From NCBI GenBank assembly GCA_007130865.1, contig SLRR01000190.1, forward strand, positions 1 through 64,000: 64,000 nucleotides of DNA. Direction: 5' to 3'. The notes under the pieces were generated by a model. The model did not search any database, was not told where the DNA came from, and was given only the letters and a program-made list of their open reading frames with translations. Position numbers and translations under genes: made by a program. This document shows positions 1 to 64,000 of the stretch, piece after piece. Position 1 is the first letter of the stretch. Every line of letters begins with the position of its first letter. This stretch comes from Spirochaeta sp. GTDB lineage: Bacteria > Spirochaetota > Spirochaetia > DSM-27196 > Alkalispirochaetaceae.

Positions 1-7
1 ACGATCG

Positions 8-39
8 GTGCTGTACGAACCGCTCCGGAGGACGTAGAA
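8..39. repeat. 32-bp direct repeat, left copy (GTGCTGTACGAACCGCTCCGGAGGACGTAGAA)
   Basis: Exact match to 1450-1481; brackets the ATPase gene. Confidence 0.95.
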
Positions 40-60
40 CCTGCAAACATACGAGATGAT

Positions 61-129
61 GCGGCGAAACGGTAGCGTAAACTTTGGCGAAATGGTAGCG
101 TAAATCGTGGCGGAATGGTAGTGTAGCGA
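61..129. repeat. Three imperfect 23-bp tandem iterons (consensus about TGGCGAAATGGTAGCGTAAAYYN)
   Basis: gcGGCGAAACGGTAGCGTAAAct / tTGGCGAAATGGTAGCGTAAAtc / gTGGCGGAATGGTAGTGTAGcga read directly. Confidence 0.85.
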
Positions 130-137
130 GGGACGAA

Positions 138-1409
138 ATGAACTACCAGCGACGTGTTGTCGACGATGAACTGGATGAGATTCTTCAGGAACTACCGGCG
201 GTTGCACTGGAAGGTCCACGGGGCGTCGGAAAGACCGCGACAGCGCACGAACGGGCAAGGACGGCGGTTTATCTCGATGATCCGGTACAGCGGGCGATCG
301 TTGAAGCCGATCCGCGTTATGTCCTCAAAGGGGATCCACCTGTCCTGATCGATGAATGGCAACGCGTTCCAACGATCTGGGATGCGGTCCGGCGGGCTGT
401 GGACCGTGGGGCTCCGCCGGGAAGCTTCATTCTTACCGGCTCGTCCGGGCCCGCCACTGCTCCGTCTCATTCCGGGGCGGGACGTATCGTCCAGTTGCGA
501 ATGCGCCCCATGAACCTCTTTGAACGAGGATTGAGTTCTCCCTCCGTGAGCTTGATGCAACTCTTGGAGGGTGATGGTGTCGAAATCGGCGGGCAAACTG
601 AGTTAACGCTGCAGGAATACGTGAATGAGCTGGTAGCTACCGGATTCCCCGGTATTCGTCCGCTTACGGGACGTGCTTTTCGTATGCAGATGGACGGCTA
701 TCTTCAACGGGTCATAGATACAGACTTCGAGGAACAGGGGGTTGTGGTGCGCCGTCGCGAGACGTTGTACCGCTGGTTGACAGCGTTTGCGGCGGCAACG
801 GCGACCACCGCATCTTTTGAGAAAATTCGAGACGCCGCAACAGCAGGTCACGGAGAAAAACCCGCAAAGACGACAACACAGCCGTATCGTGACGTTCTTG
901 AACGTCTCTGGTTGTTGGACGATCTCGCTGCATGGTTGCCGTCACGGAACCGGTTGCACCGTCTATCCCAGTCGCCCAAGCACCATCTGGCTGATCCGGG
1001 TCTCGCAGTCCGGCTGCTCGGACTCGATGCAACGGCTCTTCTATCGGGCAAGACCCAGGACCCGATCGTACCCAGGGACGGGGCGTTGCTTGGCAACCTC
1101 TTTGAATCACTGGTTACCCAGAGCGTACGCGTTTTTGCTCAGGCGGCGGAGGCGCGGGTTTACCATTTTCGCCAGCACAGTGGACGTCGGGAGGTGGATT
1201 GCATCGTCGAGCGCGGTGACGGTCGTGTGATCGCTATTGAGGTGAAGCTCAGCCCCGCAATCGACGATGAGGATGTTCGGAACCTCTTGTGGCTGCGCGA
1301 TCAGCTGGGGGATAAGCTGATCGATTGTCTGGTCATTACAACTGGCCCCGCAGCGTATCGACGGAACGATGGAATTGCGGTTGTACCCGCAGCACTTCTG
1401 GGCAAATAG
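138..1409 (+). CDS. AAA-family ATP-binding protein with DUF4143-type C-terminal region
   Basis: P-loop GPRGVGKTATA, Walker B-like VLIDEWQRVP, FILTGSS motif, C-terminal nuclease-like REVDCIVERGDGRVIAIEVK. Confidence 0.85.
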   Translation: MNYQRRVVDDELDEILQELPAVALEGPRGVGKTATAHERARTAVYLDDPVQRAIVEADPRYVLKGDPPVLIDEWQRVPTIWDAVRRAVDRGAPPGSFILTGSSGPATAPSHSGAGRIVQLRMRPMNLFERGLSSPSVSLMQLLEGDGVEIGGQTELTLQEYVNELVATGFPGIRPLTGRAFRMQMDGYLQRVIDTDFEEQGVVVRRRETLYRWLTAFAAATATTASFEKIRDAATAGHGEKPAKTTTQPYRDVLERLWLLDDLAAWLPSRNRLHRLSQSPKHHLADPGLAVRLLGLDATALLSGKTQDPIVPRDGALLGNLFESLVTQSVRVFAQAAEARVYHFRQHSGRREVDCIVERGDGRVIAIEVKLSPAIDDEDVRNLLWLRDQLGDKLIDCLVITTGPAAYRRNDGIAVVPAALLGK

Positions 1410-1449
1410 GCGTCCCGGTTTGCGATCGCGCTTATGCAGCGGCAAACTC

Positions 1450-1481
1450 GTGCTGTACGAACCGCTCCGGAGGACGTAGAA
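1450..1481. repeat. 32-bp direct repeat, right copy
   Basis: Exact match to 8-39. Confidence 0.95.
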
Positions 1482-1502
1482 TCGAGCGTGAGGAGTAATC
1501 TT

Positions 1503-2495
1503 ATGAGCACGATCGTTCGATGGGGAGTTCTCGGAGCGGCAAAGATCGGCCGGGAACACCTGTGTCCGGCTATTCACCTGAGCGAGCGTGGGGTGTTTTC
1601 CGCGCTGGCGACGCGGTCGCGTGACAAAGCGCAGCCCTTCATGGACAGCTATCCCGGGCTGAAGGTGCACGAGAGTTACGATGCCCTTCTGGCGGATCCG
1701 GAGATCGACGCGGTGTATATCCCGCTACCCAACAACATGCACGTGGAATGGACGCAGAAAGCGCTCGACGCGGGTAAGCACGTTCTGTGCGAGAAACCGA
1801 TCGCGCTCCAGGCGGGTGAGATTGATACGCTGATCGCCGCCCGGGATCGGACCGGCCTGGTTGCTGCAGAGGCGTTCATGGTGACGCACCACCCGCAATG
1901 GCATTTCGTGCGGGATCAGGTGCGCAGCGGCGCGATCGGACGCCTCCAGTTTGTGCAGGGGGCGTTCTCATTCGACAATGCCGCCGAACCGGACAATATC
2001 CGCAACCGCGCCGATGTGGGCGGCGGTGCGTTGCGGGATATCGGCGTGTATCCCTCCGTGACGACGCGGTTTGTAACGGGGCAGGAGCCGTTGAACGTTC
2101 AATCCGCGATCGAGTGGGACCGGGGTATCGACGCCACCGCCACAGTACTGGCACGGTTCCCGGACTTCACGCTGCAGTTCTACTGCTCCATGCGGCTCGG
2201 CGCCCGGCAGGAGATGGTGTTTCACGGAGATGAGGGCTTTGTCCGCGTGACCGCTCCCTTCAACGCCGGCCTTTACGACGGGGAGACGGTCGAGATCCGC
2301 CGCAATGATGGAATAACCACGACCAGACGGTTCCTCAACGCCCAGCACTACCTGCGGCAGATCGAGGCGTTCAACCGGAGCGTTCTCGACGGTGATCCCT
2401 TTCCCTGCACCCTGGAGTTCTCCCGGGACAACCAGGTGATGATCGATATGATCTACGCGGCCGCCGGTGGGGAGGGAGCCGGCGCATCGGCTTGA
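1503..2495 (+). CDS. Gfo/Idh/MocA family oxidoreductase
   Basis: WGVLGAAKIG, CEKPIAL, GGGALRDIGVYP motifs. Start moved from 1434 to ATG 1503 behind GAGGAG. Confidence 0.85.
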   Translation: MSTIVRWGVLGAAKIGREHLCPAIHLSERGVFSALATRSRDKAQPFMDSYPGLKVHESYDALLADPEIDAVYIPLPNNMHVEWTQKALDAGKHVLCEKPIALQAGEIDTLIAARDRTGLVAAEAFMVTHHPQWHFVRDQVRSGAIGRLQFVQGAFSFDNAAEPDNIRNRADVGGGALRDIGVYPSVTTRFVTGQEPLNVQSAIEWDRGIDATATVLARFPDFTLQFYCSMRLGARQEMVFHGDEGFVRVTAPFNAGLYDGETVEIRRNDGITTTRRFLNAQHYLRQIEAFNRSVLDGDPFPCTLEFSRDNQVMIDMIYAAAGGEGAGASA

Positions 2496-2514
2496 GCCGG
2501 TAGAGGAATACCCT

Positions 2515-3465
2515 GTGCAACGGATTCCCCGGATCCTGGCCGTCGTCTTTGGACTGCTGTTTATCGTGAGTCTCGTTTACTCGGTGCAGACGACGCTCTC
2601 GCTCTCCCGAACTGTTTCCTCCGCGGAAATGGACTCGGATTCCCGGGATCTGCACGTGGCGGTATTCATTCCGGAAGCCCCCGCTCAGTTTATCGATCGC
2701 GTGATTACCGGCGCCCGGGAAGCGGCGGCAGCACACGGTGTGGCGCTTACCGTACACGCGATCGACGCGGACGCGCTGGCGCTGCGCATGGCAAAGTATT
2801 CCGGGATCGACGGGGCAATTCTTTACCCGTCCATGGGGGAGGCCGAGACGCGGCGACGCCTGGACGAACTGCACCGCGCCGGTATTCCGGTGGTTCTGAT
2901 CGAACACGGCGTAGCGGACGAGTCACCCTGGACGTTCGTGGGAACCAATAACTTTGACGTGGGCCGACGGATCGGCGAACTCGCGTCTGGTGGTGACGAC
3001 CCCGCGCACCTGGCGGTGGTCTACAGCGAGAAATCGCCCGGCGTGATCGCCGAGAAAGAACTGGTGGAGCTGGGGATAAATACCGTTCTTGGGGCGCGGC
3101 TCGCGGCTCCGGTTATCCGGAAGTCCACCGGTCTCAACCCGCTGGACGCGGAAAACCTTACCTACCAGATACTGCGGACGATGCCCCACGTCAACACGAT
3201 CGCGTTCACCGATACGGCGGACACGCTCGCGGCGATCCAGGTGATCATCGACCTGAACCTCGTGGGTACCGTCCGCGTGGTCGGTTTCGGGATCACCGAG
3301 ACGATTCAGGATTACCTCGATCGCGGTATCCTGGTCGGTACGATCGTTGTCAATCCGGTGCGGATCGGGTCGGAAGCGGTGAAAGCCCTGAGCGGTCTGA
3401 TCCGGGAAGGGCACTCGCCGGGGTACATCGACACCGGCGTTGAGATCATACGGGGGCGGCCGTGA
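2515..3465 (+). CDS. Membrane-anchored periplasmic sugar-binding-type protein (probable sensor subunit)
   Basis: N-terminal uncleaved-looking TM (ILAVVFGLLFIVSLVYSV) then a LacI/PBP1-type domain (AVFIPEAPAQFIDRVITGAREAAAAHG; FVGTNNFDVGRRIGEL). Stop overlaps kinase start. Confidence 0.7.
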   Translation: MQRIPRILAVVFGLLFIVSLVYSVQTTLSLSRTVSSAEMDSDSRDLHVAVFIPEAPAQFIDRVITGAREAAAAHGVALTVHAIDADALALRMAKYSGIDGAILYPSMGEAETRRRLDELHRAGIPVVLIEHGVADESPWTFVGTNNFDVGRRIGELASGGDDPAHLAVVYSEKSPGVIAEKELVELGINTVLGARLAAPVIRKSTGLNPLDAENLTYQILRTMPHVNTIAFTDTADTLAAIQVIIDLNLVGTVRVVGFGITETIQDYLDRGILVGTIVVNPVRIGSEAVKALSGLIREGHSPGYIDTGVEIIRGRP

Positions 3466-4952
3466 CCCGGTTCCGGAACTCTCTGCGAACGCGGTTGCTG
3501 CTCTCCTCCGTGGTGGGACTCGCGTTCATCATCGTCTCCACCACGTACGTTCTCTTCGCGACGCTGCGGTTTCAGCAGGTAGTGAACGACCAGTTCCGGA
3601 TGGAGCGATACTTTCAGGACCTCCAGCGGGAGGTGGTCGCTATCCGGGAACCGCTGGTGGAGTACCTCTCAAGCCGATCCTCCGCGGCGCTGGCCAACCT
3701 GCTCGTGGAGGAGCAGATCCTTCGCAGTATGATTCCCGAGGAGCGTGCCGTCGCGGACGATCTCCTCACTCTTTCGAGTCGGGAGATCTTCTTTCTGCTG
3801 GAGTCGTACCTGGACATGATGCACGAGGCGATCGCCCTGAAGCGGGCTCGAGCGATCGAAGAATACACCGCGCTGTACGAGACGATGCACCAGCTCAATA
3901 TGCACATCACTGAGCAGATCGACCGGGTCAGCCTTTACGGATTGCGCCGGGAGCTCACCAATTACGAACAGCTCCTGGAAACGTCACGGCAGCTGCTATT
4001 CTGGAACCTCTTTGTTCTGGTTTCCGCGTTCATGACCGCGGTGTTTCTCATTTTTATCGCGATCAAACGTATAACCGACCCGATGCAGCGTCTTGCACAG
4101 ATGGCGGGCGAGCTCTCCTCGGGAAACTTTGACGTAGAGGATATACGCGTAAAGGCTGTTACCGAGGTGGGTACGGTGATCAGCGCGTTCAACACTATGA
4201 AGCACGATATCCGCCAGTACATCGCGGAGATCAACAAGCAGAAACAGATCGAACAGGGATACCTCGCGGAGAAAGTGCGGAACCTCAAGATGGAACAGTT
4301 GCTCAAGCGCATGGAGATGTACACCCTGCAGGCGCAGATGAACCCCCACTTCCTCTTCAACACGCTCAACACCGGTGTCCAGCTGGCGATCACCGAGGAG
4401 GCGGAACAGACCGCGGACTTCATGGAGAATCTTGCCAAGTTCTTCCGCCACAACATTCGCGTGCGGGACCTGGTGGTTCCTCTGCGCCACGAGATCGAGG
4501 GGCTCGAATCGTACCTCTATATTCTGCGCATTCGCTTTCCCCGTTCGCTGGAACTGACTCTGGAAGTTCCGGAGGAACTGCTCGACTCGTGCCGCGTACC
4601 TGCCCTGATCCTGCAGCCGCTGGTGGAGAACTCCGTGATTCATGCGTTCAAGGGGATCGACCGGAATGGAGCGATCGAGATCAGGGTTGGACGGGAAGAG
4701 GATGTGGTATTTCTCTCGGTGCGCGACAACGGCGTGGGGATTCCTGCGGCGGTAGCGGATCGACTGCTTCACCGCGATGCTCGCGACCCCGACCATACCT
4801 CCAAGGTTATGGGTTTGAAAAACGTGATACAGCGGCTGCATTTCTTCTTTCCAGCGCTGCCGGACGTGGTAGCGATCAATAGTGAGCCGAACGAAGGAAC
4901 GGAGGTGCGGATCCGACTCGATACGAGGGTAGAAGCGTGTATTCCATCCTGA
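3462..4952 (+). CDS. Sensor histidine kinase, YesM/LytS type
   Basis: Two TM segments, HAMP-like region, QAQMNPHFLFNTLN phosphoacceptor motif, HATPase N/G boxes. Confidence 0.9.
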   Translation: MTRFRNSLRTRLLLSSVVGLAFIIVSTTYVLFATLRFQQVVNDQFRMERYFQDLQREVVAIREPLVEYLSSRSSAALANLLVEEQILRSMIPEERAVADDLLTLSSREIFFLLESYLDMMHEAIALKRARAIEEYTALYETMHQLNMHITEQIDRVSLYGLRRELTNYEQLLETSRQLLFWNLFVLVSAFMTAVFLIFIAIKRITDPMQRLAQMAGELSSGNFDVEDIRVKAVTEVGTVISAFNTMKHDIRQYIAEINKQKQIEQGYLAEKVRNLKMEQLLKRMEMYTLQAQMNPHFLFNTLNTGVQLAITEEAEQTADFMENLAKFFRHNIRVRDLVVPLRHEIEGLESYLYILRIRFPRSLELTLEVPEELLDSCRVPALILQPLVENSVIHAFKGIDRNGAIEIRVGREEDVVFLSVRDNGVGIPAAVADRLLHRDARDPDHTSKVMGLKNVIQRLHFFFPALPDVVAINSEPNEGTEVRIRLDTRVEACIPS

Positions 4953-6433
4953 TCGTCGACGACGAAGAACCGGTTCTGGAGAGTTATACCTACATGATCC
5001 GGAACGGCGATCTCGATCTCGAGGTGTGCGGTGCCGCCCGTTCCGGCAGCGAGGCGATAACGCTCGCCCGCGAGTCCCGTCCCGATATCGTAGTGATGGA
5101 CATCGCGATGCCCGGCATGGACGGTCTGGACACGATTCGGGAGCTGCGGAAGATGTACCCGGATGCGCTCTACATCCTCTCCACCGCGTACGAACGCTTC
5201 GACCTCGCGCAACGGGCGATTCCACTGCGCGTCTTCGAATACCTGGTGAAACCGGTCTCGCGACGGCGGTTCCTGGAGACGATGATCCACGCCACGGAAG
5301 TCCTGGAGAAACGGCGGAAGGACGTCACTCCTGGTGAGGTGGGCCGGGATGAGGAAGATTTTTTACTCCTGCTCACGTGGAAAACGTTCGATCCGCAGGA
5401 ATGGAACCGATACCGTGAAATGCTGCGGTTTTCCTCCGACTTCGGCCGGGTCCTGGTGATCGCACTTGACTACGTGCCGGAATCGCAGTCGCGCGAAGAA
5501 GCGCGGGCGCGGATTACCGGCAAACTCGAGCGGCGATTCCGCATTTTTTTCACGGATCATATGGGGTATCTCCTGTTGTTCATCCCGGAGACGACCGACA
5601 CCGAGGAAGGACTCGACCGGTATGTACGAGAGAGCATTCGCCCTCTCGCGACGGAGAACCTTCGGTTCAGGGTCGGTCTTGGTGACAGGCGACAGTACAA
5701 CGAGCTATACCTCTCCTACGAGCACGCTCTGCAGGAGATTGCCCGCGTCGCCGGGGACCCGGAACAGGAGGAAGACCGGTTCTTCCTGCAGATGCGTTAC
5801 CTGGTTGCCCGGGCGCACGCCGATGGTGATCTCTGCGAACGGTGTCGCGAGCATTGTGAACGGGAGTTCGTACGGTTGCCATTTCCGGTTGCCCGGTCGC
5901 GCATGATCGTGCTCTTTACGCTCTTGCTGGAAGACCTGGCGGTCCGGTCCGGGCGGGAGCAGGCGGATCTCCTTCTCCGCCGTATCGGCGATCCCGCCCG
6001 CGCGATCACCGCGATCGAAAATCGCCGCGACTGGGACGCCTGGGCGGGTCGAGCGCTGCGCCTGTTGCTGGAGTACAGCACGAAGCTGTCCCTCGACAGG
6101 TATCCCGCGCCCCTGCGTTCCGCGATAGCGTACATCGACTCGGAGTTCCAGAGGGAGATCAACCTCAAGAGTCTCGCCGAGTACTGCAGCGTGTCGTCGG
6201 GATACCTTTCCCGATTATTCTCGGAGCACTTGAATACGACGTTCAACGACTATCTGAATAACACCAGGATAGAAGCGGCGGAACATTACCTGGTCGAGGG
6301 GAAGCTCTCGGTCAAGGAAATCGCCTACCGGACAGGATATAACGATCCCAACTACTTCAGCCGGATTTTCAAGAAATACAAGGGATTATCACCAACCTCC
6401 TATCTCTCGAGAAAGGGAGCCCATGCGGAATAG
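4937..6433 (+). CDS. Response regulator, YesN type (REC plus AraC HTH)
   Basis: SILIVDDEEPV and DIVVMDIAMPGMDGL receiver; C-terminal AraC HTH SVKEIAYRTGYNDPNYFSRIFKKYKGLSP. Confidence 0.92.
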   Translation: MYSILIVDDEEPVLESYTYMIRNGDLDLEVCGAARSGSEAITLARESRPDIVVMDIAMPGMDGLDTIRELRKMYPDALYILSTAYERFDLAQRAIPLRVFEYLVKPVSRRRFLETMIHATEVLEKRRKDVTPGEVGRDEEDFLLLLTWKTFDPQEWNRYREMLRFSSDFGRVLVIALDYVPESQSREEARARITGKLERRFRIFFTDHMGYLLLFIPETTDTEEGLDRYVRESIRPLATENLRFRVGLGDRRQYNELYLSYEHALQEIARVAGDPEQEEDRFFLQMRYLVARAHADGDLCERCREHCEREFVRLPFPVARSRMIVLFTLLLEDLAVRSGREQADLLLRRIGDPARAITAIENRRDWDAWAGRALRLLLEYSTKLSLDRYPAPLRSAIAYIDSEFQREINLKSLAEYCSVSSGYLSRLFSEHLNTTFNDYLNNTRIEAAEHYLVEGKLSVKEIAYRTGYNDPNYFSRIFKKYKGLSPTSYLSRKGAHAE

Positions 6434-7499
6434 ACGCAAAACGATGCTTGTACTCGGCCTGATCCTGGCAGGGGGTATCGCTACGATGATCGTTCTGATG
6501 GTCGCTAGCGGAAGATTGGCCGGCGGCGAGCCCGCGGATCGCGAAGAAGGGATCACGATCGGGTTTTCCGTGGCCACGGACACGTTCATCATCGAGCGCT
6601 GGAACAAGGATATCAAGATATTCACCAGCGCCGCCGGAGAACTCGGCGCGGATGTGATCCTCCAGATGTCCGCCGGTGGTACCCAGGCGCAGATCGACCA
6701 GATCCGTTTCCTCCTGGACCAGGATATCGACGTGCTGGTGATCCTGCCGCACGATACGGATATGCTTGCCGGCGTCGTCCGGATGGCCAACGAGAAACGG
6801 GTGCCGGTGATCAGCTACGACCGGTTGATCCAGGGAGTCCCGGTAACCGCGTACATCTCCTTTGACAACGAGGAAGTGGGAAGACTTTTTGGGCGGGCCC
6901 TCACGGCGGAAGTGCCTGTAGGAAACTACCTGATCGTTAACGGATCCGTGCGGGATGACAACAGTTACCGCGTCAACAGCGGGTTGTGGGAGGTCCTCGG
7001 TCCCTACGTCAATTCCGGACAGATCTCAATCGTGGACGAGATCTGGCTCGAGGCGTGGAGTTCCGATGAGGCCGCGGAACGGATTCGCGAGGTACTGGAG
7101 CGCACCACCGATATCGACGCGATATCTGCCGGCAACGACCAGATCGCCAACGCGGCGATCCAGCTTCTCGCGGAGCGACGCATGGCCGGTGAAGTTGCCG
7201 TGGTGGGACAGGATGCGGATCTGCTCTCCAGCCAACGAGTTGTGGAAGGGCTGCAGCTCATGACCGTGTACAAACCGATCCAGAGGCTGGCGACCCGTGC
7301 TGCCGAAGTGGCGGTAGGTATCGCCCGGGACAAGGTCCCCGCGCCGGATCGGTTTGAGGACAACAGCAGCGATACGCCGATACCGTTCTATATGGAGGCG
7401 CCTCGAGCGGTGTTCTCCTGGAATATGGACGAGACGATCATCCGCGACGGATTTCACAGCGCCGACGATGTGTACCGGACGACATCTGGACAAAATTGA
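6423..7499 (+). CDS. Membrane-anchored XylF-like sugar-binding protein
   Basis: N-terminal TM (TMLVLGLILAGGIATMIVLMVA), XylF-type TIGFSVATDTFIIERWNKD, VPVISYDRLI, AGNDQIANAAIQ, VGQDAD. Confidence 0.8.
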   Translation: MRNRRKTMLVLGLILAGGIATMIVLMVASGRLAGGEPADREEGITIGFSVATDTFIIERWNKDIKIFTSAAGELGADVILQMSAGGTQAQIDQIRFLLDQDIDVLVILPHDTDMLAGVVRMANEKRVPVISYDRLIQGVPVTAYISFDNEEVGRLFGRALTAEVPVGNYLIVNGSVRDDNSYRVNSGLWEVLGPYVNSGQISIVDEIWLEAWSSDEAAERIREVLERTTDIDAISAGNDQIANAAIQLLAERRMAGEVAVVGQDADLLSSQRVVEGLQLMTVYKPIQRLATRAAEVAVGIARDKVPAPDRFEDNSSDTPIPFYMEAPRAVFSWNMDETIIRDGFHSADDVYRTTSGQN

Positions 7500-7635
7500 T
7501 GTCATCTATGTGCTGATTCGACAGCCGGAACGGGAAGGCTGTTCAACTCCGTGCGATTCATTGCACCATTTTCCTGTAGCGTCCGCGTACGGGCCGGGTG
7601 ACAATCTGATACATCACACACAAAGGAGTGTTTTT

Positions 7636-8739
7636 ATGAGACGAATTGTTGTATTGTCACTCGTTCTTCTACTCGCGGCGGGCATGGTATTTGCCGGCGG
7701 CCGGGGAGAAGCAGCCGGACTGGATATCGGTCTCGCGATGCCTGAGACGCACGTGGAACGCTGGCAGATGGACGGCGCTGCCCTTCTCGAAGGTGCGCAG
7801 CAAGCCGGTTACCGCGCGGAAGTCACCTACGGCGATGCCGACCAGGGACGCCAGAACCAGCAGATCCAGGACTTCATCACCAAGGGCGTCAAGCTGCTGA
7901 TTATTGGAAACATCAACGAGGGCGTTAACTCCGTAGTCCGGGAAGCGGCCGAAGAGGGGATCATCGTGATCGCCTACGACCGGCTTATTACCGGATCCGA
8001 CGCGTACGATTACTACATCACGTTTGACAACTTCCAGGTCGGTGTTTTTCAGGGACGCGCGATTGAAGAAGCACTTGATCTTCCCAACGTTTCCGCCTCT
8101 GATCCGAAGGTCATAACGCTGTTCGCGGGATCGCCCACGGACAACAACGCGAACTTTTTCTTTGATGGTGCGATGTCGGTGTTGCGACCCTACGTCGAGA
8201 GCGGAGCTCTTGAGATCGTCGGTCCCGCGCCGCTGCGCTCCTCGGATGCCGCATTCACCCGGATCGCCACTGAAAACTGGCGCGCCGACGTGGCCAAAGC
8301 GCGCATGGAGAACCTCCTGAGCGCCGACGCGCGCGACGTAGTGCTCGACGCTGTACTCGCTCCGAACGATACGCTCGCCCGGGCGATCATCGAAGCGCTC
8401 GCGGCGGACGCCAAGTACGACACCACCGAGAAGCTGCCCGTAGTTACCGGACAGGACGGTGAGATCGCGTCTGTTCAGGCTATCCGTGACGGTCGGCAGT
8501 ACATGACGGTGTTCAAGGATACCCGCAACCTGGCGGCGGCGGCGATCCAGCTCGCGGACGCGCTGCTTTCCGGGCAGGATACCCCTGCGATCGACGGTGC
8601 ACGGCTCGATACCGAGACATACGACACCGGTCTCAAGGTAGTGAACTCCTACCTCCTGGAACCGATCAACGTTACTGTGGACAACTATCGCGAGGTGATG
8701 ATCGACAGCGGATACTACTCCGCGTCCGATATTGACTGA
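7636..8739 (+). CDS. ChvE-type multiple-monosaccharide ABC transporter substrate-binding protein
   Basis: Signal peptide MRRIVVLSLVLLLAAGMVFAGG; IGLAMPETHVERWQMDG; AGSPTDNNANFFFDGAMSVLRPY. Start refined from 7354 to ATG 7636 (AGGAG upstream). Confidence 0.85.
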   Translation: MRRIVVLSLVLLLAAGMVFAGGRGEAAGLDIGLAMPETHVERWQMDGAALLEGAQQAGYRAEVTYGDADQGRQNQQIQDFITKGVKLLIIGNINEGVNSVVREAAEEGIIVIAYDRLITGSDAYDYYITFDNFQVGVFQGRAIEEALDLPNVSASDPKVITLFAGSPTDNNANFFFDGAMSVLRPYVESGALEIVGPAPLRSSDAAFTRIATENWRADVAKARMENLLSADARDVVLDAVLAPNDTLARAIIEALAADAKYDTTEKLPVVTGQDGEIASVQAIRDGRQYMTVFKDTRNLAAAAIQLADALLSGQDTPAIDGARLDTETYDTGLKVVNSYLLEPINVTVDNYREVMIDSGYYSASDID

Positions 8740-8769
8740 CGGAACGTTTGACGTCACGATTTTTACGAT

Positions 8770-8801
8770 ATACCCCGGTCGGCCGGACGAGGCCGGGGTA
8801 T
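8770..8801 (+). promoter_or_regulatory. Intercistronic stem-loop between binding-protein and ATPase genes
   Basis: ATACCCCGG (8770-8778) pairs with CCGGGGTAT (8793-8801), 14-nt loop; no U-tract. Confidence 0.7.
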
Positions 8802-8823
8802 TGGTTCTACGAGGACGGACGAT

Positions 8824-10344
8824 GTGAGCGATTATATCCTGGAAGTCAGAAACGTAACCAAGGATTTTCCCGGTGTGCGAGCGCTGGACGATGTCAGTTT
8901 CCGGGTAAAAAAGGGCGAGATCCACGGAATCTGTGGTGAGAACGGTGCGGGTAAGTCCACCCTGATGAACGTAGTCAGCGGCGTGCTTCCGGTAGGCACC
9001 TACGAGGGAGAGGTTCTGATACATGGTCAGGAAGTCCACTTCCGCAGCGTGCGGGACAGTGAGAAAGTGGGCCTCACGATAATGCATCAGGAGCTGGCAC
9101 TCAGCCCCTACCTTTCGATCTACGAGAACCTCTTTCTCGGCCACGCGGGGACCCGGTTCGGTATCATCAACTGGGACGATCTGCTGGCGCGATCGCGACC
9201 GTACCTGGGGCGGGTAGGCTTGAAGGACCGTCCCGAGACGGTGGTGAGCAAGCTCGGCGTCGGCAAGCAGCAGCTCGTGGAAATCGCGCGGGCGCTTTCC
9301 AAGAACACGGAGATTCTTATCCTGGACGAGCCCACGGCATCGCTCAACGACGAGGAGAGCGAGAAACTTCTGGAGCTGATCATGGAGCTTCGCAAGGAAG
9401 GGCTCACGTGCGTACTGATTTCCCACAAACTGAATGAAGTGCTGAAAGTAGCCGACTCGATCACGGTCTTGCGCGACGGCCGTTCGATTCAGACCTGGGA
9501 TACCCACACCGACGAGGTCACGCGGGCGATGCTTATCAAAGGCATGGTCGGCCGGGACATGACGCATCTCTATCCCGAGAAGACGCCGAAGATCGGCGAC
9601 ACGGTGTTCGAGGTGAAAAACTGGACCGTGTACCACCCGGAATACCACGATATGAAGGTGGTGGACAACGCGTCGTTCCAACTTCGGAAGGGAGAGATTC
9701 TCGGATTCTGCGGTCCCATGGGTGCGGGCCGGACGGAACTTATGATGAGCCTCTTCGGACGATCCTACGGCTCCAGGTCGGAAGGCGAAGTCTACCATCA
9801 TGGAGAGAAGGTGGAATTCGCCTCACCCCGGGACGCGATCCGCAAGGGGATCGGGTACGTCTCGGAAGACCGTAAGAGCCTGGGTCTCATCCTGATCCAG
9901 GACGTGAAGACCAACATCGCCAATTCCAGCCTGGACAAGCTCTCGCGATGGGGCGTGATGGACTCCTTCAAAGAGGTAGACGCCGCGGAACGTTACCGGA
10001 AGTCGCTCAATATCAAAACCCCCTCGATCACGCAGATGGTGCGGAACCTGAGCGGCGGGAACCAGCAGAAAGTAGTGCTGGCGCGGTGCCTCCTGGCGGA
10101 ACCGGATATCTTTATCGTCGATGAACCGACCCGCGGTATCGACGTGGGAGCCAAGTACGAGATCTACACGATTCTGAACGAGCTGGCCGCGGCGGGTAAG
10201 AGTATCATCATGGTTACCTCGGAAATGCCCGAGGCGATAGGTATGGCGGATCGGATCTACGTTATGAACGAGGGAGAGATAAAAGGCTGCCTCGATCGTG
10301 ACGAAGCAACCCAGGAAAAAATCATGCACATGGCATTGGAATGA
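8824..10344 (+). CDS. Sugar ABC transporter ATP-binding protein (GguA/XylG type, two ABC domains)
   Basis: Two ABC domains: GENGAGKST, LILDEPTASL, LSGGNQQKVVLAR, VDEPTRGIDVGAK. Confidence 0.9.
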   Translation: MSDYILEVRNVTKDFPGVRALDDVSFRVKKGEIHGICGENGAGKSTLMNVVSGVLPVGTYEGEVLIHGQEVHFRSVRDSEKVGLTIMHQELALSPYLSIYENLFLGHAGTRFGIINWDDLLARSRPYLGRVGLKDRPETVVSKLGVGKQQLVEIARALSKNTEILILDEPTASLNDEESEKLLELIMELRKEGLTCVLISHKLNEVLKVADSITVLRDGRSIQTWDTHTDEVTRAMLIKGMVGRDMTHLYPEKTPKIGDTVFEVKNWTVYHPEYHDMKVVDNASFQLRKGEILGFCGPMGAGRTELMMSLFGRSYGSRSEGEVYHHGEKVEFASPRDAIRKGIGYVSEDRKSLGLILIQDVKTNIANSSLDKLSRWGVMDSFKEVDAAERYRKSLNIKTPSITQMVRNLSGGNQQKVVLARCLLAEPDIFIVDEPTRGIDVGAKYEIYTILNELAAAGKSIIMVTSEMPEAIGMADRIYVMNEGEIKGCLDRDEATQEKIMHMALE

Positions 10345-10360
10345 TAACCCGGAGAAAGCG

Positions 10361-11557
10361 ATGACGGATATCAAGCATAAATCCCAGACAATACCTCTTC
10401 ACCAGCTGATCAAGAACAACATCCGAAACTACTCGATGTTCATCATGCTGGTACTGATCTTCGCGGTGTTCTCGTTCTTCACAGGGGGGATTAACTTCTC
10501 TCCCCGGAACGTGTCGAACATCTTCATGCAGAACAGCTACATCCTGATCCTGGCGGCGGGGATGGTGCTGGTGATCATCGTGGGGAATATCGACCTCTCC
10601 GTGGGGTCTCTCGTGGCCTTTACCGGGGCTATCGCCGCGATGATCTACAATACGGGACTCAACCTGCCGATTACGGTGGTTCTGACGATGCTTGTCGGTG
10701 GGGTGATAGGGATCTGGCAGGGGTTCTGGATCGCCTTTGTGGGAATACCGGCGTTTATCGTGACCCTGGCGGGCCTCCTGATGTTCCGGGGACTCACCTA
10801 CGTGATCACCAATGTTACACCGATATCGCTCCGGGACGAGGGATTCCGACAGATCACTTCCGGATTCATCTCGGTGGACGGGTTGCATATCGGTGGTCAG
10901 CACTACTTAGCCTGGCTCGTAGGTGCTATCATAGCGGTGCTCGTAGTGGTCGCCGCGGTCAGGGCGCGTCAGAACAAGATCAAGAAGGGATTCGAGATCC
11001 TTCCCATGTCCGCGTTTATCCTGAAGAACGCGTTCATCATAGGCATGATCGCGCTTCTGTCGTGGAAGTTCGCCGGGTTCCGCGGCGTACCGATCATCGT
11101 CGTGGTCCTGTCGGTTGTAGTGGGCATCCTGACGTTTGTCGCCAACCGGACCGTTATAGGCCGCTACATCTACGCCGTTGGTGGAAACGCCCGGTCGGCA
11201 AAGCTCTCCGGTATAAACGCGGAGATGGTCGTGTTTGTCGTACACGTCATGATGGGTGCGCTGTCGGGCCTTGCGGGCCTCGTCTTCGCCGGATACATGA
11301 ACTCCGCGCTTCCCCAGGCGGGGCAGATGTTTGAGCTCGACGCGATCGCGGCGTGTTTTATCGGAGGTGCATCCGCATCGGGCGGAATCGGTACGATCAT
11401 CGGAGCGATCGTGGGCGGGCTCGTCATGGGGGTGATAAACAACGGCATGTCCCTGATGAATATCGGCGCGGACTGGCAGTACGTGGTGAAGGCGCTTGTG
11501 GCGCTCTTTGCGGTGTTCTACGATATCTACACGCGACGCAAGGCCGGCCTGGCGTAA
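10361..11557 (+). CDS. Sugar ABC transporter permease (GguB/XylH type)
   Basis: Multiple TM; GNIDLSVGSLVAFTGA, GGNARSAKLSGIN motifs. Start refined from 10298 to ATG 10361. Confidence 0.9.
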   Translation: MTDIKHKSQTIPLHQLIKNNIRNYSMFIMLVLIFAVFSFFTGGINFSPRNVSNIFMQNSYILILAAGMVLVIIVGNIDLSVGSLVAFTGAIAAMIYNTGLNLPITVVLTMLVGGVIGIWQGFWIAFVGIPAFIVTLAGLLMFRGLTYVITNVTPISLRDEGFRQITSGFISVDGLHIGGQHYLAWLVGAIIAVLVVVAAVRARQNKIKKGFEILPMSAFILKNAFIIGMIALLSWKFAGFRGVPIIVVVLSVVVGILTFVANRTVIGRYIYAVGGNARSAKLSGINAEMVVFVVHVMMGALSGLAGLVFAGYMNSALPQAGQMFELDAIAACFIGGASASGGIGTIIGAIVGGLVMGVINNGMSLMNIGADWQYVVKALVALFAVFYDIYTRRKAGLA

Positions 11558-11570
11558 GGTGAAATACCGG

Positions 11571-11859
11571 TGATTCGGCAATACAGATCTTAACGTTTCT
11601 GAAATCTGCTTTGGTACGATGCGCTACGCGTCCAAAACCGGTGAGCACGACGACCAGAGCACCGCCGCTACGCGGGCGCTGGAAGAAGCGGTCGACTCCG
11701 GGGTCAACTTCATCCACTCCAGCTACGAGTACGGGACGCGGTGGCGTTCCGGGAGCGGATCGAGGAAGCGCTGCGGGAACTGAAGGTGGACCGTATCGCG
11801 GTCGTACAGCACCCGCACCGGGGTCTTGACGTACTGAGTAAACGACGTACTGAGTAATC
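11571..11859 (+). pseudogene. Degraded aldo/keto reductase remnant
   Basis: Frames read DLNVSEICFGTMRY ... ALEEAVDSGVNFIHSSYEYGTRW, then a frame change to AFRERIEEALRELKVDRIAVVQHPHRG; stop shortly after. N-terminal AKR motifs with most of the gene absent. Confidence 0.75.
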
Positions 11860-11891
11860 GAAAACCCGAGGAGTGGAGGCAGGAGGTCGCG

Positions 11892-13313
11892 TTACGTCTC
11901 CGCCCGTATCAGCCGCTCGAGGATCGCTCGATCCTCAGGGTCTTCCGGGTTAAACCCGGAGATCTCCTGCAGTAACGAGAACGCCCGGGGTCGGTCGGCA
12001 GGGGTCGGTGCGGCCGCACCGGTGAGCGCGGTGGCGCCGGCCGGCGCAGCGGCAGTGCCGGTGAGCGCGGCGGCCCGGTCCAGCAGCCACCTGTCCGGCG
12101 GATACACGTTCCCCTCGTCGTCGGGGGCGTCAAAGCGGAGCGCCGCCCGGTAGACCTCTTCCAGGGGCGTCGTATCGAGATGGTGCCGCTGCAGCATGCG
12201 GAGTGCTCCCATCACCCGGTCACCCGGGGCGAGCTTGCGCGTCAGGTCCCGTCCTACCCGGTGTATCGTATCGCCCAGGGTCTTGCCGGCAAACCGGTAC
12301 AACAGATCGTTGATATGCTCCTGTAGGTCGTCTTCGGAAAAAACGCCGGGGTGTTCCCGACGGAGCCCGTCGGCGCACCGTTCCATCACGCCCTTTACCC
12401 GAGCGCGGATTCCCCGGTCTTCCATCGCTTGCCGGATGAACCGGATCGCCGGATCCTCCGCGTACGCCAGGTACGCCGTCGCGGCGTGGCCCAGGTTGTG
12501 GATGTACAGTTTACGGTCGATCCAGGCAGCGATCGGAGAGACAGGGTAGAGTTCAGGAACCGGGGGAATCGGGTTCTTCCATCCGTCCCGATCGACGATA
12601 AGTGAATTGAACGCCTCCGCGTAGACCGTTCCCGGCTCCCTCGCGCGGATCTCCGCGGGGATCAGGGGAACCATCTTTCCGACACTGCACTCGACGACCC
12701 CCGCGTCGGGAACCGCGGCCCGGGCCATCTCCCCTGCGCCGTGGACGTTTTCCGCAAGGATGATATCGAGTGGCGAGGACCTCGCAACCGTGTTGTTACC
12801 CCGTGGCAGCACGTGTACGGGGCGGCTCGCCGCGGACTCCCCTGATCCCGTGCCGTGCTGAGCCGCGCGGCGGCGTTCCATCTCGCGGGCGATCACCGTG
12901 AGTACTGCCGGCAGCGCACCGGCACCGACGGACGTTGCGGCGTACCGCGTCGACGCGAGAGCCTGCCGCACTGACTCCTCGTCCCGGGCGTCTACGGCCC
13001 GGACCGGTCCGATCTCCAACCGATCTTCCCGGCCGTCCGGGTGGCGGTGAACTACCGTGTACCGGCCCAGTCGGTTCAGTTCCTGTACGAGTTCGGTATC
13101 GAGATCGACGAAGACGGGAACGAATCCGGCGAGGGAGAAGATCTGTCCCACAAAGGACCGGCCGATGTTTCCGGCCCCGAAGATTACGATCGGCTCGTGG
13201 TCGGTGTTGGTGCCCGCGGCGGTACCGTCGGTGTTCGTATTCACGCCGGTACCGTCGGTCGCGCTTTTTGCCGACCCGGGATTACTGTTTCGTGGGTGTG
13301 TCGGCTTGCTCAC
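11892..13313 (-). CDS. Mannitol-1-phosphate 5-dehydrogenase-like (MtlD family)
   Basis: PIVIFGAGNIGRSFVGQIFSLAGFVPVFVD; KLYIHNLGHAATAYLAY. Start probably GTG 13313, overlapping the stop of the kinase gene. Confidence 0.75.
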   Translation of the reverse strand: MSKPTHPRNSNPGSAKSATDGTGVNTNTDGTAAGTNTDHEPIVIFGAGNIGRSFVGQIFSLAGFVPVFVDLDTELVQELNRLGRYTVVHRHPDGREDRLEIGPVRAVDARDEESVRQALASTRYAATSVGAGALPAVLTVIAREMERRRAAQHGTGSGESAASRPVHVLPRGNNTVARSSPLDIILAENVHGAGEMARAAVPDAGVVECSVGKMVPLIPAEIRAREPGTVYAEAFNSLIVDRDGWKNPIPPVPELYPVSPIAAWIDRKLYIHNLGHAATAYLAYAEDPAIRFIRQAMEDRGIRARVKGVMERCADGLRREHPGVFSEDDLQEHINDLLYRFAGKTLGDTIHRVGRDLTRKLAPGDRVMGALRMLQRHHLDTTPLEEVYRAALRFDAPDDEGNVYPPDRWLLDRAAALTGTAAAPAGATALTGAAAPTPADRPRAFSLLQEISGFNPEDPEDRAILERLIRAET

Positions 13314-14481
13314 GGTATGCCCTGTAGTACGGTTCGAGGCGTGTTCGTTTCTCGCCCGGTCGGGATTCCAGGTACGTACCCCCGAGAAAGAAACACGCGT
13401 ACCCACCGGCGACAACTCCCCGCGTGGCCGCTTCCGCCAGGTCGATACGACGTTCTCCGGCGAGCATCTGTTCCGCGATCGACGCGAGAACGGCCCCGAC
13501 AAAGTTGTCTCCGCACCCGGTGGTATCCCCCGCGGACCGCGCGTCACCGGCGAGTTCCTGCGTGACCAACCGTGAAACGGGGAATTCCGTCACGGGAAGC
13601 TCGCGGAATCGTCCCGAACCCGCCGCTGCGAGAACCGGATCGCGTCCGCGGGTTATCGCGACCGCGCCGACACCGGCGTCGCGGAAGACCTGCATCGCTC
13701 TCCGCGGGTCCTCGACTCCGCTCAGACGGCGCGCTTCCTCAGCGTCCACGACGAGAAGATCCGTGGCGGCGTAGGTCTCAGCGGAATTACCCAGCGGCCA
13801 GGGGTTCTCCGGGTGCCGGGACTGGTTGAGGAAATCGTAGACCGTATTGATCACCGTGAGCGTACCTCCGCGGTGCGCCCGGGTTACCGGCAGGTGCAGT
13901 TCCGCGTGGAGCGTCGGCACGAGCGCGGTTCCGCCGAACGCGGCGATCGGGTGGTCGAAGAAACTGTCGGGTATGTCCGCGGCGCTGAAGTCGCCGGCGA
14001 CACCGACGCGGTTGATAAAACACCGTTCGCCCGCGCCGTCGTCATAGTCCGGGTCCGATAGCGCGTGGGTGAACGGCGTCTCGCCCGGGACCTGCTCGTA
14101 CCGTTCCCACCGGAGCGGGGTTTGTTGAAGTAAGTCGGCGAGCTGGGCTCCGGTCTCATCGTCGCCCCGTACGCCGTGGAACGTCACGGGCGCGTCCGTA
14201 CCGGCGAGCACCTGGGCAGCGTGTACCAGCGCCACCACCGACGGTCCGCCAAGGTTTCTGGACGCGGAGGACTCGCCGCCGGTTATCTCCTCCAGGACCG
14301 AACGGTAAGATCGTCCGGAAAAGCGTTCCAGGTCCTCCGCAAAAACCAGGTGCCCCGGTTCCAGCCCTCCGTCTCCGGCCGCGCGGGAACGATACCGCGA
14401 GAACGCGGGACCATCGAAGTCTACGCCCGTGAACAGGTAGTCCATGAGGGAGCACCCGACTCCCGCTATCGATACGCTCAT
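13282..14481 (-). CDS. PfkB-family carbohydrate kinase
   Basis: ARNLGGPSVVALVHAAQVL, DLLVVDAEEARRLSG, GDTTGCGDNFVGAVLA motif. Confidence 0.8.
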   Translation of the reverse strand: MSVSIAGVGCSLMDYLFTGVDFDGPAFSRYRSRAAGDGGLEPGHLVFAEDLERFSGRSYRSVLEEITGGESSASRNLGGPSVVALVHAAQVLAGTDAPVTFHGVRGDDETGAQLADLLQQTPLRWERYEQVPGETPFTHALSDPDYDDGAGERCFINRVGVAGDFSAADIPDSFFDHPIAAFGGTALVPTLHAELHLPVTRAHRGGTLTVINTVYDFLNQSRHPENPWPLGNSAETYAATDLLVVDAEEARRLSGVEDPRRAMQVFRDAGVGAVAITRGRDPVLAAAGSGRFRELPVTEFPVSRLVTQELAGDARSAGDTTGCGDNFVGAVLASIAEQMLAGERRIDLAEAATRGVVAGGYACFFLGGTYLESRPGEKRTRLEPYYRAYREQADTPTKQ

Positions 14482-14563
14482 CGCCGTATCTTCCCGGCGT
14501 ATTCAGTTCCGGTCAAGGGATACCGGTACAACACCAGGAGGTGGAGTCGGTGGTCTTCCGCGA

Positions 14564-15472
14564 TCAGCGGCGTCCCGGCGGGGTCGTCACGACCCGGGAC
14601 GCGTATTCCGTGGGGTTGTTCCGGTAGTATTGGTGGCGGTACTCGGAGGGACTCATCCGGGCGTACCGGGAGAAGCTGCGGGAGAAATGGAACGCGTTGG
14701 AGTAACCCAGTTCCCAGGCGATCTCCTTGATCGAGCGGTTGGTGTCCAGCAGCATCGACGCCGCCACGTCCATGCGGAGTCGGCGATAGTACTGCAACGG
14801 AGAGACCCCCAGGTGCTGCGTGAAAAGGCGCGTCAAGTGCGCCTGGCTGACGCCGAGCGCGTCCGCCACCTCGTGGACGGCCAGGTTTGCGCTGAGCTTC
14901 GCTTCGAAGATCTGCAGCGCCCGGTCTATATGGACGTTGTAGGAGCCGGAATCCGTAGTCGCGGGGTTCTGCGGTGGTGCCGGTCCCGCCTCCGTGCCCG
15001 CTGTCCCCGCCTCCGTGCCCGCTTCCGCGATAAGCTCCCATAAAAACGCCTGCAGCTTGTGTTCAGCGGCGTTGCGGCGCGCCGGCTCGATATGGCCGTA
15101 CGCGGTTTTCAGGTCTTCAAAGAGCAGACGGTGGCGAGACCCGGCTCGCCGTGGAAAGGACCGGTAGAAATTTCCGGCATCCAGAGCCGACCGAAGCGGA
15201 TTGGTCCTCGAGAGCGAGAAGAGCACCGCGAAGTAGGAGACCGGCTTGCGCACGTCCCCGGGCTGGACGGCGTGGCGTTCCTCCGGCGGCGAGAAAAAGA
15301 GCGTACCCGGTGCGATCACGTAGCGGTCGCGACCATTCTCAAAACGACCGTCGCCGCCGAGGAAGTAGTGAAGTTCGTACTCTTCCGGGCCGTGAGAGTG
15401 GCGTCGTGAGTGCCAGCGCACCAGTTCCGGCGACGACAGCCGGTATACAAATACTACGTCTTCAATCTGCAT
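14564..15472 (-). CDS. AraC-family transcriptional regulator (divergent from xylA)
   Basis: N-terminal cupin-like region, C-terminal HTH SIKEIAWELGYSNAFHFSRSFSRYARMSPSEYRHQY. Confidence 0.88.
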   Translation of the reverse strand: MQIEDVVFVYRLSSPELVRWHSRRHSHGPEEYELHYFLGGDGRFENGRDRYVIAPGTLFFSPPEERHAVQPGDVRKPVSYFAVLFSLSRTNPLRSALDAGNFYRSFPRRAGSRHRLLFEDLKTAYGHIEPARRNAAEHKLQAFLWELIAEAGTEAGTAGTEAGPAPPQNPATTDSGSYNVHIDRALQIFEAKLSANLAVHEVADALGVSQAHLTRLFTQHLGVSPLQYYRRLRMDVAASMLLDTNRSIKEIAWELGYSNAFHFSRSFSRYARMSPSEYRHQYYRNNPTEYASRVVTTPPGRR

Positions 15473-15508
15473 CGCTCGTTCCGCTCGTTCCGCTCGTTCC
15501 GCTCGTTC
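15473..15508. repeat. Four perfect 9-bp tandem repeats (CGCTCGTTC) abutting the AraC start codon
   Basis: cgctcgttc x4 directly adjacent to CAT (minus-strand ATG 15472). Confidence 0.95.
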
Positions 15509-15603
15509 CGAGAGTGTACCATCAAAGGACGGTTCTTGATATCAAAAACCAGTATGTCATCAGGATGCTCGCGGGAGTACGATAATCTCGGAGGACAATA
15601 ACG

Positions 15604-16914
15604 ATGAAAGAAATTTTCCCTGACATTCCAACGATCAAGTTTGAAGGTCCGGATACGAAGAATCCCCTGGCGTTCCGGTACTACGACGCCAACAGAAAAG
15701 TTGGCGGAAAAACGATGGCGGAGCACCTGCGCTTCTCCATGGCGTTCTGGCACTCGATGAACGGAGGCGGCGCCGATCCGTTCGGCACCACCACGGCGGT
15801 ACGCCCCTGGGACTCGATCACCGATCCTATGGAACTTGCCCGTACCAAGATGCGTGCAATGTTCGAGCTCACCACCAAGCTGACTATACCCTATTTCTGT
15901 TTCCACGACCGGGACGTCGCTCCCGACGGCGAGACTCTGCGCGAGGCAAACAAAAACCTGGACGAGATCGTCGGAGAAATCAAGACGCTCATGAAGGACT
16001 ATCCCACGCGGCTCCTCTGGGGTACGGCACGACTTTTCTTCCATCCCCGGTACATGAACGGTGCCGCTACATCACCGGATCCGTCGGTGTTCGCCTACGC
16101 CGCGGGGCAGGTGAAGAAGGCGATTGAAGTGACCAAGGACCTGGGCGGGCTCAACTACGTGTTCTGGGGCGGTCGTGAGGGCTACGAAACGATGCTCAAT
16201 ACCGACATGAAGCGCGAACTCGACAATATGGGGTTCTTCCTGCAGATGGCACGGGACTATAAGAAGGAGATCGGATTCAACGGTCAACTCCTCATCGAGC
16301 CGAAGCCGATGGAGCCAACCAAACACCAGTACGATTCCGACACCGGAGCAATCTGGGGCTTCCTGCAGGAATATGGTCTCCTGGACGACCTGAAACTGAA
16401 TATCGAAACGAACCACGCCACCCTGGCGGGACACACGATCCAGCACGAACTGCACTTTGCCCGGGTGAAAGGAATCCTCGGGAGCGTCGACGCAAACCAG
16501 GGCGACACCCTCCTCGGGTGGGATACGGACCAGTTTCCTACTGACCTGTACGTCACGACGTCGATGATGTACGAGATCCTGCTCAACGGTGGCTTGCACA
16601 GCGGTGGTCTCAATTTTGACGCCAAGCTGCGACGACCCTCCTACACCGTGGAGGACCTCGCGCAGGCACACATCGTGGGCATGGACGCGTTCGCCCGGGG
16701 CCTCGTGGCGGCGCAGGCGATCATCGACGACGGCGAGCTGCCGGAGTTCATCGCGGAACGATACCGCGGTTACGAGTCGGGCATCGGCGGAAAGATCGCC
16801 GGCCGGTCCGTCTCGTTCAAGGACCTGGAAGAATGGGCTCTCGATCGCAAGATCGACCGACCCGCCTCCGGCCGTCAGGAATACCTGGAATCGTTGATAA
16901 ACCGGTTCCTGTGA
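15604..16914 (+). CDS. xylA: Xylose isomerase
   Basis: FWHSMNGGGADPFG, FCFHDRDVAPDG, LIEPKPMEPTKHQYD, SVDANQGD motifs. Confidence 0.97.
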   Translation: MKEIFPDIPTIKFEGPDTKNPLAFRYYDANRKVGGKTMAEHLRFSMAFWHSMNGGGADPFGTTTAVRPWDSITDPMELARTKMRAMFELTTKLTIPYFCFHDRDVAPDGETLREANKNLDEIVGEIKTLMKDYPTRLLWGTARLFFHPRYMNGAATSPDPSVFAYAAGQVKKAIEVTKDLGGLNYVFWGGREGYETMLNTDMKRELDNMGFFLQMARDYKKEIGFNGQLLIEPKPMEPTKHQYDSDTGAIWGFLQEYGLLDDLKLNIETNHATLAGHTIQHELHFARVKGILGSVDANQGDTLLGWDTDQFPTDLYVTTSMMYEILLNGGLHSGGLNFDAKLRRPSYTVEDLAQAHIVGMDAFARGLVAAQAIIDDGELPEFIAERYRGYESGIGGKIAGRSVSFKDLEEWALDRKIDRPASGRQEYLESLINRFL

Positions 16915-18608
16915 TGAACACGAACGCCTGGACGCTCGGTCTCGATATCAGTACTCAGAGCATCTCCGCGGCGGTCCTCGATCCCGGGGCGTCTCCGGCA
17001 CGGGTCGTGGCGGAACGGAGCATTCCCTATCGTGACGATCCGCGGCTGAACCGTTTCGGGATTAACCATGATTCACTTCTGGTGCCGCCTCGCGTTTCGG
17101 GCGAGGCGGACCAGCCCGCGGAGATGTTCCTGGCCGGACTCGACGCGATCCTGCAGGACCTGGCCGACGAGGGGGTCGAGATCCAGCGTATCGGGGCGGT
17201 GTCGGTAAGCGCGCAGCAGCACGGTCACGTATACCTGAACGAACAGGGACGGCGTGCTATCTCTGCGCTGGCGGAGCCACGGAAAGAGGCAGGAATGGTC
17301 GGCGCAGCCGCTGACGTCGCCGGCTCGGATCTGCCGACCCGCTTCACCGGAGCGTTCGCGTACGGCACAGCTCCGATCTGGCAGACCGCCGACTCGCAAC
17401 CGCAGGCGGACGAGATCCGCGCCGGCGTGGGCGGAACGGAAACGGTGGTGAACCTTTCCGGGTCCGACAGTCCCGCCAGATTTACCGGGGCGGTGATCCG
17501 GAGAACCGCCCGTCGCTATCCTGACGCGTGGCGAGCGACAGCCACGGTCCACCTGTTGAGCAGCTTGTTCTCCGCCGTGCTGACGGGAGATCCCGATTGC
17601 CCGATCGACTGGGGTAACGGGTCCGGTATGACCCTGATGGATTACCGGGAACGGCAGTGGTCGCCGGAACTGGTGACCGCCGTCGCGCAGGGTCTCCCGG
17701 GTGGACCGGAACGGTTGCGCGAAGTGCTTCCCGGACTGGCGGCCCCGGTCTTCCCGGTGGGGAGGATCGCGCCGTATTTCCAGGAGAAGTACGGGTTTGA
17801 CCCCGGGTGCGTCGTGAACGCCGGTAGCGGAGACAATCCCCAGTCAAAGGTAATGATCGACGGGGACCTCCTCTCGCTGGGAACCAGCTTTGTCTACATG
17901 GTGGACACCGGTGAGCCCCGCGTCGACCTGCAGGGATTTGCCAACAGTATGTACGACGGTATCGGGCGTCCCTTTGTATTTGCTTGTCGAACCAACGGCG
18001 CGATGGTCTGGGATCGGCTCCGATCGACATACGGCGCGGACCTGGAGCAGGCGGAAGCCGCGCTCCGGGCGGTTGCCCCGGGAAGCTTGGTGGAAATCTG
18101 GCAGCCCTACGCGGAGAGCTACCCCGTGGCGCCGCCGATAGAAAACGAGGCCGTCCGGAGTGGGACCGCTCGAAGCAGGGCTGCCCGCAGTGGCTCCGCC
18201 GCCGGAAGCGGGGATGAGTTCGCCCGGCTGTATTCAGCGATAGTCGATTCCGCGCTCGTCCTGACCCGGCACTACGCCCGGGGATTCGAGCGCGAGAGCG
18301 ACGCGGGTCCCCTGGCGCTTACCGGGGGCCCCGCCGCCAGCCCGTCGATACGGGCGCGCGTCGCCGCAGTATTCCAGCGACCAGTGGTTGTGCTCGGCGG
18401 TTCCGGCGCCGCGCTGGGGAGCGCTTTGTCGGCGTGGAAGACGTTGTGCGATACGGAGGGGCGCGATGCCCGACTGGAAGAGGTTCGGGCCGACCTGGTG
18501 CCGCCCGGGGCGGAAGTTGCTCCGGACCCTGAACTGGTAGCGGCGTACCAGGAGATAACGCCCGGGATAGTAGCGACGTTTCAGGAGAAGGCCCGGATCG
18601 GGACCTGA
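16914..18608 (+). CDS. xylB: FGGY-family kinase, probable xylulokinase
   Basis: LGLDISTQSISAAVLD, VSAQQHGHVYL, WGNGSGMTLMDY, TGGPAASPSIRARVAAVF; follows xylA with 1-nt overlap. Confidence 0.82.
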   Translation: MNTNAWTLGLDISTQSISAAVLDPGASPARVVAERSIPYRDDPRLNRFGINHDSLLVPPRVSGEADQPAEMFLAGLDAILQDLADEGVEIQRIGAVSVSAQQHGHVYLNEQGRRAISALAEPRKEAGMVGAAADVAGSDLPTRFTGAFAYGTAPIWQTADSQPQADEIRAGVGGTETVVNLSGSDSPARFTGAVIRRTARRYPDAWRATATVHLLSSLFSAVLTGDPDCPIDWGNGSGMTLMDYRERQWSPELVTAVAQGLPGGPERLREVLPGLAAPVFPVGRIAPYFQEKYGFDPGCVVNAGSGDNPQSKVMIDGDLLSLGTSFVYMVDTGEPRVDLQGFANSMYDGIGRPFVFACRTNGAMVWDRLRSTYGADLEQAEAALRAVAPGSLVEIWQPYAESYPVAPPIENEAVRSGTARSRAARSGSAAGSGDEFARLYSAIVDSALVLTRHYARGFERESDAGPLALTGGPAASPSIRARVAAVFQRPVVVLGGSGAALGSALSAWKTLCDTEGRDARLEEVRADLVPPGAEVAPDPELVAAYQEITPGIVATFQEKARIGT

Positions 18609-18613
18609 CGGGA

Positions 18614-19924
18614 TCACAAGCCGACGAGTTCTCCCGCGTGCGCCACAACGCGCCCCCGGTGGAGAACCCACAGCGGTGGCTTGTGGTGTGCCAGGAGCTC
18701 CCGAACCGCTCCCTCTTCGTGGACCACCAGGTTTGCAGGGTTGCCCGGGGCGAGTTCAAACTGTTCGATACCGAGTACCCGGGCAGCCTCGATCGTTACC
18801 ATATCGTAAAGCGCCTCCATCTCCACCGCGGAGGTCATCCAGAGCAGGTGCGCCGCGAGAAACGCTACCTCCAGCATGTTGTTCCGACCGAACGGGTAGT
18901 ACGCGTCGGTTATATCGTCCTGTCCCAGACCGACCGGGATCCCGGCGTTCCGGAGATCTCGTACGCGCGCGTGGAGAGGACCGGTATGCGGGTCGCTGAT
19001 CACGCCGATCCCGGCGCGTTTCAGCAGCGCCAGGAGCTTGCGGAAGTACGGCTCCGGGTAGAGCGCCATCGCCCGCGCGTGCTGCGCGGTAACGCGCCCG
19101 TGCAACCCGCGTCGTTCCGTCTCGATCGCGAGCGTCTCCAGCGTGCGCAGCCCCGCGTCGCCGGCGTCGTCCACGAGCATCGACACGTCGCGGTCGAACT
19201 CCACCGCCAGATCCAGCATCCGGGTCACGTGTTCCCGGGCGTCGTCGTCGGTCAATTCGATCCAGGGAATTCCGCCCACTGCGTCGGCTCCCTTCTCCAG
19301 GGCCCGTCGTACCAGATCGTCCGCACCGGGGTCCCGGAGGATGCCGTCCTGCGGAAACGCCACCGCCTGAACAACCACACGGTCGCGAAACTCGTCACGC
19401 CCCTTCATAACCGCGTCGATCCCGGCGAGTCCCGCGGTCGTATCGGTGTCGGCAAACGCCCGTATATGGCTGATTCCGTGGATCACCGCCAGGCGCAGGG
19501 CCCGGCGGATTCCCGGAAGCAGACCGTCTACGCTGTAGTTCTTCTTCACCGCCGCAGCGGCTTCGATCGCGGTCATGGCGCCGCCCATTCCCTGGCCGTG
19601 GTAATCGAGCAGCGCCGCGTCACCGAGCTGGTCCAGGGTATAGACCTTGCATAGATGCAGGTGACCGTTGACGAACGGTTCGGTCACGAATCCTTCTCCG
19701 GCATCGATCGTGGTGCTTGCTTCCGGCCAGGGATTCGTCGTGTTCTCACCATCGGGAACGATCTCTGCTACGTAGCCGTCCTGCAGCGCGATCGCTGCTA
19801 TCTGGTGGCGATTCACCGGCGTGGAGGTGACCCTGGGGTCGGGACGACTGTTGACCGTGGAGACGCGCGAGGCGTCGGTGTCGCGTCGCAGCCGGGCGTT
19901 CAGTATGACCGTATCGGGTTTCAT
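18614..19924 (-). CDS. Amidohydrolase, cytosine deaminase (CodA)-like family
   Basis: NGHLHLCK, VTAQHARAMALYP, GLGQDDITDAYYPFGRNNMLEVA. Confidence 0.75.
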   Translation of the reverse strand: MKPDTVILNARLRRDTDASRVSTVNSRPDPRVTSTPVNRHQIAAIALQDGYVAEIVPDGENTTNPWPEASTTIDAGEGFVTEPFVNGHLHLCKVYTLDQLGDAALLDYHGQGMGGAMTAIEAAAAVKKNYSVDGLLPGIRRALRLAVIHGISHIRAFADTDTTAGLAGIDAVMKGRDEFRDRVVVQAVAFPQDGILRDPGADDLVRRALEKGADAVGGIPWIELTDDDAREHVTRMLDLAVEFDRDVSMLVDDAGDAGLRTLETLAIETERRGLHGRVTAQHARAMALYPEPYFRKLLALLKRAGIGVISDPHTGPLHARVRDLRNAGIPVGLGQDDITDAYYPFGRNNMLEVAFLAAHLLWMTSAVEMEALYDMVTIEAARVLGIEQFELAPGNPANLVVHEEGAVRELLAHHKPPLWVLHRGRVVAHAGELVGL

Positions 19925-19925
19925 C

Positions 19926-21113
19926 TCATGTTTCTCCTTCCGTGTATCGTACCGATGACATCGTGCCGACCCGGTCCGGGAAGTACCGTGCGATCACCAG
20001 GGCGGTAGTCATACCAAGAATGAGGATCGCTCCGAGCGCCACGGGAATGATTGGAACGCCGAACCGGTCCACCGTGGTCCCCACCAGGGGCGGGAAGACG
20101 ATACCTCCGATTCCGCCACCGGCGAGCACCAGCGGCGTTATCCGGGCGGCGCGGGTGGGAAAGGATCGGCGGATCCAGGATATCGCCGCGGGGAAGAACG
20201 GACCCAGAAAAAACCCGGTCAGGATATACGCGGGAATCGCCAGGGGATCGATCCGCGCGATCAGAGCCGTCGCCGCGGATAGACTCCCCGCACCGATGAC
20301 CATCACCGGTGGTGTGATGCGGATACTCAGTGGCATCGCCACGAGCCGTCCCGCGCTCAAAGCGAGCCAGAACAGCGAGGTCACGGACGCCACCACGGCG
20401 GCCGGGTGCAGGCGGGCAAGGCTGGTGGGAATCCAGTTGCTCGAGGTGGACTCCGCTCCGATGTACAGAACAAAGAGCAGCAGGAACGTTCCCGTTCCCA
20501 TCATGGCGACGCCGGCGCGGGATTGGTCCGTCTCCTGTGGAGGGGTGCGACGGGGCAGGCGCAGGGAGAGCACGAACGCTGTCATCGCCAGCGCTCCCCC
20601 GACGAGAAAACCCAGCCGATGATCGCCCAGCGACATTGAGACGCCGGCAAGGATCGGGCTCAGGATAGATCCGATCCCGAAGAACATATTAATAAGGTTC
20701 AGCGCGGCGGGCCCGAGTCTCCCGAAGTAATCGTCCACAAAGAGGTTGTACACCACGAGTGTTCCAAACCCGAATCCCAGCAGTAGCGCCGAGAAGAGGA
20801 TCCCGGTCCATACCCCGGACAACGCTACGCCGAGGAATCCCCCTGTAAAAAGCAATCCTCCCGCGGTGATCACGGGCCTAAACCCGAACCGCCCCGCTGC
20901 GACACCGGAGATCGCCACCGCGACGGTGGCGCCCGCAAAATGAAACGACGCGATCATCCCTGTAGCAGACGCGGAGAGACTATAGATCTCACGAAAATGA
21001 GGATAAAAGGGGCCGTACATTGCCTGGGACAATCCCAGCACCAGAAATGTAAGGGAGCCGGACAGCAAAAGGTAGCGCCGCTCCCGGTCGCGAAACAGAT
21101 TGAGCACCGTCAT
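19926..21113 (-). CDS. MFS transporter
   Basis: About 12 hydrophobic segments; N-terminal LSQAMYGPFYPHFREIYSLSASATGMIASFHFAG. Confidence 0.8.
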   Translation of the reverse strand: MTVLNLFRDRERRYLLLSGSLTFLVLGLSQAMYGPFYPHFREIYSLSASATGMIASFHFAGATVAVAISGVAAGRFGFRPVITAGGLLFTGGFLGVALSGVWTGILFSALLLGFGFGTLVVYNLFVDDYFGRLGPAALNLINMFFGIGSILSPILAGVSMSLGDHRLGFLVGGALAMTAFVLSLRLPRRTPPQETDQSRAGVAMMGTGTFLLLFVLYIGAESTSSNWIPTSLARLHPAAVVASVTSLFWLALSAGRLVAMPLSIRITPPVMVIGAGSLSAATALIARIDPLAIPAYILTGFFLGPFFPAAISWIRRSFPTRAARITPLVLAGGGIGGIVFPPLVGTTVDRFGVPIIPVALGAILILGMTTALVIARYFPDRVGTMSSVRYTEGET

Positions 21114-21277
21114 CGTCGACGCTCACCATACGGAGAAGATCCGACGAACGCAAGCCCGCCGAAAACGTCTCGATTTTACTTCTTTCCTAGGTTGTGGTGG
21201 CGTATTCTGCTCGATAACACTGTGCGGCACGTACGGGCCGCTTCTCATAATCACGGCGACTGCTATATCGTTCAGGG

Positions 21278-22063
21278 ATGAATATCCAGTTTTGCGAACC
21301 CGCCCGCATACTTGAAAGACGGGAAGCCGGGGACGTCCTGCGTGAGATCGCACGAACAGCGAGCGCGGTGGATGTGGTTCCCCTCGACGAGGAGGATCTA
21401 TTACGGCGCCTGCGCGAGCGTGAGGACGTCGCTTCCACGGCGATCGGTCACGGCGTGGCGATCCCCCACTGCATGGTAGATAGCATGGACACGATCGTAG
21501 TGGGGCTGGTAGCGGCACGTCCCGCGGTTTCTTTCGAGGAACCTGACGGCGAGCCGGTAGATCTGTTTTTTTTCATCGTGAGTCCCTCCAATGCCCGTAC
21601 CGTCCACCTGCAGGTGTTGGCCGCGATCTCCCGGGCTGTTCGGGACGAATCGTTCCGCCAGGGTCTTCGGAACGCTGGGACCGATCGGGATCTCACGGAA
21701 CTCCTCAAGACGAGATTGTCGCTACCGGAACACCAGCACGAGCAGAAACCGTGTCGGTTTCGAGTTCTCTTTCAGGACCCGGAGCTCCTGCAGGATGTGA
21801 TTGAGGATCTCTCGGCGTTCGGCGCGGGATCGATGGTTGTGTTTGAAGGGGAGAACGTCGCGTCGTACCTGGGAAATCTGCCGATCTTCGCAGGTCTGTG
21901 GTCCCCACGGGAGGATACGAGCATACACGTGCTGGAAGGGATTATCCACCGGGACCGCGCAAATGAACTGGCACGACGCGTCAGCGACCGGGCCGGTCAC
22001 AGTTCCGGAATATTGGTTACCGTGGAAGAGCTGCTGGTGGCTCACGGCGGACTGGAGACGTAG
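21278..22063 (+). CDS. PTS EIIA (fructose/Ntr-type) domain protein with extra C-terminal domain
   Basis: DVASTAIGHGVAIPHCMVD phospho-His motif; DLFFFIVSPSNARTVHLQVLAAISR; about 110-aa C-terminal extension. Confidence 0.82.
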   Translation: MNIQFCEPARILERREAGDVLREIARTASAVDVVPLDEEDLLRRLREREDVASTAIGHGVAIPHCMVDSMDTIVVGLVAARPAVSFEEPDGEPVDLFFFIVSPSNARTVHLQVLAAISRAVRDESFRQGLRNAGTDRDLTELLKTRLSLPEHQHEQKPCRFRVLFQDPELLQDVIEDLSAFGAGSMVVFEGENVASYLGNLPIFAGLWSPREDTSIHVLEGIIHRDRANELARRVSDRAGHSSGILVTVEELLVAHGGLET

Positions 22064-22065
22064 CC

Positions 22066-23283
22066 GTGACCGGGATCGAGTTACCACCGCTCTTTGTCGC
22101 GGGTATTATCATACTGCTTGGTGTGTATTCCGGGCGCGCCGCCGCGGGTCTCCGTATGCCCACCCCGATCGGGTATATGGTGGTCGGGATCGTGCTCGGA
22201 CCGACGTTGATCGGCCTTATCACGGAGAGTATCCAGGTCAATTTTGAGTTCATCCAGGAGATAGGTCTCGGATTCGTGGCGCTCGCAATCGGACTGGAAC
22301 TGAACCGTCGTGCGATTCGCGGGGATACGCGACGGATCGTGGTCATTACCGTTGCGCAGGCATTGACGACGTTTATCCTCGTTGCAGCAGGTATCGCTCT
22401 GCTGACCGGCAACGTTCCACTGGCGCTCGTCTTTGGTGCGATTGCTACAGCTACCGCCCCTGCCGGTACGGTTGCGGTGATCCGGGAGTACCGTGCGCGG
22501 GGTGTGGTGACAACGACGTTGTACGCTGTTGTTGGTCTGGATGACGCGTTTTCTATAATTTTGTACGCCTTTGCCTCCGCCGCAGCATTGGCGATGATCG
22601 CCCCCGAACACGCCGGCATCGGAGCGACGTTGCTCGTGCCGTTGGTCGAGATCGGCGTGAGCGTCGTCCTCGGTATCGGTCTGGGCGTTTTGTTCGTTCT
22701 CCTGGCGCGACCACTCCTGCGGTCGGGGGATCTGTTCGTGCTGACCGTAGGTGTCGTTTTCGTCGCTTCCGGTCTGTCGGTTCTTTTACACGCATCGGTG
22801 ATCATGGTGGCGATGGTAATGGGCGTGGTGGTTACCAACACGCAGACCAGCGAGATGGTGCGTCGCGTGGGCGAAGGCATTTCCGTAGCGCTCCCGGTAG
22901 TATTCGTTCTGTTCTTCGCGCTCGCCGGGAGCCATCTTGATCTGGAGGGATTGCCGGCGATGGGCCTCGTAGGGCTCACGTACCTGGCGACGCGTATCGT
23001 CGGAAAAGTGGGAGGAACCTGGCTCGGAGCTGTGGGAACCCGCGCGGATTCCAGGGTTCGGCGGTACCTTGGTATGGCGTTGCTCGCGCAGGCGGGCGTT
23101 GCTATCGGCCTTGCCTTGAAAACCCACGGCAGCTTTGGCGGTATCGGGGATGCCGGCGCGGAGATCGCGCGGGTCATAATCACCACAGTCACTGCAGCGA
23201 CGATTTTCTTCGAGTTGATCGGGCCGATTCTGGCGAAGCATGCGCTCGATAAAGCCGGTGAGATACCCCCAGAAACCGGGTAA
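22066..23283 (+). CDS. Cation:proton antiporter (CPA2-type)
   Basis: Multi-TM; PTPIGYMVVGIVLGPTLIG, GLGFVALAIGLELNRRAIR, ATATAPAGTVAVIREYRARG. Confidence 0.82.
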   Translation: MTGIELPPLFVAGIIILLGVYSGRAAAGLRMPTPIGYMVVGIVLGPTLIGLITESIQVNFEFIQEIGLGFVALAIGLELNRRAIRGDTRRIVVITVAQALTTFILVAAGIALLTGNVPLALVFGAIATATAPAGTVAVIREYRARGVVTTTLYAVVGLDDAFSIILYAFASAAALAMIAPEHAGIGATLLVPLVEIGVSVVLGIGLGVLFVLLARPLLRSGDLFVLTVGVVFVASGLSVLLHASVIMVAMVMGVVVTNTQTSEMVRRVGEGISVALPVVFVLFFALAGSHLDLEGLPAMGLVGLTYLATRIVGKVGGTWLGAVGTRADSRVRRYLGMALLAQAGVAIGLALKTHGSFGGIGDAGAEIARVIITTVTAATIFFELIGPILAKHALDKAGEIPPETG

Positions 23284-23350
23284 TCCAGGTATTCTATAAA
23301 AGTGCAGGAACGAGAGTTACGCTACTCGAGACGTGTTTGCAAACGTGGCC

Positions 23351-25084
23351 CTATGCGTCGGCAGGTGATGGATCCGGTTTGTCAACAGGCTGCTGCATAC
23401 CTCCCTGGAGCTCCCGGAGGGATGTGCGCAGGTTCATCTGCCGGATCGCCTCGGCGATATTCAACGAGTAATCCCCCATGTGCTCCAGATGGCTTATCAC
23501 ATCCAGCACCAGCAGTTCCCCCTTGAGATCCGAGCCCGTCCTGATACGTTCCCGAGCCGATTTTTTCAGGCGGTTGCGCATCGCGTTGATCCGTTCTTCC
23601 AGATCCCGGGCGTGCCGCAGATCCTCGTCGCGGCATGCTTCCGTGAGGATTCTATCCACAAATCCCACGAACTCCAGGACCAGGTCCGCGTACGGCGACA
23701 GTTCCATGATCGCCTCGGGAGCGATGGGTACTTCTTTGCGCTTGCGCCGGTCCGCTACGAGCGCGATGTTGTAACAACTGTCTGCCACGCTCTCCAGTTC
23801 ATCCACGATGCGGAGAAATGCCACTGCCGTGGCCGCCGTGGAATCGCGGTGGGAGTGAAACGAGGAGAGCGCCAGAGCACGGGAGATCTGTTCCTGCATC
23901 TGGTCGGTGTATTTCTCCCGGGTTTCGAGATGCCCCAGGATTTCCCCGGAAACCGTTTCGGGACTCCGGAAAAAATTCCAGGCATCGTCGAGCATCTTCG
24001 TGACGATATCCGCCATGCGTACCACTTCGTATCGGAGCTCCAGGAGGTATAGTTCCGCCCGCCCCTCGGTGTACGTCTCGGGTATGGGAAGGCGGTACGG
24101 TCCGGCGAGACCCGGATCGCCTTCATCCGGCACCAGTCGGGCGGCAACCCGTGCGATCGCCGGTACGAACCCGATGAACAGAACGGTGTTGGTCACGTTA
24201 AAGGCGGTGTGAAAGAGCGCGAGTCGTGTCGGCAGAAGTGAGCCTCCGGCGATCGCGTCTATCCCCCGTAGCGCCCAGGGAAAGACCGCCAGCATCCAGA
24301 CGACGCCGGTCACGTTGAAGAGCAGGTGCGCCCGCGCCGCGCGGCGACCGTTCACCGAGCCGCCCATAGCGGCGAGATTGGCGGTGATCGTTGTCCCGAC
24401 GTTCTCCCCCAGGATGATCGCCGCTGCGATCGGAAAGTCTATCCAGCCGGAGTAGGCCATGGTAAGCGTAATCGTCACCGCTGCGGAGGAGGACTGCACC
24501 AGGACGGTCAGTGCTGCTCCAACTACCACGAAGAGGAGAATCGAGGCCATGCCATGCCCCGAGAGCGAAGCGATCCGTTCCAGTAGTTCCGGATAAGCCT
24601 GGACGTCCGGTACTGCGTCCTTGAGAAACCCGAGTCCCATGAAGAGAAGTCCGAATCCTATCAACGCTTCCCCGGTGTCCGTCTTTCTCAGGCGGCGGTT
24701 GAATACCAGGAACGCCCCGAGTCCGACCGCGGGTAGCGCCGCGGCGGTGATGTTGAAGGAAAATCCCAGGACCGCGATGATCCACCCGGTCACGGTGGTG
24801 CCGATATTGGCTCCCATGATCGCTCCCACCGCCTGCTTGAGCGTAAGCAGCGTGGCGTTGACAAAACTCACGATCATGACGGTGGTTGCCGAGGAGGACT
24901 GCACCAGGACCGTGACGATGAACCCCGTAAAGACCGCGGCTACGCGGTTCGTCGTGAGGTGATCCAGTATCGACTGCAGGCGGTCACCGGCGGCGCGCTG
25001 TACGCCCTGGCTGAGCACCCGCATTCCGTAAACCAATAGACCGAGACTTCCGGCTATATACAGGATCTGGTATACCGTTCCCAT
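23351..25084 (-). CDS. Na/Pi cotransporter family protein with PhoU-like C-terminal domain
   Basis: Duplicated VLVQSSSATTVM / VLVQSSSAAVTI repeats, GANIGTTVTGW; C-terminal helical PhoU-like region. Confidence 0.9.
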   Translation of the reverse strand: MGTVYQILYIAGSLGLLVYGMRVLSQGVQRAAGDRLQSILDHLTTNRVAAVFTGFIVTVLVQSSSATTVMIVSFVNATLLTLKQAVGAIMGANIGTTVTGWIIAVLGFSFNITAAALPAVGLGAFLVFNRRLRKTDTGEALIGFGLLFMGLGFLKDAVPDVQAYPELLERIASLSGHGMASILLFVVVGAALTVLVQSSSAAVTITLTMAYSGWIDFPIAAAIILGENVGTTITANLAAMGGSVNGRRAARAHLLFNVTGVVWMLAVFPWALRGIDAIAGGSLLPTRLALFHTAFNVTNTVLFIGFVPAIARVAARLVPDEGDPGLAGPYRLPIPETYTEGRAELYLLELRYEVVRMADIVTKMLDDAWNFFRSPETVSGEILGHLETREKYTDQMQEQISRALALSSFHSHRDSTAATAVAFLRIVDELESVADSCYNIALVADRRKRKEVPIAPEAIMELSPYADLVLEFVGFVDRILTEACRDEDLRHARDLEERINAMRNRLKKSARERIRTGSDLKGELLVLDVISHLEHMGDYSLNIAEAIRQMNLRTSLRELQGGMQQPVDKPDPSPADA

Positions 25085-25098
25085 TGTCGCCGCTCAGC

Positions 25099-25461
25099 TC
25101 ATAACGCTTTGTGAGATACCACCCGTTCCATCACGTACTGGACAAGGGAAAGCTCCAGTTCCTGGGCGTGTTCATCGATGAGGTCCCGCAGTACGGACCA
25201 GTCCTCCCGGGAGAGGGGATCCGCTTCGTCGTCGTACTGCATCCAGAAAAGGTCAACCATGTCCGCCAGGCGCTGGGGGATCTCCTCGACGGGATCCTGG
25301 GACTCCGCTACGTGTACGAAGAGCTCCGCTCCCAGGCCGCTCGGTAAGGGCGGCAGATTGCGCAGAAACAAGTCCTCCAGTGGCGACGGGCCGGCCTCGG
25401 GGCGAACTTCGTCCGGTGAAACTCGTCGACACTGCGAAAGAAATGTGCGGGAACGATACAT
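25099..25461 (-). CDS. Conserved-looking hypothetical protein
   Basis: Compact acidic ORF between nptA-like gene and a divergent gene; start refined to ATG 25461 (AGGAG upstream). Confidence 0.5.
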   Translation of the reverse strand: MYRSRTFLSQCRRVSPDEVRPEAGPSPLEDLFLRNLPPLPSGLGAELFVHVAESQDPVEEIPQRLADMVDLFWMQYDDEADPLSREDWSVLRDLIDEHAQELELSLVQYVMERVVSHKAL

Positions 25462-25481
25462 AGTGCTCCTACTATAGCGCG

Positions 25482-25510
25482 TTGACCAAAGCATTGGAAT
25501 TGCCTATGTT
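25482..25510 (+). promoter_or_regulatory. Sigma70-like promoter TTGACC-17-TATGTT
   Basis: -35 25482-25487, -10 25505-25510; 9 nt before ATG 25520. Confidence 0.6.
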
Positions 25511-25519
25511 GCAAACTTG

Positions 25520-27073
25520 ATGTTCCCGGCGCGTTTTCCGCACTCACCAGGGCACCGTTTTGTGACCGGTGTCGTTTCTTTTATTCTGATAGTACCGGGG
25601 CTCGTCATCGGCTGTCGTACCGCGCCGGCTCCAGTTGAGATCGTCGAACCGCCGGTGACCTTCGTTCGGCACCTGGACGTGGCGTTACAGTTGGTGCACG
25701 ACGGTCCGGCGCCGGCTCGTACCGAAGTGTACTCCCGGGCCGCACAAAACCTCGGCGCCTTCGAGGATGGTGCCGACGGCCTGGAACACGCGCCGGGATT
25801 GGCTCGTCGACTCGATGTATACATGGAACAGTCCGATACCGCCTCATTGCAGGAACTGTTGCACTGGGCGGTAATGTGGAACGCTCTGGCTTCCAGAGAT
25901 GTCGAGCATGCCCTGAAAGCGGGCCGGGTCAGTCGCGAAGTCGCATCACGGATGGGTCGACATCCCGAGGAGGAAATCGCTGCGCCGCTGCTGGTAGAAC
26001 TCCTGGATGCTCAGCTGCAGAACGATAACGTGGACGAGGAGTCGGTCCGGCGTAACCTGGACGAACTCTACCTGATCGGGGACGACACGGTTCGAGCACG
26101 CGCTCTGGTAGGAGCAGCGGACCTGGTCCGTCGGGAGGGAGGCCGTTCCGCCCTGAACCCGGTGGTGCAACAGGCGATCGCGATCGTCCCCGTGGTGACG
26201 TTCCCGACGGCGGCGGTGATACTCAACGCACGCCTCTCGGAGCTGAGCGAGGTTCTGGGCAACGCCCGGGATGTCCGTGCGCTGCAGAATCAGGCGGTTC
26301 GCCGAGCCGAAGCAGGATTGCTTGTTTCCGGCGAGGACCGTACGGCGATACAGCGCGTGCTGCAGCTCTTTGTCGATCGGGGAGACCGGCCTGGTGCCGA
26401 GGTGATCGTGGAAAACATCGCTCCCGTGTCGTCCCGGGCGATCGCCTACGCTGCACTGGGAGCGGCTTCCGCCGAGAGAGACCGGATGCTGCCGTACGGC
26501 GGGTATTTCGAAGAAGCCTTTTCGATCGCGTTTTCGATCGATGATCCCTCGATACGGGCAGGTACGGTCGCGGAAATAACCCTCCTGCGCGTGGAAAGTG
26601 ACCGGGACTGGTCGCCCTCGGCTACCATCGCCGATCTTCTCGGGCGCGTTTCGGTTTCTCAGCTCCCTTCACCGATCAGGGTGGACGTGATTTCCACGCT
26701 CTATACGGCATTGATCGTGGCGGATCGTGCCCAGGAGGTAACGCGGTTGCGCGGTCTGATCCGGTCTGCGGATGAACTGGCCGTGATCAACACCACGGTG
26801 GGCGAGATGCTCGTTGCTCGGGAAATGACCGACGAGGCCCGGATACGGATCTCCCGGATCGAGCGGGTTCCCCCGGCAGCGGCGGGAGACCCCGTGTCCG
26901 TAGCGTATCGCCTTGGTCGACTCTGGGTGGCTACCGGAGACTACGATCGGGCTATTACGATTCTGCTGGATGCGAGCCCTCCGGAGCGGGCGCGGGTACT
27001 CGCGCGGATCCCCGCGTCGCACCGGCCCAACCCCGCGGCGGTGACCGATCTGGAGCGCCTGCTCACCGAGTGA
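25520..27073 (+). CDS. Putative lipoprotein of unknown function, helical repeat-like
   Basis: Signal/lipobox RFVTGVVSFILIVPGLVIGC; long alpha-helical repeats. Confidence 0.6.
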   Translation: MFPARFPHSPGHRFVTGVVSFILIVPGLVIGCRTAPAPVEIVEPPVTFVRHLDVALQLVHDGPAPARTEVYSRAAQNLGAFEDGADGLEHAPGLARRLDVYMEQSDTASLQELLHWAVMWNALASRDVEHALKAGRVSREVASRMGRHPEEEIAAPLLVELLDAQLQNDNVDEESVRRNLDELYLIGDDTVRARALVGAADLVRREGGRSALNPVVQQAIAIVPVVTFPTAAVILNARLSELSEVLGNARDVRALQNQAVRRAEAGLLVSGEDRTAIQRVLQLFVDRGDRPGAEVIVENIAPVSSRAIAYAALGAASAERDRMLPYGGYFEEAFSIAFSIDDPSIRAGTVAEITLLRVESDRDWSPSATIADLLGRVSVSQLPSPIRVDVISTLYTALIVADRAQEVTRLRGLIRSADELAVINTTVGEMLVAREMTDEARIRISRIERVPPAAAGDPVSVAYRLGRLWVATGDYDRAITILLDASPPERARVLARIPASHRPNPAAVTDLERLLTE

Positions 27074-27079
27074 TTCGGG

Positions 27080-27772
27080 TCACGGTCCGATTCGTGTTCC
27101 GAAAAACTTCTGTCCGTTCAGAATAGCTCTCGTGTTTTCCAGGTTCTTCCCGTCCGCGGCTATCACCCGGAGACCCAGCTCAGCGGCACGCCGCGTTGCC
27201 ACGGGATCGAAGGGCAGATTCCTCCCGGGTGTCCATTCGTCGCCGACGATCGCGCGGAATTCCTCCCAGGACACCTCCTCGAGGGGTTGCGCTTCCGGGT
27301 CTACCCGGGGATCCGCGGTGTAAACCTGGGCAATATTGCTCAGGTTGATCACTGTATCCGCGCCGAACCGCTCTGCCAGGTGTACTGCCACGGTGTCTGT
27401 ACTGAATCCGGGTTTCCATCCCGCCGCCACCAGGACCCGGCCGGTGAAGGGGAGCTCCCCGGTGGGATCGTATACGACCGGATCCTGGCACAGAGGTCGT
27501 AGAGCGTGTCGCACCAGCTCCGCGTTGAGTCGGGTTGCCATGATCCCGATCCAGTCCTGGACAAGGGTGGTATCCCGTTCGTGTTCCTGTCGTGCGAGAG
27601 CACGGTACGCTTCCTGGTACCGTCGGGCCGGAGCACCTCCGCCGATAACAAGGATCATCTGCTCTGAGGTTCGTTCGAGATGATCCGACAGGATATCCCG
27701 AAACGAGGCCAGAAAAGCGGAGTCCACCTGGTCGGGAACGACGATCGATCCCCCGAGTGATATGACGAACAT
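27080..27772 (-). CDS. UMP kinase-like amino acid kinase family protein
   Basis: VISLGGSIVVP, LVIGGGAPARRY, INLSNIAQVYTADPRVDPEA, GRNLPFDPVA. Confidence 0.8.
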   Translation of the reverse strand: MFVISLGGSIVVPDQVDSAFLASFRDILSDHLERTSEQMILVIGGGAPARRYQEAYRALARQEHERDTTLVQDWIGIMATRLNAELVRHALRPLCQDPVVYDPTGELPFTGRVLVAAGWKPGFSTDTVAVHLAERFGADTVINLSNIAQVYTADPRVDPEAQPLEEVSWEEFRAIVGDEWTPGRNLPFDPVATRRAAELGLRVIAADGKNLENTRAILNGQKFFGTRIGP

Positions 27773-27835
27773 ACCTGTACTGTACCAGAAAACCCGCGGT
27801 CTGTCCGTTCAAACCTGGCGTTCATACAGGTCTGG

Positions 27836-27863
27836 TTGACAAAGAGTTGTAAGTAGTTACACT
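27836..27863 (+). promoter_or_regulatory. Sigma70-like promoter TTGACA-16-TACACT
   Basis: -35 27836-27841, -10 27858-27863, upstream of the lolA-like gene. Confidence 0.7.
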
Positions 27864-27867
27864 GAGA

Positions 27868-28560
27868 ATGGAAATGCGTAGGATTACACGAATAATAATG
27901 ACGCTCGTGGTGCTTCTTCTCCTTGCGGGGTTTGTCTCGGCACAGGAGCTGCTCACCGCTACAGCGTTTTTTGACCAGGTTTCCGAGCGGTACGGCGAGA
28001 TTGAGGATTATACCGCGCAAGTCACGATAACCAATGACGGAAGTCGTTCCTATGGGACGCTCTATTACCGGTCGCCAAACAAGATACGGATAAATTTTGA
28101 AGAACCGGAGGATCAGGTGATCGTCTCCGACGGTACACGGCTGCAGGTGTACATGCCCCGGTTCAACGTCGTTCTCAGCCAGCAGTTACGGGAAGAGAGC
28201 GAAGAAGCGATGGCGGCGCTCGCGGGAGAGCGCGGTCTGGAGCTGCTTCGTCGGAACTACAGCATCGCGTACCTCGATTCGCCCGGGATGGTTCCTTTGG
28301 AAGACCAGTCCGGCGAGATGGTTACCAAGTTGCGACTGAACTGGCGCAATACCGGTGAGGGGTATCGGCAGCTGGTGATCTCCGTGGGAGAGGACCGGCT
28401 GATTCGTCGCATCGCCGGTGTCACCGTTGACTATCGGGAGGTACAGTTCGATTTCCGGAATATTGAACTGAATCCTGGAGTTCCGGCGAGCAGATTTGAC
28501 TACCAGCGGCCGCCGTCGGCCAATATATATTACGATTTTCTCTTCGAAGGCGAGGGATAA
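27868..28560 (+). CDS. LolA-like outer-membrane lipoprotein carrier protein (true start possibly ATG 27874)
   Basis: Signal peptide MRRITRIIMTLVVLLLLAGFVSAQ; SRSYGTLYYRSPNKIRINFEEPEDQVIVSDGTRLQVYMP. Confidence 0.82.
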   Translation: MEMRRITRIIMTLVVLLLLAGFVSAQELLTATAFFDQVSERYGEIEDYTAQVTITNDGSRSYGTLYYRSPNKIRINFEEPEDQVIVSDGTRLQVYMPRFNVVLSQQLREESEEAMAALAGERGLELLRRNYSIAYLDSPGMVPLEDQSGEMVTKLRLNWRNTGEGYRQLVISVGEDRLIRRIAGVTVDYREVQFDFRNIELNPGVPASRFDYQRPPSANIYYDFLFEGEG

Positions 28561-28563
28561 CCG

Positions 28564-29670
28564 TTGGAATCAATCGGCGGGAAGCTGATCGCAGCGCGTG
28601 AGACCAAAGGTGTTTCGCTCGAGCAGGCCGCGCGCGATACCCATATTTCCAAACGGTACATCGCCGCGCTCGAGTCGGAAGATTTTGACGACTTCCCCGG
28701 TGAGGCATACTTCCTGGGGTTTCTCCGTTCATACGCGTCTTATCTCGGCCTTGATTCGAACGACGTTGTTACGCTGTACCGCAATATTCAGCTTCAGGAG
28801 CAACCGGCGCCGATCAACGAACTTCTCGATCGCAAACCCCGACGGAAACTCCCGCTGATACCGCTTTTGCTGGTTGTGCTCGTACTGGTTGTTGGGGGGA
28901 TCGTGACGCTTTTCGCTACGGGAAGATTACGGTTGCTCTCGTTTCAACAGTCGGCGGCGGAAGACGCGGAGCAGGCGGTGGCGCTCCGTCTCTCCGACCA
29001 GTTCGTGGAACAGCGGTTCAACGAGGGTAACCGCGTGGCGGTGCCGCTTGGTGAGCTGGAGGCGATATTCGAGTTTGTCTCGATCGGCGAACGCGTGGCG
29101 ATCGGGAGCGAGGCGGGTATCGTAGAACTCTCCGGTGGCGATGAGCGATTACTCGATATCACCGGTGGTGGCTCGCCGGATATCCGTGTGGCGATTCGCA
29201 GGATCTATCCCGACGAAGTACCGCCCGCGGCGGTAGCCCGTATCGATCGCGTTCTCCAGCCGGCGACGGTCGCCGGCGAGCCGGAGACGACCGTCCTGTC
29301 AGAGGAGGATCGTGCCGGTATAGCGATCGGTCATACCCTGGAACAGTCCCGCGAGCGGAATCCGCGTGTCGTAGTCCGCCCCGAGCAGAATGCTCCTTTC
29401 CAGGTGCAAGCGGAGTTCCTCGGACTCACGGTATTCCGATACCAGGTGGATGGTCTTGACCGGCAGGAGCAGGTTCTCAGCGATGGAGAATCGCTGACGT
29501 TTACCGCGGACGAACTGGCTCGCCTCTGGGTGAGCAACGCCGGGAACGTCCGTATGAACGTAGCCGGTGCGGCGCTCGACCTGGGTAGCCAGGGTGAAGT
29601 CGTGTCCCTGGTGTTGCGGCGAACGGTTTCCAACGGATCGCTCGCGATCGAACAACTCCCGCTTTACTGA
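28564..29670 (+). CDS. RodZ-like protein (HTH, TM, C-terminal beta domain)
   Basis: N-terminal HTH IGGKLIAARETKGVSLEQAARDTHISKRYIAALE, TM LIPLLLVVLVLVVGGIVTLFA. Confidence 0.78.
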   Translation: MESIGGKLIAARETKGVSLEQAARDTHISKRYIAALESEDFDDFPGEAYFLGFLRSYASYLGLDSNDVVTLYRNIQLQEQPAPINELLDRKPRRKLPLIPLLLVVLVLVVGGIVTLFATGRLRLLSFQQSAAEDAEQAVALRLSDQFVEQRFNEGNRVAVPLGELEAIFEFVSIGERVAIGSEAGIVELSGGDERLLDITGGGSPDIRVAIRRIYPDEVPPAAVARIDRVLQPATVAGEPETTVLSEEDRAGIAIGHTLEQSRERNPRVVVRPEQNAPFQVQAEFLGLTVFRYQVDGLDRQEQVLSDGESLTFTADELARLWVSNAGNVRMNVAGAALDLGSQGEVVSLVLRRTVSNGSLAIEQLPLY

Positions 29671-29689
29671 CGGCGCGCAAGCCGAATCG

Positions 29690-31042
29690 ATGAAGAGTTC
29701 TCCCTGCGTCTATATCGAGAATCTCGGCTGCGCAAAGAACCAGGTGGACGCCGAAATCATGGGGGCACGCCTGGAAGACGCAGGGTGGTCCTGGACGACC
29801 GACCCGGACGAGGCGAGCCTGATCCTGGTCAACACCTGCGGGTTCATCGAGCCCGCGCAGCAGGAATCGATCGACACGACGCTGGCAATTCTCTCGGAAT
29901 ATCCGGATGTACCGGTCGCGCTCGCGGGATGTCTCGCCCAGCGTTACGCCGACGACCTTGCCGCGGAGATCCCGGAGCTGGCCGGCGTTTTTGGTAACCG
30001 TGAGCCGGACCGGATCGTGGAGTTTCTCCGGCGACTGGAATCCCACGATAGCGGCCCCCTGGTGTGGCTCCCGGAAGGCGCCAGGACGCCGGCTGAACCT
30101 CGGCGCGGCGTGCTCCTCTCACACCCGGGGACCGCCTACGTTAAAATTGCAGAAGGCTGTGACCACCACTGCAGTTTCTGCGCGATACCGTCGATCCGGG
30201 GGCTCCAGAGGGTGCGCACCGCGGAGTCGATCCTGGCGGAGTTCCGGGAGCTGCGCAGTCGCGGTATTCGGGAGTTCAACCTCGTAGCGCAGGATCTTGC
30301 TGCCTGGACGGGAGAGTCCCGGGAAACGGGTTTCCTCTCGCTGCTCGATCAACTTCTGAGAGAGCCCGGTGATTTCTGGCTGCGCCCGCTCTACCTGTAT
30401 CCCGATACCTTCCCCCTGGAGGTGGTGCGCCGGAGCGTCGATGACCCGAGGTTGCTTCCCTATTTTGATCTCTCCTTTCAGCACGGATCGATCGAGATCC
30501 TTCGGAGAATGGGACGCCCCGGGGACGCTGAACGTTACCTCGATCTGATCGGCAGGATCCGCGCGATCAACCCCGACGTGATCCTGCGGTCCAGCTTTAT
30601 CGTGGGGTTTCCCGGCGAAACGGACAGAGAGTTTCAGGAGCTCCTGGACTTCGTCCGCACTGCGGAACTGGAGTGGGTCGGGGTATTCGAGTTCAGTCCC
30701 CAGACCGGGACGCCCGCGGGTGATCGCAGGACCGGTCGTGTTCCTGCAGCGGAAAAACGTCGTCGCCGGGAAGTCCTGGAGGAGATGCAGCAGCCGATCA
30801 CGACGCGGCGCCTGGAACGGTTCAAAGATCGGACCGTTCCCGTTCTCCTGGAGGAGTCGATTCGGGGGACGGAGATCGCCCTGGGCCGTTCCCGCATGCA
30901 GGCGCCCGACGTGGACGGGCTGGTGGTGGTTCACGGCGCGAACGCTGCCGGGACGATCGGACCGGGGGCTCTCGTGGAAGCGGTTGTTACCGGTATTACC
31001 GGGGTGGACATGCAGGCGGAGTTTCGGTGCACCATCGGATGA
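29690..31042 (+). CDS. rimO: Ribosomal protein S12 methylthiotransferase
   Basis: VYIENLGCAKNQVDAE, KIAEGCDHHCSFCAIPSIRG, FIVGFPGETDREFQELLDFV. Start refined to 29690. Confidence 0.95.
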   Translation: MKSSPCVYIENLGCAKNQVDAEIMGARLEDAGWSWTTDPDEASLILVNTCGFIEPAQQESIDTTLAILSEYPDVPVALAGCLAQRYADDLAAEIPELAGVFGNREPDRIVEFLRRLESHDSGPLVWLPEGARTPAEPRRGVLLSHPGTAYVKIAEGCDHHCSFCAIPSIRGLQRVRTAESILAEFRELRSRGIREFNLVAQDLAAWTGESRETGFLSLLDQLLREPGDFWLRPLYLYPDTFPLEVVRRSVDDPRLLPYFDLSFQHGSIEILRRMGRPGDAERYLDLIGRIRAINPDVILRSSFIVGFPGETDREFQELLDFVRTAELEWVGVFEFSPQTGTPAGDRRTGRVPAAEKRRRREVLEEMQQPITTRRLERFKDRTVPVLLEESIRGTEIALGRSRMQAPDVDGLVVVHGANAAGTIGPGALVEAVVTGITGVDMQAEFRCTIG

Positions 31043-31063
31043 TGCACCGAGCGTCCTGAATCG

Positions 31064-32746
<1,683 letters not shown>

Positions 32747-32872
32747 ACCGCGATCATACCAGATCAGGGCATCCCGGATAAGGGCCGGGGGGTGGGGAAA
32801 CCGAGGTTCCGGTACTGTCTTGACACCTCCCGGTTTCGATGCGAGCTTGTGCGTTCACGGAGGAACAGCATA

Positions 32873-33898
32873 ATGAACCAGAGTGAACGATATAATCGGT
32901 ACGCCTTGTGCCGGGAGATGCTGGAGACGCCCGCGGTTATCCGGAGACTCGATACCGCGGAGATCGAGAAGATAAGACTTGAATCGGATCGGGTGCTGCT
33001 GTCTGGAGAAGGTTCCAGTCGTATCTTCCCGGCAAAGCGGCTGGTGGCGCAGGCGTTGCGCGGCGGCTGGCCCGTCCGGGTATATACCGAGGCGGCGTTG
33101 CAGGCGATGGAATATTCCCTGCGGGGATACCACGTCTTTGTAACGTCGAACTCCGGACGAACCGCCGAGGGGGTTGGGCTGATCCGGCACCTCCGGTCGG
33201 AGGACTCAACAGATGAACGGTCCGGGGCTCCCGCGGCGATCACCGGCATCGCCGCTCACGACGACACGCCGATCGTCCGTGAGTCGGACAGCCGGATCGT
33301 GCTGCAGTGCGGGCCGGAAGATGCGGTAGCGGCTACGAAGTCGGTGATGGAGCAGGCCCTGGTATACGACCTGTTGTTCCGGAACATCCTGGGATTTCCC
33401 CCTCCCGAGCGGAGCTCCCTGGCCGATTTAATGGGGGAGGTACTAAGGAGCGATCTTCCGGAGTCGCTGGTGACACCCATGGTGAAGGCGCCGTTGGTCT
33501 ACTTTGCCGGACGCAACGACGGGGTGGCGGAAGAGCTGACGCTCAAGACGAACGAGATCACCCGGAAACGCGCCGACTTTCTCGAGGGAACATACGCGGT
33601 TCACGGCGTGGAAGAGGTGATGCGCGCCGACGAAACGGTGGTTCTGGTGGACCCCTATCCCTCGCAGGAGGAGAAGTTCCGACAGGTGCTTTGCGACGGC
33701 GTCGGAATGAAGGTGATCGCGATCGCCCCCCGGGATACGATCTTTCCGACGATCCGTGTACCCGACGCGGGTGAGCTTACTCCGTACCTGCTTCTGGCGG
33801 CGGGGTGGAACCTCCTTGTGGAGGTGGGGCTTGCCGCAGGAATAGACCTGGACAAACCCCAGCGGGCGAGGAAGGTGGGAAACGAACTCACGGAGTAA
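32873..33898 (+). CDS. SIS-domain sugar isomerase/deaminase (AgaS-like)
   Basis: Two SIS folds: GEGSSRIFPAKRLVAQAL, VFVTSNSGRTAEGVGLI, AATKSVMEQALVYDL. Start refined to 32873. Confidence 0.78.
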   Translation: MNQSERYNRYALCREMLETPAVIRRLDTAEIEKIRLESDRVLLSGEGSSRIFPAKRLVAQALRGGWPVRVYTEAALQAMEYSLRGYHVFVTSNSGRTAEGVGLIRHLRSEDSTDERSGAPAAITGIAAHDDTPIVRESDSRIVLQCGPEDAVAATKSVMEQALVYDLLFRNILGFPPPERSSLADLMGEVLRSDLPESLVTPMVKAPLVYFAGRNDGVAEELTLKTNEITRKRADFLEGTYAVHGVEEVMRADETVVLVDPYPSQEEKFRQVLCDGVGMKVIAIAPRDTIFPTIRVPDAGELTPYLLLAAGWNLLVEVGLAAGIDLDKPQRARKVGNELTE

Positions 33899-33957
33899 GT
33901 GCAGGCGCAGCTCGGTGTGTACGGTCCCGGGATGCCGTGGCTCGTCGGCGACGAGTG

Positions 33958-34635
33958 TTACAGCTCCCGGTGAATGATCTCCCATTCCCACTCCGAGGCG
34001 GGGCGGGACGATACCTGCTCGTGGAGTGATACGTAATGCCGGGCGATATCGCCCCCGTCGTACTCCGTGCCGGGTTGAACCGGCCGCGTGATCGTCACCG
34101 TGGCTGCCAGGATCCCTTCCGGCGAGAGCTCCTGGTGGAGGTTCTGCACGTAATTCCGGAGCGCCGCTTTTCCGATCGAATGCGAAGCAGTAAACGTGGC
34201 GGGTTTTATCCCGAATCCACCACCGGTATAGAGGAGAGTCCCTTTACCGGCGGTCCGCATCGCCGGAAGAACTTCGGCGGTGCAGTACATCGCGCCAAAA
34301 AACATGGCCGGAAGCGTTTCCAGAACCTCCTGCGCCTTGAGTTCACTGGGCGGAGTCTTTACCATGGTCGCCATATTGTAGACGAGGATTGTAGGTTCCC
34401 CCTGGGTTGAGCGGATCGTCTCGAACACCTCCTGAACCGACCCTTGATCGGTGAGGTCGGCGGTGTACGCCGACGCGTCCGGAGCTCCCGCTTCCCGTGT
34501 TTCCCGGACGATCGGGTCCAGGGTCGCGTTGTTTCGGGCGATCATGGCGACGCGATCGCCGCGGCGGGCAAAAGCGAGGGCGATCTCACGGCCCATCACG
34601 GGACCGCAACCTGCTATTACAACTAAATCTTCCAT
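33958..34635 (-). CDS. Short-chain dehydrogenase/reductase
   Basis: VVIAGCGPVMGREIALAFARRGDRVAMIARN, ILVYNMATM. Confidence 0.85.
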   Translation of the reverse strand: MEDLVVIAGCGPVMGREIALAFARRGDRVAMIARNNATLDPIVRETREAGAPDASAYTADLTDQGSVQEVFETIRSTQGEPTILVYNMATMVKTPPSELKAQEVLETLPAMFFGAMYCTAEVLPAMRTAGKGTLLYTGGGFGIKPATFTASHSIGKAALRNYVQNLHQELSPEGILAATVTITRPVQPGTEYDGGDIARHYVSLHEQVSSRPASEWEWEIIHREL

Positions 34636-34750
34636 GGAGAAGATTTTACTGGAATATCGGTTTTCCCGCTACCGGAGCGGAAATTTGTCCGTCGAGACTG
34701 GACGGGGATGACATTACGGGCGATGATGATACGAAGGAGTCTGAAGCAAC

Positions 34751-35038
34751 ATGGGTGATAAGAAAAAGATACTCGTTGCCTGTGGCACGGCTATTGCTAC
34801 GTCAACAGTGGTGGCAAGAAAGATCGAAGAAGAATTGGGTAAGCGCGGTATCGCGATAGAGACTACACAGTGCAAGGCGGCGGAAGTACCTGCCCGCGTT
34901 CATGGTCACGACCTGGTGGTTACCACCACGTTCGTGTCCGGTACGGGAGAGGTTCCGGTCATCCACTCCGTATCGTTTCTGACCGGAGTAGGACTCGAGC
35001 GGGATATCGAGAAGATCGTGGAATACCTCAACGGATAG
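34751..35038 (+). CDS. PTS EIIB component, galactitol (GatB)-like
   Basis: KKILVACGTAIATSTVVARKIEEEL; about 95 aa. Confidence 0.88.
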   Translation: MGDKKKILVACGTAIATSTVVARKIEEELGKRGIAIETTQCKAAEVPARVHGHDLVVTTTFVSGTGEVPVIHSVSFLTGVGLERDIEKIVEYLNG

Positions 35039-35047
35039 CAACGCACG

Positions 35048-35824
35048 GTGATGATTCGCGGCAGGCACGATCGCCTACGGGAACTTCTCAACAAGGTCCG
35101 CGTCGAACAACAGACGTCGCTCGACGAGCTGGCGAGGTACTTCCGTGTTTCCACCGCGACAATAAGACGAGATGTAAAACGACTGGAGGAGGAGAACAAG
35201 GTTGTTCAGACCGTAGGTGGCGGTGTCATATACCAGACCGAACACACGGGCGCCGTGGACCCGGGCCGCATCGGTCGTCGTGTCGAGGAGAAGATTCGGA
35301 TAGCTGAACACTGTACGGAGCTTATCCGCGACCACGACGACGTCCTGATCGGCCCCGGGACGACCACTTTCCTTGCGGGGAAGATAATCAGCGGCATCGA
35401 GGACAGGCGGTTTCGTATAATCACCAGTTCGCTGGAGCTGGCACTTGAAGCAAGCGTGGCACCGAATATCCGCACGGTCGTCCTGGGCGGCGAGGTCTGG
35501 AACAAGTATGTAGTGGGTCCCGAGGTGGGATGCGGTTACTTCCAGGATTGTCACCGCCAGCACACGATGATACTTTCCGCCGACGGTATCCACGCTACCC
35601 AGGGTGTAACCGTTTTTGAGAGTCGCCTGGTTCCGCTGATCGAGGCTATGGTGAACGTATCGGACCGCATCGTTCTGGCGGCTGACTCGACCAAGTTCGG
35701 CAAGTCCTGTTTCAACCGGATAGCACGATTTGATCAGATCAGTTTTGCCGTGACCGATCGGGAAGTACCGTGGGAATACGTGGAGTGCCTCGAGGAGCAC
35801 GGTATCGACGTTCGCCTGGTGTGA
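35048..35824 (+). CDS. DeoR-family transcriptional regulator
   Basis: TSLDELARYFRVSTATIRRDVKRLEEE; C-terminal sugar-sensor domain. Confidence 0.93.
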   Translation: MMIRGRHDRLRELLNKVRVEQQTSLDELARYFRVSTATIRRDVKRLEEENKVVQTVGGGVIYQTEHTGAVDPGRIGRRVEEKIRIAEHCTELIRDHDDVLIGPGTTTFLAGKIISGIEDRRFRIITSSLELALEASVAPNIRTVVLGGEVWNKYVVGPEVGCGYFQDCHRQHTMILSADGIHATQGVTVFESRLVPLIEAMVNVSDRIVLAADSTKFGKSCFNRIARFDQISFAVTDREVPWEYVECLEEHGIDVRLV

Positions 35825-35841
35825 CAGTATATTTAGATCCC

Positions 35842-37668
35842 ATGAAGGTAACGGCGAGAGCGTTTCTGATCCTCGTGACGGTTGTAGGGGTTTCCATATT
35901 ATCGGCCTGTGGTGCTCGTGAAGAGGTAACTCGGGAGGAAGCCGAGTCTCGTCGAGACGTCAGTCGCAGCGAGCTGCTCGATCGGACCGTATACCGACCG
36001 GGCCCTCCGGAGTATCGTCCGGGTACGGTGGGTGGAACGTTCGTTTCCGCTCTTACGAGCGACCCGAAGACGTTCAACGACCTGACCGCCCGCGACGGTG
36101 ATACTCGTACTATCGTTGACACGCTCAGTGACTATCTTGCGGAGTACGACGTCTACGAGCGTGAGTTCAAACCGAACCTGGCGTCGTTCGAGATCGAGGT
36201 GAACGAGGAGAAAGACACGTTGCGGGTGATCTTCACCCTCCGGGACGACCTGTACTGGACAACGCCCGACTCCGATCCCTCCACCTGGGTGCAGGTCACG
36301 GCGGACGATTTAGTATTCTGGTACGACGAAATCGATGGAGATCCGGATCTGCAACTACCGGCGTACCCGGGCCAGTTCGTGGAAATGCCTGACGGCTCCC
36401 GTGCCCGCGTGACGATTGAGAAGCTGGACGAACTCACCGTTGCGTTCAACTATCCCAGAATCGTGGCAAATCCTATTCTTAACGCGAATATGCGTGTCTG
36501 GCCGCGACATATTTACGAACCGGAAAAACGCGAGGGCGGAAGCGAAGCGCTGCTCAACGTTCATAGCGTCGATACGGATGTACGCACGATTCCGAGTATC
36601 GGGGCATACCATATCGTGGAGTACACACCGGGCGTGCGCGTAGTGCTGCAGCGTAATCCAAATTACTGGAAAACCGACGATGAGGGAACTTCATTACCCT
36701 ATTTTGAACGGGTGATCTACCGTATCGTACCGGACGACAATACGTCGTACCTGCTCTTTCGTGAAGGTACCAAGGATGGCCATTCCGTCCGTCCGGAACA
36801 GCTGGACGAACTCCTGAACGTGCAGAATCCGGACTTTTCCGTTTACAACGGTGGCGACACTCTGGGTTCCGCTTTCTTCGTTTTCAACCAGAACCCCTCG
36901 AACCTCGACCCGGTTAAGCATCGATGGTTTACACAGCGGGAATTCCGTCAGGCCATGAGCTCGGTCCTGAACCGGCCTCGTATCGTGCGGCAGGTTTATC
37001 GCGGTCTGGCGACACCGGCGCTTCACTTCTTTGCAAGACCCAACCCGTTTTTTAACGAGGATATCCAGCTGGAGTTTACCTACGATCCCGAACGGGCCGT
37101 AGAACTACTGGCTTCGATCGGAATCGAACCGGGGTCCGACGGGCTGATGTACGACGACGAGGGGAACCACGTCGAGTTCTCGATCAATCTTGGAGCGGAG
37201 AATCCGATTGGCATCGATATCGCGAATATCTTTTCCGATGAGCTGAGTGAGATCGGGATTACCGCCAACGTCCGGCCGATCGATTTTCAGAACCTTGTGG
37301 ATCGTCTGACCACCACGTTCGATTGGGAGGTCGCGACGGTCGCGCTCGGAGCGAATTACTGGCCCGAGAGCGGGAGCAACGTATGGCAATCCAGCGGGAA
37401 CTTCCACCTCTGGCATCCTCTGCAGTCGAGTCCCGCTACGGAATGGGAAGCGCGCCTGGATTATCTCTACAACGAAGGCCGTTTTACGATCGACGAGGAC
37501 GAGCGATGGGAGATCTACAACGAATTCCAGGAGATTGTCCTCACGGAACTGCCACTGTTTTACATCGTGCACCCCCTGTCGTTCTACGCTATTCGAGATC
37601 GGTGGCAGAACGTTTTTTACGACACCCTGGGTGGCATGGACAGCAGGTTCCTTTTTCTGGAGCCGTAA
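35842..37668 (+). CDS. Peptide/oligosaccharide ABC transporter substrate-binding lipoprotein
   Basis: Lipobox ILSACGAREE; SBP_bac_5-like fold; followed by OppBCDF-like genes. Start refined to 35842. Confidence 0.9.
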   Translation: MKVTARAFLILVTVVGVSILSACGAREEVTREEAESRRDVSRSELLDRTVYRPGPPEYRPGTVGGTFVSALTSDPKTFNDLTARDGDTRTIVDTLSDYLAEYDVYEREFKPNLASFEIEVNEEKDTLRVIFTLRDDLYWTTPDSDPSTWVQVTADDLVFWYDEIDGDPDLQLPAYPGQFVEMPDGSRARVTIEKLDELTVAFNYPRIVANPILNANMRVWPRHIYEPEKREGGSEALLNVHSVDTDVRTIPSIGAYHIVEYTPGVRVVLQRNPNYWKTDDEGTSLPYFERVIYRIVPDDNTSYLLFREGTKDGHSVRPEQLDELLNVQNPDFSVYNGGDTLGSAFFVFNQNPSNLDPVKHRWFTQREFRQAMSSVLNRPRIVRQVYRGLATPALHFFARPNPFFNEDIQLEFTYDPERAVELLASIGIEPGSDGLMYDDEGNHVEFSINLGAENPIGIDIANIFSDELSEIGITANVRPIDFQNLVDRLTTTFDWEVATVALGANYWPESGSNVWQSSGNFHLWHPLQSSPATEWEARLDYLYNEGRFTIDEDERWEIYNEFQEIVLTELPLFYIVHPLSFYAIRDRWQNVFYDTLGGMDSRFLFLEP

Positions 37669-37687
37669 TATCGGTGAGGTCACAAAG

Positions 37688-38767
37688 ATGAACCCGGTGC
37701 GTCGATTTATCGTTTCCGCAGCCGCGCCTGTTCTCGTTTTCCGGGAACGACACCCCCTGACCGCGTTTATCGCGGGACGCGTGGTTTCGCTGTTTACTAT
37801 CCTGTTTGTTCTTGGGTTCGCGGTGTTCGGTCTGATGGCTTTGACCCCCGGCGATATCGTGGATACATACGTACGCGGCCAGATGATGATGCAGGCGGAG
37901 TTCCGTCAGCCGGATCACCAGTATACCGAGGAGGCGATCGCCGCGGCCAAGGCCCGCCTGGGCCTGGACCAGCCGTTCTACATTCAGTATATGAACTGGC
38001 TGCGTCGCGTGATAATTGACCGGGATCTGGGGCGGACGCTCATTTCCCGCGCGCCGGTGCTGTTTCTCATCCGGGACCGCATGATGAACAGTCTCGTGCT
38101 GAATCTGATCTCGCTCTTCTTTCTGACGATAATTTCGTTTGCCACGGGAATCTACTTCAGCTCAAAGGTGGGAACCCGGACCGACGTCGTTGCTACCGTG
38201 GTCGCACTTTTTTTACACGCTTTCCCCGGTATACTTCTGTTGATCCTGCTGCAGCTCTTTGCCGCGGTGTCCGGTTGGTTTCCGATAACGGCGTATCCCG
38301 GATTTCCCCGGTCTGAAGCGCCTTTACGTTTTGCTTTCAGCTACCTCTACCATATCCTGCTGCCCCTGATCGGTGCATTTCTCGGGGGAATAGGCGGGAC
38401 GATGCGCATGATCCGCGCAACGATGCTCGACCAGTTGGGGCAACCCTACGTGACGAGTCTGCGCAGCCGGGGGATCAGTGAGCATCGCATCTACTTCTCC
38501 CACGCGTTCCGCAACACGCTCAATCCGTACATCACCTCCAGCGCAAACCTGTTTGCGAGTCTCTTTTCCGGCTCCCTGATTCTCGAGATCATCTTCTCGT
38601 ATCCCGGTATCGGCCGATTGATGTACGAAGCGGTTCGACAGGAAGACGTCAACCTGGTTCTGGCAAACATGATGTTTATAAGTTTTCTCGTGCTCTTCGG
38701 CATGATTGTAAGCGATATACTCCTGGCGATCGTCGATCCGCGGATCCGGTTTGGAGCGGACCGATGA
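37688..38767 (+). CDS. ABC transporter permease (OppB/DppB-like)
   Basis: FAVFGLMALTPGDIVDTYV; GTMRMIRATMLDQLGQPYVTSLRSRGISEHRI. Confidence 0.92.
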   Translation: MNPVRRFIVSAAAPVLVFRERHPLTAFIAGRVVSLFTILFVLGFAVFGLMALTPGDIVDTYVRGQMMMQAEFRQPDHQYTEEAIAAAKARLGLDQPFYIQYMNWLRRVIIDRDLGRTLISRAPVLFLIRDRMMNSLVLNLISLFFLTIISFATGIYFSSKVGTRTDVVATVVALFLHAFPGILLLILLQLFAAVSGWFPITAYPGFPRSEAPLRFAFSYLYHILLPLIGAFLGGIGGTMRMIRATMLDQLGQPYVTSLRSRGISEHRIYFSHAFRNTLNPYITSSANLFASLFSGSLILEIIFSYPGIGRLMYEAVRQEDVNLVLANMMFISFLVLFGMIVSDILLAIVDPRIRFGADR

Positions 38768-39870
38768 GACGTTTCCGACGCGCCCTGTTTAAACGCCCCG
38801 CGGCGACGGTGGCATTCCTGATTCTTGTCGTCCTGTACGGCGCGATGATTCTAGCGGAGTACCTGTCGCCTTACCGGGCTACCACGGTATTCCGGGAGCA
38901 CTCGTACCATCCTCCAAACGTGCGTCTTTACTCGCAGGAGCTTGGTTTCCGGCCGCAGATCCAGCGGCACGCTCTGGTGGACCACTCCACGTGGCGGTAC
39001 GTACCGATCCGGGATGATTATGTGCCGATTCGATTCTTTGTCCGGGGTCCGTCCTATCGGCTGTGGGGTATCGTACCGTGGGACGTGCATCTATTTGGAA
39101 CCGACGAGCCCTACGACCACCGCGGAGCCGACTGGCAGACGGGCGGACGAACGTATCCGGTATACCTGATGGGTGCGGACAATCTTGGCAGGGATCTTTT
39201 TTCTCGGGTGTTATACGGCAGTCGGATTTCGTTGACGATCGGCTTTATCGGCATATCGATCTCTCTGACGATCGCGATTATCCTGGGAGGGCTCGCGGGA
39301 TACTACGGGGGTTGGATCGACTGGTTGATCATGCGGATAGCGGAGTTCGTGATCCTGATCCCCGGATTGTACATGATCCTCTTCCTGCGGAGTCTGTTGT
39401 CACGGGATATGGACTCGGGACAGTCGTTCATACTCATTACCGTTATCCTCTCCTTTGTCGGTTGGCCCGGGAGCGCGCGTTTGATCCGGGGGCTTGTGCA
39501 CTCAATCAAACGGGAAGACTTCATTATGAACGCGCAGCTCGAGAGTATTCCTCCGCTCGTGATCATTTTCCGGCATATCATCCCGCAGATGGCATCGATT
39601 CTGATCGTGAGCATTACCCTCGGTATTCCCGGTTTCATACTGGGAGAAACGGTTCTCAGTTACCTCGGGTTGGGCATTGTCGATCCCGCAGTCAGCTGGG
39701 GAAGCCTGCTCAACCGCGAGGTCACGACTCTGTCCAACTTGCGCAACTTCCCGTGGTTCCTTTACCCGGGCTTGCTTCTACTCTTCACTACGCTGGGATT
39801 TAACTTCCTGGGGGACCTGCTCCGTGACGTACTTGATCCCTACTACCGTGAAAGGAAGCTGTCCTCGTGA
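38764..39870 (+). CDS. ABC transporter permease (OppC/DppC-like)
   Basis: LMGADNLGRDLFSRVLYGSRISLTIG, permease loop GWPGSARLIRG. Confidence 0.92.
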   Translation: MRRFRRALFKRPAATVAFLILVVLYGAMILAEYLSPYRATTVFREHSYHPPNVRLYSQELGFRPQIQRHALVDHSTWRYVPIRDDYVPIRFFVRGPSYRLWGIVPWDVHLFGTDEPYDHRGADWQTGGRTYPVYLMGADNLGRDLFSRVLYGSRISLTIGFIGISISLTIAIILGGLAGYYGGWIDWLIMRIAEFVILIPGLYMILFLRSLLSRDMDSGQSFILITVILSFVGWPGSARLIRGLVHSIKREDFIMNAQLESIPPLVIIFRHIIPQMASILIVSITLGIPGFILGETVLSYLGLGIVDPAVSWGSLLNREVTTLSNLRNFPWFLYPGLLLLFTTLGFNFLGDLLRDVLDPYYRERKLSS

Positions 39871-40961
39871 GTATGTGGAACAGAGTCCGCGACGGTGAAT
39901 CCTCGATTCCCGGCGGAGAGACCGGCGAACCGGGCCGAACGTCGGAGAATGCGCCGCTTCTGGCGGTGAGGAATCTCCACGTGGACTTTGCCACGGAAGG
40001 AGGTATTCTGGACGCGGTGCGCGGAGTCTCTTTTGACCTTGAAGAAGGTGAGATACTGGGTATCGTCGGTGAGTCCGGGAGCGGGAAGAGCGTGACCGCC
40101 CATGCGATCATGAGAATTCTCGCAGCCAACGGCAGGATCGCTTCCGGTAGCGTGGCTTACCGTGGAACGGATGTAACGACTATGGACAAGGGGGCATTAC
40201 GCCGTTTCCGCGGACGGGAGGTGGCGATGATCTTCCAGGAGCCCGGTCGATCGTTCGATCCCATTTACTCGATCGGGCGTTCTCTGGCGGAAACGCTCCG
40301 GGCTCACGACCTGGGGATCACCGACGAGGAGGCGCGCGACCGATCGATACGCCTCCTGGAAGAGGTGCGCGTCACCGACGCGGCACGACGGCTCGACAAT
40401 TTCCCTCACCAGTTTTCCGGGGGACTATTACAGAGAATAATGATCGCCCATGCTCTCGCCGGCGAGCCGGCGGTGTTGATAGCGGACGAACCGACAACGG
40501 CACTGGATGTAACGATACAAGCGGAAATCATCGATCTGCTGCTCGAGCTGCGTCGTCGGAGAAATCTGGCGATACTCTTCATCACCCACAATCTTGCCCT
40601 TATCTCCGGCTTCGCCGACCGCCTGGTCGTGATGTACGGCGGACTTGTCATGGAAGAGGGAGGAGTGGAGGAGGTATTGCGCCGGTCGCGACACCCCTAT
40701 ACGGCCGGTCTTATCGCCGGTCTGGTACCGTTCGGATCACATTACAGTAAAGATGCGTTGCGAATCATGGCGGGCTCCCCGCCGGATCCCCTCGATCCGG
40801 AACCGGGGTGTCCCTTCGCGCCACGGTGCCCCCTCGCGAGCGACGAGTGTCGATCGGGCATACCGGAGGTACGGGAGGATCGTACCCGGTACCGCTGTAT
40901 CGTCCCGGGAACCAAGAGCGCGGAGCTTTTCTCCACGTCGACCCGCGCGGGGGAGTATTAG
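39867..40961 (+). CDS. ABC transporter ATP-binding protein (OppD/DppD-like)
   Basis: GESGSGKSVTAHAIM, FSGGLLQRIMIAHALAG, C-terminal Cys-rich PGCPFAPRCPLASDEC. Confidence 0.93.
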   Translation: MSMWNRVRDGESSIPGGETGEPGRTSENAPLLAVRNLHVDFATEGGILDAVRGVSFDLEEGEILGIVGESGSGKSVTAHAIMRILAANGRIASGSVAYRGTDVTTMDKGALRRFRGREVAMIFQEPGRSFDPIYSIGRSLAETLRAHDLGITDEEARDRSIRLLEEVRVTDAARRLDNFPHQFSGGLLQRIMIAHALAGEPAVLIADEPTTALDVTIQAEIIDLLLELRRRRNLAILFITHNLALISGFADRLVVMYGGLVMEEGGVEEVLRRSRHPYTAGLIAGLVPFGSHYSKDALRIMAGSPPDPLDPEPGCPFAPRCPLASDECRSGIPEVREDRTRYRCIVPGTKSAELFSTSTRAGEY

Positions 40962-40964
40962 CCG

Positions 40965-41906
40965 ATGATCGAACTCCAGAACGCGGAGAAACGTTATCCC
41001 CTGCAAGCGGGTTTCTTCGCCCGGACGGACGCGTTTGTATACGCCGTAAACGGGGTGTCGCTACGGATAGAACCGGGAGAGATCTACGGTCTGGTGGGCG
41101 AGTCGGGGTGTGGAAAAACCACGACCGCCCGTCTGCTGGTTCGGATGGAACGGCTTTCCGGCGGGGAGATCCGGTTCCGGAGTCGCGACGGCAAGGAGTT
41201 TCTGCTTTCACGTATCGACCGTCGCCAGCTCCGTAACCTGCGCAATCGGATCAGGTACGTTTTCCAGGATCCCGCTCGTTCGCTCAATCCGCGTCTTACG
41301 ATCCGGGAGGTACTGTTATCGGGTTATCGTTACTCGCCGTCCTGGCCCGGCCGTACCCAGGCGGAAGAGGACGCACGGCGTCTTATTCAGGAAGTGGGTT
41401 TGCGTACCGGTGATCTCGATCGTCGGCCCGCGGACTTCTCCGGCGGTCAACGACAGCGCATCTCGATCGCCCGGGCGCTCATCACTAAGCCGGAGGTACT
41501 GATCTGTGACGAGGTTGTGAGTGCACTGGACGTCTCGATCCAGGGTCAGATCCTGAACCTTTTACTGCGCATCCGGGAAGAACGAAACCTGACGATGATG
41601 TTCATAGCTCACGACCTGGCTGTAGTGGGGTACATGAGCGACCGCATCGGTGTTATGTACCGCGGGGTGCTGCTGGAGGAGGCGCCGGCCGGTACACTCC
41701 TGGCGGAACGACACCACCGGTACACGCAGTATCTCTTTGACTCTCTGCCCGTCCTCGGAGAACGAGCGACTCCTCGGGTTGGCGGAGTTTCGGACTTCGG
41801 TTCCCGTTCGGATCTCACCGTTTCTCCAGTGACGGATTCTTCCGAACTGGAGATGGTCGAGATCGCTCCGGGACACCGGGTCAGCTCCGTATTCAGTCGA
41901 GGATAG
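40965..41906 (+). CDS. ABC transporter ATP-binding protein (OppF/DppF-like)
   Basis: [45 protein letters not shown]. Confidence 0.93.
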   Translation: MIELQNAEKRYPLQAGFFARTDAFVYAVNGVSLRIEPGEIYGLVGESGCGKTTTARLLVRMERLSGGEIRFRSRDGKEFLLSRIDRRQLRNLRNRIRYVFQDPARSLNPRLTIREVLLSGYRYSPSWPGRTQAEEDARRLIQEVGLRTGDLDRRPADFSGGQRQRISIARALITKPEVLICDEVVSALDVSIQGQILNLLLRIREERNLTMMFIAHDLAVVGYMSDRIGVMYRGVLLEEAPAGTLLAERHHRYTQYLFDSLPVLGERATPRVGGVSDFGSRSDLTVSPVTDSSELEMVEIAPGHRVSSVFSRG

Positions 41907-41924
41907 ACCCGTTGATGGACCGCG

Positions 41925-42230
41925 TTACACCTCTGAGGGGTCCGGGAAGAGAAGGCGCAGATCCGCGCCCTGTCGCGGCCCCGCCATCATCTCCGCCACC
42001 GTGGCACGCCACCTCTTGTAGTGTTCCGTCTCCTTGTGTGCGAGTGCAGCTTCGGCATCACGGTACATCTCGTACAGAACGTACTCGCCGGGGTTCTGTT
42101 CGTCTTTCAGAACGTCGAACTGCACCACCCCGGGCTCCTGGAGCGATGCCCGGTGGTTTTCACCGGTGGCGGCTTCGAACTGCTCGTAGTAACCGGGCTT
42201 TACCGTTACGCGGACGATTCGTGCAATCAT
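41925..42230 (-). CDS. Antibiotic biosynthesis monooxygenase (ABM/LsrG-like) domain protein
   Basis: MIARIVRVTVKPGYYEQFEAATGENHRASLQEPGVVQFDVLKDEQNPGEYVLYEMYRDAEA. Start refined to 42230. Confidence 0.83.
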   Translation of the reverse strand: MIARIVRVTVKPGYYEQFEAATGENHRASLQEPGVVQFDVLKDEQNPGEYVLYEMYRDAEAALAHKETEHYKRWRATVAEMMAGPRQGADLRLLFPDPSEV

Positions 42231-42259
42231 ACATATAACGTAATGGAAATACGTTGCCG

Positions 42260-42838
42260 TTACCACGAGTGGAGCCAGTAGTCCATGTTGAGCGCTTTCC
42301 GGCTCTCCGGGGGCTCGTCGGGGGGCAGGACCCAGAACGACTGCTCCCGATCTCCCACGGCGCGGGCGGTACCGATGTACGGAAGACTTTGCAGCGCGGT
42401 CGGTAGCGACCAGATCTCGCACCAGGGATCGCGTTGCGCGATCGGCATCACCGCGGACCGCTGGCCCCGAGCGGCGGCGTATCCGAGCATCCAGGTAAGC
42501 CAGACGCCGGTCACCGGTTGACCCTGCTCGCAGAGAACGATCACCGCCCGGGCGTCGCTGCACCGGTCCTGGAGTTCCTTATCCGGTGGTGCCTCCGCGT
42601 CCCCCGGTACGGAGACCGCGACCGTACGGAACCCGGCATCCTCCAGGAGCGTCGACACGCCACGTGCCAGAACCTCGCGTCGGTGCTCCTGTTGATCGGA
42701 ACGTCCCGGCGGTACGAGAAGTACCAGATCGTAGAGTGTCAGTCCGATTCCCCGGCGCATCGGAACGAGAGCGTCCATGTCCGGGGAGGGAACGGGAGGC
42801 TTTGGAACGTCCCGGCGAGTGAGAAGCACCATCGGCAA
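42260..42838 (-). CDS. Hypothetical protein with TIR/NDT-like Rossmann-type core (tentative)
   Basis: LTLYDLVLLVPPG ... DRCSDARAVIVLCEQGQPVTGVWLTWMLGYAAARGQRSAVMPI. Confidence 0.45.
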   Translation of the reverse strand: MPMVLLTRRDVPKPPVPSPDMDALVPMRRGIGLTLYDLVLLVPPGRSDQQEHRREVLARGVSTLLEDAGFRTVAVSVPGDAEAPPDKELQDRCSDARAVIVLCEQGQPVTGVWLTWMLGYAAARGQRSAVMPIAQRDPWCEIWSLPTALQSLPYIGTARAVGDREQSFWVLPPDEPPESRKALNMDYWLHSW

Positions 42839-42918
42839 TCATCGTATCACCGGGAATCGGTGTGGGGAAAGTACGGAAAATCTGGTATTATTGTGGTGTA
42901 TCGCTGGGAGAAATAAAT

Positions 42919-43473
42919 ATGACGGGAGCCAACATGCTTACTGCCGGTTTACTGCCACGTGTCTGGGTATTGTTAACTCTGATTCTATTTGCTGTCCCTG
43001 CGTCGGTCGCGGCACAGGCGGACCGACAGGCTACCGAACGACAGCGCATCGACCTGGGACGCCTTTCGGAAGGTCCCGCTATCATCGGCGGCGGTATCGT
43101 TGTCGGTGAGCCCTCGGGAGTCACGGCAAAACTCTGGTTCACCGAGACGGGGTTTGCCCTGGACACCGCTGTAGCCTGGTCGTTCCACGAGGATCCGGGA
43201 CTTTATCTCCACACGAACGCGCTCTTCCACCTGGCGATCATCGAAACCGCGCAGGGCAGGTATCTGACGCCTTTTGTCGGTGGTGGAGTGTCCTACCGCG
43301 TGGGAGAAAAACACCGTCTGTCTCTGAGGGTACCTCTGGGGCTTTCGATTCTGCCCTTTACCAACTTCCCCGCGGAGTTCTTCGCGGAGCTGGCTCCCGG
43401 GATCGGGTTGCTTCCCGATACCTCGCCGAACTTTGGTGCCGGCCTGGGGATCCGGTTCTATGTCCCATTTTGA
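42919..43473 (+). CDS. Exported hypothetical protein, probable small outer-membrane beta-barrel
   Basis: Signal peptide VWVLLTLILFAVPASVAAQ, alternating beta-strand pattern, C-terminal GAGLGIRFYVPF. Confidence 0.6.
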   Translation: MTGANMLTAGLLPRVWVLLTLILFAVPASVAAQADRQATERQRIDLGRLSEGPAIIGGGIVVGEPSGVTAKLWFTETGFALDTAVAWSFHEDPGLYLHTNALFHLAIIETAQGRYLTPFVGGGVSYRVGEKHRLSLRVPLGLSILPFTNFPAEFFAELAPGIGLLPDTSPNFGAGLGIRFYVPF

Positions 43474-43549
43474 CCCGGCGGTATCGGACGCCGTATCTTG
43501 ATTACGAGCCCGCGTCGGCTCACGGTTGACATTCTACAGGAGGTAAACA

Positions 43550-44530
43550 ATGGCATTCGCAATTCAGTGTGATCGACCGGGTGGACCGGAGGTGATGCAG
43601 TACCGGCGGGTTGAGCTCCGCGATCCCGGACCGGAGGAGGTGCGCGTTCGTGTTCATGCGGCGGGTCTGAACTATATCGACGTGTACCATCGCACGGGTT
43701 ACTACCCGGTCCCGGACCTTCCCACCGGACTCGGGGTGGAAGGGGCCGGTGTGGTGGACGCAGTCGGAGAAGGTGTGACCCAATGGGTTGCGGGCGATCG
43801 CGTCGTCTACGTCGCGGGTCCTCCCGGTGCGTATGCTCAGTTCCACGTGGTCGCCGCGGATCGCCTGATACGCCTCCCGGAGGATATCGACTTCGAGCAG
43901 GCCGCGGCGATGATGCTCAAGGGGATGACCGCGCGATACCTCCTTCGTCAGACGTACCCGGTCAGCTCCAAAGAAACGATCCTCGTCCACGCTGCCGCAG
44001 GTGGAGTGGGGCTGATCATGTGTCAATGGGCACGCCACCTGGGCGCGACCGTGATCGGCACCGTCGGTTCTGAAGAAAAAGCGACGCTTGCCCGGGAGGC
44101 CGGTTGCGATTACCCCGTGCTCTACCGGAAAGAATCAGTAGTCGACCGCGTACGGGAGATTACCGACGGCGCCGGGGTGAGCGTTGTGTACGATTCCGTG
44201 GGACGCGATACCTTTCTTGACAGTCTCGCCTGTCTGCGTCCACGGGGCCTCATGGTCAGCTTTGGTCAGAGTTCCGGTGCGGTGGAAGGGTTTGACCCGG
44301 TGCTGCTTTCCCGGAACGGCTCGCTCTTTTTGACACGGGCCTCCTTGTTCGATTACGTGGGAACTCGGGAGGAGCTCGAGGAGAACGCGGGGGAACTCTT
44401 TGATGTTATACGAGGTGGTAATGTGACGATACCCGTACGTCAACGGTTCTCCCTGGAAGATGCGGCAGACGCGCATCGTGCTCTGGAGAGCCGAAAAACC
44501 ACGGGATCGACAATTTTATTTGTCCAGTGA
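43550..44530 (+). CDS. NADPH:quinone reductase (zinc-independent MDR family)
   Basis: GVEGAGVVDAVGEGV, ILVHAAAGGVGLIMCQWARHLGATVIGTVGSEEK. Confidence 0.9.
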   Translation: MAFAIQCDRPGGPEVMQYRRVELRDPGPEEVRVRVHAAGLNYIDVYHRTGYYPVPDLPTGLGVEGAGVVDAVGEGVTQWVAGDRVVYVAGPPGAYAQFHVVAADRLIRLPEDIDFEQAAAMMLKGMTARYLLRQTYPVSSKETILVHAAAGGVGLIMCQWARHLGATVIGTVGSEEKATLAREAGCDYPVLYRKESVVDRVREITDGAGVSVVYDSVGRDTFLDSLACLRPRGLMVSFGQSSGAVEGFDPVLLSRNGSLFLTRASLFDYVGTREELEENAGELFDVIRGGNVTIPVRQRFSLEDAADAHRALESRKTTGSTILFVQ

Positions 44531-44554
44531 AAAATTTTATGGTACAAAAGAGTC

Positions 44555-46297
44555 ATGAATCTCTCAGATCTTGACATTGCACAGGCGGCGTCGCTGAAAC
44601 CGATAAGCGAGATAGCCGCGGGACTGGAACTCGGTGAAGACCAGTGGTTGCCCTGGGGACGCAACGTCGCAAAGGTGAATCCGGCGGTCGGCGAGGGTGA
44701 GCGGGACTCCCGAGCGCGGTACGTGGACGTCACCGCGATCACGCCGACACCGCTCGGGGAGGGTAAAACCACAACCACCGTGGGGCTCACCCAGGGACTG
44801 GGGGTGGTCGGTCGCAACAGTATGTGCGCGATTCGTCAGCCCTCGATGGGGCCGACCTTCGGGATCAAGGGAGGCGCCGCCGGTGGCGGGCACAGCCAGA
44901 TTCTCCCCATGGAGGAGTTTAATCTCCACCTGACCGGAGATATCCACGCGATCTCCGCCGCCCACAACCTGATAGCTGCGGCGATCGACAACCAGATTTA
45001 CCACGAGTCGCGCTGGTCCGACGCGTTCTTTGAGAAACGGGGGATAAAGAAGATCGGGATCAACCCCTACGATATCTCCTGGAACCGGGTTGTGGACCTC
45101 AACGACCGGTCACTCCGGAACGTGATCACCGGATTGGGCGAACTCCCGGACGGTCCGATCAGGCAGGGCGGCTTTGATATCACCGTGGCGAGCGAGCTCA
45201 TGGCGGTGCTTGCGCTGGCACGAGATCTTCCGGATCTTCGGGAACGGATCGGCCGGATCGTGGTTGCCCGGGACCGGTCGGGCAATCGGGTAACCACCGA
45301 GGATCTGGGTGTTGCGGGAGCCGCAACGGTGTTGCTCCGCGACGCGCTGTGGCCCAACCTTCTGCAGACGATTGAAGGCCAGCCGGCGTTCGTGCACGCC
45401 GGACCATTTGCGAACATCGCTCACGGAAACTCCTCGGTCGTGGCGGACCGGATCGCGCTGGCCCGCGGTGGTTTTCTCGTGACTGAAAGCGGATTCGGAG
45501 CGGATATCGGGATGGAGAAGTTTTTCGATATCAAGTGTCGCGTGAGCGGCACGTTCCCGGATGTGGTCGTGCTGGTCGCGACGGTACGGGCGCTCAAGAT
45601 GCACGGTGGCGGCCCCAAGGTCACGCCGGGACAACCTCTGCCGGCGGTCTACAAGGAAAAGAATCTGGAACTTCTCACGACGGGACTGGAAAACCTCCGC
45701 GCCCACGTGCGCATCGCGAGCCTCTTCAACGTACCCGTGGTAGTGGCGGTCAATGCTTTTGGGACCGACGCGGAGGAAGAACTCGCCCTGGTCCGCGACG
45801 CGGCTCGTGAAGCCGGTGCCGCGGACGCGGTGGTGACACACCATCACGCCCGCGGCGGGGAAGGCGCAGCGGAGCTCGCACAGGCGGTGGCCCGCGTGGC
45901 CGACGAGCCCCGGAAGAAGGAGCCTCGCTTCCTTTACGACCTCGAAACTACGCTGGAAGACAAAATCCGGACGCTGGCAACCGAGGTTTACGGAGCCCGG
46001 GATATCGAGATCAGCCCCCTGGCAAAGGAGCAACTCGCCTCGTTTCAGGAAGCTGGTTTCGGCTCGATGCCGGTGTGTATCGCCAAGACGCACCTGTCGT
46101 TAAGCCATGACCCGACGATCAAAAACGCACCCCGGGACTTCGTATTCCCGATTCGCGAGCTGCGGCCCAGCGCGGGCGCGGGGTTTGTGTACGTGCTCGC
46201 CGGCGATATTCGGACGATGCCTGGTCTGCCGAGCGTCCCCGCCTTTCGCGGCGTCGATATCGACGTCGAGACCGGTCGGGTGAAGGGTCTCTTTTAG
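44555..46297 (+). CDS. fhs: Formate--tetrahydrofolate ligase
   Basis: TPTPLGEGKTTTTVGLTQGL, GPTFGIKGGAAGGGHSQILPMEEFNLHLTGDIHAI. Confidence 0.97.
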   Translation: MNLSDLDIAQAASLKPISEIAAGLELGEDQWLPWGRNVAKVNPAVGEGERDSRARYVDVTAITPTPLGEGKTTTTVGLTQGLGVVGRNSMCAIRQPSMGPTFGIKGGAAGGGHSQILPMEEFNLHLTGDIHAISAAHNLIAAAIDNQIYHESRWSDAFFEKRGIKKIGINPYDISWNRVVDLNDRSLRNVITGLGELPDGPIRQGGFDITVASELMAVLALARDLPDLRERIGRIVVARDRSGNRVTTEDLGVAGAATVLLRDALWPNLLQTIEGQPAFVHAGPFANIAHGNSSVVADRIALARGGFLVTESGFGADIGMEKFFDIKCRVSGTFPDVVVLVATVRALKMHGGGPKVTPGQPLPAVYKEKNLELLTTGLENLRAHVRIASLFNVPVVVAVNAFGTDAEEELALVRDAAREAGAADAVVTHHHARGGEGAAELAQAVARVADEPRKKEPRFLYDLETTLEDKIRTLATEVYGARDIEISPLAKEQLASFQEAGFGSMPVCIAKTHLSLSHDPTIKNAPRDFVFPIRELRPSAGAGFVYVLAGDIRTMPGLPSVPAFRGVDIDVETGRVKGLF

Positions 46298-46323
46298 TCT
46301 TCGTTTCGATTATGACTCGAGCG

Positions 46324-46360
46324 GTGCCCGCCCCGGAGAGGGGCGGGCACATCTGTTTTT
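46324..46360 (+). terminator. Rho-independent terminator after fhs
   Basis: GTGCCCGCCCCggagagGGGCGGGCAC followed by atctgTTTTT. Confidence 0.93.
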
Positions 46361-46397
46361 GGCGGAGCCTTGAAAAGATTGGTATATTCACCCCGGG

Positions 46398-47240
46398 ATG
46401 AACACCTATCATCGACAGAAAGTCCTGCGTCTCGTCCAGACCACCGTGCTTATGACCGGGATGGTTTTCCTGGCGGCGCGGGCCGCCGCGATCGTGGTAG
46501 GGCCGTTTTTTGGTTGGCTCCTGGTGTTCGTGGCTCCGATTATTACCGTTTATTCCCTGGCGGGACAGCGCCTGCTCTTACCCACGGGTACCCGCGTGCT
46601 GCACCCGGCGGAAGCGCCCGAGGTGTATCGGATTCTGCGCAGACTGGTGGAGCGCGCCGGGCTTGACCGTGTTCCGCCGATCTATCTGCTTCCGTCCTCC
46701 AACGCGGAAGCACTCACCACCGGTATCGGAAAAGGAACGCGTATTCTGCTTTCCCGGGGTATATTTCATACACTTTCCCTCCGGGAGACCCAGGCGGTAC
46801 TCGCTCACGAGGTGAGCCACATCCGTAATCACGACCTGCCGCTCTTTGCGATGGCCGGGGCGATGCAACGACTTACCCGTTTGTTCGGTGTGTTTCTTAC
46901 AGTCCTGGTGATTCTCTTTTTTCCGCTGATCCTGGCGGGGATCCCGGTGATTCCATTGCGAGCGCTGCTCTACATGACCGCAGCGCCGGTCGTCACAGCG
47001 CTCGTGCAGTTTGCTCTCCTGAGGACGCGGGAGTTTCAGGCGGACCTGGGCGCGGCGGAACTGACCGGCGACCCGGAAGGTCTTGCCTCGGCGCTGGCCC
47101 GGCTGGAGTCGTTTCGACGGCCGGTGTGGAACTTCTTTGTCGTAAACGGTAGCCGCCGCACCGCCCTGGGCGAGTTGCTGCGCACACATCCTGGCACGGA
47201 AGAACGGATAGCCCGATTGCGGGAGCTCTCCAGCGCGTAA
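46398..47240 (+). CDS. M48-family metalloprotease (HtpX-like)
   Basis: HEVSHIRNHD zinc motif, TM segments, RTREFQADLGAAELTG. Confidence 0.88.
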   Translation: MNTYHRQKVLRLVQTTVLMTGMVFLAARAAAIVVGPFFGWLLVFVAPIITVYSLAGQRLLLPTGTRVLHPAEAPEVYRILRRLVERAGLDRVPPIYLLPSSNAEALTTGIGKGTRILLSRGIFHTLSLRETQAVLAHEVSHIRNHDLPLFAMAGAMQRLTRLFGVFLTVLVILFFPLILAGIPVIPLRALLYMTAAPVVTALVQFALLRTREFQADLGAAELTGDPEGLASALARLESFRRPVWNFFVVNGSRRTALGELLRTHPGTEERIARLRELSSA

Positions 47241-47247
47241 CTGTTCG

Positions 47248-47276
47248 TTGACCGCTGCTATTGCACCGAGTAGTAT
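47248..47276 (+). promoter_or_regulatory. Sigma70-like promoter TTGACC-17-TAGTAT
   Basis: -35 47248-47253, -10 47271-47276, upstream of the CrtI-like gene, which also has an SD (AGAGGA). Confidence 0.6.
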
Positions 47277-47302
47277 GGCGGTACAACTGTGGAAAGAGGA
47301 TT

Positions 47303-48802
47303 ATGAAACGCGTAATTATTATCGGGAGCGGGTTTGGTGGGATCTCCGCCGCGGCGTATCTTGCTCGGGATGGATACGATGTGACGGTTCTCGAGAAGAA
47401 CGGCTGGGTCGGTGGTCGCGCCCGGGATCTTGCAAAAGACGGGTTTCGTTTCGATATGGGGCCGAGCTGGTACTGGATGCCGGAGGAGCACGACCGATGG
47501 TTCGAGGAGTTCGGTATGCCCCGGGAGCAGTTCTACCAGATCCATCGCGTGGATCCGAGTTATCGGGTGTATTTTGGCGACAGCCTCCCCGGTGAGTCCC
47601 GGAACGTCGTCGATGTTCCCGCGGACCGCGCCGGAGCGCGAGCGGTTTTTGAGCAGTATGAACCGGGTGCCGGGGCCGCGCTGGACGATTATCTTTCCGA
47701 CTGTGCCGGGAAGTACCGGATAGCGATGAGCTCCTTTATCCGGCGTAATTTCTACTCGATCTTTGATTTTTTCAACTGGACCGCGATCCGCAACATGCGA
47801 CGTCTCAATCTGTTCCAGAGCTACCGAGGCCGGATCGGTCGGTTCTTCCGCCACCCGTACCTGCGGAAGATCCTGGAGTTTCCCGTGGTATTTCTCGGGA
47901 GCAGTGCCGACCGCACCCCCGCCGTCTATACCCTCATGAACCACATCGACTTTGAGCTGGGTACGTGGTACCCGGAGGGCGGGTTTTCCGCGGTGGTCCG
48001 GGCGATGCAGAGCGTGGCGGAATCACAGGGAGCGACCTTTCTCTTTAACCAGGAGGTTATCGGTATCGCTGTCGAGAACGGACGCGCCATCGCGGTGGAA
48101 GTGCGGGACGGTCAGGGCGGGAAGCGGATGGAAGCAGCAGATATAATCGTAGCCAACGCGGACTATCCCCGGGTAGAACAGCACCTTCTGCCGAAGAAGT
48201 ATCAGTCCGTCTCGGATGATCGGTGGGACCGCGCAACTCTGGCACCGGCGGTGATCAACTACTACCTCGGTTTTAATCGCCGTCTCGACGAGTTTCAGCA
48301 CCACACGTTCTTCTTCGATACGTCCTGGGAGGAGCATTTTGATGCGGTGTACAACGATCCACGCTGGATCGACGATCCGCTCTTCTACCTTCACGTTCCT
48401 TCCAGGACCGACCGATCCTGTGCGCCGGAGGGGCACGAAGCGGTATTTCTCCTGATTCCCGTGGCTCCCGGTCTGGAAGACACGGACGAACGACGGGAGA
48501 TGTACCTGAGCCGTGCCCTGGACCGGATGGAAGCGTTGACCGGAAAACCTCTGCGGGATAATCTGGTATTTCAACAGAGCATGTCCCTGCGTGACTTTTA
48601 CCGTGATTACCACGCGTACAAGGGAAATGCCTTTGGATTAGGACAGACTCTGTTTCAGACCGCCTGGTTCCGTATGGCGAACCGGTCCAGAAAGGTGAGT
48701 AATCTGTATTACGCGGGACAGTACACAGTTCCCGGGACGGGTACGACCATGAGCATGATCAGCGGGGCCGTGGTGGCGGATCGGATCCGCGCCGGCAGGT
48801 AG
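47303..48802 (+). CDS. Phytoene desaturase-like (CrtI family) FAD-dependent oxidoreductase
   Basis: VIIIGSGFGGISAAAYLARDGYDVTVLEKNGWVGGRARDL; C-terminal NLYYAGQYTVPGTGTTMSMISG. Confidence 0.85.
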   Translation: MKRVIIIGSGFGGISAAAYLARDGYDVTVLEKNGWVGGRARDLAKDGFRFDMGPSWYWMPEEHDRWFEEFGMPREQFYQIHRVDPSYRVYFGDSLPGESRNVVDVPADRAGARAVFEQYEPGAGAALDDYLSDCAGKYRIAMSSFIRRNFYSIFDFFNWTAIRNMRRLNLFQSYRGRIGRFFRHPYLRKILEFPVVFLGSSADRTPAVYTLMNHIDFELGTWYPEGGFSAVVRAMQSVAESQGATFLFNQEVIGIAVENGRAIAVEVRDGQGGKRMEAADIIVANADYPRVEQHLLPKKYQSVSDDRWDRATLAPAVINYYLGFNRRLDEFQHHTFFFDTSWEEHFDAVYNDPRWIDDPLFYLHVPSRTDRSCAPEGHEAVFLLIPVAPGLEDTDERREMYLSRALDRMEALTGKPLRDNLVFQQSMSLRDFYRDYHAYKGNAFGLGQTLFQTAWFRMANRSRKVSNLYYAGQYTVPGTGTTMSMISGAVVADRIRAGR

Positions 48803-48811
48803 GAGCGACAG

Positions 48812-49645
48812 ATGGGATGGTTCGGAAAGATTGTCGGTGGTACGATCGGCCTGGTGACGATCGGTGGTCCTTTGGGAGCGATCGCCGGTGCCGCGATCGG
48901 CCATCATCTCTTTGACAGACAACCCCGGGCACTGAAACCGGGAAATGAAGCCGGCCCCGCCCGGGGACCACACCGGTGGACCGGGAACGGCGAACAGCAG
49001 TCGGCCGGAGACTACAGCCGGACCGGACCGCGGGACCGTACCGAAGAACGTCAGGCGGCTTTTTTTCTGGCGCTCTTTTCGATTCTGGGTAAACTGGCCA
49101 AAGCGGACGGCCGCATCACACGCGAGCAGGGTGAGGCGGTGGTGTCCTTCCTGGATCGAATGGGCGTAACCGGTCGCCAGCGATCGTTCGCGATCCGTGT
49201 TTTCAACGAGGCAAAAGATTCGCGGTATACCGTGGAAGAATTTGCCAGGCAGTTTGCGGATGTGACTCGTGAGCAGCAGGATCTTCGTTCGAGCCTGATG
49301 GATATGCTCTACGAGACCGCCCTGGCAAACCGTGAGCTGCATCCCCGTGAAGAGGAGATGATCAACTCCGTCGCGGCGATCCTGGGGATCCCCGCGTCCG
49401 AACATCGTGCGATCCGCGACCGCCACCTTGGTGGAGCGGATTACGCGTTTTCCGTGCTCGGGCTCACCCCGGAGGCGACGGACGATGAGATCCGTCGGAC
49501 GTACCGCCAGCTCGTGCAGGAGTACCATCCGGACAGGATTGTTGCCCAGGGAATGCCGCAGGAGTTTGTAGAGTACGCGGGAGAGCGGTTCCAGGAAATA
49601 CAACGGGCCTGGCAGACGATCCGCCGCGATCGTGGACTCGGGTGA
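48812..49645 (+). CDS. DjlA-like TerB/DnaJ-domain co-chaperone
   Basis: TerB-like KLAKADGRITREQ; J-domain-like YAFSVLGLTPEATDDEIRRTYRQLVQEYHPDRI. Confidence 0.88.
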   Translation: MGWFGKIVGGTIGLVTIGGPLGAIAGAAIGHHLFDRQPRALKPGNEAGPARGPHRWTGNGEQQSAGDYSRTGPRDRTEERQAAFFLALFSILGKLAKADGRITREQGEAVVSFLDRMGVTGRQRSFAIRVFNEAKDSRYTVEEFARQFADVTREQQDLRSSLMDMLYETALANRELHPREEEMINSVAAILGIPASEHRAIRDRHLGGADYAFSVLGLTPEATDDEIRRTYRQLVQEYHPDRIVAQGMPQEFVEYAGERFQEIQRAWQTIRRDRGLG

Positions 49646-49713
49646 ATACGCGACGGATACATTATAGTACGGTTCCGGTCGATCAAGGCGACAGTTCCGG
49701 TTCGCGCAACCGC

Positions 49714-50955
49714 CTAGACCGGGAGTTTAGCGGAAATCAACCCCTGCCGGCGGATTTCCAGAGGGATCACCGAGTCCTCGCCGAACGCGCGATGCATCGC
49801 TACGCGATACTCATGAACGAGATCCTCCGGAATCGCCACCAGCATCGATCCCGCAAAACCGCCGCCGTGGACGCGACAGGCACCGACGGCCCCGCGCTGG
49901 CGCAGGTACGTCCGGGTCAGCTCGATCCCCAACGCCAGGGACTGGTCGGTGGCGGACCCGGTGTGAACGTTCTGAAGCAGCCGGATGCTCGAATCGCCGC
50001 TCTCGGTCATCAGCTCCAGGATGTCGTGGTTAAGGCGGGAATCGGCGGCATCAGCAAAGGAAAGGACGCGATCCTGTTCCTCGAAAAAGTGCAATGCCCT
50101 GAGTACCGCCCGATCGCCGATCGTCCTTCGGACGGCTGTAAGGTTGGCGAGTAGTTTTCTGCGGTCGGTTTCGGCGAGCGTCCGTGCGCCCAGTGCCTCC
50201 GCGACGGCGTGCATCTCCCGCGATATCTCCCCGTAGGCATCGGTAAGATCCGCGTGGGACCCTCCGGTATTTACCACCATCAGCCGGTGATTGGACTCAG
50301 AAAAATCGATCTCGATCTCATGCACCCGGGGAGCTCGTGGATCGGCAAAATCGATCGCCTGCATCCCGCCGAGCGCGGATGCGTACTGGTCCATGAGACC
50401 ACTCGGTTTCTTCATGAAGTGGTTCTCGGCGTACTGACCCGCCCGGGCTGCCTGGAGTGGTGAGATCTCGCTTCCGGAGAGCGTGGCGTGTACTCCTGCC
50501 AGCGCTACCTCCAGCGCCGCGGAAGAACTGAGTCCGCTGCCGGGGAGTACCGAGCTCGCCATAAACGCCTGGTATCCCGGCGCCGGCAGGTCCTGCTTCA
50601 GCAACCCTTCCCGGATACCGAGCATCAGTTTCTCCGTATCATGGTCGGCGGTACCCGGCGTGGCGACAAACTCCCGGTCCCAACCGCTTGATATGAGGCG
50701 CATTACGGTGTCCGGCCCGGACTCTCCCGGCGAGGAGGGGCCGGCGACAACCAGGGTGTCCAACGTGATCGCTGCTGCTACAACGCGGCCGTTGTTGTGA
50801 TCGGTATGATTTCCGATGATTTCTGTTCTACCCGGAGCGCTGGCCACCACTTCCGGTTTGGTGCCGAAGTGCTCCTGGTATTCCGCTTTCAGTTCGTCCA
50901 CGCGGTGCCGTCCGTCCGGCAGCGTAGCCAGGAACTCATTGAAGGAGATCGTCAT
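49714..50955 (-). CDS. galK: Galactokinase
   Basis: APGRTEIIGNHTDHNNGRV, LPGSGLSSSAALEVAL, ACRVHGGGFAGSMLV. Confidence 0.94.
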   Translation of the reverse strand: MTISFNEFLATLPDGRHRVDELKAEYQEHFGTKPEVVASAPGRTEIIGNHTDHNNGRVVAAAITLDTLVVAGPSSPGESGPDTVMRLISSGWDREFVATPGTADHDTEKLMLGIREGLLKQDLPAPGYQAFMASSVLPGSGLSSSAALEVALAGVHATLSGSEISPLQAARAGQYAENHFMKKPSGLMDQYASALGGMQAIDFADPRAPRVHEIEIDFSESNHRLMVVNTGGSHADLTDAYGEISREMHAVAEALGARTLAETDRRKLLANLTAVRRTIGDRAVLRALHFFEEQDRVLSFADAADSRLNHDILELMTESGDSSIRLLQNVHTGSATDQSLALGIELTRTYLRQRGAVGACRVHGGGFAGSMLVAIPEDLVHEYRVAMHRAFGEDSVIPLEIRRQGLISAKLPV

Positions 50956-50976
50956 GGGAGCCTCGGAACGCCCGGC

Positions 50977-51390
50977 TCAGGATGTTTCGGTACGCTCGGC
51001 GATGATTTCCAGGAGTCGCTCCGAGAGCACCCGTGGCCATTCCGGCAAGGTACCGGACTGGTCCGCCTCGTACGTTGCGAGGAGTGCCTCAAAACGATTG
51101 TGGGCGACTTCATAATCGCCCTGCTTGTACGCGATGAATGCGATCTCATATTCCGCCTCCATAATCGCCCCGCGGTCATCCGGGAACCGACGAATGAACT
51201 CACGGTAATAACGCAGCGCGAGCTCCCAGCGCTCCTGGTCGACCGCTTCCTGCGCCCGCTGGAACATCTCCATCCGGCTCAGATCCTCCGGGATCTCCCC
51301 CGGAGTGCTCCGGCATCCGGATAGCACCGCTATCGTGAAGACCAGAACTATCGGGAGCAGTACGAGAGTCGAGAAGGGGTGTCGTTTCAT
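50977..51390 (-). CDS. Tetratricopeptide-like lipoprotein
   Basis: Lipobox IAVLSGC; RAQEAVDQERWELALRYYREFIRRFPDD. Start refined to 51390. Confidence 0.75.
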   Translation of the reverse strand: MKRHPFSTLVLLPIVLVFTIAVLSGCRSTPGEIPEDLSRMEMFQRAQEAVDQERWELALRYYREFIRRFPDDRGAIMEAEYEIAFIAYKQGDYEVAHNRFEALLATYEADQSGTLPEWPRVLSERLLEIIAERTETS

Positions 51391-51433
51391 CACAATCGCG
51401 ACGGTATCACGTTTGGGACCGCATCGCAATAGT

Positions 51434-53971
51434 TCAGTGCCAGCGGAGCAATCCCGGAATGTAGGGATGCACCAGCTCCGGATGATCGGGTAACACTCGA
51501 ATCGCGTACCCCTGCCGTCCCGCCTGCCGACACTTGACGCGGGCGCGGAAGGTGTGCGCATTACCGTCGCGCTTTTCCGGTTTCATCTTGACGACTTCGG
51601 GGTTTTCCAGATTACCCTCAGCGTTGATACGTCCGGTATAAACTTGTACAGCGACCTCGTCCGGAGCTATCGAACCAAGGTGAACGTTGCACCGTACGGT
51701 AAAGCTGTCACCGACTTTGAGGTTGCCGTTATCGCCGGAGACCTCGTAGATCGTAATGTCCTTCCACTGACCCTGCAACCGGTGGATATAACCCGCCAGG
51801 TTTCGGGCCTGCGAGTAGTTCTCCCGCTTCATCCGGTCGTAGTTCTTGAGTGCGGGCAGATAAAAATTCTCGGAGTATTCCATGAGCATTCGACTGGTGG
51901 AAAAGAGCCCTCCCAGTTTCTTCATGGACGCCTTCATGCGGCGTATCCATTCACGGGGTAGTCCGTCGAGACTTCGATCGTAGTACAGGGGAATGATCTC
52001 CCGCTCAAGCAGGTCGTAGAGAAGCTTGCTCTCAATATCGTCCTGCATTTCCTCGTCGGCATATTCTTCCCCGGCGCCGATCGCGTAACCTACCTCGGTG
52101 TCGTATCCTTCCGCCCACCAGCCATCGAGGACGGAGCAGTTCTGAACTCCGTTGATCGCCGCTTTCATCCCGCTGGTTCCGCTCGCCTCCAACGGGCGTC
52201 GAGGCGTATTCAGCCAGATATCACTGCCGCTGACCAGGTACTTGGCAACTTCCAGATCGTAGTTCTCGAGAAAAACGATCTTGCTGCGGATTTCCGGATC
52301 ACTCGCGTAATGGACGATGTCCTTGATCAGGTTCTTCCCGGGGATATCGTGGGGATGGGCTTTCCCCGCGAAGATGATCTGCACCGGACGGTCGGGGTTC
52401 GTAAGCAGTTTTTTCAGCCGTTCCGGATCACGGAAAAGCAGCGTTGCCCGTTTGTACGTGGCAAAACGGCGGGCAAAGCTGATCGTAAGCGTATACGGAG
52501 AGAGAACTTCCTCGGCGTAGGACTGCTGAGAACGACTCGCACCGCGGCGTTGCAGTTGTCCCCGTAACCGTTTCCGCGTAAAAGCGACCAGTTTGTTCTT
52601 GCGTATCTCGTGGGTGCGCCAGAGCTCCTCGTCGGAAATACGGTCCATCCGCTTCCAGATTTCCGTATGGGTAGGATCATCATCGAACCGTGGTCCGAAG
52701 TACCGGTCCAGGAGTTCCTTCATCTCGGGGCTGAGAAAACTCCGGGAGTGTACCCCGTTGGTGATATGCCCGATCGGGATCTCGTGATCTGGAAGGCCGG
52801 ACCAGATCTGACGCCACATCTCCCGGGAAACCGTGCCGTGAAGCTCGCTCACCCCGTTGTTGTACGCGCTTAACCGGATCGCCAGAACAGTCATACAGAA
52901 CGGTTCCTGGTGATCCAGCGGGTTTTCCCGGCCCAGAGCGACAAACTCCTCCCAGGTAAAACCCGTACCTTCGGTGATCGCGTTAAAATACTTATGCATC
53001 ATATCGATCCCGAACCGCTCGTTCCCTGCGGGTACCGGCGTGTGGGTGGTGAATATATTGGTCGGCCAGAGCGCCTGCATCGCCTCCTGTCGTGTCAGAC
53101 CCTGTTCCAGGATGTAGTTGCGGATCCGCTCGATCCCGAGAAACGCCGAATGCCCCTCGTTCATGTGGGTCACCGCGGGGTTTTTCCCCATTGCCCGGAG
53201 CGCCCGGATACCGCCGATCCCCAGGAGGATCTCCTGCTTGATGCGCATTTCACGGTCTCCCCCGTAGAGCGAGGAGGTTATCGTCCGATTCTCCGGGGTG
53301 TTTTCCTCAACGTTGGCGTCGAGCAGGTACAAGCTGATCCGTCCGATGCGTACCTCCCAGACCCGGGCGGTTACCGTCGACCCCGGCATCTCCACGGAGA
53401 TCCGGACTTCCTTTCCGTCCTTATCCAGCACCTGCCAGACGGGCATGTTATACCAGTCGTTCTCGGGATAGCGCTCCTGCTGAAAGCCGTCGGCGTTGAG
53501 GTACTGCTGAAAGTATCCCTGTTGGTAGAGCAGCCCCACCCCGACCAGGGGAAGGCCCAGGTCGCTGGAGCTTTTCAGATGATCGCCGGAAAGAACGCCC
53601 AGGCCTCCGGAGTAAATCGGAAGACTCACGTCCAGACCGTACTCCATCGAGAAATAGGCGATTGTATTTTTTCGGGAGCCGGAGTACCACGTGTCCTTGC
53701 CGGACTTGTACCGACGGAACCGTTCTACAACGTTGTTAAGCGCAGCCAGATAGGAGTCGTCCTCCGCGAGCTGCGCGAACCGCTCCTGGGACACCATTCC
53801 CAGCATCAACACGGGGTTCTGTTTGCTTGTAACCCACGCATCAAAGTCGAGGCGCATGAACAAATTCTGGGCGTCATGATTCCAGCTCATCCAGAGGTCG
53901 TGGGCGATCTCTTCGAGCGGTTTCAAGGCCCGCGGTATCTGCGGGTTAACGGTGTATTCTATGTATTTCAT
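51434..53971 (-). CDS. glgP: Alpha-glucan (glycogen/maltodextrin) phosphorylase
   Basis: IAYFSMEYGLDVSLPIYSGGLGVLSGDHLKSSSDLGLPLVGVGLLYQ, NTPRRPLEASGTSGMKAAINGVQNCSVLDGWW. Start refined to 53971. Confidence 0.92.
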   Translation of the reverse strand: MKYIEYTVNPQIPRALKPLEEIAHDLWMSWNHDAQNLFMRLDFDAWVTSKQNPVLMLGMVSQERFAQLAEDDSYLAALNNVVERFRRYKSGKDTWYSGSRKNTIAYFSMEYGLDVSLPIYSGGLGVLSGDHLKSSSDLGLPLVGVGLLYQQGYFQQYLNADGFQQERYPENDWYNMPVWQVLDKDGKEVRISVEMPGSTVTARVWEVRIGRISLYLLDANVEENTPENRTITSSLYGGDREMRIKQEILLGIGGIRALRAMGKNPAVTHMNEGHSAFLGIERIRNYILEQGLTRQEAMQALWPTNIFTTHTPVPAGNERFGIDMMHKYFNAITEGTGFTWEEFVALGRENPLDHQEPFCMTVLAIRLSAYNNGVSELHGTVSREMWRQIWSGLPDHEIPIGHITNGVHSRSFLSPEMKELLDRYFGPRFDDDPTHTEIWKRMDRISDEELWRTHEIRKNKLVAFTRKRLRGQLQRRGASRSQQSYAEEVLSPYTLTISFARRFATYKRATLLFRDPERLKKLLTNPDRPVQIIFAGKAHPHDIPGKNLIKDIVHYASDPEIRSKIVFLENYDLEVAKYLVSGSDIWLNTPRRPLEASGTSGMKAAINGVQNCSVLDGWWAEGYDTEVGYAIGAGEEYADEEMQDDIESKLLYDLLEREIIPLYYDRSLDGLPREWIRRMKASMKKLGGLFSTSRMLMEYSENFYLPALKNYDRMKRENYSQARNLAGYIHRLQGQWKDITIYEVSGDNGNLKVGDSFTVRCNVHLGSIAPDEVAVQVYTGRINAEGNLENPEVVKMKPEKRDGNAHTFRARVKCRQAGRQGYAIRVLPDHPELVHPYIPGLLRWH

Positions 53972-54005
53972 CTCGGCCAGACGGTATCCGCCGTTCCGGA
54001 CCGTG

Positions 54006-55331
54006 TCAACCGACACGCTCCGGGTGCTCATCCACGATCGGCATTACCACGGCGGCGTCACCGGTAACGTCCAGCGCGTCGATCTCCGCTGCGGCCTGCC
54101 GTATAGCGGATTCCGGGCAGACGTGCGTCGTGATAACGACCGGGATCAGTTCCTTGGCCAGGGCCTGCTCATTCTGGCGAAGGCTGGCGATACTTATCCT
54201 GGCTTCTGCCAGAATCGAACTGACCATCGCGAGTACACCCGGCTTGTCCCGTGCCATGATACGCAGGTAGAACTGCGAGGAGGATCGGCCCTCGGTAAGC
54301 TGGGTCACGCCGTCGGTCCGGTCCGGCCAGTATCCCGTTTTCTCAAACACGGTCGGGACCGTTCCCAGTCCAATACCGATGATATCAGAGGCTACCGCGC
54401 TCGCGGTAGGCTCGCCCCCGGCTCCGCGGCCGTAGAACAGGGTGTGTCCTACCGCGTGGCCGTAGATGCTGACCGCGTTGAAGGGGCCGCTGACCCACGC
54501 CAGAGGGTGTTCCTCAGAGATGAACGCCGGTCTGACCCAGATCGAGACACCGTGCTCGTCGCGGTGAGCTACCGCGAGCAGTTTTACCACGTACCCGAGG
54601 TCCTGGCCGTACGCCACGTCTATCGCTTCAAGTTTGTCGATGCCCGCCACGGGTATCTTGTGATAATCCACCTCGATCCCGAACGCCAGGGAGCTGAGAA
54701 TTGCTATCTTGTGAGCGGAGTCGGTACCCTGTACGTCCATGCTCGGATCAGCCTCGGCCAGCCCCGTGGACTGAGCTTTCGCCAGTGCCTCGGGATAGGT
54801 CTGTCCCTTCTGTATCATTTCGGTGAGGATATAATTGCTCGTCCCGTTAACGATGCCGTAGATCGCTTCGATCTCGTTCGCGATCAATCCTTCCGTGATC
54901 GCCCGGACCAGGGGGATACCACCGCCGCAACTCGCTTCAAAACCTATACTGAGGCCGTTGCGTCGGGCCTGTGCGAAAAGTTCCCGGCCGTGGAGCGCCA
55001 GAAGTGCCTTGTTTGCGGTCACTACGTGTTTTCCTGCGTCCAGTGCGCGCGTGATCAACTCGCGGGGGAAGTCGATACCGCCCACGGTCTCAACGATCAG
55101 ATCGATCTCCTTGTCTTCCAGTACCGGGTCAAGATCCGTTGTCAGCAGATCTTCCGGAAGATCCAGCGAACGGGCGTGATCGAGTGAGCGGCCTACGATC
55201 TTCTTGATCGTCACGTCGACTCCGCTGCGTTCAGTAATCAACTCCCGGTCCTGAATGAGGAGGCGGGCGGTAGCACCGCCGACCGTGCCACAACCGACGA
55301 TCGCAACGTTCAAGCGCTTTTTTTCCGTCAT
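54006..55331 (-). CDS. hom: Homoserine dehydrogenase (with ACT domain)
   Basis: LNVAIVGCGTVGGATARLL, GFEASCGGGIPLVRAI, GIVNGTSNYILTEM. Start at ATG 55331 favoured over 55340. Confidence 0.95.
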   Translation of the reverse strand: MTEKKRLNVAIVGCGTVGGATARLLIQDRELITERSGVDVTIKKIVGRSLDHARSLDLPEDLLTTDLDPVLEDKEIDLIVETVGGIDFPRELITRALDAGKHVVTANKALLALHGRELFAQARRNGLSIGFEASCGGGIPLVRAITEGLIANEIEAIYGIVNGTSNYILTEMIQKGQTYPEALAKAQSTGLAEADPSMDVQGTDSAHKIAILSSLAFGIEVDYHKIPVAGIDKLEAIDVAYGQDLGYVVKLLAVAHRDEHGVSIWVRPAFISEEHPLAWVSGPFNAVSIYGHAVGHTLFYGRGAGGEPTASAVASDIIGIGLGTVPTVFEKTGYWPDRTDGVTQLTEGRSSSQFYLRIMARDKPGVLAMVSSILAEARISIASLRQNEQALAKELIPVVITTHVCPESAIRQAAAEIDALDVTGDAAVVMPIVDEHPERVG

Positions 55332-55338
55332 GGCGCGC

Positions 55339-55368
55339 ATAGTACGAAGGGGGGGGCCGCGTTGTCAA
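55339..55368 (-). promoter_or_regulatory. hom promoter TTGACA-18-TACTAT
   Basis: Minus-strand -35 at 55363-55368, -10 at 55339-55344; 7 nt before ATG 55331. Confidence 0.75.
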
Positions 55369-55390
55369 CGTACAGCGGTACTGGTATTCT
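55362..55390 (+). promoter_or_regulatory. Divergent promoter TTGTCA-17-TG-n-TATTCT
   Basis: -35 55362-55367, -10 55385-55390; -35 overlaps the hom -35 (palindromic GTTGTCAAC). Confidence 0.7.
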
Positions 55391-55401
55391 GCACGGCACA
55401 T

Positions 55402-56379
55402 ATGATAGAACCGAGCTCGGTTATGATTCTGGCGGTGGAAGAGGTTATCTCCATCGCTCGCCGCGACCGGCGCTTCAACCTTTTTGAGCGAGAGGCGGGA
55501 CGCTTCGCGGACGGTGCCATCGTTCCGGTGATGCTCGCTGCTTCGAACGAATCCACCGGCGGCGAATCCCGGTACGCATCAGCGCCGGATGCGTTTCTCG
55601 TCTGGGGACATCACGTGCTTTCCGGCGCCGCTGACGGTGACGGAGACCGTCACCGCAACGTACCGGTCGTTATCGTCGATGCGACGAGCTCGCCGCTGGA
55701 ACTGCTGCGGCTTGCCCTGGCAACGGAGAACCGCGCCGGACGGTACCGTTGGAGCGAACTCGATCGTATCCTCGCTCTCTTTGAGTCTCTGTGTGACCCC
55801 GGTTTCCGGGATAACGCCGGGATCCTCCCCTTGCTTGAGCCGGACCGTGATGTGACGCCGCAGGTGCGGAAATACCGAACGTTGTCACCGGTGTTGCGAA
55901 CGGCCCTGGACGCGGGAGCTCTGGACGTGCGCACGGCGGAGCGGATCGCCACGATCGACCCGGCGGTGATCGAACCGCTCGTTGAATCCGCGCGGGACCT
56001 CACGTTCAGCCGGCGCCGCCAGTATCTTCTGGCTTGCCGTGATCTTCTTGACCGTGGAGATCCTCCGGAGGAGCTTTTAACCGCGCTTAACTCGGCTCCG
56101 CCCGTACAGCGATTCGACCTGGTGATGAAGCGTCGTAAACCCCGGCGGGAACGAATGGACGCGGTGGTTGATCGGGTTCGGCACGAGGTGCTTCGGGGAA
56201 CTGGTGTTACCCTGCAGCCGCCGGCGAATTATGAGGGCGAGCGGTATCGAATCACCTTTGAAGCGGGATCCCCGGGGGAGCTGCGCCGGCGGCTGAACGC
56301 TGCTGCAAAACTGGAGAACTATCTTGATGAACTGCTGGGAATACTATTCCAGGACCCTCTCGACGATACTCTGGAGTGA
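55402..56379 (+). CDS. ParB-like domain protein (tentative)
   Basis: DAFLVWGHHVLSGA...VPVVIVDATSSPLELLRLALATENRAGRYRWSELDRIL resembles the ParB N-domain, then an HTH-like LSPVLRTALDAGALDVRTAERIATIDP. Start refined to 55402. Confidence 0.6.
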   Translation: MIEPSSVMILAVEEVISIARRDRRFNLFEREAGRFADGAIVPVMLAASNESTGGESRYASAPDAFLVWGHHVLSGAADGDGDRHRNVPVVIVDATSSPLELLRLALATENRAGRYRWSELDRILALFESLCDPGFRDNAGILPLLEPDRDVTPQVRKYRTLSPVLRTALDAGALDVRTAERIATIDPAVIEPLVESARDLTFSRRRQYLLACRDLLDRGDPPEELLTALNSAPPVQRFDLVMKRRKPRRERMDAVVDRVRHEVLRGTGVTLQPPANYEGERYRITFEAGSPGELRRRLNAAAKLENYLDELLGILFQDPLDDTLE

Positions 56380-57514
56380 TGCCCCGGCAGTTCAGCCGGT
56401 GCGGGACCGCGTAGAACACCTGATCAGAAGCTGTGACCTGGGAATCGATTCCCGGGATTTGCCCCGCCGATCTCCCGTGCCACCGGAACTGGAGCACGCG
56501 GGAACGATCGTGGTGCGACCCGGTAAGTCTTCCGACTTCGGCATCTGTCCCGGGACGCGGGTACACCGGTGTTGCAACTACCTGACGCTCAACGTTTATG
56601 CCGGCTGTACTCTGGGATGCACGTACTGCATCATGCAAAGCTACCTCCGCAACCGGACGCTGGAAATTTTCGTTCCGCCGGAGGAGCAGCTCCAACGCAT
56701 CGATACGCTCGCCCGGTCGCATCCCGACCGGGTCGTCCGGCTTGGTACCGGTGAGGTCGGGGACAGCCTGCTCTACGACCCGCTTTTCGGTCTTTCCGGG
56801 ATGCTGGTGGAACGATTCCGGGAGATCGGGAACATCCGATTTGAGCTGAAAACGAAGACCGATTACGTAGACCACCTCCCGGCAGCGGTATCCGGACACG
56901 ATACAAGTACTCTCGTCCTGGGGTTCTCGTTGAACCCGCAGCACCTGGTGGATACCGAGGAGGGGTGGGCGGCCACGCTCGAGGAGCGTCTCGCCGCGGC
57001 GCGGCGGGGGTGGGCGCGTGGGTACCGGCCGGCGTTCCATTTTGACCCGCTGATCCTGCACGAACACTGGCGCGACGCCTACGGTGCCGTGGCCGACCGA
57101 TTGCGGGAGTTCCGGTCCGCCGATCCGGCCTGGATCAGCCTGGGGACACTACGATACCCTCCGACGTTACGCTCCGCTATCGAGCGGAGACCCTACGCGT
57201 GGGAGGAGTTTGTCCCCGGCGCGGACGGTAAGTTTCGCTACCTGCAGCCGGTACGGGCGGAGATGTATCGGTTCATGCGGGATCGTCTGCGGGAGGCGTT
57301 GCCGGATACTCCGGTGTATCTTTGCATGGAGAGCGCTACGGTATGGCGGAATTTTCTCGATTTTCCACGGAAAGACGCCGATGGTAGCGGTAGGAGATCC
57401 AGGGTCGCCGGGCTGCGTCCTATAATGATGCCGGTTCTCGCGCGACCAGGAGCAGATGATGCGATACAGGAAAATAACGGACAGGAGGACAGGGGACACA
57501 CGGGTGTGGAATAG
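56324..57514 (+). CDS. Spore photoproduct lyase-like radical SAM protein (start uncertain)
   Basis: HRCCNYLTLNVYAGCTLGCTYCIMQSYLRNRTLEIF (CX3CX2C), RLGTGEVGDSLLYDPLFGLS, RFELKTKTDYVDHL. Confidence 0.8.
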   Translation: MMNCWEYYSRTLSTILWSDAPAVQPVRDRVEHLIRSCDLGIDSRDLPRRSPVPPELEHAGTIVVRPGKSSDFGICPGTRVHRCCNYLTLNVYAGCTLGCTYCIMQSYLRNRTLEIFVPPEEQLQRIDTLARSHPDRVVRLGTGEVGDSLLYDPLFGLSGMLVERFREIGNIRFELKTKTDYVDHLPAAVSGHDTSTLVLGFSLNPQHLVDTEEGWAATLEERLAAARRGWARGYRPAFHFDPLILHEHWRDAYGAVADRLREFRSADPAWISLGTLRYPPTLRSAIERRPYAWEEFVPGADGKFRYLQPVRAEMYRFMRDRLREALPDTPVYLCMESATVWRNFLDFPRKDADGSGRRSRVAGLRPIMMPVLARPGADDAIQENNGQEDRGHTGVE

Positions 57515-58436
57515 ATCGTTGGCTTCCCGGGGTACAGCGGTTGTCCTGGCGCTGTTTACCCTGACCGTTTTACCGGGGACTCTCTCCCCTCAGGAGTCGG
57601 GCGCTGCCCGACGCCGGATCGAGGCGGGGGTAGTGGCGCCGCCTATACCGGCGCGCTTGCAGGAGCTGGACCTGTTTGTCCGGGAAGCAGAAGGTGGTCG
57701 CGGGACTGTGGAGCCGATCCGGATCCTGCGTTACGGCCATCGGGGCTCGCTCGAGTACCCGGGAGCGCTGGATATACCCGGTGTCGGTCGGGCGTTCGTG
57801 CTTCACACGTACGATCTGGTAGCGCCGAGGAGTCGAGCCGTGGAAGTACGCCGCCTGCCGGAATACCGGGGCTGGCTGCAGTTTGCTCCCGGGGCGTACG
57901 CGATCCCCCTCGGACAGAAGCGGTTCGAGCTCGCTGTCGGCGTCGTATACTGGCGAACCGGCGATGACGACACGCGGGATCTTGTGGTGTCGGCGGGACC
58001 GGTGGCTGTTCGTGGTCGTGGCGAGTTACGGATCGAGCGGAGCGGAGCAAACGGAGCGACGCTGGATCTGGTAGTGGAGCGCGGCCGCTTTGAGGTGCTT
58101 CGCGGAGGAGATCTGGAAACGGTGATCGCCGCCGGTCAGTCGCGCCGTTTTTCTCTCGATGACCGATCTGTTCCGGCGACTGCCTTTGCCGGGCGACGAT
58201 CCGACCTGGAGCGTTTGCTCGCGGAGTTGGCGATTACGCTTCATGATGGAACGCCGTCGGGGGAGGTCCTGTTGCAACTGTGGGAGCTTGTTCGGGACCT
58301 GGTGCCCCGGTTTGCCCTCGGTGAGATTAACGCGTCGCCGGGGGTGGACAGACCGGACCTGTTTCTGCGGTCCCTGGGAGAAGCGTTGCGTCTCCTGGCG
58401 GCGTACTCGTTCGTCGTACCGGAAGCGGGCATGTAG
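57456..58436 (+). CDS. Exported protein of unknown function
   Basis: Signal-like TAVVLALFTLTVLPGTLSPQ; no recognised domain. Confidence 0.55.
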   Translation: MMRYRKITDRRTGDTRVWNRSLASRGTAVVLALFTLTVLPGTLSPQESGAARRRIEAGVVAPPIPARLQELDLFVREAEGGRGTVEPIRILRYGHRGSLEYPGALDIPGVGRAFVLHTYDLVAPRSRAVEVRRLPEYRGWLQFAPGAYAIPLGQKRFELAVGVVYWRTGDDDTRDLVVSAGPVAVRGRGELRIERSGANGATLDLVVERGRFEVLRGGDLETVIAAGQSRRFSLDDRSVPATAFAGRRSDLERLLAELAITLHDGTPSGEVLLQLWELVRDLVPRFALGEINASPGVDRPDLFLRSLGEALRLLAAYSFVVPEAGM

Positions 58437-58451
58437 GGCTACCGCAGCGTA

Positions 58452-59039
58452 TCAGAAGAGTGTTACCTCCGGAGTCGTATCTTTCCGGGCGCTCTTCTTG
58501 ATTCGTTGCAGGTACGCCGACTCTTCCCGCTCCACCGGTTTGACGTCCTGACCGCGGAACCGTTTCAGTAAAACCTGGGAGGTCTGTGGAAAGAAGAGAA
58601 CTTTCCGTGCCTCCGTCCCCCCCACGTCCCGGCTGACGATCGGGATCTTCTCCGTTTCCAGAAAGTCCAGGGCAAAACGGATATTACTGTCCGGAATATT
58701 GCCGGTACTGGTATTGCGGAGGACGTGGCCGCCGCCGAACACTTTTGCGGTAAACTTGTTCCGCCGGGCTCCTTTTTTCAGCAGGTCGTTGATCAGAAGC
58801 TCCATCGCGAACATGCCGTAACGGGCGCTTTCCTCCAGATAAAACTGCCGGCCGTGAAGTTCACCGGGGAGCATGAAGTGGTTGAGCCCACCCTGGTGAT
58901 GCTCCGGGTCGTAGAGTGCTACGGCGATACAGCTGCCGAGAATAGTGGATATGATTATATCCTCATCACTGGAGAAGTATTCACCGGGATGAATAATGGA
59001 AATCTGCTTGTCGAATCGATGATCGTAATGCGAGTACAT
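58452..59039 (-). CDS. cheD: Chemoreceptor glutamine deamidase CheD
   Basis: STILGSCIAVALYDPEHHQGGLNHFMLPG, KVFGGGHVL. Confidence 0.93.
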   Translation of the reverse strand: MYSHYDHRFDKQISIIHPGEYFSSDEDIIISTILGSCIAVALYDPEHHQGGLNHFMLPGELHGRQFYLEESARYGMFAMELLINDLLKKGARRNKFTAKVFGGGHVLRNTSTGNIPDSNIRFALDFLETEKIPIVSRDVGGTEARKVLFFPQTSQVLLKRFRGQDVKPVEREESAYLQRIKKSARKDTTPEVTLF

Positions 59040-59041
59040 CT

Positions 59042-60838
59042 TCAGAAGAGCGTCACATCGCCGGCGGCGGTGCCTTGCTCGATTTCGAATCCCACGAGTT
59101 CTCCAGCTTGTTGCTTTTGGGTGAAGATCGTGAACCGTTCGATGATCTCTCGCAGCCGGTTGTCTTCAATAGTCCAATCGGACACGTCGTTTTCCCGAAG
59201 AGTCTGCTGGTACCTTTTTTCAATATCCTGTTTCATTGAATCTATCTTTTTTATAAGTTTTCTTATTTCGTCGGCTGTTTCCTGTAATTTTTTACCGTTT
59301 TCCTTGCTTCTTGTAAATACCTGGAAGAACCGATCCGTAAAAAGCGAGAAGTTGCCGACGATTCCCGTTATGTGGTCCCGGTCGGTGTGGAGCATATCCA
59401 CGTAGGATTGCATGTCCTGTTGAAAACGCCCGGCAAACAAGACCTCCTCCCGGTGGGCTTCACGGAAACTATTCATCACTACGGCGGTGGAGTCGATGAA
59501 GCTGCGGGTAACTGCCAGCGAACTCTCCACGTCGTCCCCGATCTTCCTGGTGAGACGGGTCATTTGCTCGGTGCTGTTCTCCATCGACCGAAGGGTACTC
59601 TGTTTGGCCACCTCGATGCGGGCGGCGATATCGATACTGTGAAATCGACTGACCAGGGTCTGAAACACGCGAAACGTGTCCTGCAGCTCCTCGACACTTC
59701 CGGCGATCTCGTCCGACCGTTTTACGAGGTTCTCTTTACGCTTCAGGTTCCGGTTCAGATCGCGCAGCAGTTCCTCGAGGATCGCCGTCATTTCCCGCAT
59801 CAGCGCTTCAAAGGTGACGTTATCGCTAGAGCTTTCTGCGCTGCGCGTTCCCGAGAGGAACAGTCGCCGTTCCCGCTCCAGATCCTGGAGACACTTCTCA
59901 GCATTGTCTGTAAGAGAAAGGAATGATGCGGTGCTTGCATCGATTTGTTCCGCTACATCATTGATCAGGGCCGTAGCCAGGCGGGGGATGTCCCGGAGGA
60001 ATGCGAGCTCGTCCAGGACCTCCTCGGTGGAACTCAGCGCCTCTTCCGGCTTGACCTCCTCCAGCGCGAGGATGATGTGGTCGATCGACTGTCGGATCAG
60101 GTCCTGCAGCTGGATCGTTTCCATCATTCCGTTGATCGGTGTTTGCAGCGTCCCTGACCGGTCGCGAAGATCCCGGGTTTCTCTGATCGTGGTCTGTACG
60201 ACCCGGGAGAAGTCCTCAAACGTCCGGGTGATCCGTTCCCGGAACGTATCGAGCAGTTCCCCCTGAACGGTCCGAGTCTGCTCAAGTTCCGCTTCGAAGT
60301 GCGAAAAACTCTCGATCAGCGCGTTACCACGTCGGGATACATCGTCACTGAGCGCGACGGTCCGGTTGGAGAGCTTTTTGAGTTCCTCCGTGATATAGCT
60401 GAACGCCCGGCCGGCGTTGCCTGCTTTAAGAGCGACGGTCATCGCGTTCAAAGAGACGATCTCCATGTCCTCGCTGTCCAGGCGGATATGTTCGATCGAC
60501 GCGGAAATCTCCTGCAGGTTACCCACGGCGGCCCGCAGCTGATCAAAGAGATGCGAGTCCCTTTCCGCCATCGACTGGAACTGGTCGGTCCACCGATGAA
60601 CGGCGCCGTCATCGACACCGCCTCCCTGGACACCTCGTTCCATCGCGTGAATCGCATCATCCGAGGATGCAAGGCTCTGTTTCATCTCCTTTACGAGTTC
60701 CGGAAGCGTGTAGGCGAACTCGAGGAACAGCTCCTCCGTGCTGCTTTCTATCTGTTTCAGAGATCTGACCAGGTCCGAGGTTTCCGCAAAGGGCAGCGTG
60801 TCCATATATCCGTTAATCATAACGCCTCGGAGCCGCAA
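59042..60838 (-). CDS. Soluble MCP-like signalling protein
   Basis: No TM segment; long coiled-coil; MCP-like DSEDMEIVSLNAMTVALKAGNAGRAFSYITEELKKLSNRT; 2 nt upstream of cheD. Confidence 0.75.
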   Translation of the reverse strand: MRLRGVMINGYMDTLPFAETSDLVRSLKQIESSTEELFLEFAYTLPELVKEMKQSLASSDDAIHAMERGVQGGGVDDGAVHRWTDQFQSMAERDSHLFDQLRAAVGNLQEISASIEHIRLDSEDMEIVSLNAMTVALKAGNAGRAFSYITEELKKLSNRTVALSDDVSRRGNALIESFSHFEAELEQTRTVQGELLDTFRERITRTFEDFSRVVQTTIRETRDLRDRSGTLQTPINGMMETIQLQDLIRQSIDHIILALEEVKPEEALSSTEEVLDELAFLRDIPRLATALINDVAEQIDASTASFLSLTDNAEKCLQDLERERRLFLSGTRSAESSSDNVTFEALMREMTAILEELLRDLNRNLKRKENLVKRSDEIAGSVEELQDTFRVFQTLVSRFHSIDIAARIEVAKQSTLRSMENSTEQMTRLTRKIGDDVESSLAVTRSFIDSTAVVMNSFREAHREEVLFAGRFQQDMQSYVDMLHTDRDHITGIVGNFSLFTDRFFQVFTRSKENGKKLQETADEIRKLIKKIDSMKQDIEKRYQQTLRENDVSDWTIEDNRLREIIERFTIFTQKQQAGELVGFEIEQGTAAGDVTLF

Positions 60839-60884
60839 GGCGCAATCTCATCGCGAGATCCGGCAGCAATGATACTGCAGGGAA

Positions 60885-60943
60885 AGAAAAAACCGGTCGC
60901 CCCGCGCACGGACAATCGCCCCGCGCACGGACAACCGGTTTCT
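60885..60943 (-). terminator. Rho-independent-type terminator of the MsmK-like gene, loop expanded by a 19-bp tandem duplication
   Basis: Minus strand AAACCGGT ... ACCGGTTTTTTC; loop carries the duplicated 19-mer. Confidence 0.7.
60897..60934. repeat. Perfect tandem duplication of a 19-bp unit (TCGCCCCGCGCACGGACAA)
   Basis: 60897-60915 equals 60916-60934. Confidence 0.95.
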
Positions 60944-60982
60944 GGTATCACCACGGTACCGACAGGTGGTCCTGCCGATTAC

Positions 60983-62104
60983 TCAGGACTTCAGCGGATC
61001 GATATCGACGTTGAGCGCCTGTTCCGTCTCCAGGTCAAAGAGAATCGCCCTGTCAAGATCGGGAACAAACCGTACTGCGTCGCCTACGCTGACGCTGATC
61101 GTCGGCGGGATCCGTACGACAACCTGGTGCTTTCCGGTGTTGATGTAGAGATGAATCTCCGCTCCCAGGGGCTCTACCACCTCAACGGTGGCGGGAATAA
61201 ACGTATCCTGAGCGGCGTCGTCTTTGGCATACACCATATCTTCCGGGCGGATACCGAACACCACTTCCTGTCCGACCTTCGGCTTCGCGCGTTCCGCGAG
61301 TTTACCGGTAAACCGGATCCTGAAGTTGCCCTCGTCACCAATTATCGCGCCGCCCTCTTCGGAAACCTTCATCGTGAGAAAGTTCATCGCGGGAGAACCG
61401 ATGAAGCCGGCCACAAACCGGTTGGTAGGAAAGTTGTACAGCGTCAGAGGATCACCGATCTGCATGATCACGCCGTCCTTCATGACGACGATCTTGTCAC
61501 CCATCGTCATCGCCTCGACCTGGTCGTGGGTCACGTAGATCATTGTGGCGTTGAGGCGCGTGTGGAGACTCGAGATCTCGGCGCGCATCTGTACGCGCAG
61601 CTTGGCGTCCAGGTTGGAAAGCGGCTCATCAAAGAGGAACACCTTGGGATGACGGACGATCGCGCGACCAACCGCTACGCGCTGTCGCTGACCGCCGGAA
61701 AGCTGCTTCGGTTTGCGGTCGAGCAGCGCTTCGATATCGAGAATGCGGGCCGCCTCGTTGACGCGAGCCTGAATATCTTCTTTGCTGAACTTACGGATCT
61801 TGAGACCGAACGCCATGTTGTCGTGTACGGTCATGTGCGGATAGAGAGCGTAGTTCTGGAAGACCATCGCGATATCTCGATCCTTGGGGGGGATATCGTT
61901 TACCCGCTTGCTGTCGATCGTGAGATCGCCGGAGCTGATATCCTCAAGACCGGCAATCATGCGAAGCGTGGTTGTTTTTCCGCAACCCGACGGACCGACA
62001 AGTACGACGAACTCCTGATCCTGGATGTTGATGTTGGCGTCCTTGACGGCGTGAAAACCGTTGTCGTACACCTTGTTGAGATCCTTCAACTCGACTGTTG
62101 CCAT
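60983..62104 (-). CDS. Sugar ABC transporter ATP-binding protein (MsmK/UgpC type)
   Basis: [41 protein letters not shown]-terminal TOBE-like region. Start refined to 62104 (GGAGGT upstream). Confidence 0.93.
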
Positions 62105-62210
62105 GTGGCACCTCCAAAAGATTATTTTATCGCTCACCAGTTTAGGCGCAGATGCACCGTCTGTCAAATCTATTAGAGAAAATGTTCAGCCCGCTCAACC
62201 CGGCGAAGCG

Positions 62211-63389
62211 TCAGTCACCACGCTGGTCGTACCAGCGTCGCAGAACGCGACCCAATTGCTCGCCATCGGCTTCTCCGGTACGGGCGGCTTCCGTCAGGTA
62301 CGGTCGGATAATCGCCGCCAGGGCCTCGTCCCAGTAGCGCGGTCGCGGGCCCGGAAAGTCCAGCGTCTCCGGATCGGGGATTCGACCTTGCAGGGCAGGG
62401 TAGAATTCGCGCGCGACCGTTCGATTCGTTTCCGGCACGGTGGAGAAACCACCGAAGACGCCGAACGTATCGATCCGTTGCTCGATTTTGTACTCCACGA
62501 GAGCGAGCTGGTTTTCCGGATCCTGCAGCCACTGGAGAAACCTTCGCGCACCGGTGCCGTTGGAACTTGCCCGGGTTATACCGGCGTACACAACGTCTTC
62601 CAGTACCGGAATCGCTTGCTCCTCTGTCGCGAGCCACCGGAAGTCAAGCGTTGTACCTGCAAAGAACGACCAGCTGAGGAGTTGGTTCGAGGGTAGATAC
62701 ACGGCAAGGACGCGTCGGTTTTCCAGAAGCCGGTACCATGGCTCGTAAAGGTACTGTTCCCGGTACTCGTTCTCCGCATCCACGGAGTCGTTCCACTGCT
62801 CCTGCCAGGACCTGATCGTACCGAAGGCTCGGTCAAACTGCTCCGCGTTCCATCGCGGGCCGCCTTCCGGATCCTCTTCCGGGACCAGGCCTCCTATACG
62901 GGTCATCAAGTACAGAAGATCGCCGGAAAGAGATGGAACGAAGCGCATCGGCTCCGGATCATCCGCGGAAACGTCCTCCACCGGGCGAAGGGCGCGACCC
63001 ACGTCCGCCAGAGAGGTGGCGAAATCAGGAGAAAGCCGGGTGTGAGCGCCGTCAAAAACGATAGCTCCCAGGTTGAACGCAACGGGCTGCCAGGGTGAAC
63101 CGTCCGCACCGCCTCCGGCCATCATCGATCGGGCGGGGGGATTATTCACCCAGCGGCCGATCACCACGTCCGCGTCTACCCGTTGTTGCGTCAGTTCCTC
63201 CGTGAGGTTCGAGACAAAGCGGAAATGGACCGGCTGTTCCTGGTCACGGTTATACAGCTCCACCAGGAACGCCGTATCCGGTACGTTGCTCCACACCACA
63301 AGGGGAGGAGGTTCTCCCTCGCATCCCGTAAGAAACAAGGATGTGGTGAAGAGGAGAAACGGGAGGAACAAGAGGCCGGACGCTTTCAT
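62211..63389 (-). CDS. Extracellular solute-binding lipoprotein
   Basis: Lipobox SLFLTGCEGEPP; LVVWSNVPDTAFLVELYNRDQ. Confidence 0.75.
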   Translation of the reverse strand: MKASGLLFLPFLLFTTSLFLTGCEGEPPPLVVWSNVPDTAFLVELYNRDQEQPVHFRFVSNLTEELTQQRVDADVVIGRWVNNPPARSMMAGGGADGSPWQPVAFNLGAIVFDGAHTRLSPDFATSLADVGRALRPVEDVSADDPEPMRFVPSLSGDLLYLMTRIGGLVPEEDPEGGPRWNAEQFDRAFGTIRSWQEQWNDSVDAENEYREQYLYEPWYRLLENRRVLAVYLPSNQLLSWSFFAGTTLDFRWLATEEQAIPVLEDVVYAGITRASSNGTGARRFLQWLQDPENQLALVEYKIEQRIDTFGVFGGFSTVPETNRTVAREFYPALQGRIPDPETLDFPGPRPRYWDEALAAIIRPYLTEAARTGEADGEQLGRVLRRWYDQRGD

Positions 63390-63414
63390 ACGGTGACTAT
63401 AATCGGTATTTTAA

Positions 63415-63444
63415 TTGACGGTAAAGGTAAGTATCGCGTAAGGT
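63415..63444 (+). promoter_or_regulatory. Sigma70-like promoter TTGACG-18-TAAGGT
   Basis: -35 63415-63420, -10 63439-63444, 6 nt before GTG 63451. Confidence 0.5.
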
Positions 63445-63450
63445 TGATTG

Positions 63451-64000
63451 GTGGCGAAGGACGATAGAGGCAAGCAGCAAGATAACGGTGAAGCGGGGTT
63501 CCTGGACAGGATCATGGGCCTACTCTTTGGTCTCGGTGATCCGGAAAGGGAGAAACGACGTGCTCTGAAGGCGATCGGCAAGTCCCTGTCCAAGGACCGG
63601 TATAAATTCTACAAACCGAAGAGCGCACAGGTAGAGCCGGCGCTCGCCCGAGTGCTCCACGAGACATATCGGTCGATCTACGCGGTGCGGAAGCTGATCC
63701 AACCGACGGATACTTCGGGCGTCCTGAAATCAATCGTAATAGAGTCGTTCCTGACCGATCGCCAGCGGGAGCTGCGGGAGACCCTGGAAGAGCGGGCGAT
63801 CCGGGAACGCGCCAAATCGCAGGAAATCAAGACGGTGGCAGCGTCGATTCGGGACACCTTGCTTGATTTCGTGGGCACCTTTGACGCGAACAAGGTCAAG
63901 GGAATCAACTCGCTCTATAACGAGCTGCGGGCGTTTGTTCAGCTCTGTTCGTTTGATTATTATTTTACGCTCCGGAAGTTTGACTCCGCCGTCAGCGAGG
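63451..64000 (+). CDS. Hypothetical protein, truncated by window end
   Basis: Open frame from GTG 63451 to the edge: VAKDDRGKQQDNGEAGFLDRIMGLLFGLGDPEREKRRALKAIGKSLSKDRYKFYKPKSAQVEPALARVLHETYRSIY. Confidence 0.75.
   Translation, partial: MAKDDRGKQQDNGEAGFLDRIMGLLFGLGDPEREKRRALKAIGKSLSKDRYKFYKPKSAQVEPALARVLHETYRSIYAVRKLIQPTDTSGVLKSIVIESFLTDRQRELRETLEERAIRERAKSQEIKTVAASIRDTLLDFVGTFDANKVKGINSLYNELRAFVQLCSFDYYFTLRKFDSAVSE

Follow-up and report, generated by a model that had tools for sequence, protein, structure and literature searches.

A conserved Spirochaetia gene cassette encoding two binding proteins, a histidine kinase and a response regulator

Organization of the locus

The window, the whole 64,000-nucleotide stretch of DNA that was analyzed, comes from a genome that belongs to the genus Alkalispirochaeta, because a locus orthologous to that of the window sits in A. 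alkalica DSM 8900 (SBP1 58% identical). The locus comprises four sensor genes–SBP1, histidine kinase, response regulator, and XylF-like binding protein–followed by a gap and three transporter genes. The features are given below by window coordinates, with the supporting evidence in parentheses.

2515–3465, forward: SBP1, a binding protein (PF13407, Peripla_BP_4; PDB profile, model, Foldseek, pocket table)
3462–4952, forward: LytS/YesM-type histidine kinase (Pfam PF06580, HAMP, HATPase; two transmembrane segments)
3570–3995, forward: kinase ectodomain, residues 37–178 (model pLDDT 87; best PDB match 5xsj_L)
4937–6433, forward: YesN-type response regulator (receiver PF00072 and AraC helix-turn-helix PF12833)
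6423–7499, forward: XylF-like binding protein of the sensor-linked clade (PDB matches, pocket, tree, N-termini)
6441–6512, forward: hydrophobic N-terminal segment of the XylF-like protein (N-terminus comparison)
6507–6509, forward: Ser29 codon AGC, at the position of the relatives' lipid-attachment Cys (N-terminus comparison)
7500–7635, forward: 136-nt gap separating the sensor cassette from the transporter operon, with a candidate regulator site (alignment of six genus members, spacing test)
7636–8739, forward: ChvE-type transport binding protein (NCBIfam ChvE best model, below cut-off; ordinary signal peptide)
8824–10344, forward: GguA-type ABC ATPase (NCBIfam GguA best model, 771 bits against a cut-off of 810)
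10361–11557, forward: GguB-type ABC permease (NCBIfam GguB, above cut-off)

The SBP1 and kinase genes share 4 nt, the kinase and regulator genes 16 nt, and the regulator and XylF-like genes 11 nt; the overlapping cassette described in the original prediction is borne out by the open reading frame coordinates and Pfam assignments, and all of the coordinates given there are correct. A separate secreted ChvE-type transport protein was said to follow the cassette and does so, with a cleavable-looking, ordinary signal ending in FAGG, and the GguA- and GguB-type genes come after it in a row; each of the three has the corresponding model as its best match, with only GguB above the curated cut-off. 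The case posed against the prediction, that one of the proteins flanking the kinase and regulator genes has a cleaved signal and is an ordinary transporter subunit, describes ChvE and fits neither flanking protein clearly.

Within the gap, GTGC occurs at 7510–7513 and at 7551–7554, and a GTGC or GTCC pair with a 40–41 nt step is found in the gap of five of the six genus members, both halves being changed in L034 and L035. This pair is a candidate regulator site only, because the aligned gap sequences are homologous. A scan of the window's own genome for the candidate site gave one further match against one control match, and therefore no regulon is proposed.

Several other features lie near the locus or elsewhere in the genome. 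A Gfo/Idh/MocA dehydrogenase gene (1503–2495) ends 19 nt 5' of SBP1, and the NCBIfam model that fits it best, D-xylose 1-dehydrogenase Gfo6, scores 107 bits, far under the cut-off of 350; it was dropped as a part of the cassette because the genus members do not have it at their loci. A direct repeat of ~31 nt (gtgctgtacgaaccgctccggaggacgtaga) at 10–41 and 1449–1480 brackets an AAA_14/DUF4143 ATPase gene (138–1409), which, because of the repeat on both sides, looks as if it had been inserted or duplicated beside the start of the Gfo/Idh gene; directly 5' of the ATPase gene, at 60–135, a short unit (gcgaaatggtagcgtaa) occurs in three imperfect copies. An apparent broken aldo/keto reductase remnant, judged by eye, is found 3' of the permease gene (11600–11870). 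On another contig of the same genome (C89, L036:144–4615), genes for an anchored binding protein and for an ABC transporter come directly after another YesM-type kinase gene, and this is probably a separate three-component sensor.

Conservation of the cassette in Spirochaetia

Gene order was surveyed within the phylum of the spirochaetes, using an SBP1 profile search of 393 genomes and a kinase profile search that yielded 76 loci, spread over 64 genomes from 31 genera. The seven-gene order from SBP1 through the permease recurs in five further members of the genus, and the SBP1 profile matches led to about 18 further Spirochaetia loci that have SBP1, kinase and, with few exceptions, regulator and XylF in this order. 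XylF is located downstream of the kinase and on the same strand in 65 of the 76 kinase loci (59 genomes), and the spacing between the two is a single regulator gene in 63 of these; in the other two, XylF directly follows the kinase with no regulator (L085) or is found after the transporter (L077). Further kinase loci were missed by the strict SBP1 search, and all 20 that were opened have the order SBP1, kinase, regulator, XylF. Because it is kept class-wide, the arrangement is far beyond chance, and the cassette is real and widespread in Spirochaetia.

The L085 locus (2946–6614) consists of SBP1, kinase, and XylF with no regulator and no transporter genes nearby, and its kinase may use a regulator encoded elsewhere. 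One genome of the same genus as the window (G005) has no kinase ortholog, no close GguA, and no match to XylF or ChvE; it seems to lack the sensor and the transporter together.

The gene order bears on whether XylF is part of the sensor. SBP1 could signal alone, as in an ordinary XylFII-LytS-YesN-type system, with the XylF-like protein acting in transport as an additional binding protein that supplies GguAB. XylF-family proteins do transport elsewhere, the clostridial xylFII-lytS-yesN genes adjoin xylFGH, an ABC transporter follows the cassette in most loci, and ABC transporter genes come next to the sampled XylF homologues that lie away from kinases. However, the cassette, including XylF, persists at six loci (L084, L085, L157, L158, L163, and L172) where the 2.9–8.4 kb downstream yielded no transporter gene. 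The transporter in the window already has ChvE, and ChvE-GguA loci exist without XylF (G003 and G007). A sensor of four parts that includes XylF is preferred here, and we consider signaling by SBP1 alone to be unlikely; three further lines of evidence against it, from phylogeny, pockets, and co-divergence, are given below.

The binding proteins and the kinase ectodomain

The XylF-like protein matches solved XylF structures at 6e-73 (4ywh) and 6e-68 (E. coli 3m9w), and scores 259 bits with TIGR02634 (XylF D-xylose transport binding protein), under the cut-off of 389.55. In a maximum-likelihood tree a 100/99 branch separates 51 cassette-linked XylFs from 16 transport XylFs and E. coli XylF, and the window protein falls opposite the transporter-linked XylFs and not among them; this separate clade speaks against XylF as a second transport protein. 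The nine xylose contacts of E. coli XylF (R16, D90, R91, D135, N137, W169, N196, D222, and K242 in E. coli numbering) are all present in the window copy, and each is present in 50 or 51 of the 51 cassette XylFs. Just two alignment columns distinguish sensor-linked from transport XylFs, and because of this no docking face on XylF is proposed; sensor XylFs thus have no clear class-specific surface residues, which favors the transport role.

Both flanking proteins had been described as membrane-anchored, and this stands for SBP1, which has an N-terminal transmembrane segment, and is less certain for the XylF-like protein of the window. Sensor-linked XylFs are predicted to be lipoproteins in all readable relatives, each of which has, by eye, a lipobox-like Cys (L098 is masked at this site); the window copy alone has Ser29. 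Anchoring of the window copy is less certain because Ser29 replaces the lipid Cys, and its 24-residue uncharged segment could be either a transmembrane anchor or a cleaved signal.

SBP1 has a single N-terminal hydrophobic segment (residues 7–24; 2533–2586) and no lipobox Cys. Its closest PDB profile matches are GanP (3e-21) and XylFII (1e-20), and GanP is the best Foldseek match to its model (pLDDT 90.5). The position of XylFII D103, the residue mutated in PDB entry 5xsd, is E130 in the window SBP1 and E, N, or G in the SBP1s generally, with Asp in 1 of 53; the XylFII pocket Arg is present in 1 and the Gln in 2 of these 53. All 24 near relatives have Gly or Ser in place of the C-lobe Asp, which 12 of the 29 distant relatives retain. 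The near-clade pocket is an altered yet conserved set (E/N, His, Leu, Asp, Gly). SBP1 is a XylFII/GanP-like, membrane-anchored protein that has lost the classical sugar site, and it thus has no sugar pocket of the sort required for sensing on its own. It may bind a second, non-classical ligand, since the altered pocket is conserved among near relatives.

A related proposal is that SBP1 and XylF both bind ligands, with one kinase integrating two signals, either two sugars or one sugar together with some other compound. The cassette constantly carries both proteins, and the altered but conserved near-clade pocket of SBP1 could mean a different ligand, but every classical SBP1 sugar contact is either gone or unstable, and near and distant relatives do not share one set of altered residues; we regard integration of two ligands as quite improbable. 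The form given in the original prediction, with two sugars or two affinities, is not upheld, as SBP1 has lost the canonical residues, including the XylFII D103 equivalent, and XylF has kept all of its own.

A PDB sequence search with the kinase ectodomain found LytS chains only at E 1.5–3.1, which is not significant, and therefore fold comparison was used. The ectodomain model is all-helical, and its best Foldseek match among 350,542 PDB chains is LytSN of the XylFII-LytSN complex (5xsj_L; prob 1.00, TM 0.84 by target, rmsd 2.4, E 5e-3), with the D103A XylFII-LytSN complex third and other helical sensor domains close behind; the match is not unique to the LytSN family, as other four-helix sensor domains score nearly as well. 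Across 50 kinase ectodomains R128 is invariant and Y68 nearly so.

Co-divergence was compared at 33 loci, controlling for kinase core, regulator, and ATPase divergence. Among these mutually related loci, partial co-divergence with the kinase ectodomain is 0.48 for XylF, 0.42 for SBP1, and -0.005 for ChvE, and that between SBP1 and XylF is 0.64; co-divergence with the ATPase (controlling for kinase core and regulator) is 0.78 for ChvE and 0.24 for XylF. XylF divergence therefore tracks SBP1 and the kinase and not the ATPase, contrary to a transport role. Because the loci are related to one another, these values are supportive and not proof, and gene linkage alone may account for part of them. 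Gene order, the transporter-less loci, XylF phylogeny, and co-divergence together support the assignment of both binding proteins to the kinase module and not to the transporter, as originally predicted.

XylF could also be linked to the kinase only because the kinase controls it, the protein itself serving another receptor (e.g. in chemotaxis) or a transporter encoded elsewhere. It lies within the regulator's own operon and may be made in step with it, but both its class-wide retention beside the kinase and its partial co-divergence with the kinase ectodomain would be left unexplained, and we think this very unlikely.

A possible four-part sensor and its relation to known systems

We give roughly even chances to the preferred reading, a sugar sensor with four parts: the sugar would be reported by XylF, SBP1 would stay on the kinase as a fixed co-receptor or adaptor, and ChvE-GguAB would be driven by the regulator. 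The membrane-anchored, XylFII/GanP-type SBP1 would be held beside the LytSN-like kinase ectodomain, as XylFII is on LytS, and without classical sugar contacts it would most likely act as the fixed co-receptor or adaptor. The XylF-like protein, apparently lipid-anchored in nearly all relatives, would bind xylose or a close relative of it, and the sugar-loaded form would dock on the SBP1-kinase complex. The kinase would then phosphorylate the YesN-type regulator, the sign of the signal being presumed, and the regulator would switch on ChvE-GguA-GguB from a putative promoter in the 136-nt gap.

Two binding proteins per kinase are supported, and the pocket comparisons of both show that SBP1, in the sensing position, has lost the classical sugar site and that XylF has kept it. 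More tentatively, and with some doubt, SBP1 may be a pseudo-binding protein with no ligand, a relative of XylFII that has become a permanent subunit of the kinase and senses sugar-loaded XylF, the signal passing from binding protein to binding protein to kinase. Neighborhood can mislead, as Pseudomonas aeruginosa AgtS and AruS make no contact with adjacent binding proteins (PMC11113362). If the second binding protein and the loss of the SBP1 sugar site are as proposed, binding proteins can turn into relay subunits, and the cassette makes the division of labor between binding and relay directly testable; XylF genes beside such spirochaete kinases should then not be annotated as transport genes.

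To our knowledge, characterized sugar sensors of the XylFII-LytS-YesN kind have one sensing binding protein per kinase, and we found no report in the literature of a two-binding-protein or four-component sugar kinase, or of a four-gene sensor in Spirochaeta or Treponema. The CuaD-CuaS-CuaR locus of Ruminiclostridium cellulolyticum similarly has two binding proteins, one sensing and one for transport, and only CuaD binds the kinase, CuaA does not (PMC10384115); the spirochaete locus differs in having three binding proteins, of which the sensor cassette encodes two. QseG-QseE is alike in that a lipoprotein acts on the kinase periplasmic domain, but QseG is not described in the cited work as sugar-binding and no second binding protein is present (PMC6075780, PMC12691602). 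The genes at 7636–11557 best match the models of the ChvE-GguA-GguB multiple-monosaccharide transporter, but here the transporter sits behind a sensor cassette, and ChvE and GguA are under the curated cut-offs. Among proteins of solved structure, Geobacillus stearothermophilus GanP (6gq0, 6gt9, 6guq) is nearest to SBP1 in both sequence and fold, and AraP (6sw4) of the same species also matches, but GanP has sugar contacts that SBP1 is without.

The XylFII-LytS-YesN system of Clostridium beijerinckii (PDB 5xsj, 5xsd, 5xss) shares with the cassette an anchored type-I binding protein encoded beside the kinase, a LytS kinase with a matching helical ectodomain fold, a YesN-type regulator, and a neighboring sugar ABC transporter. 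In contrast, the spirochaete SBP1 is without the XylFII pocket residues, including D103, and the cassette fixes a second binding protein, a XylF with an intact pocket and a putative role in signaling. Because the sensing pocket of XylFII was looked for in SBP1 and its residues were not found, the cassette is a variant of the XylFII-LytS-YesN kind and not a plain member of it.
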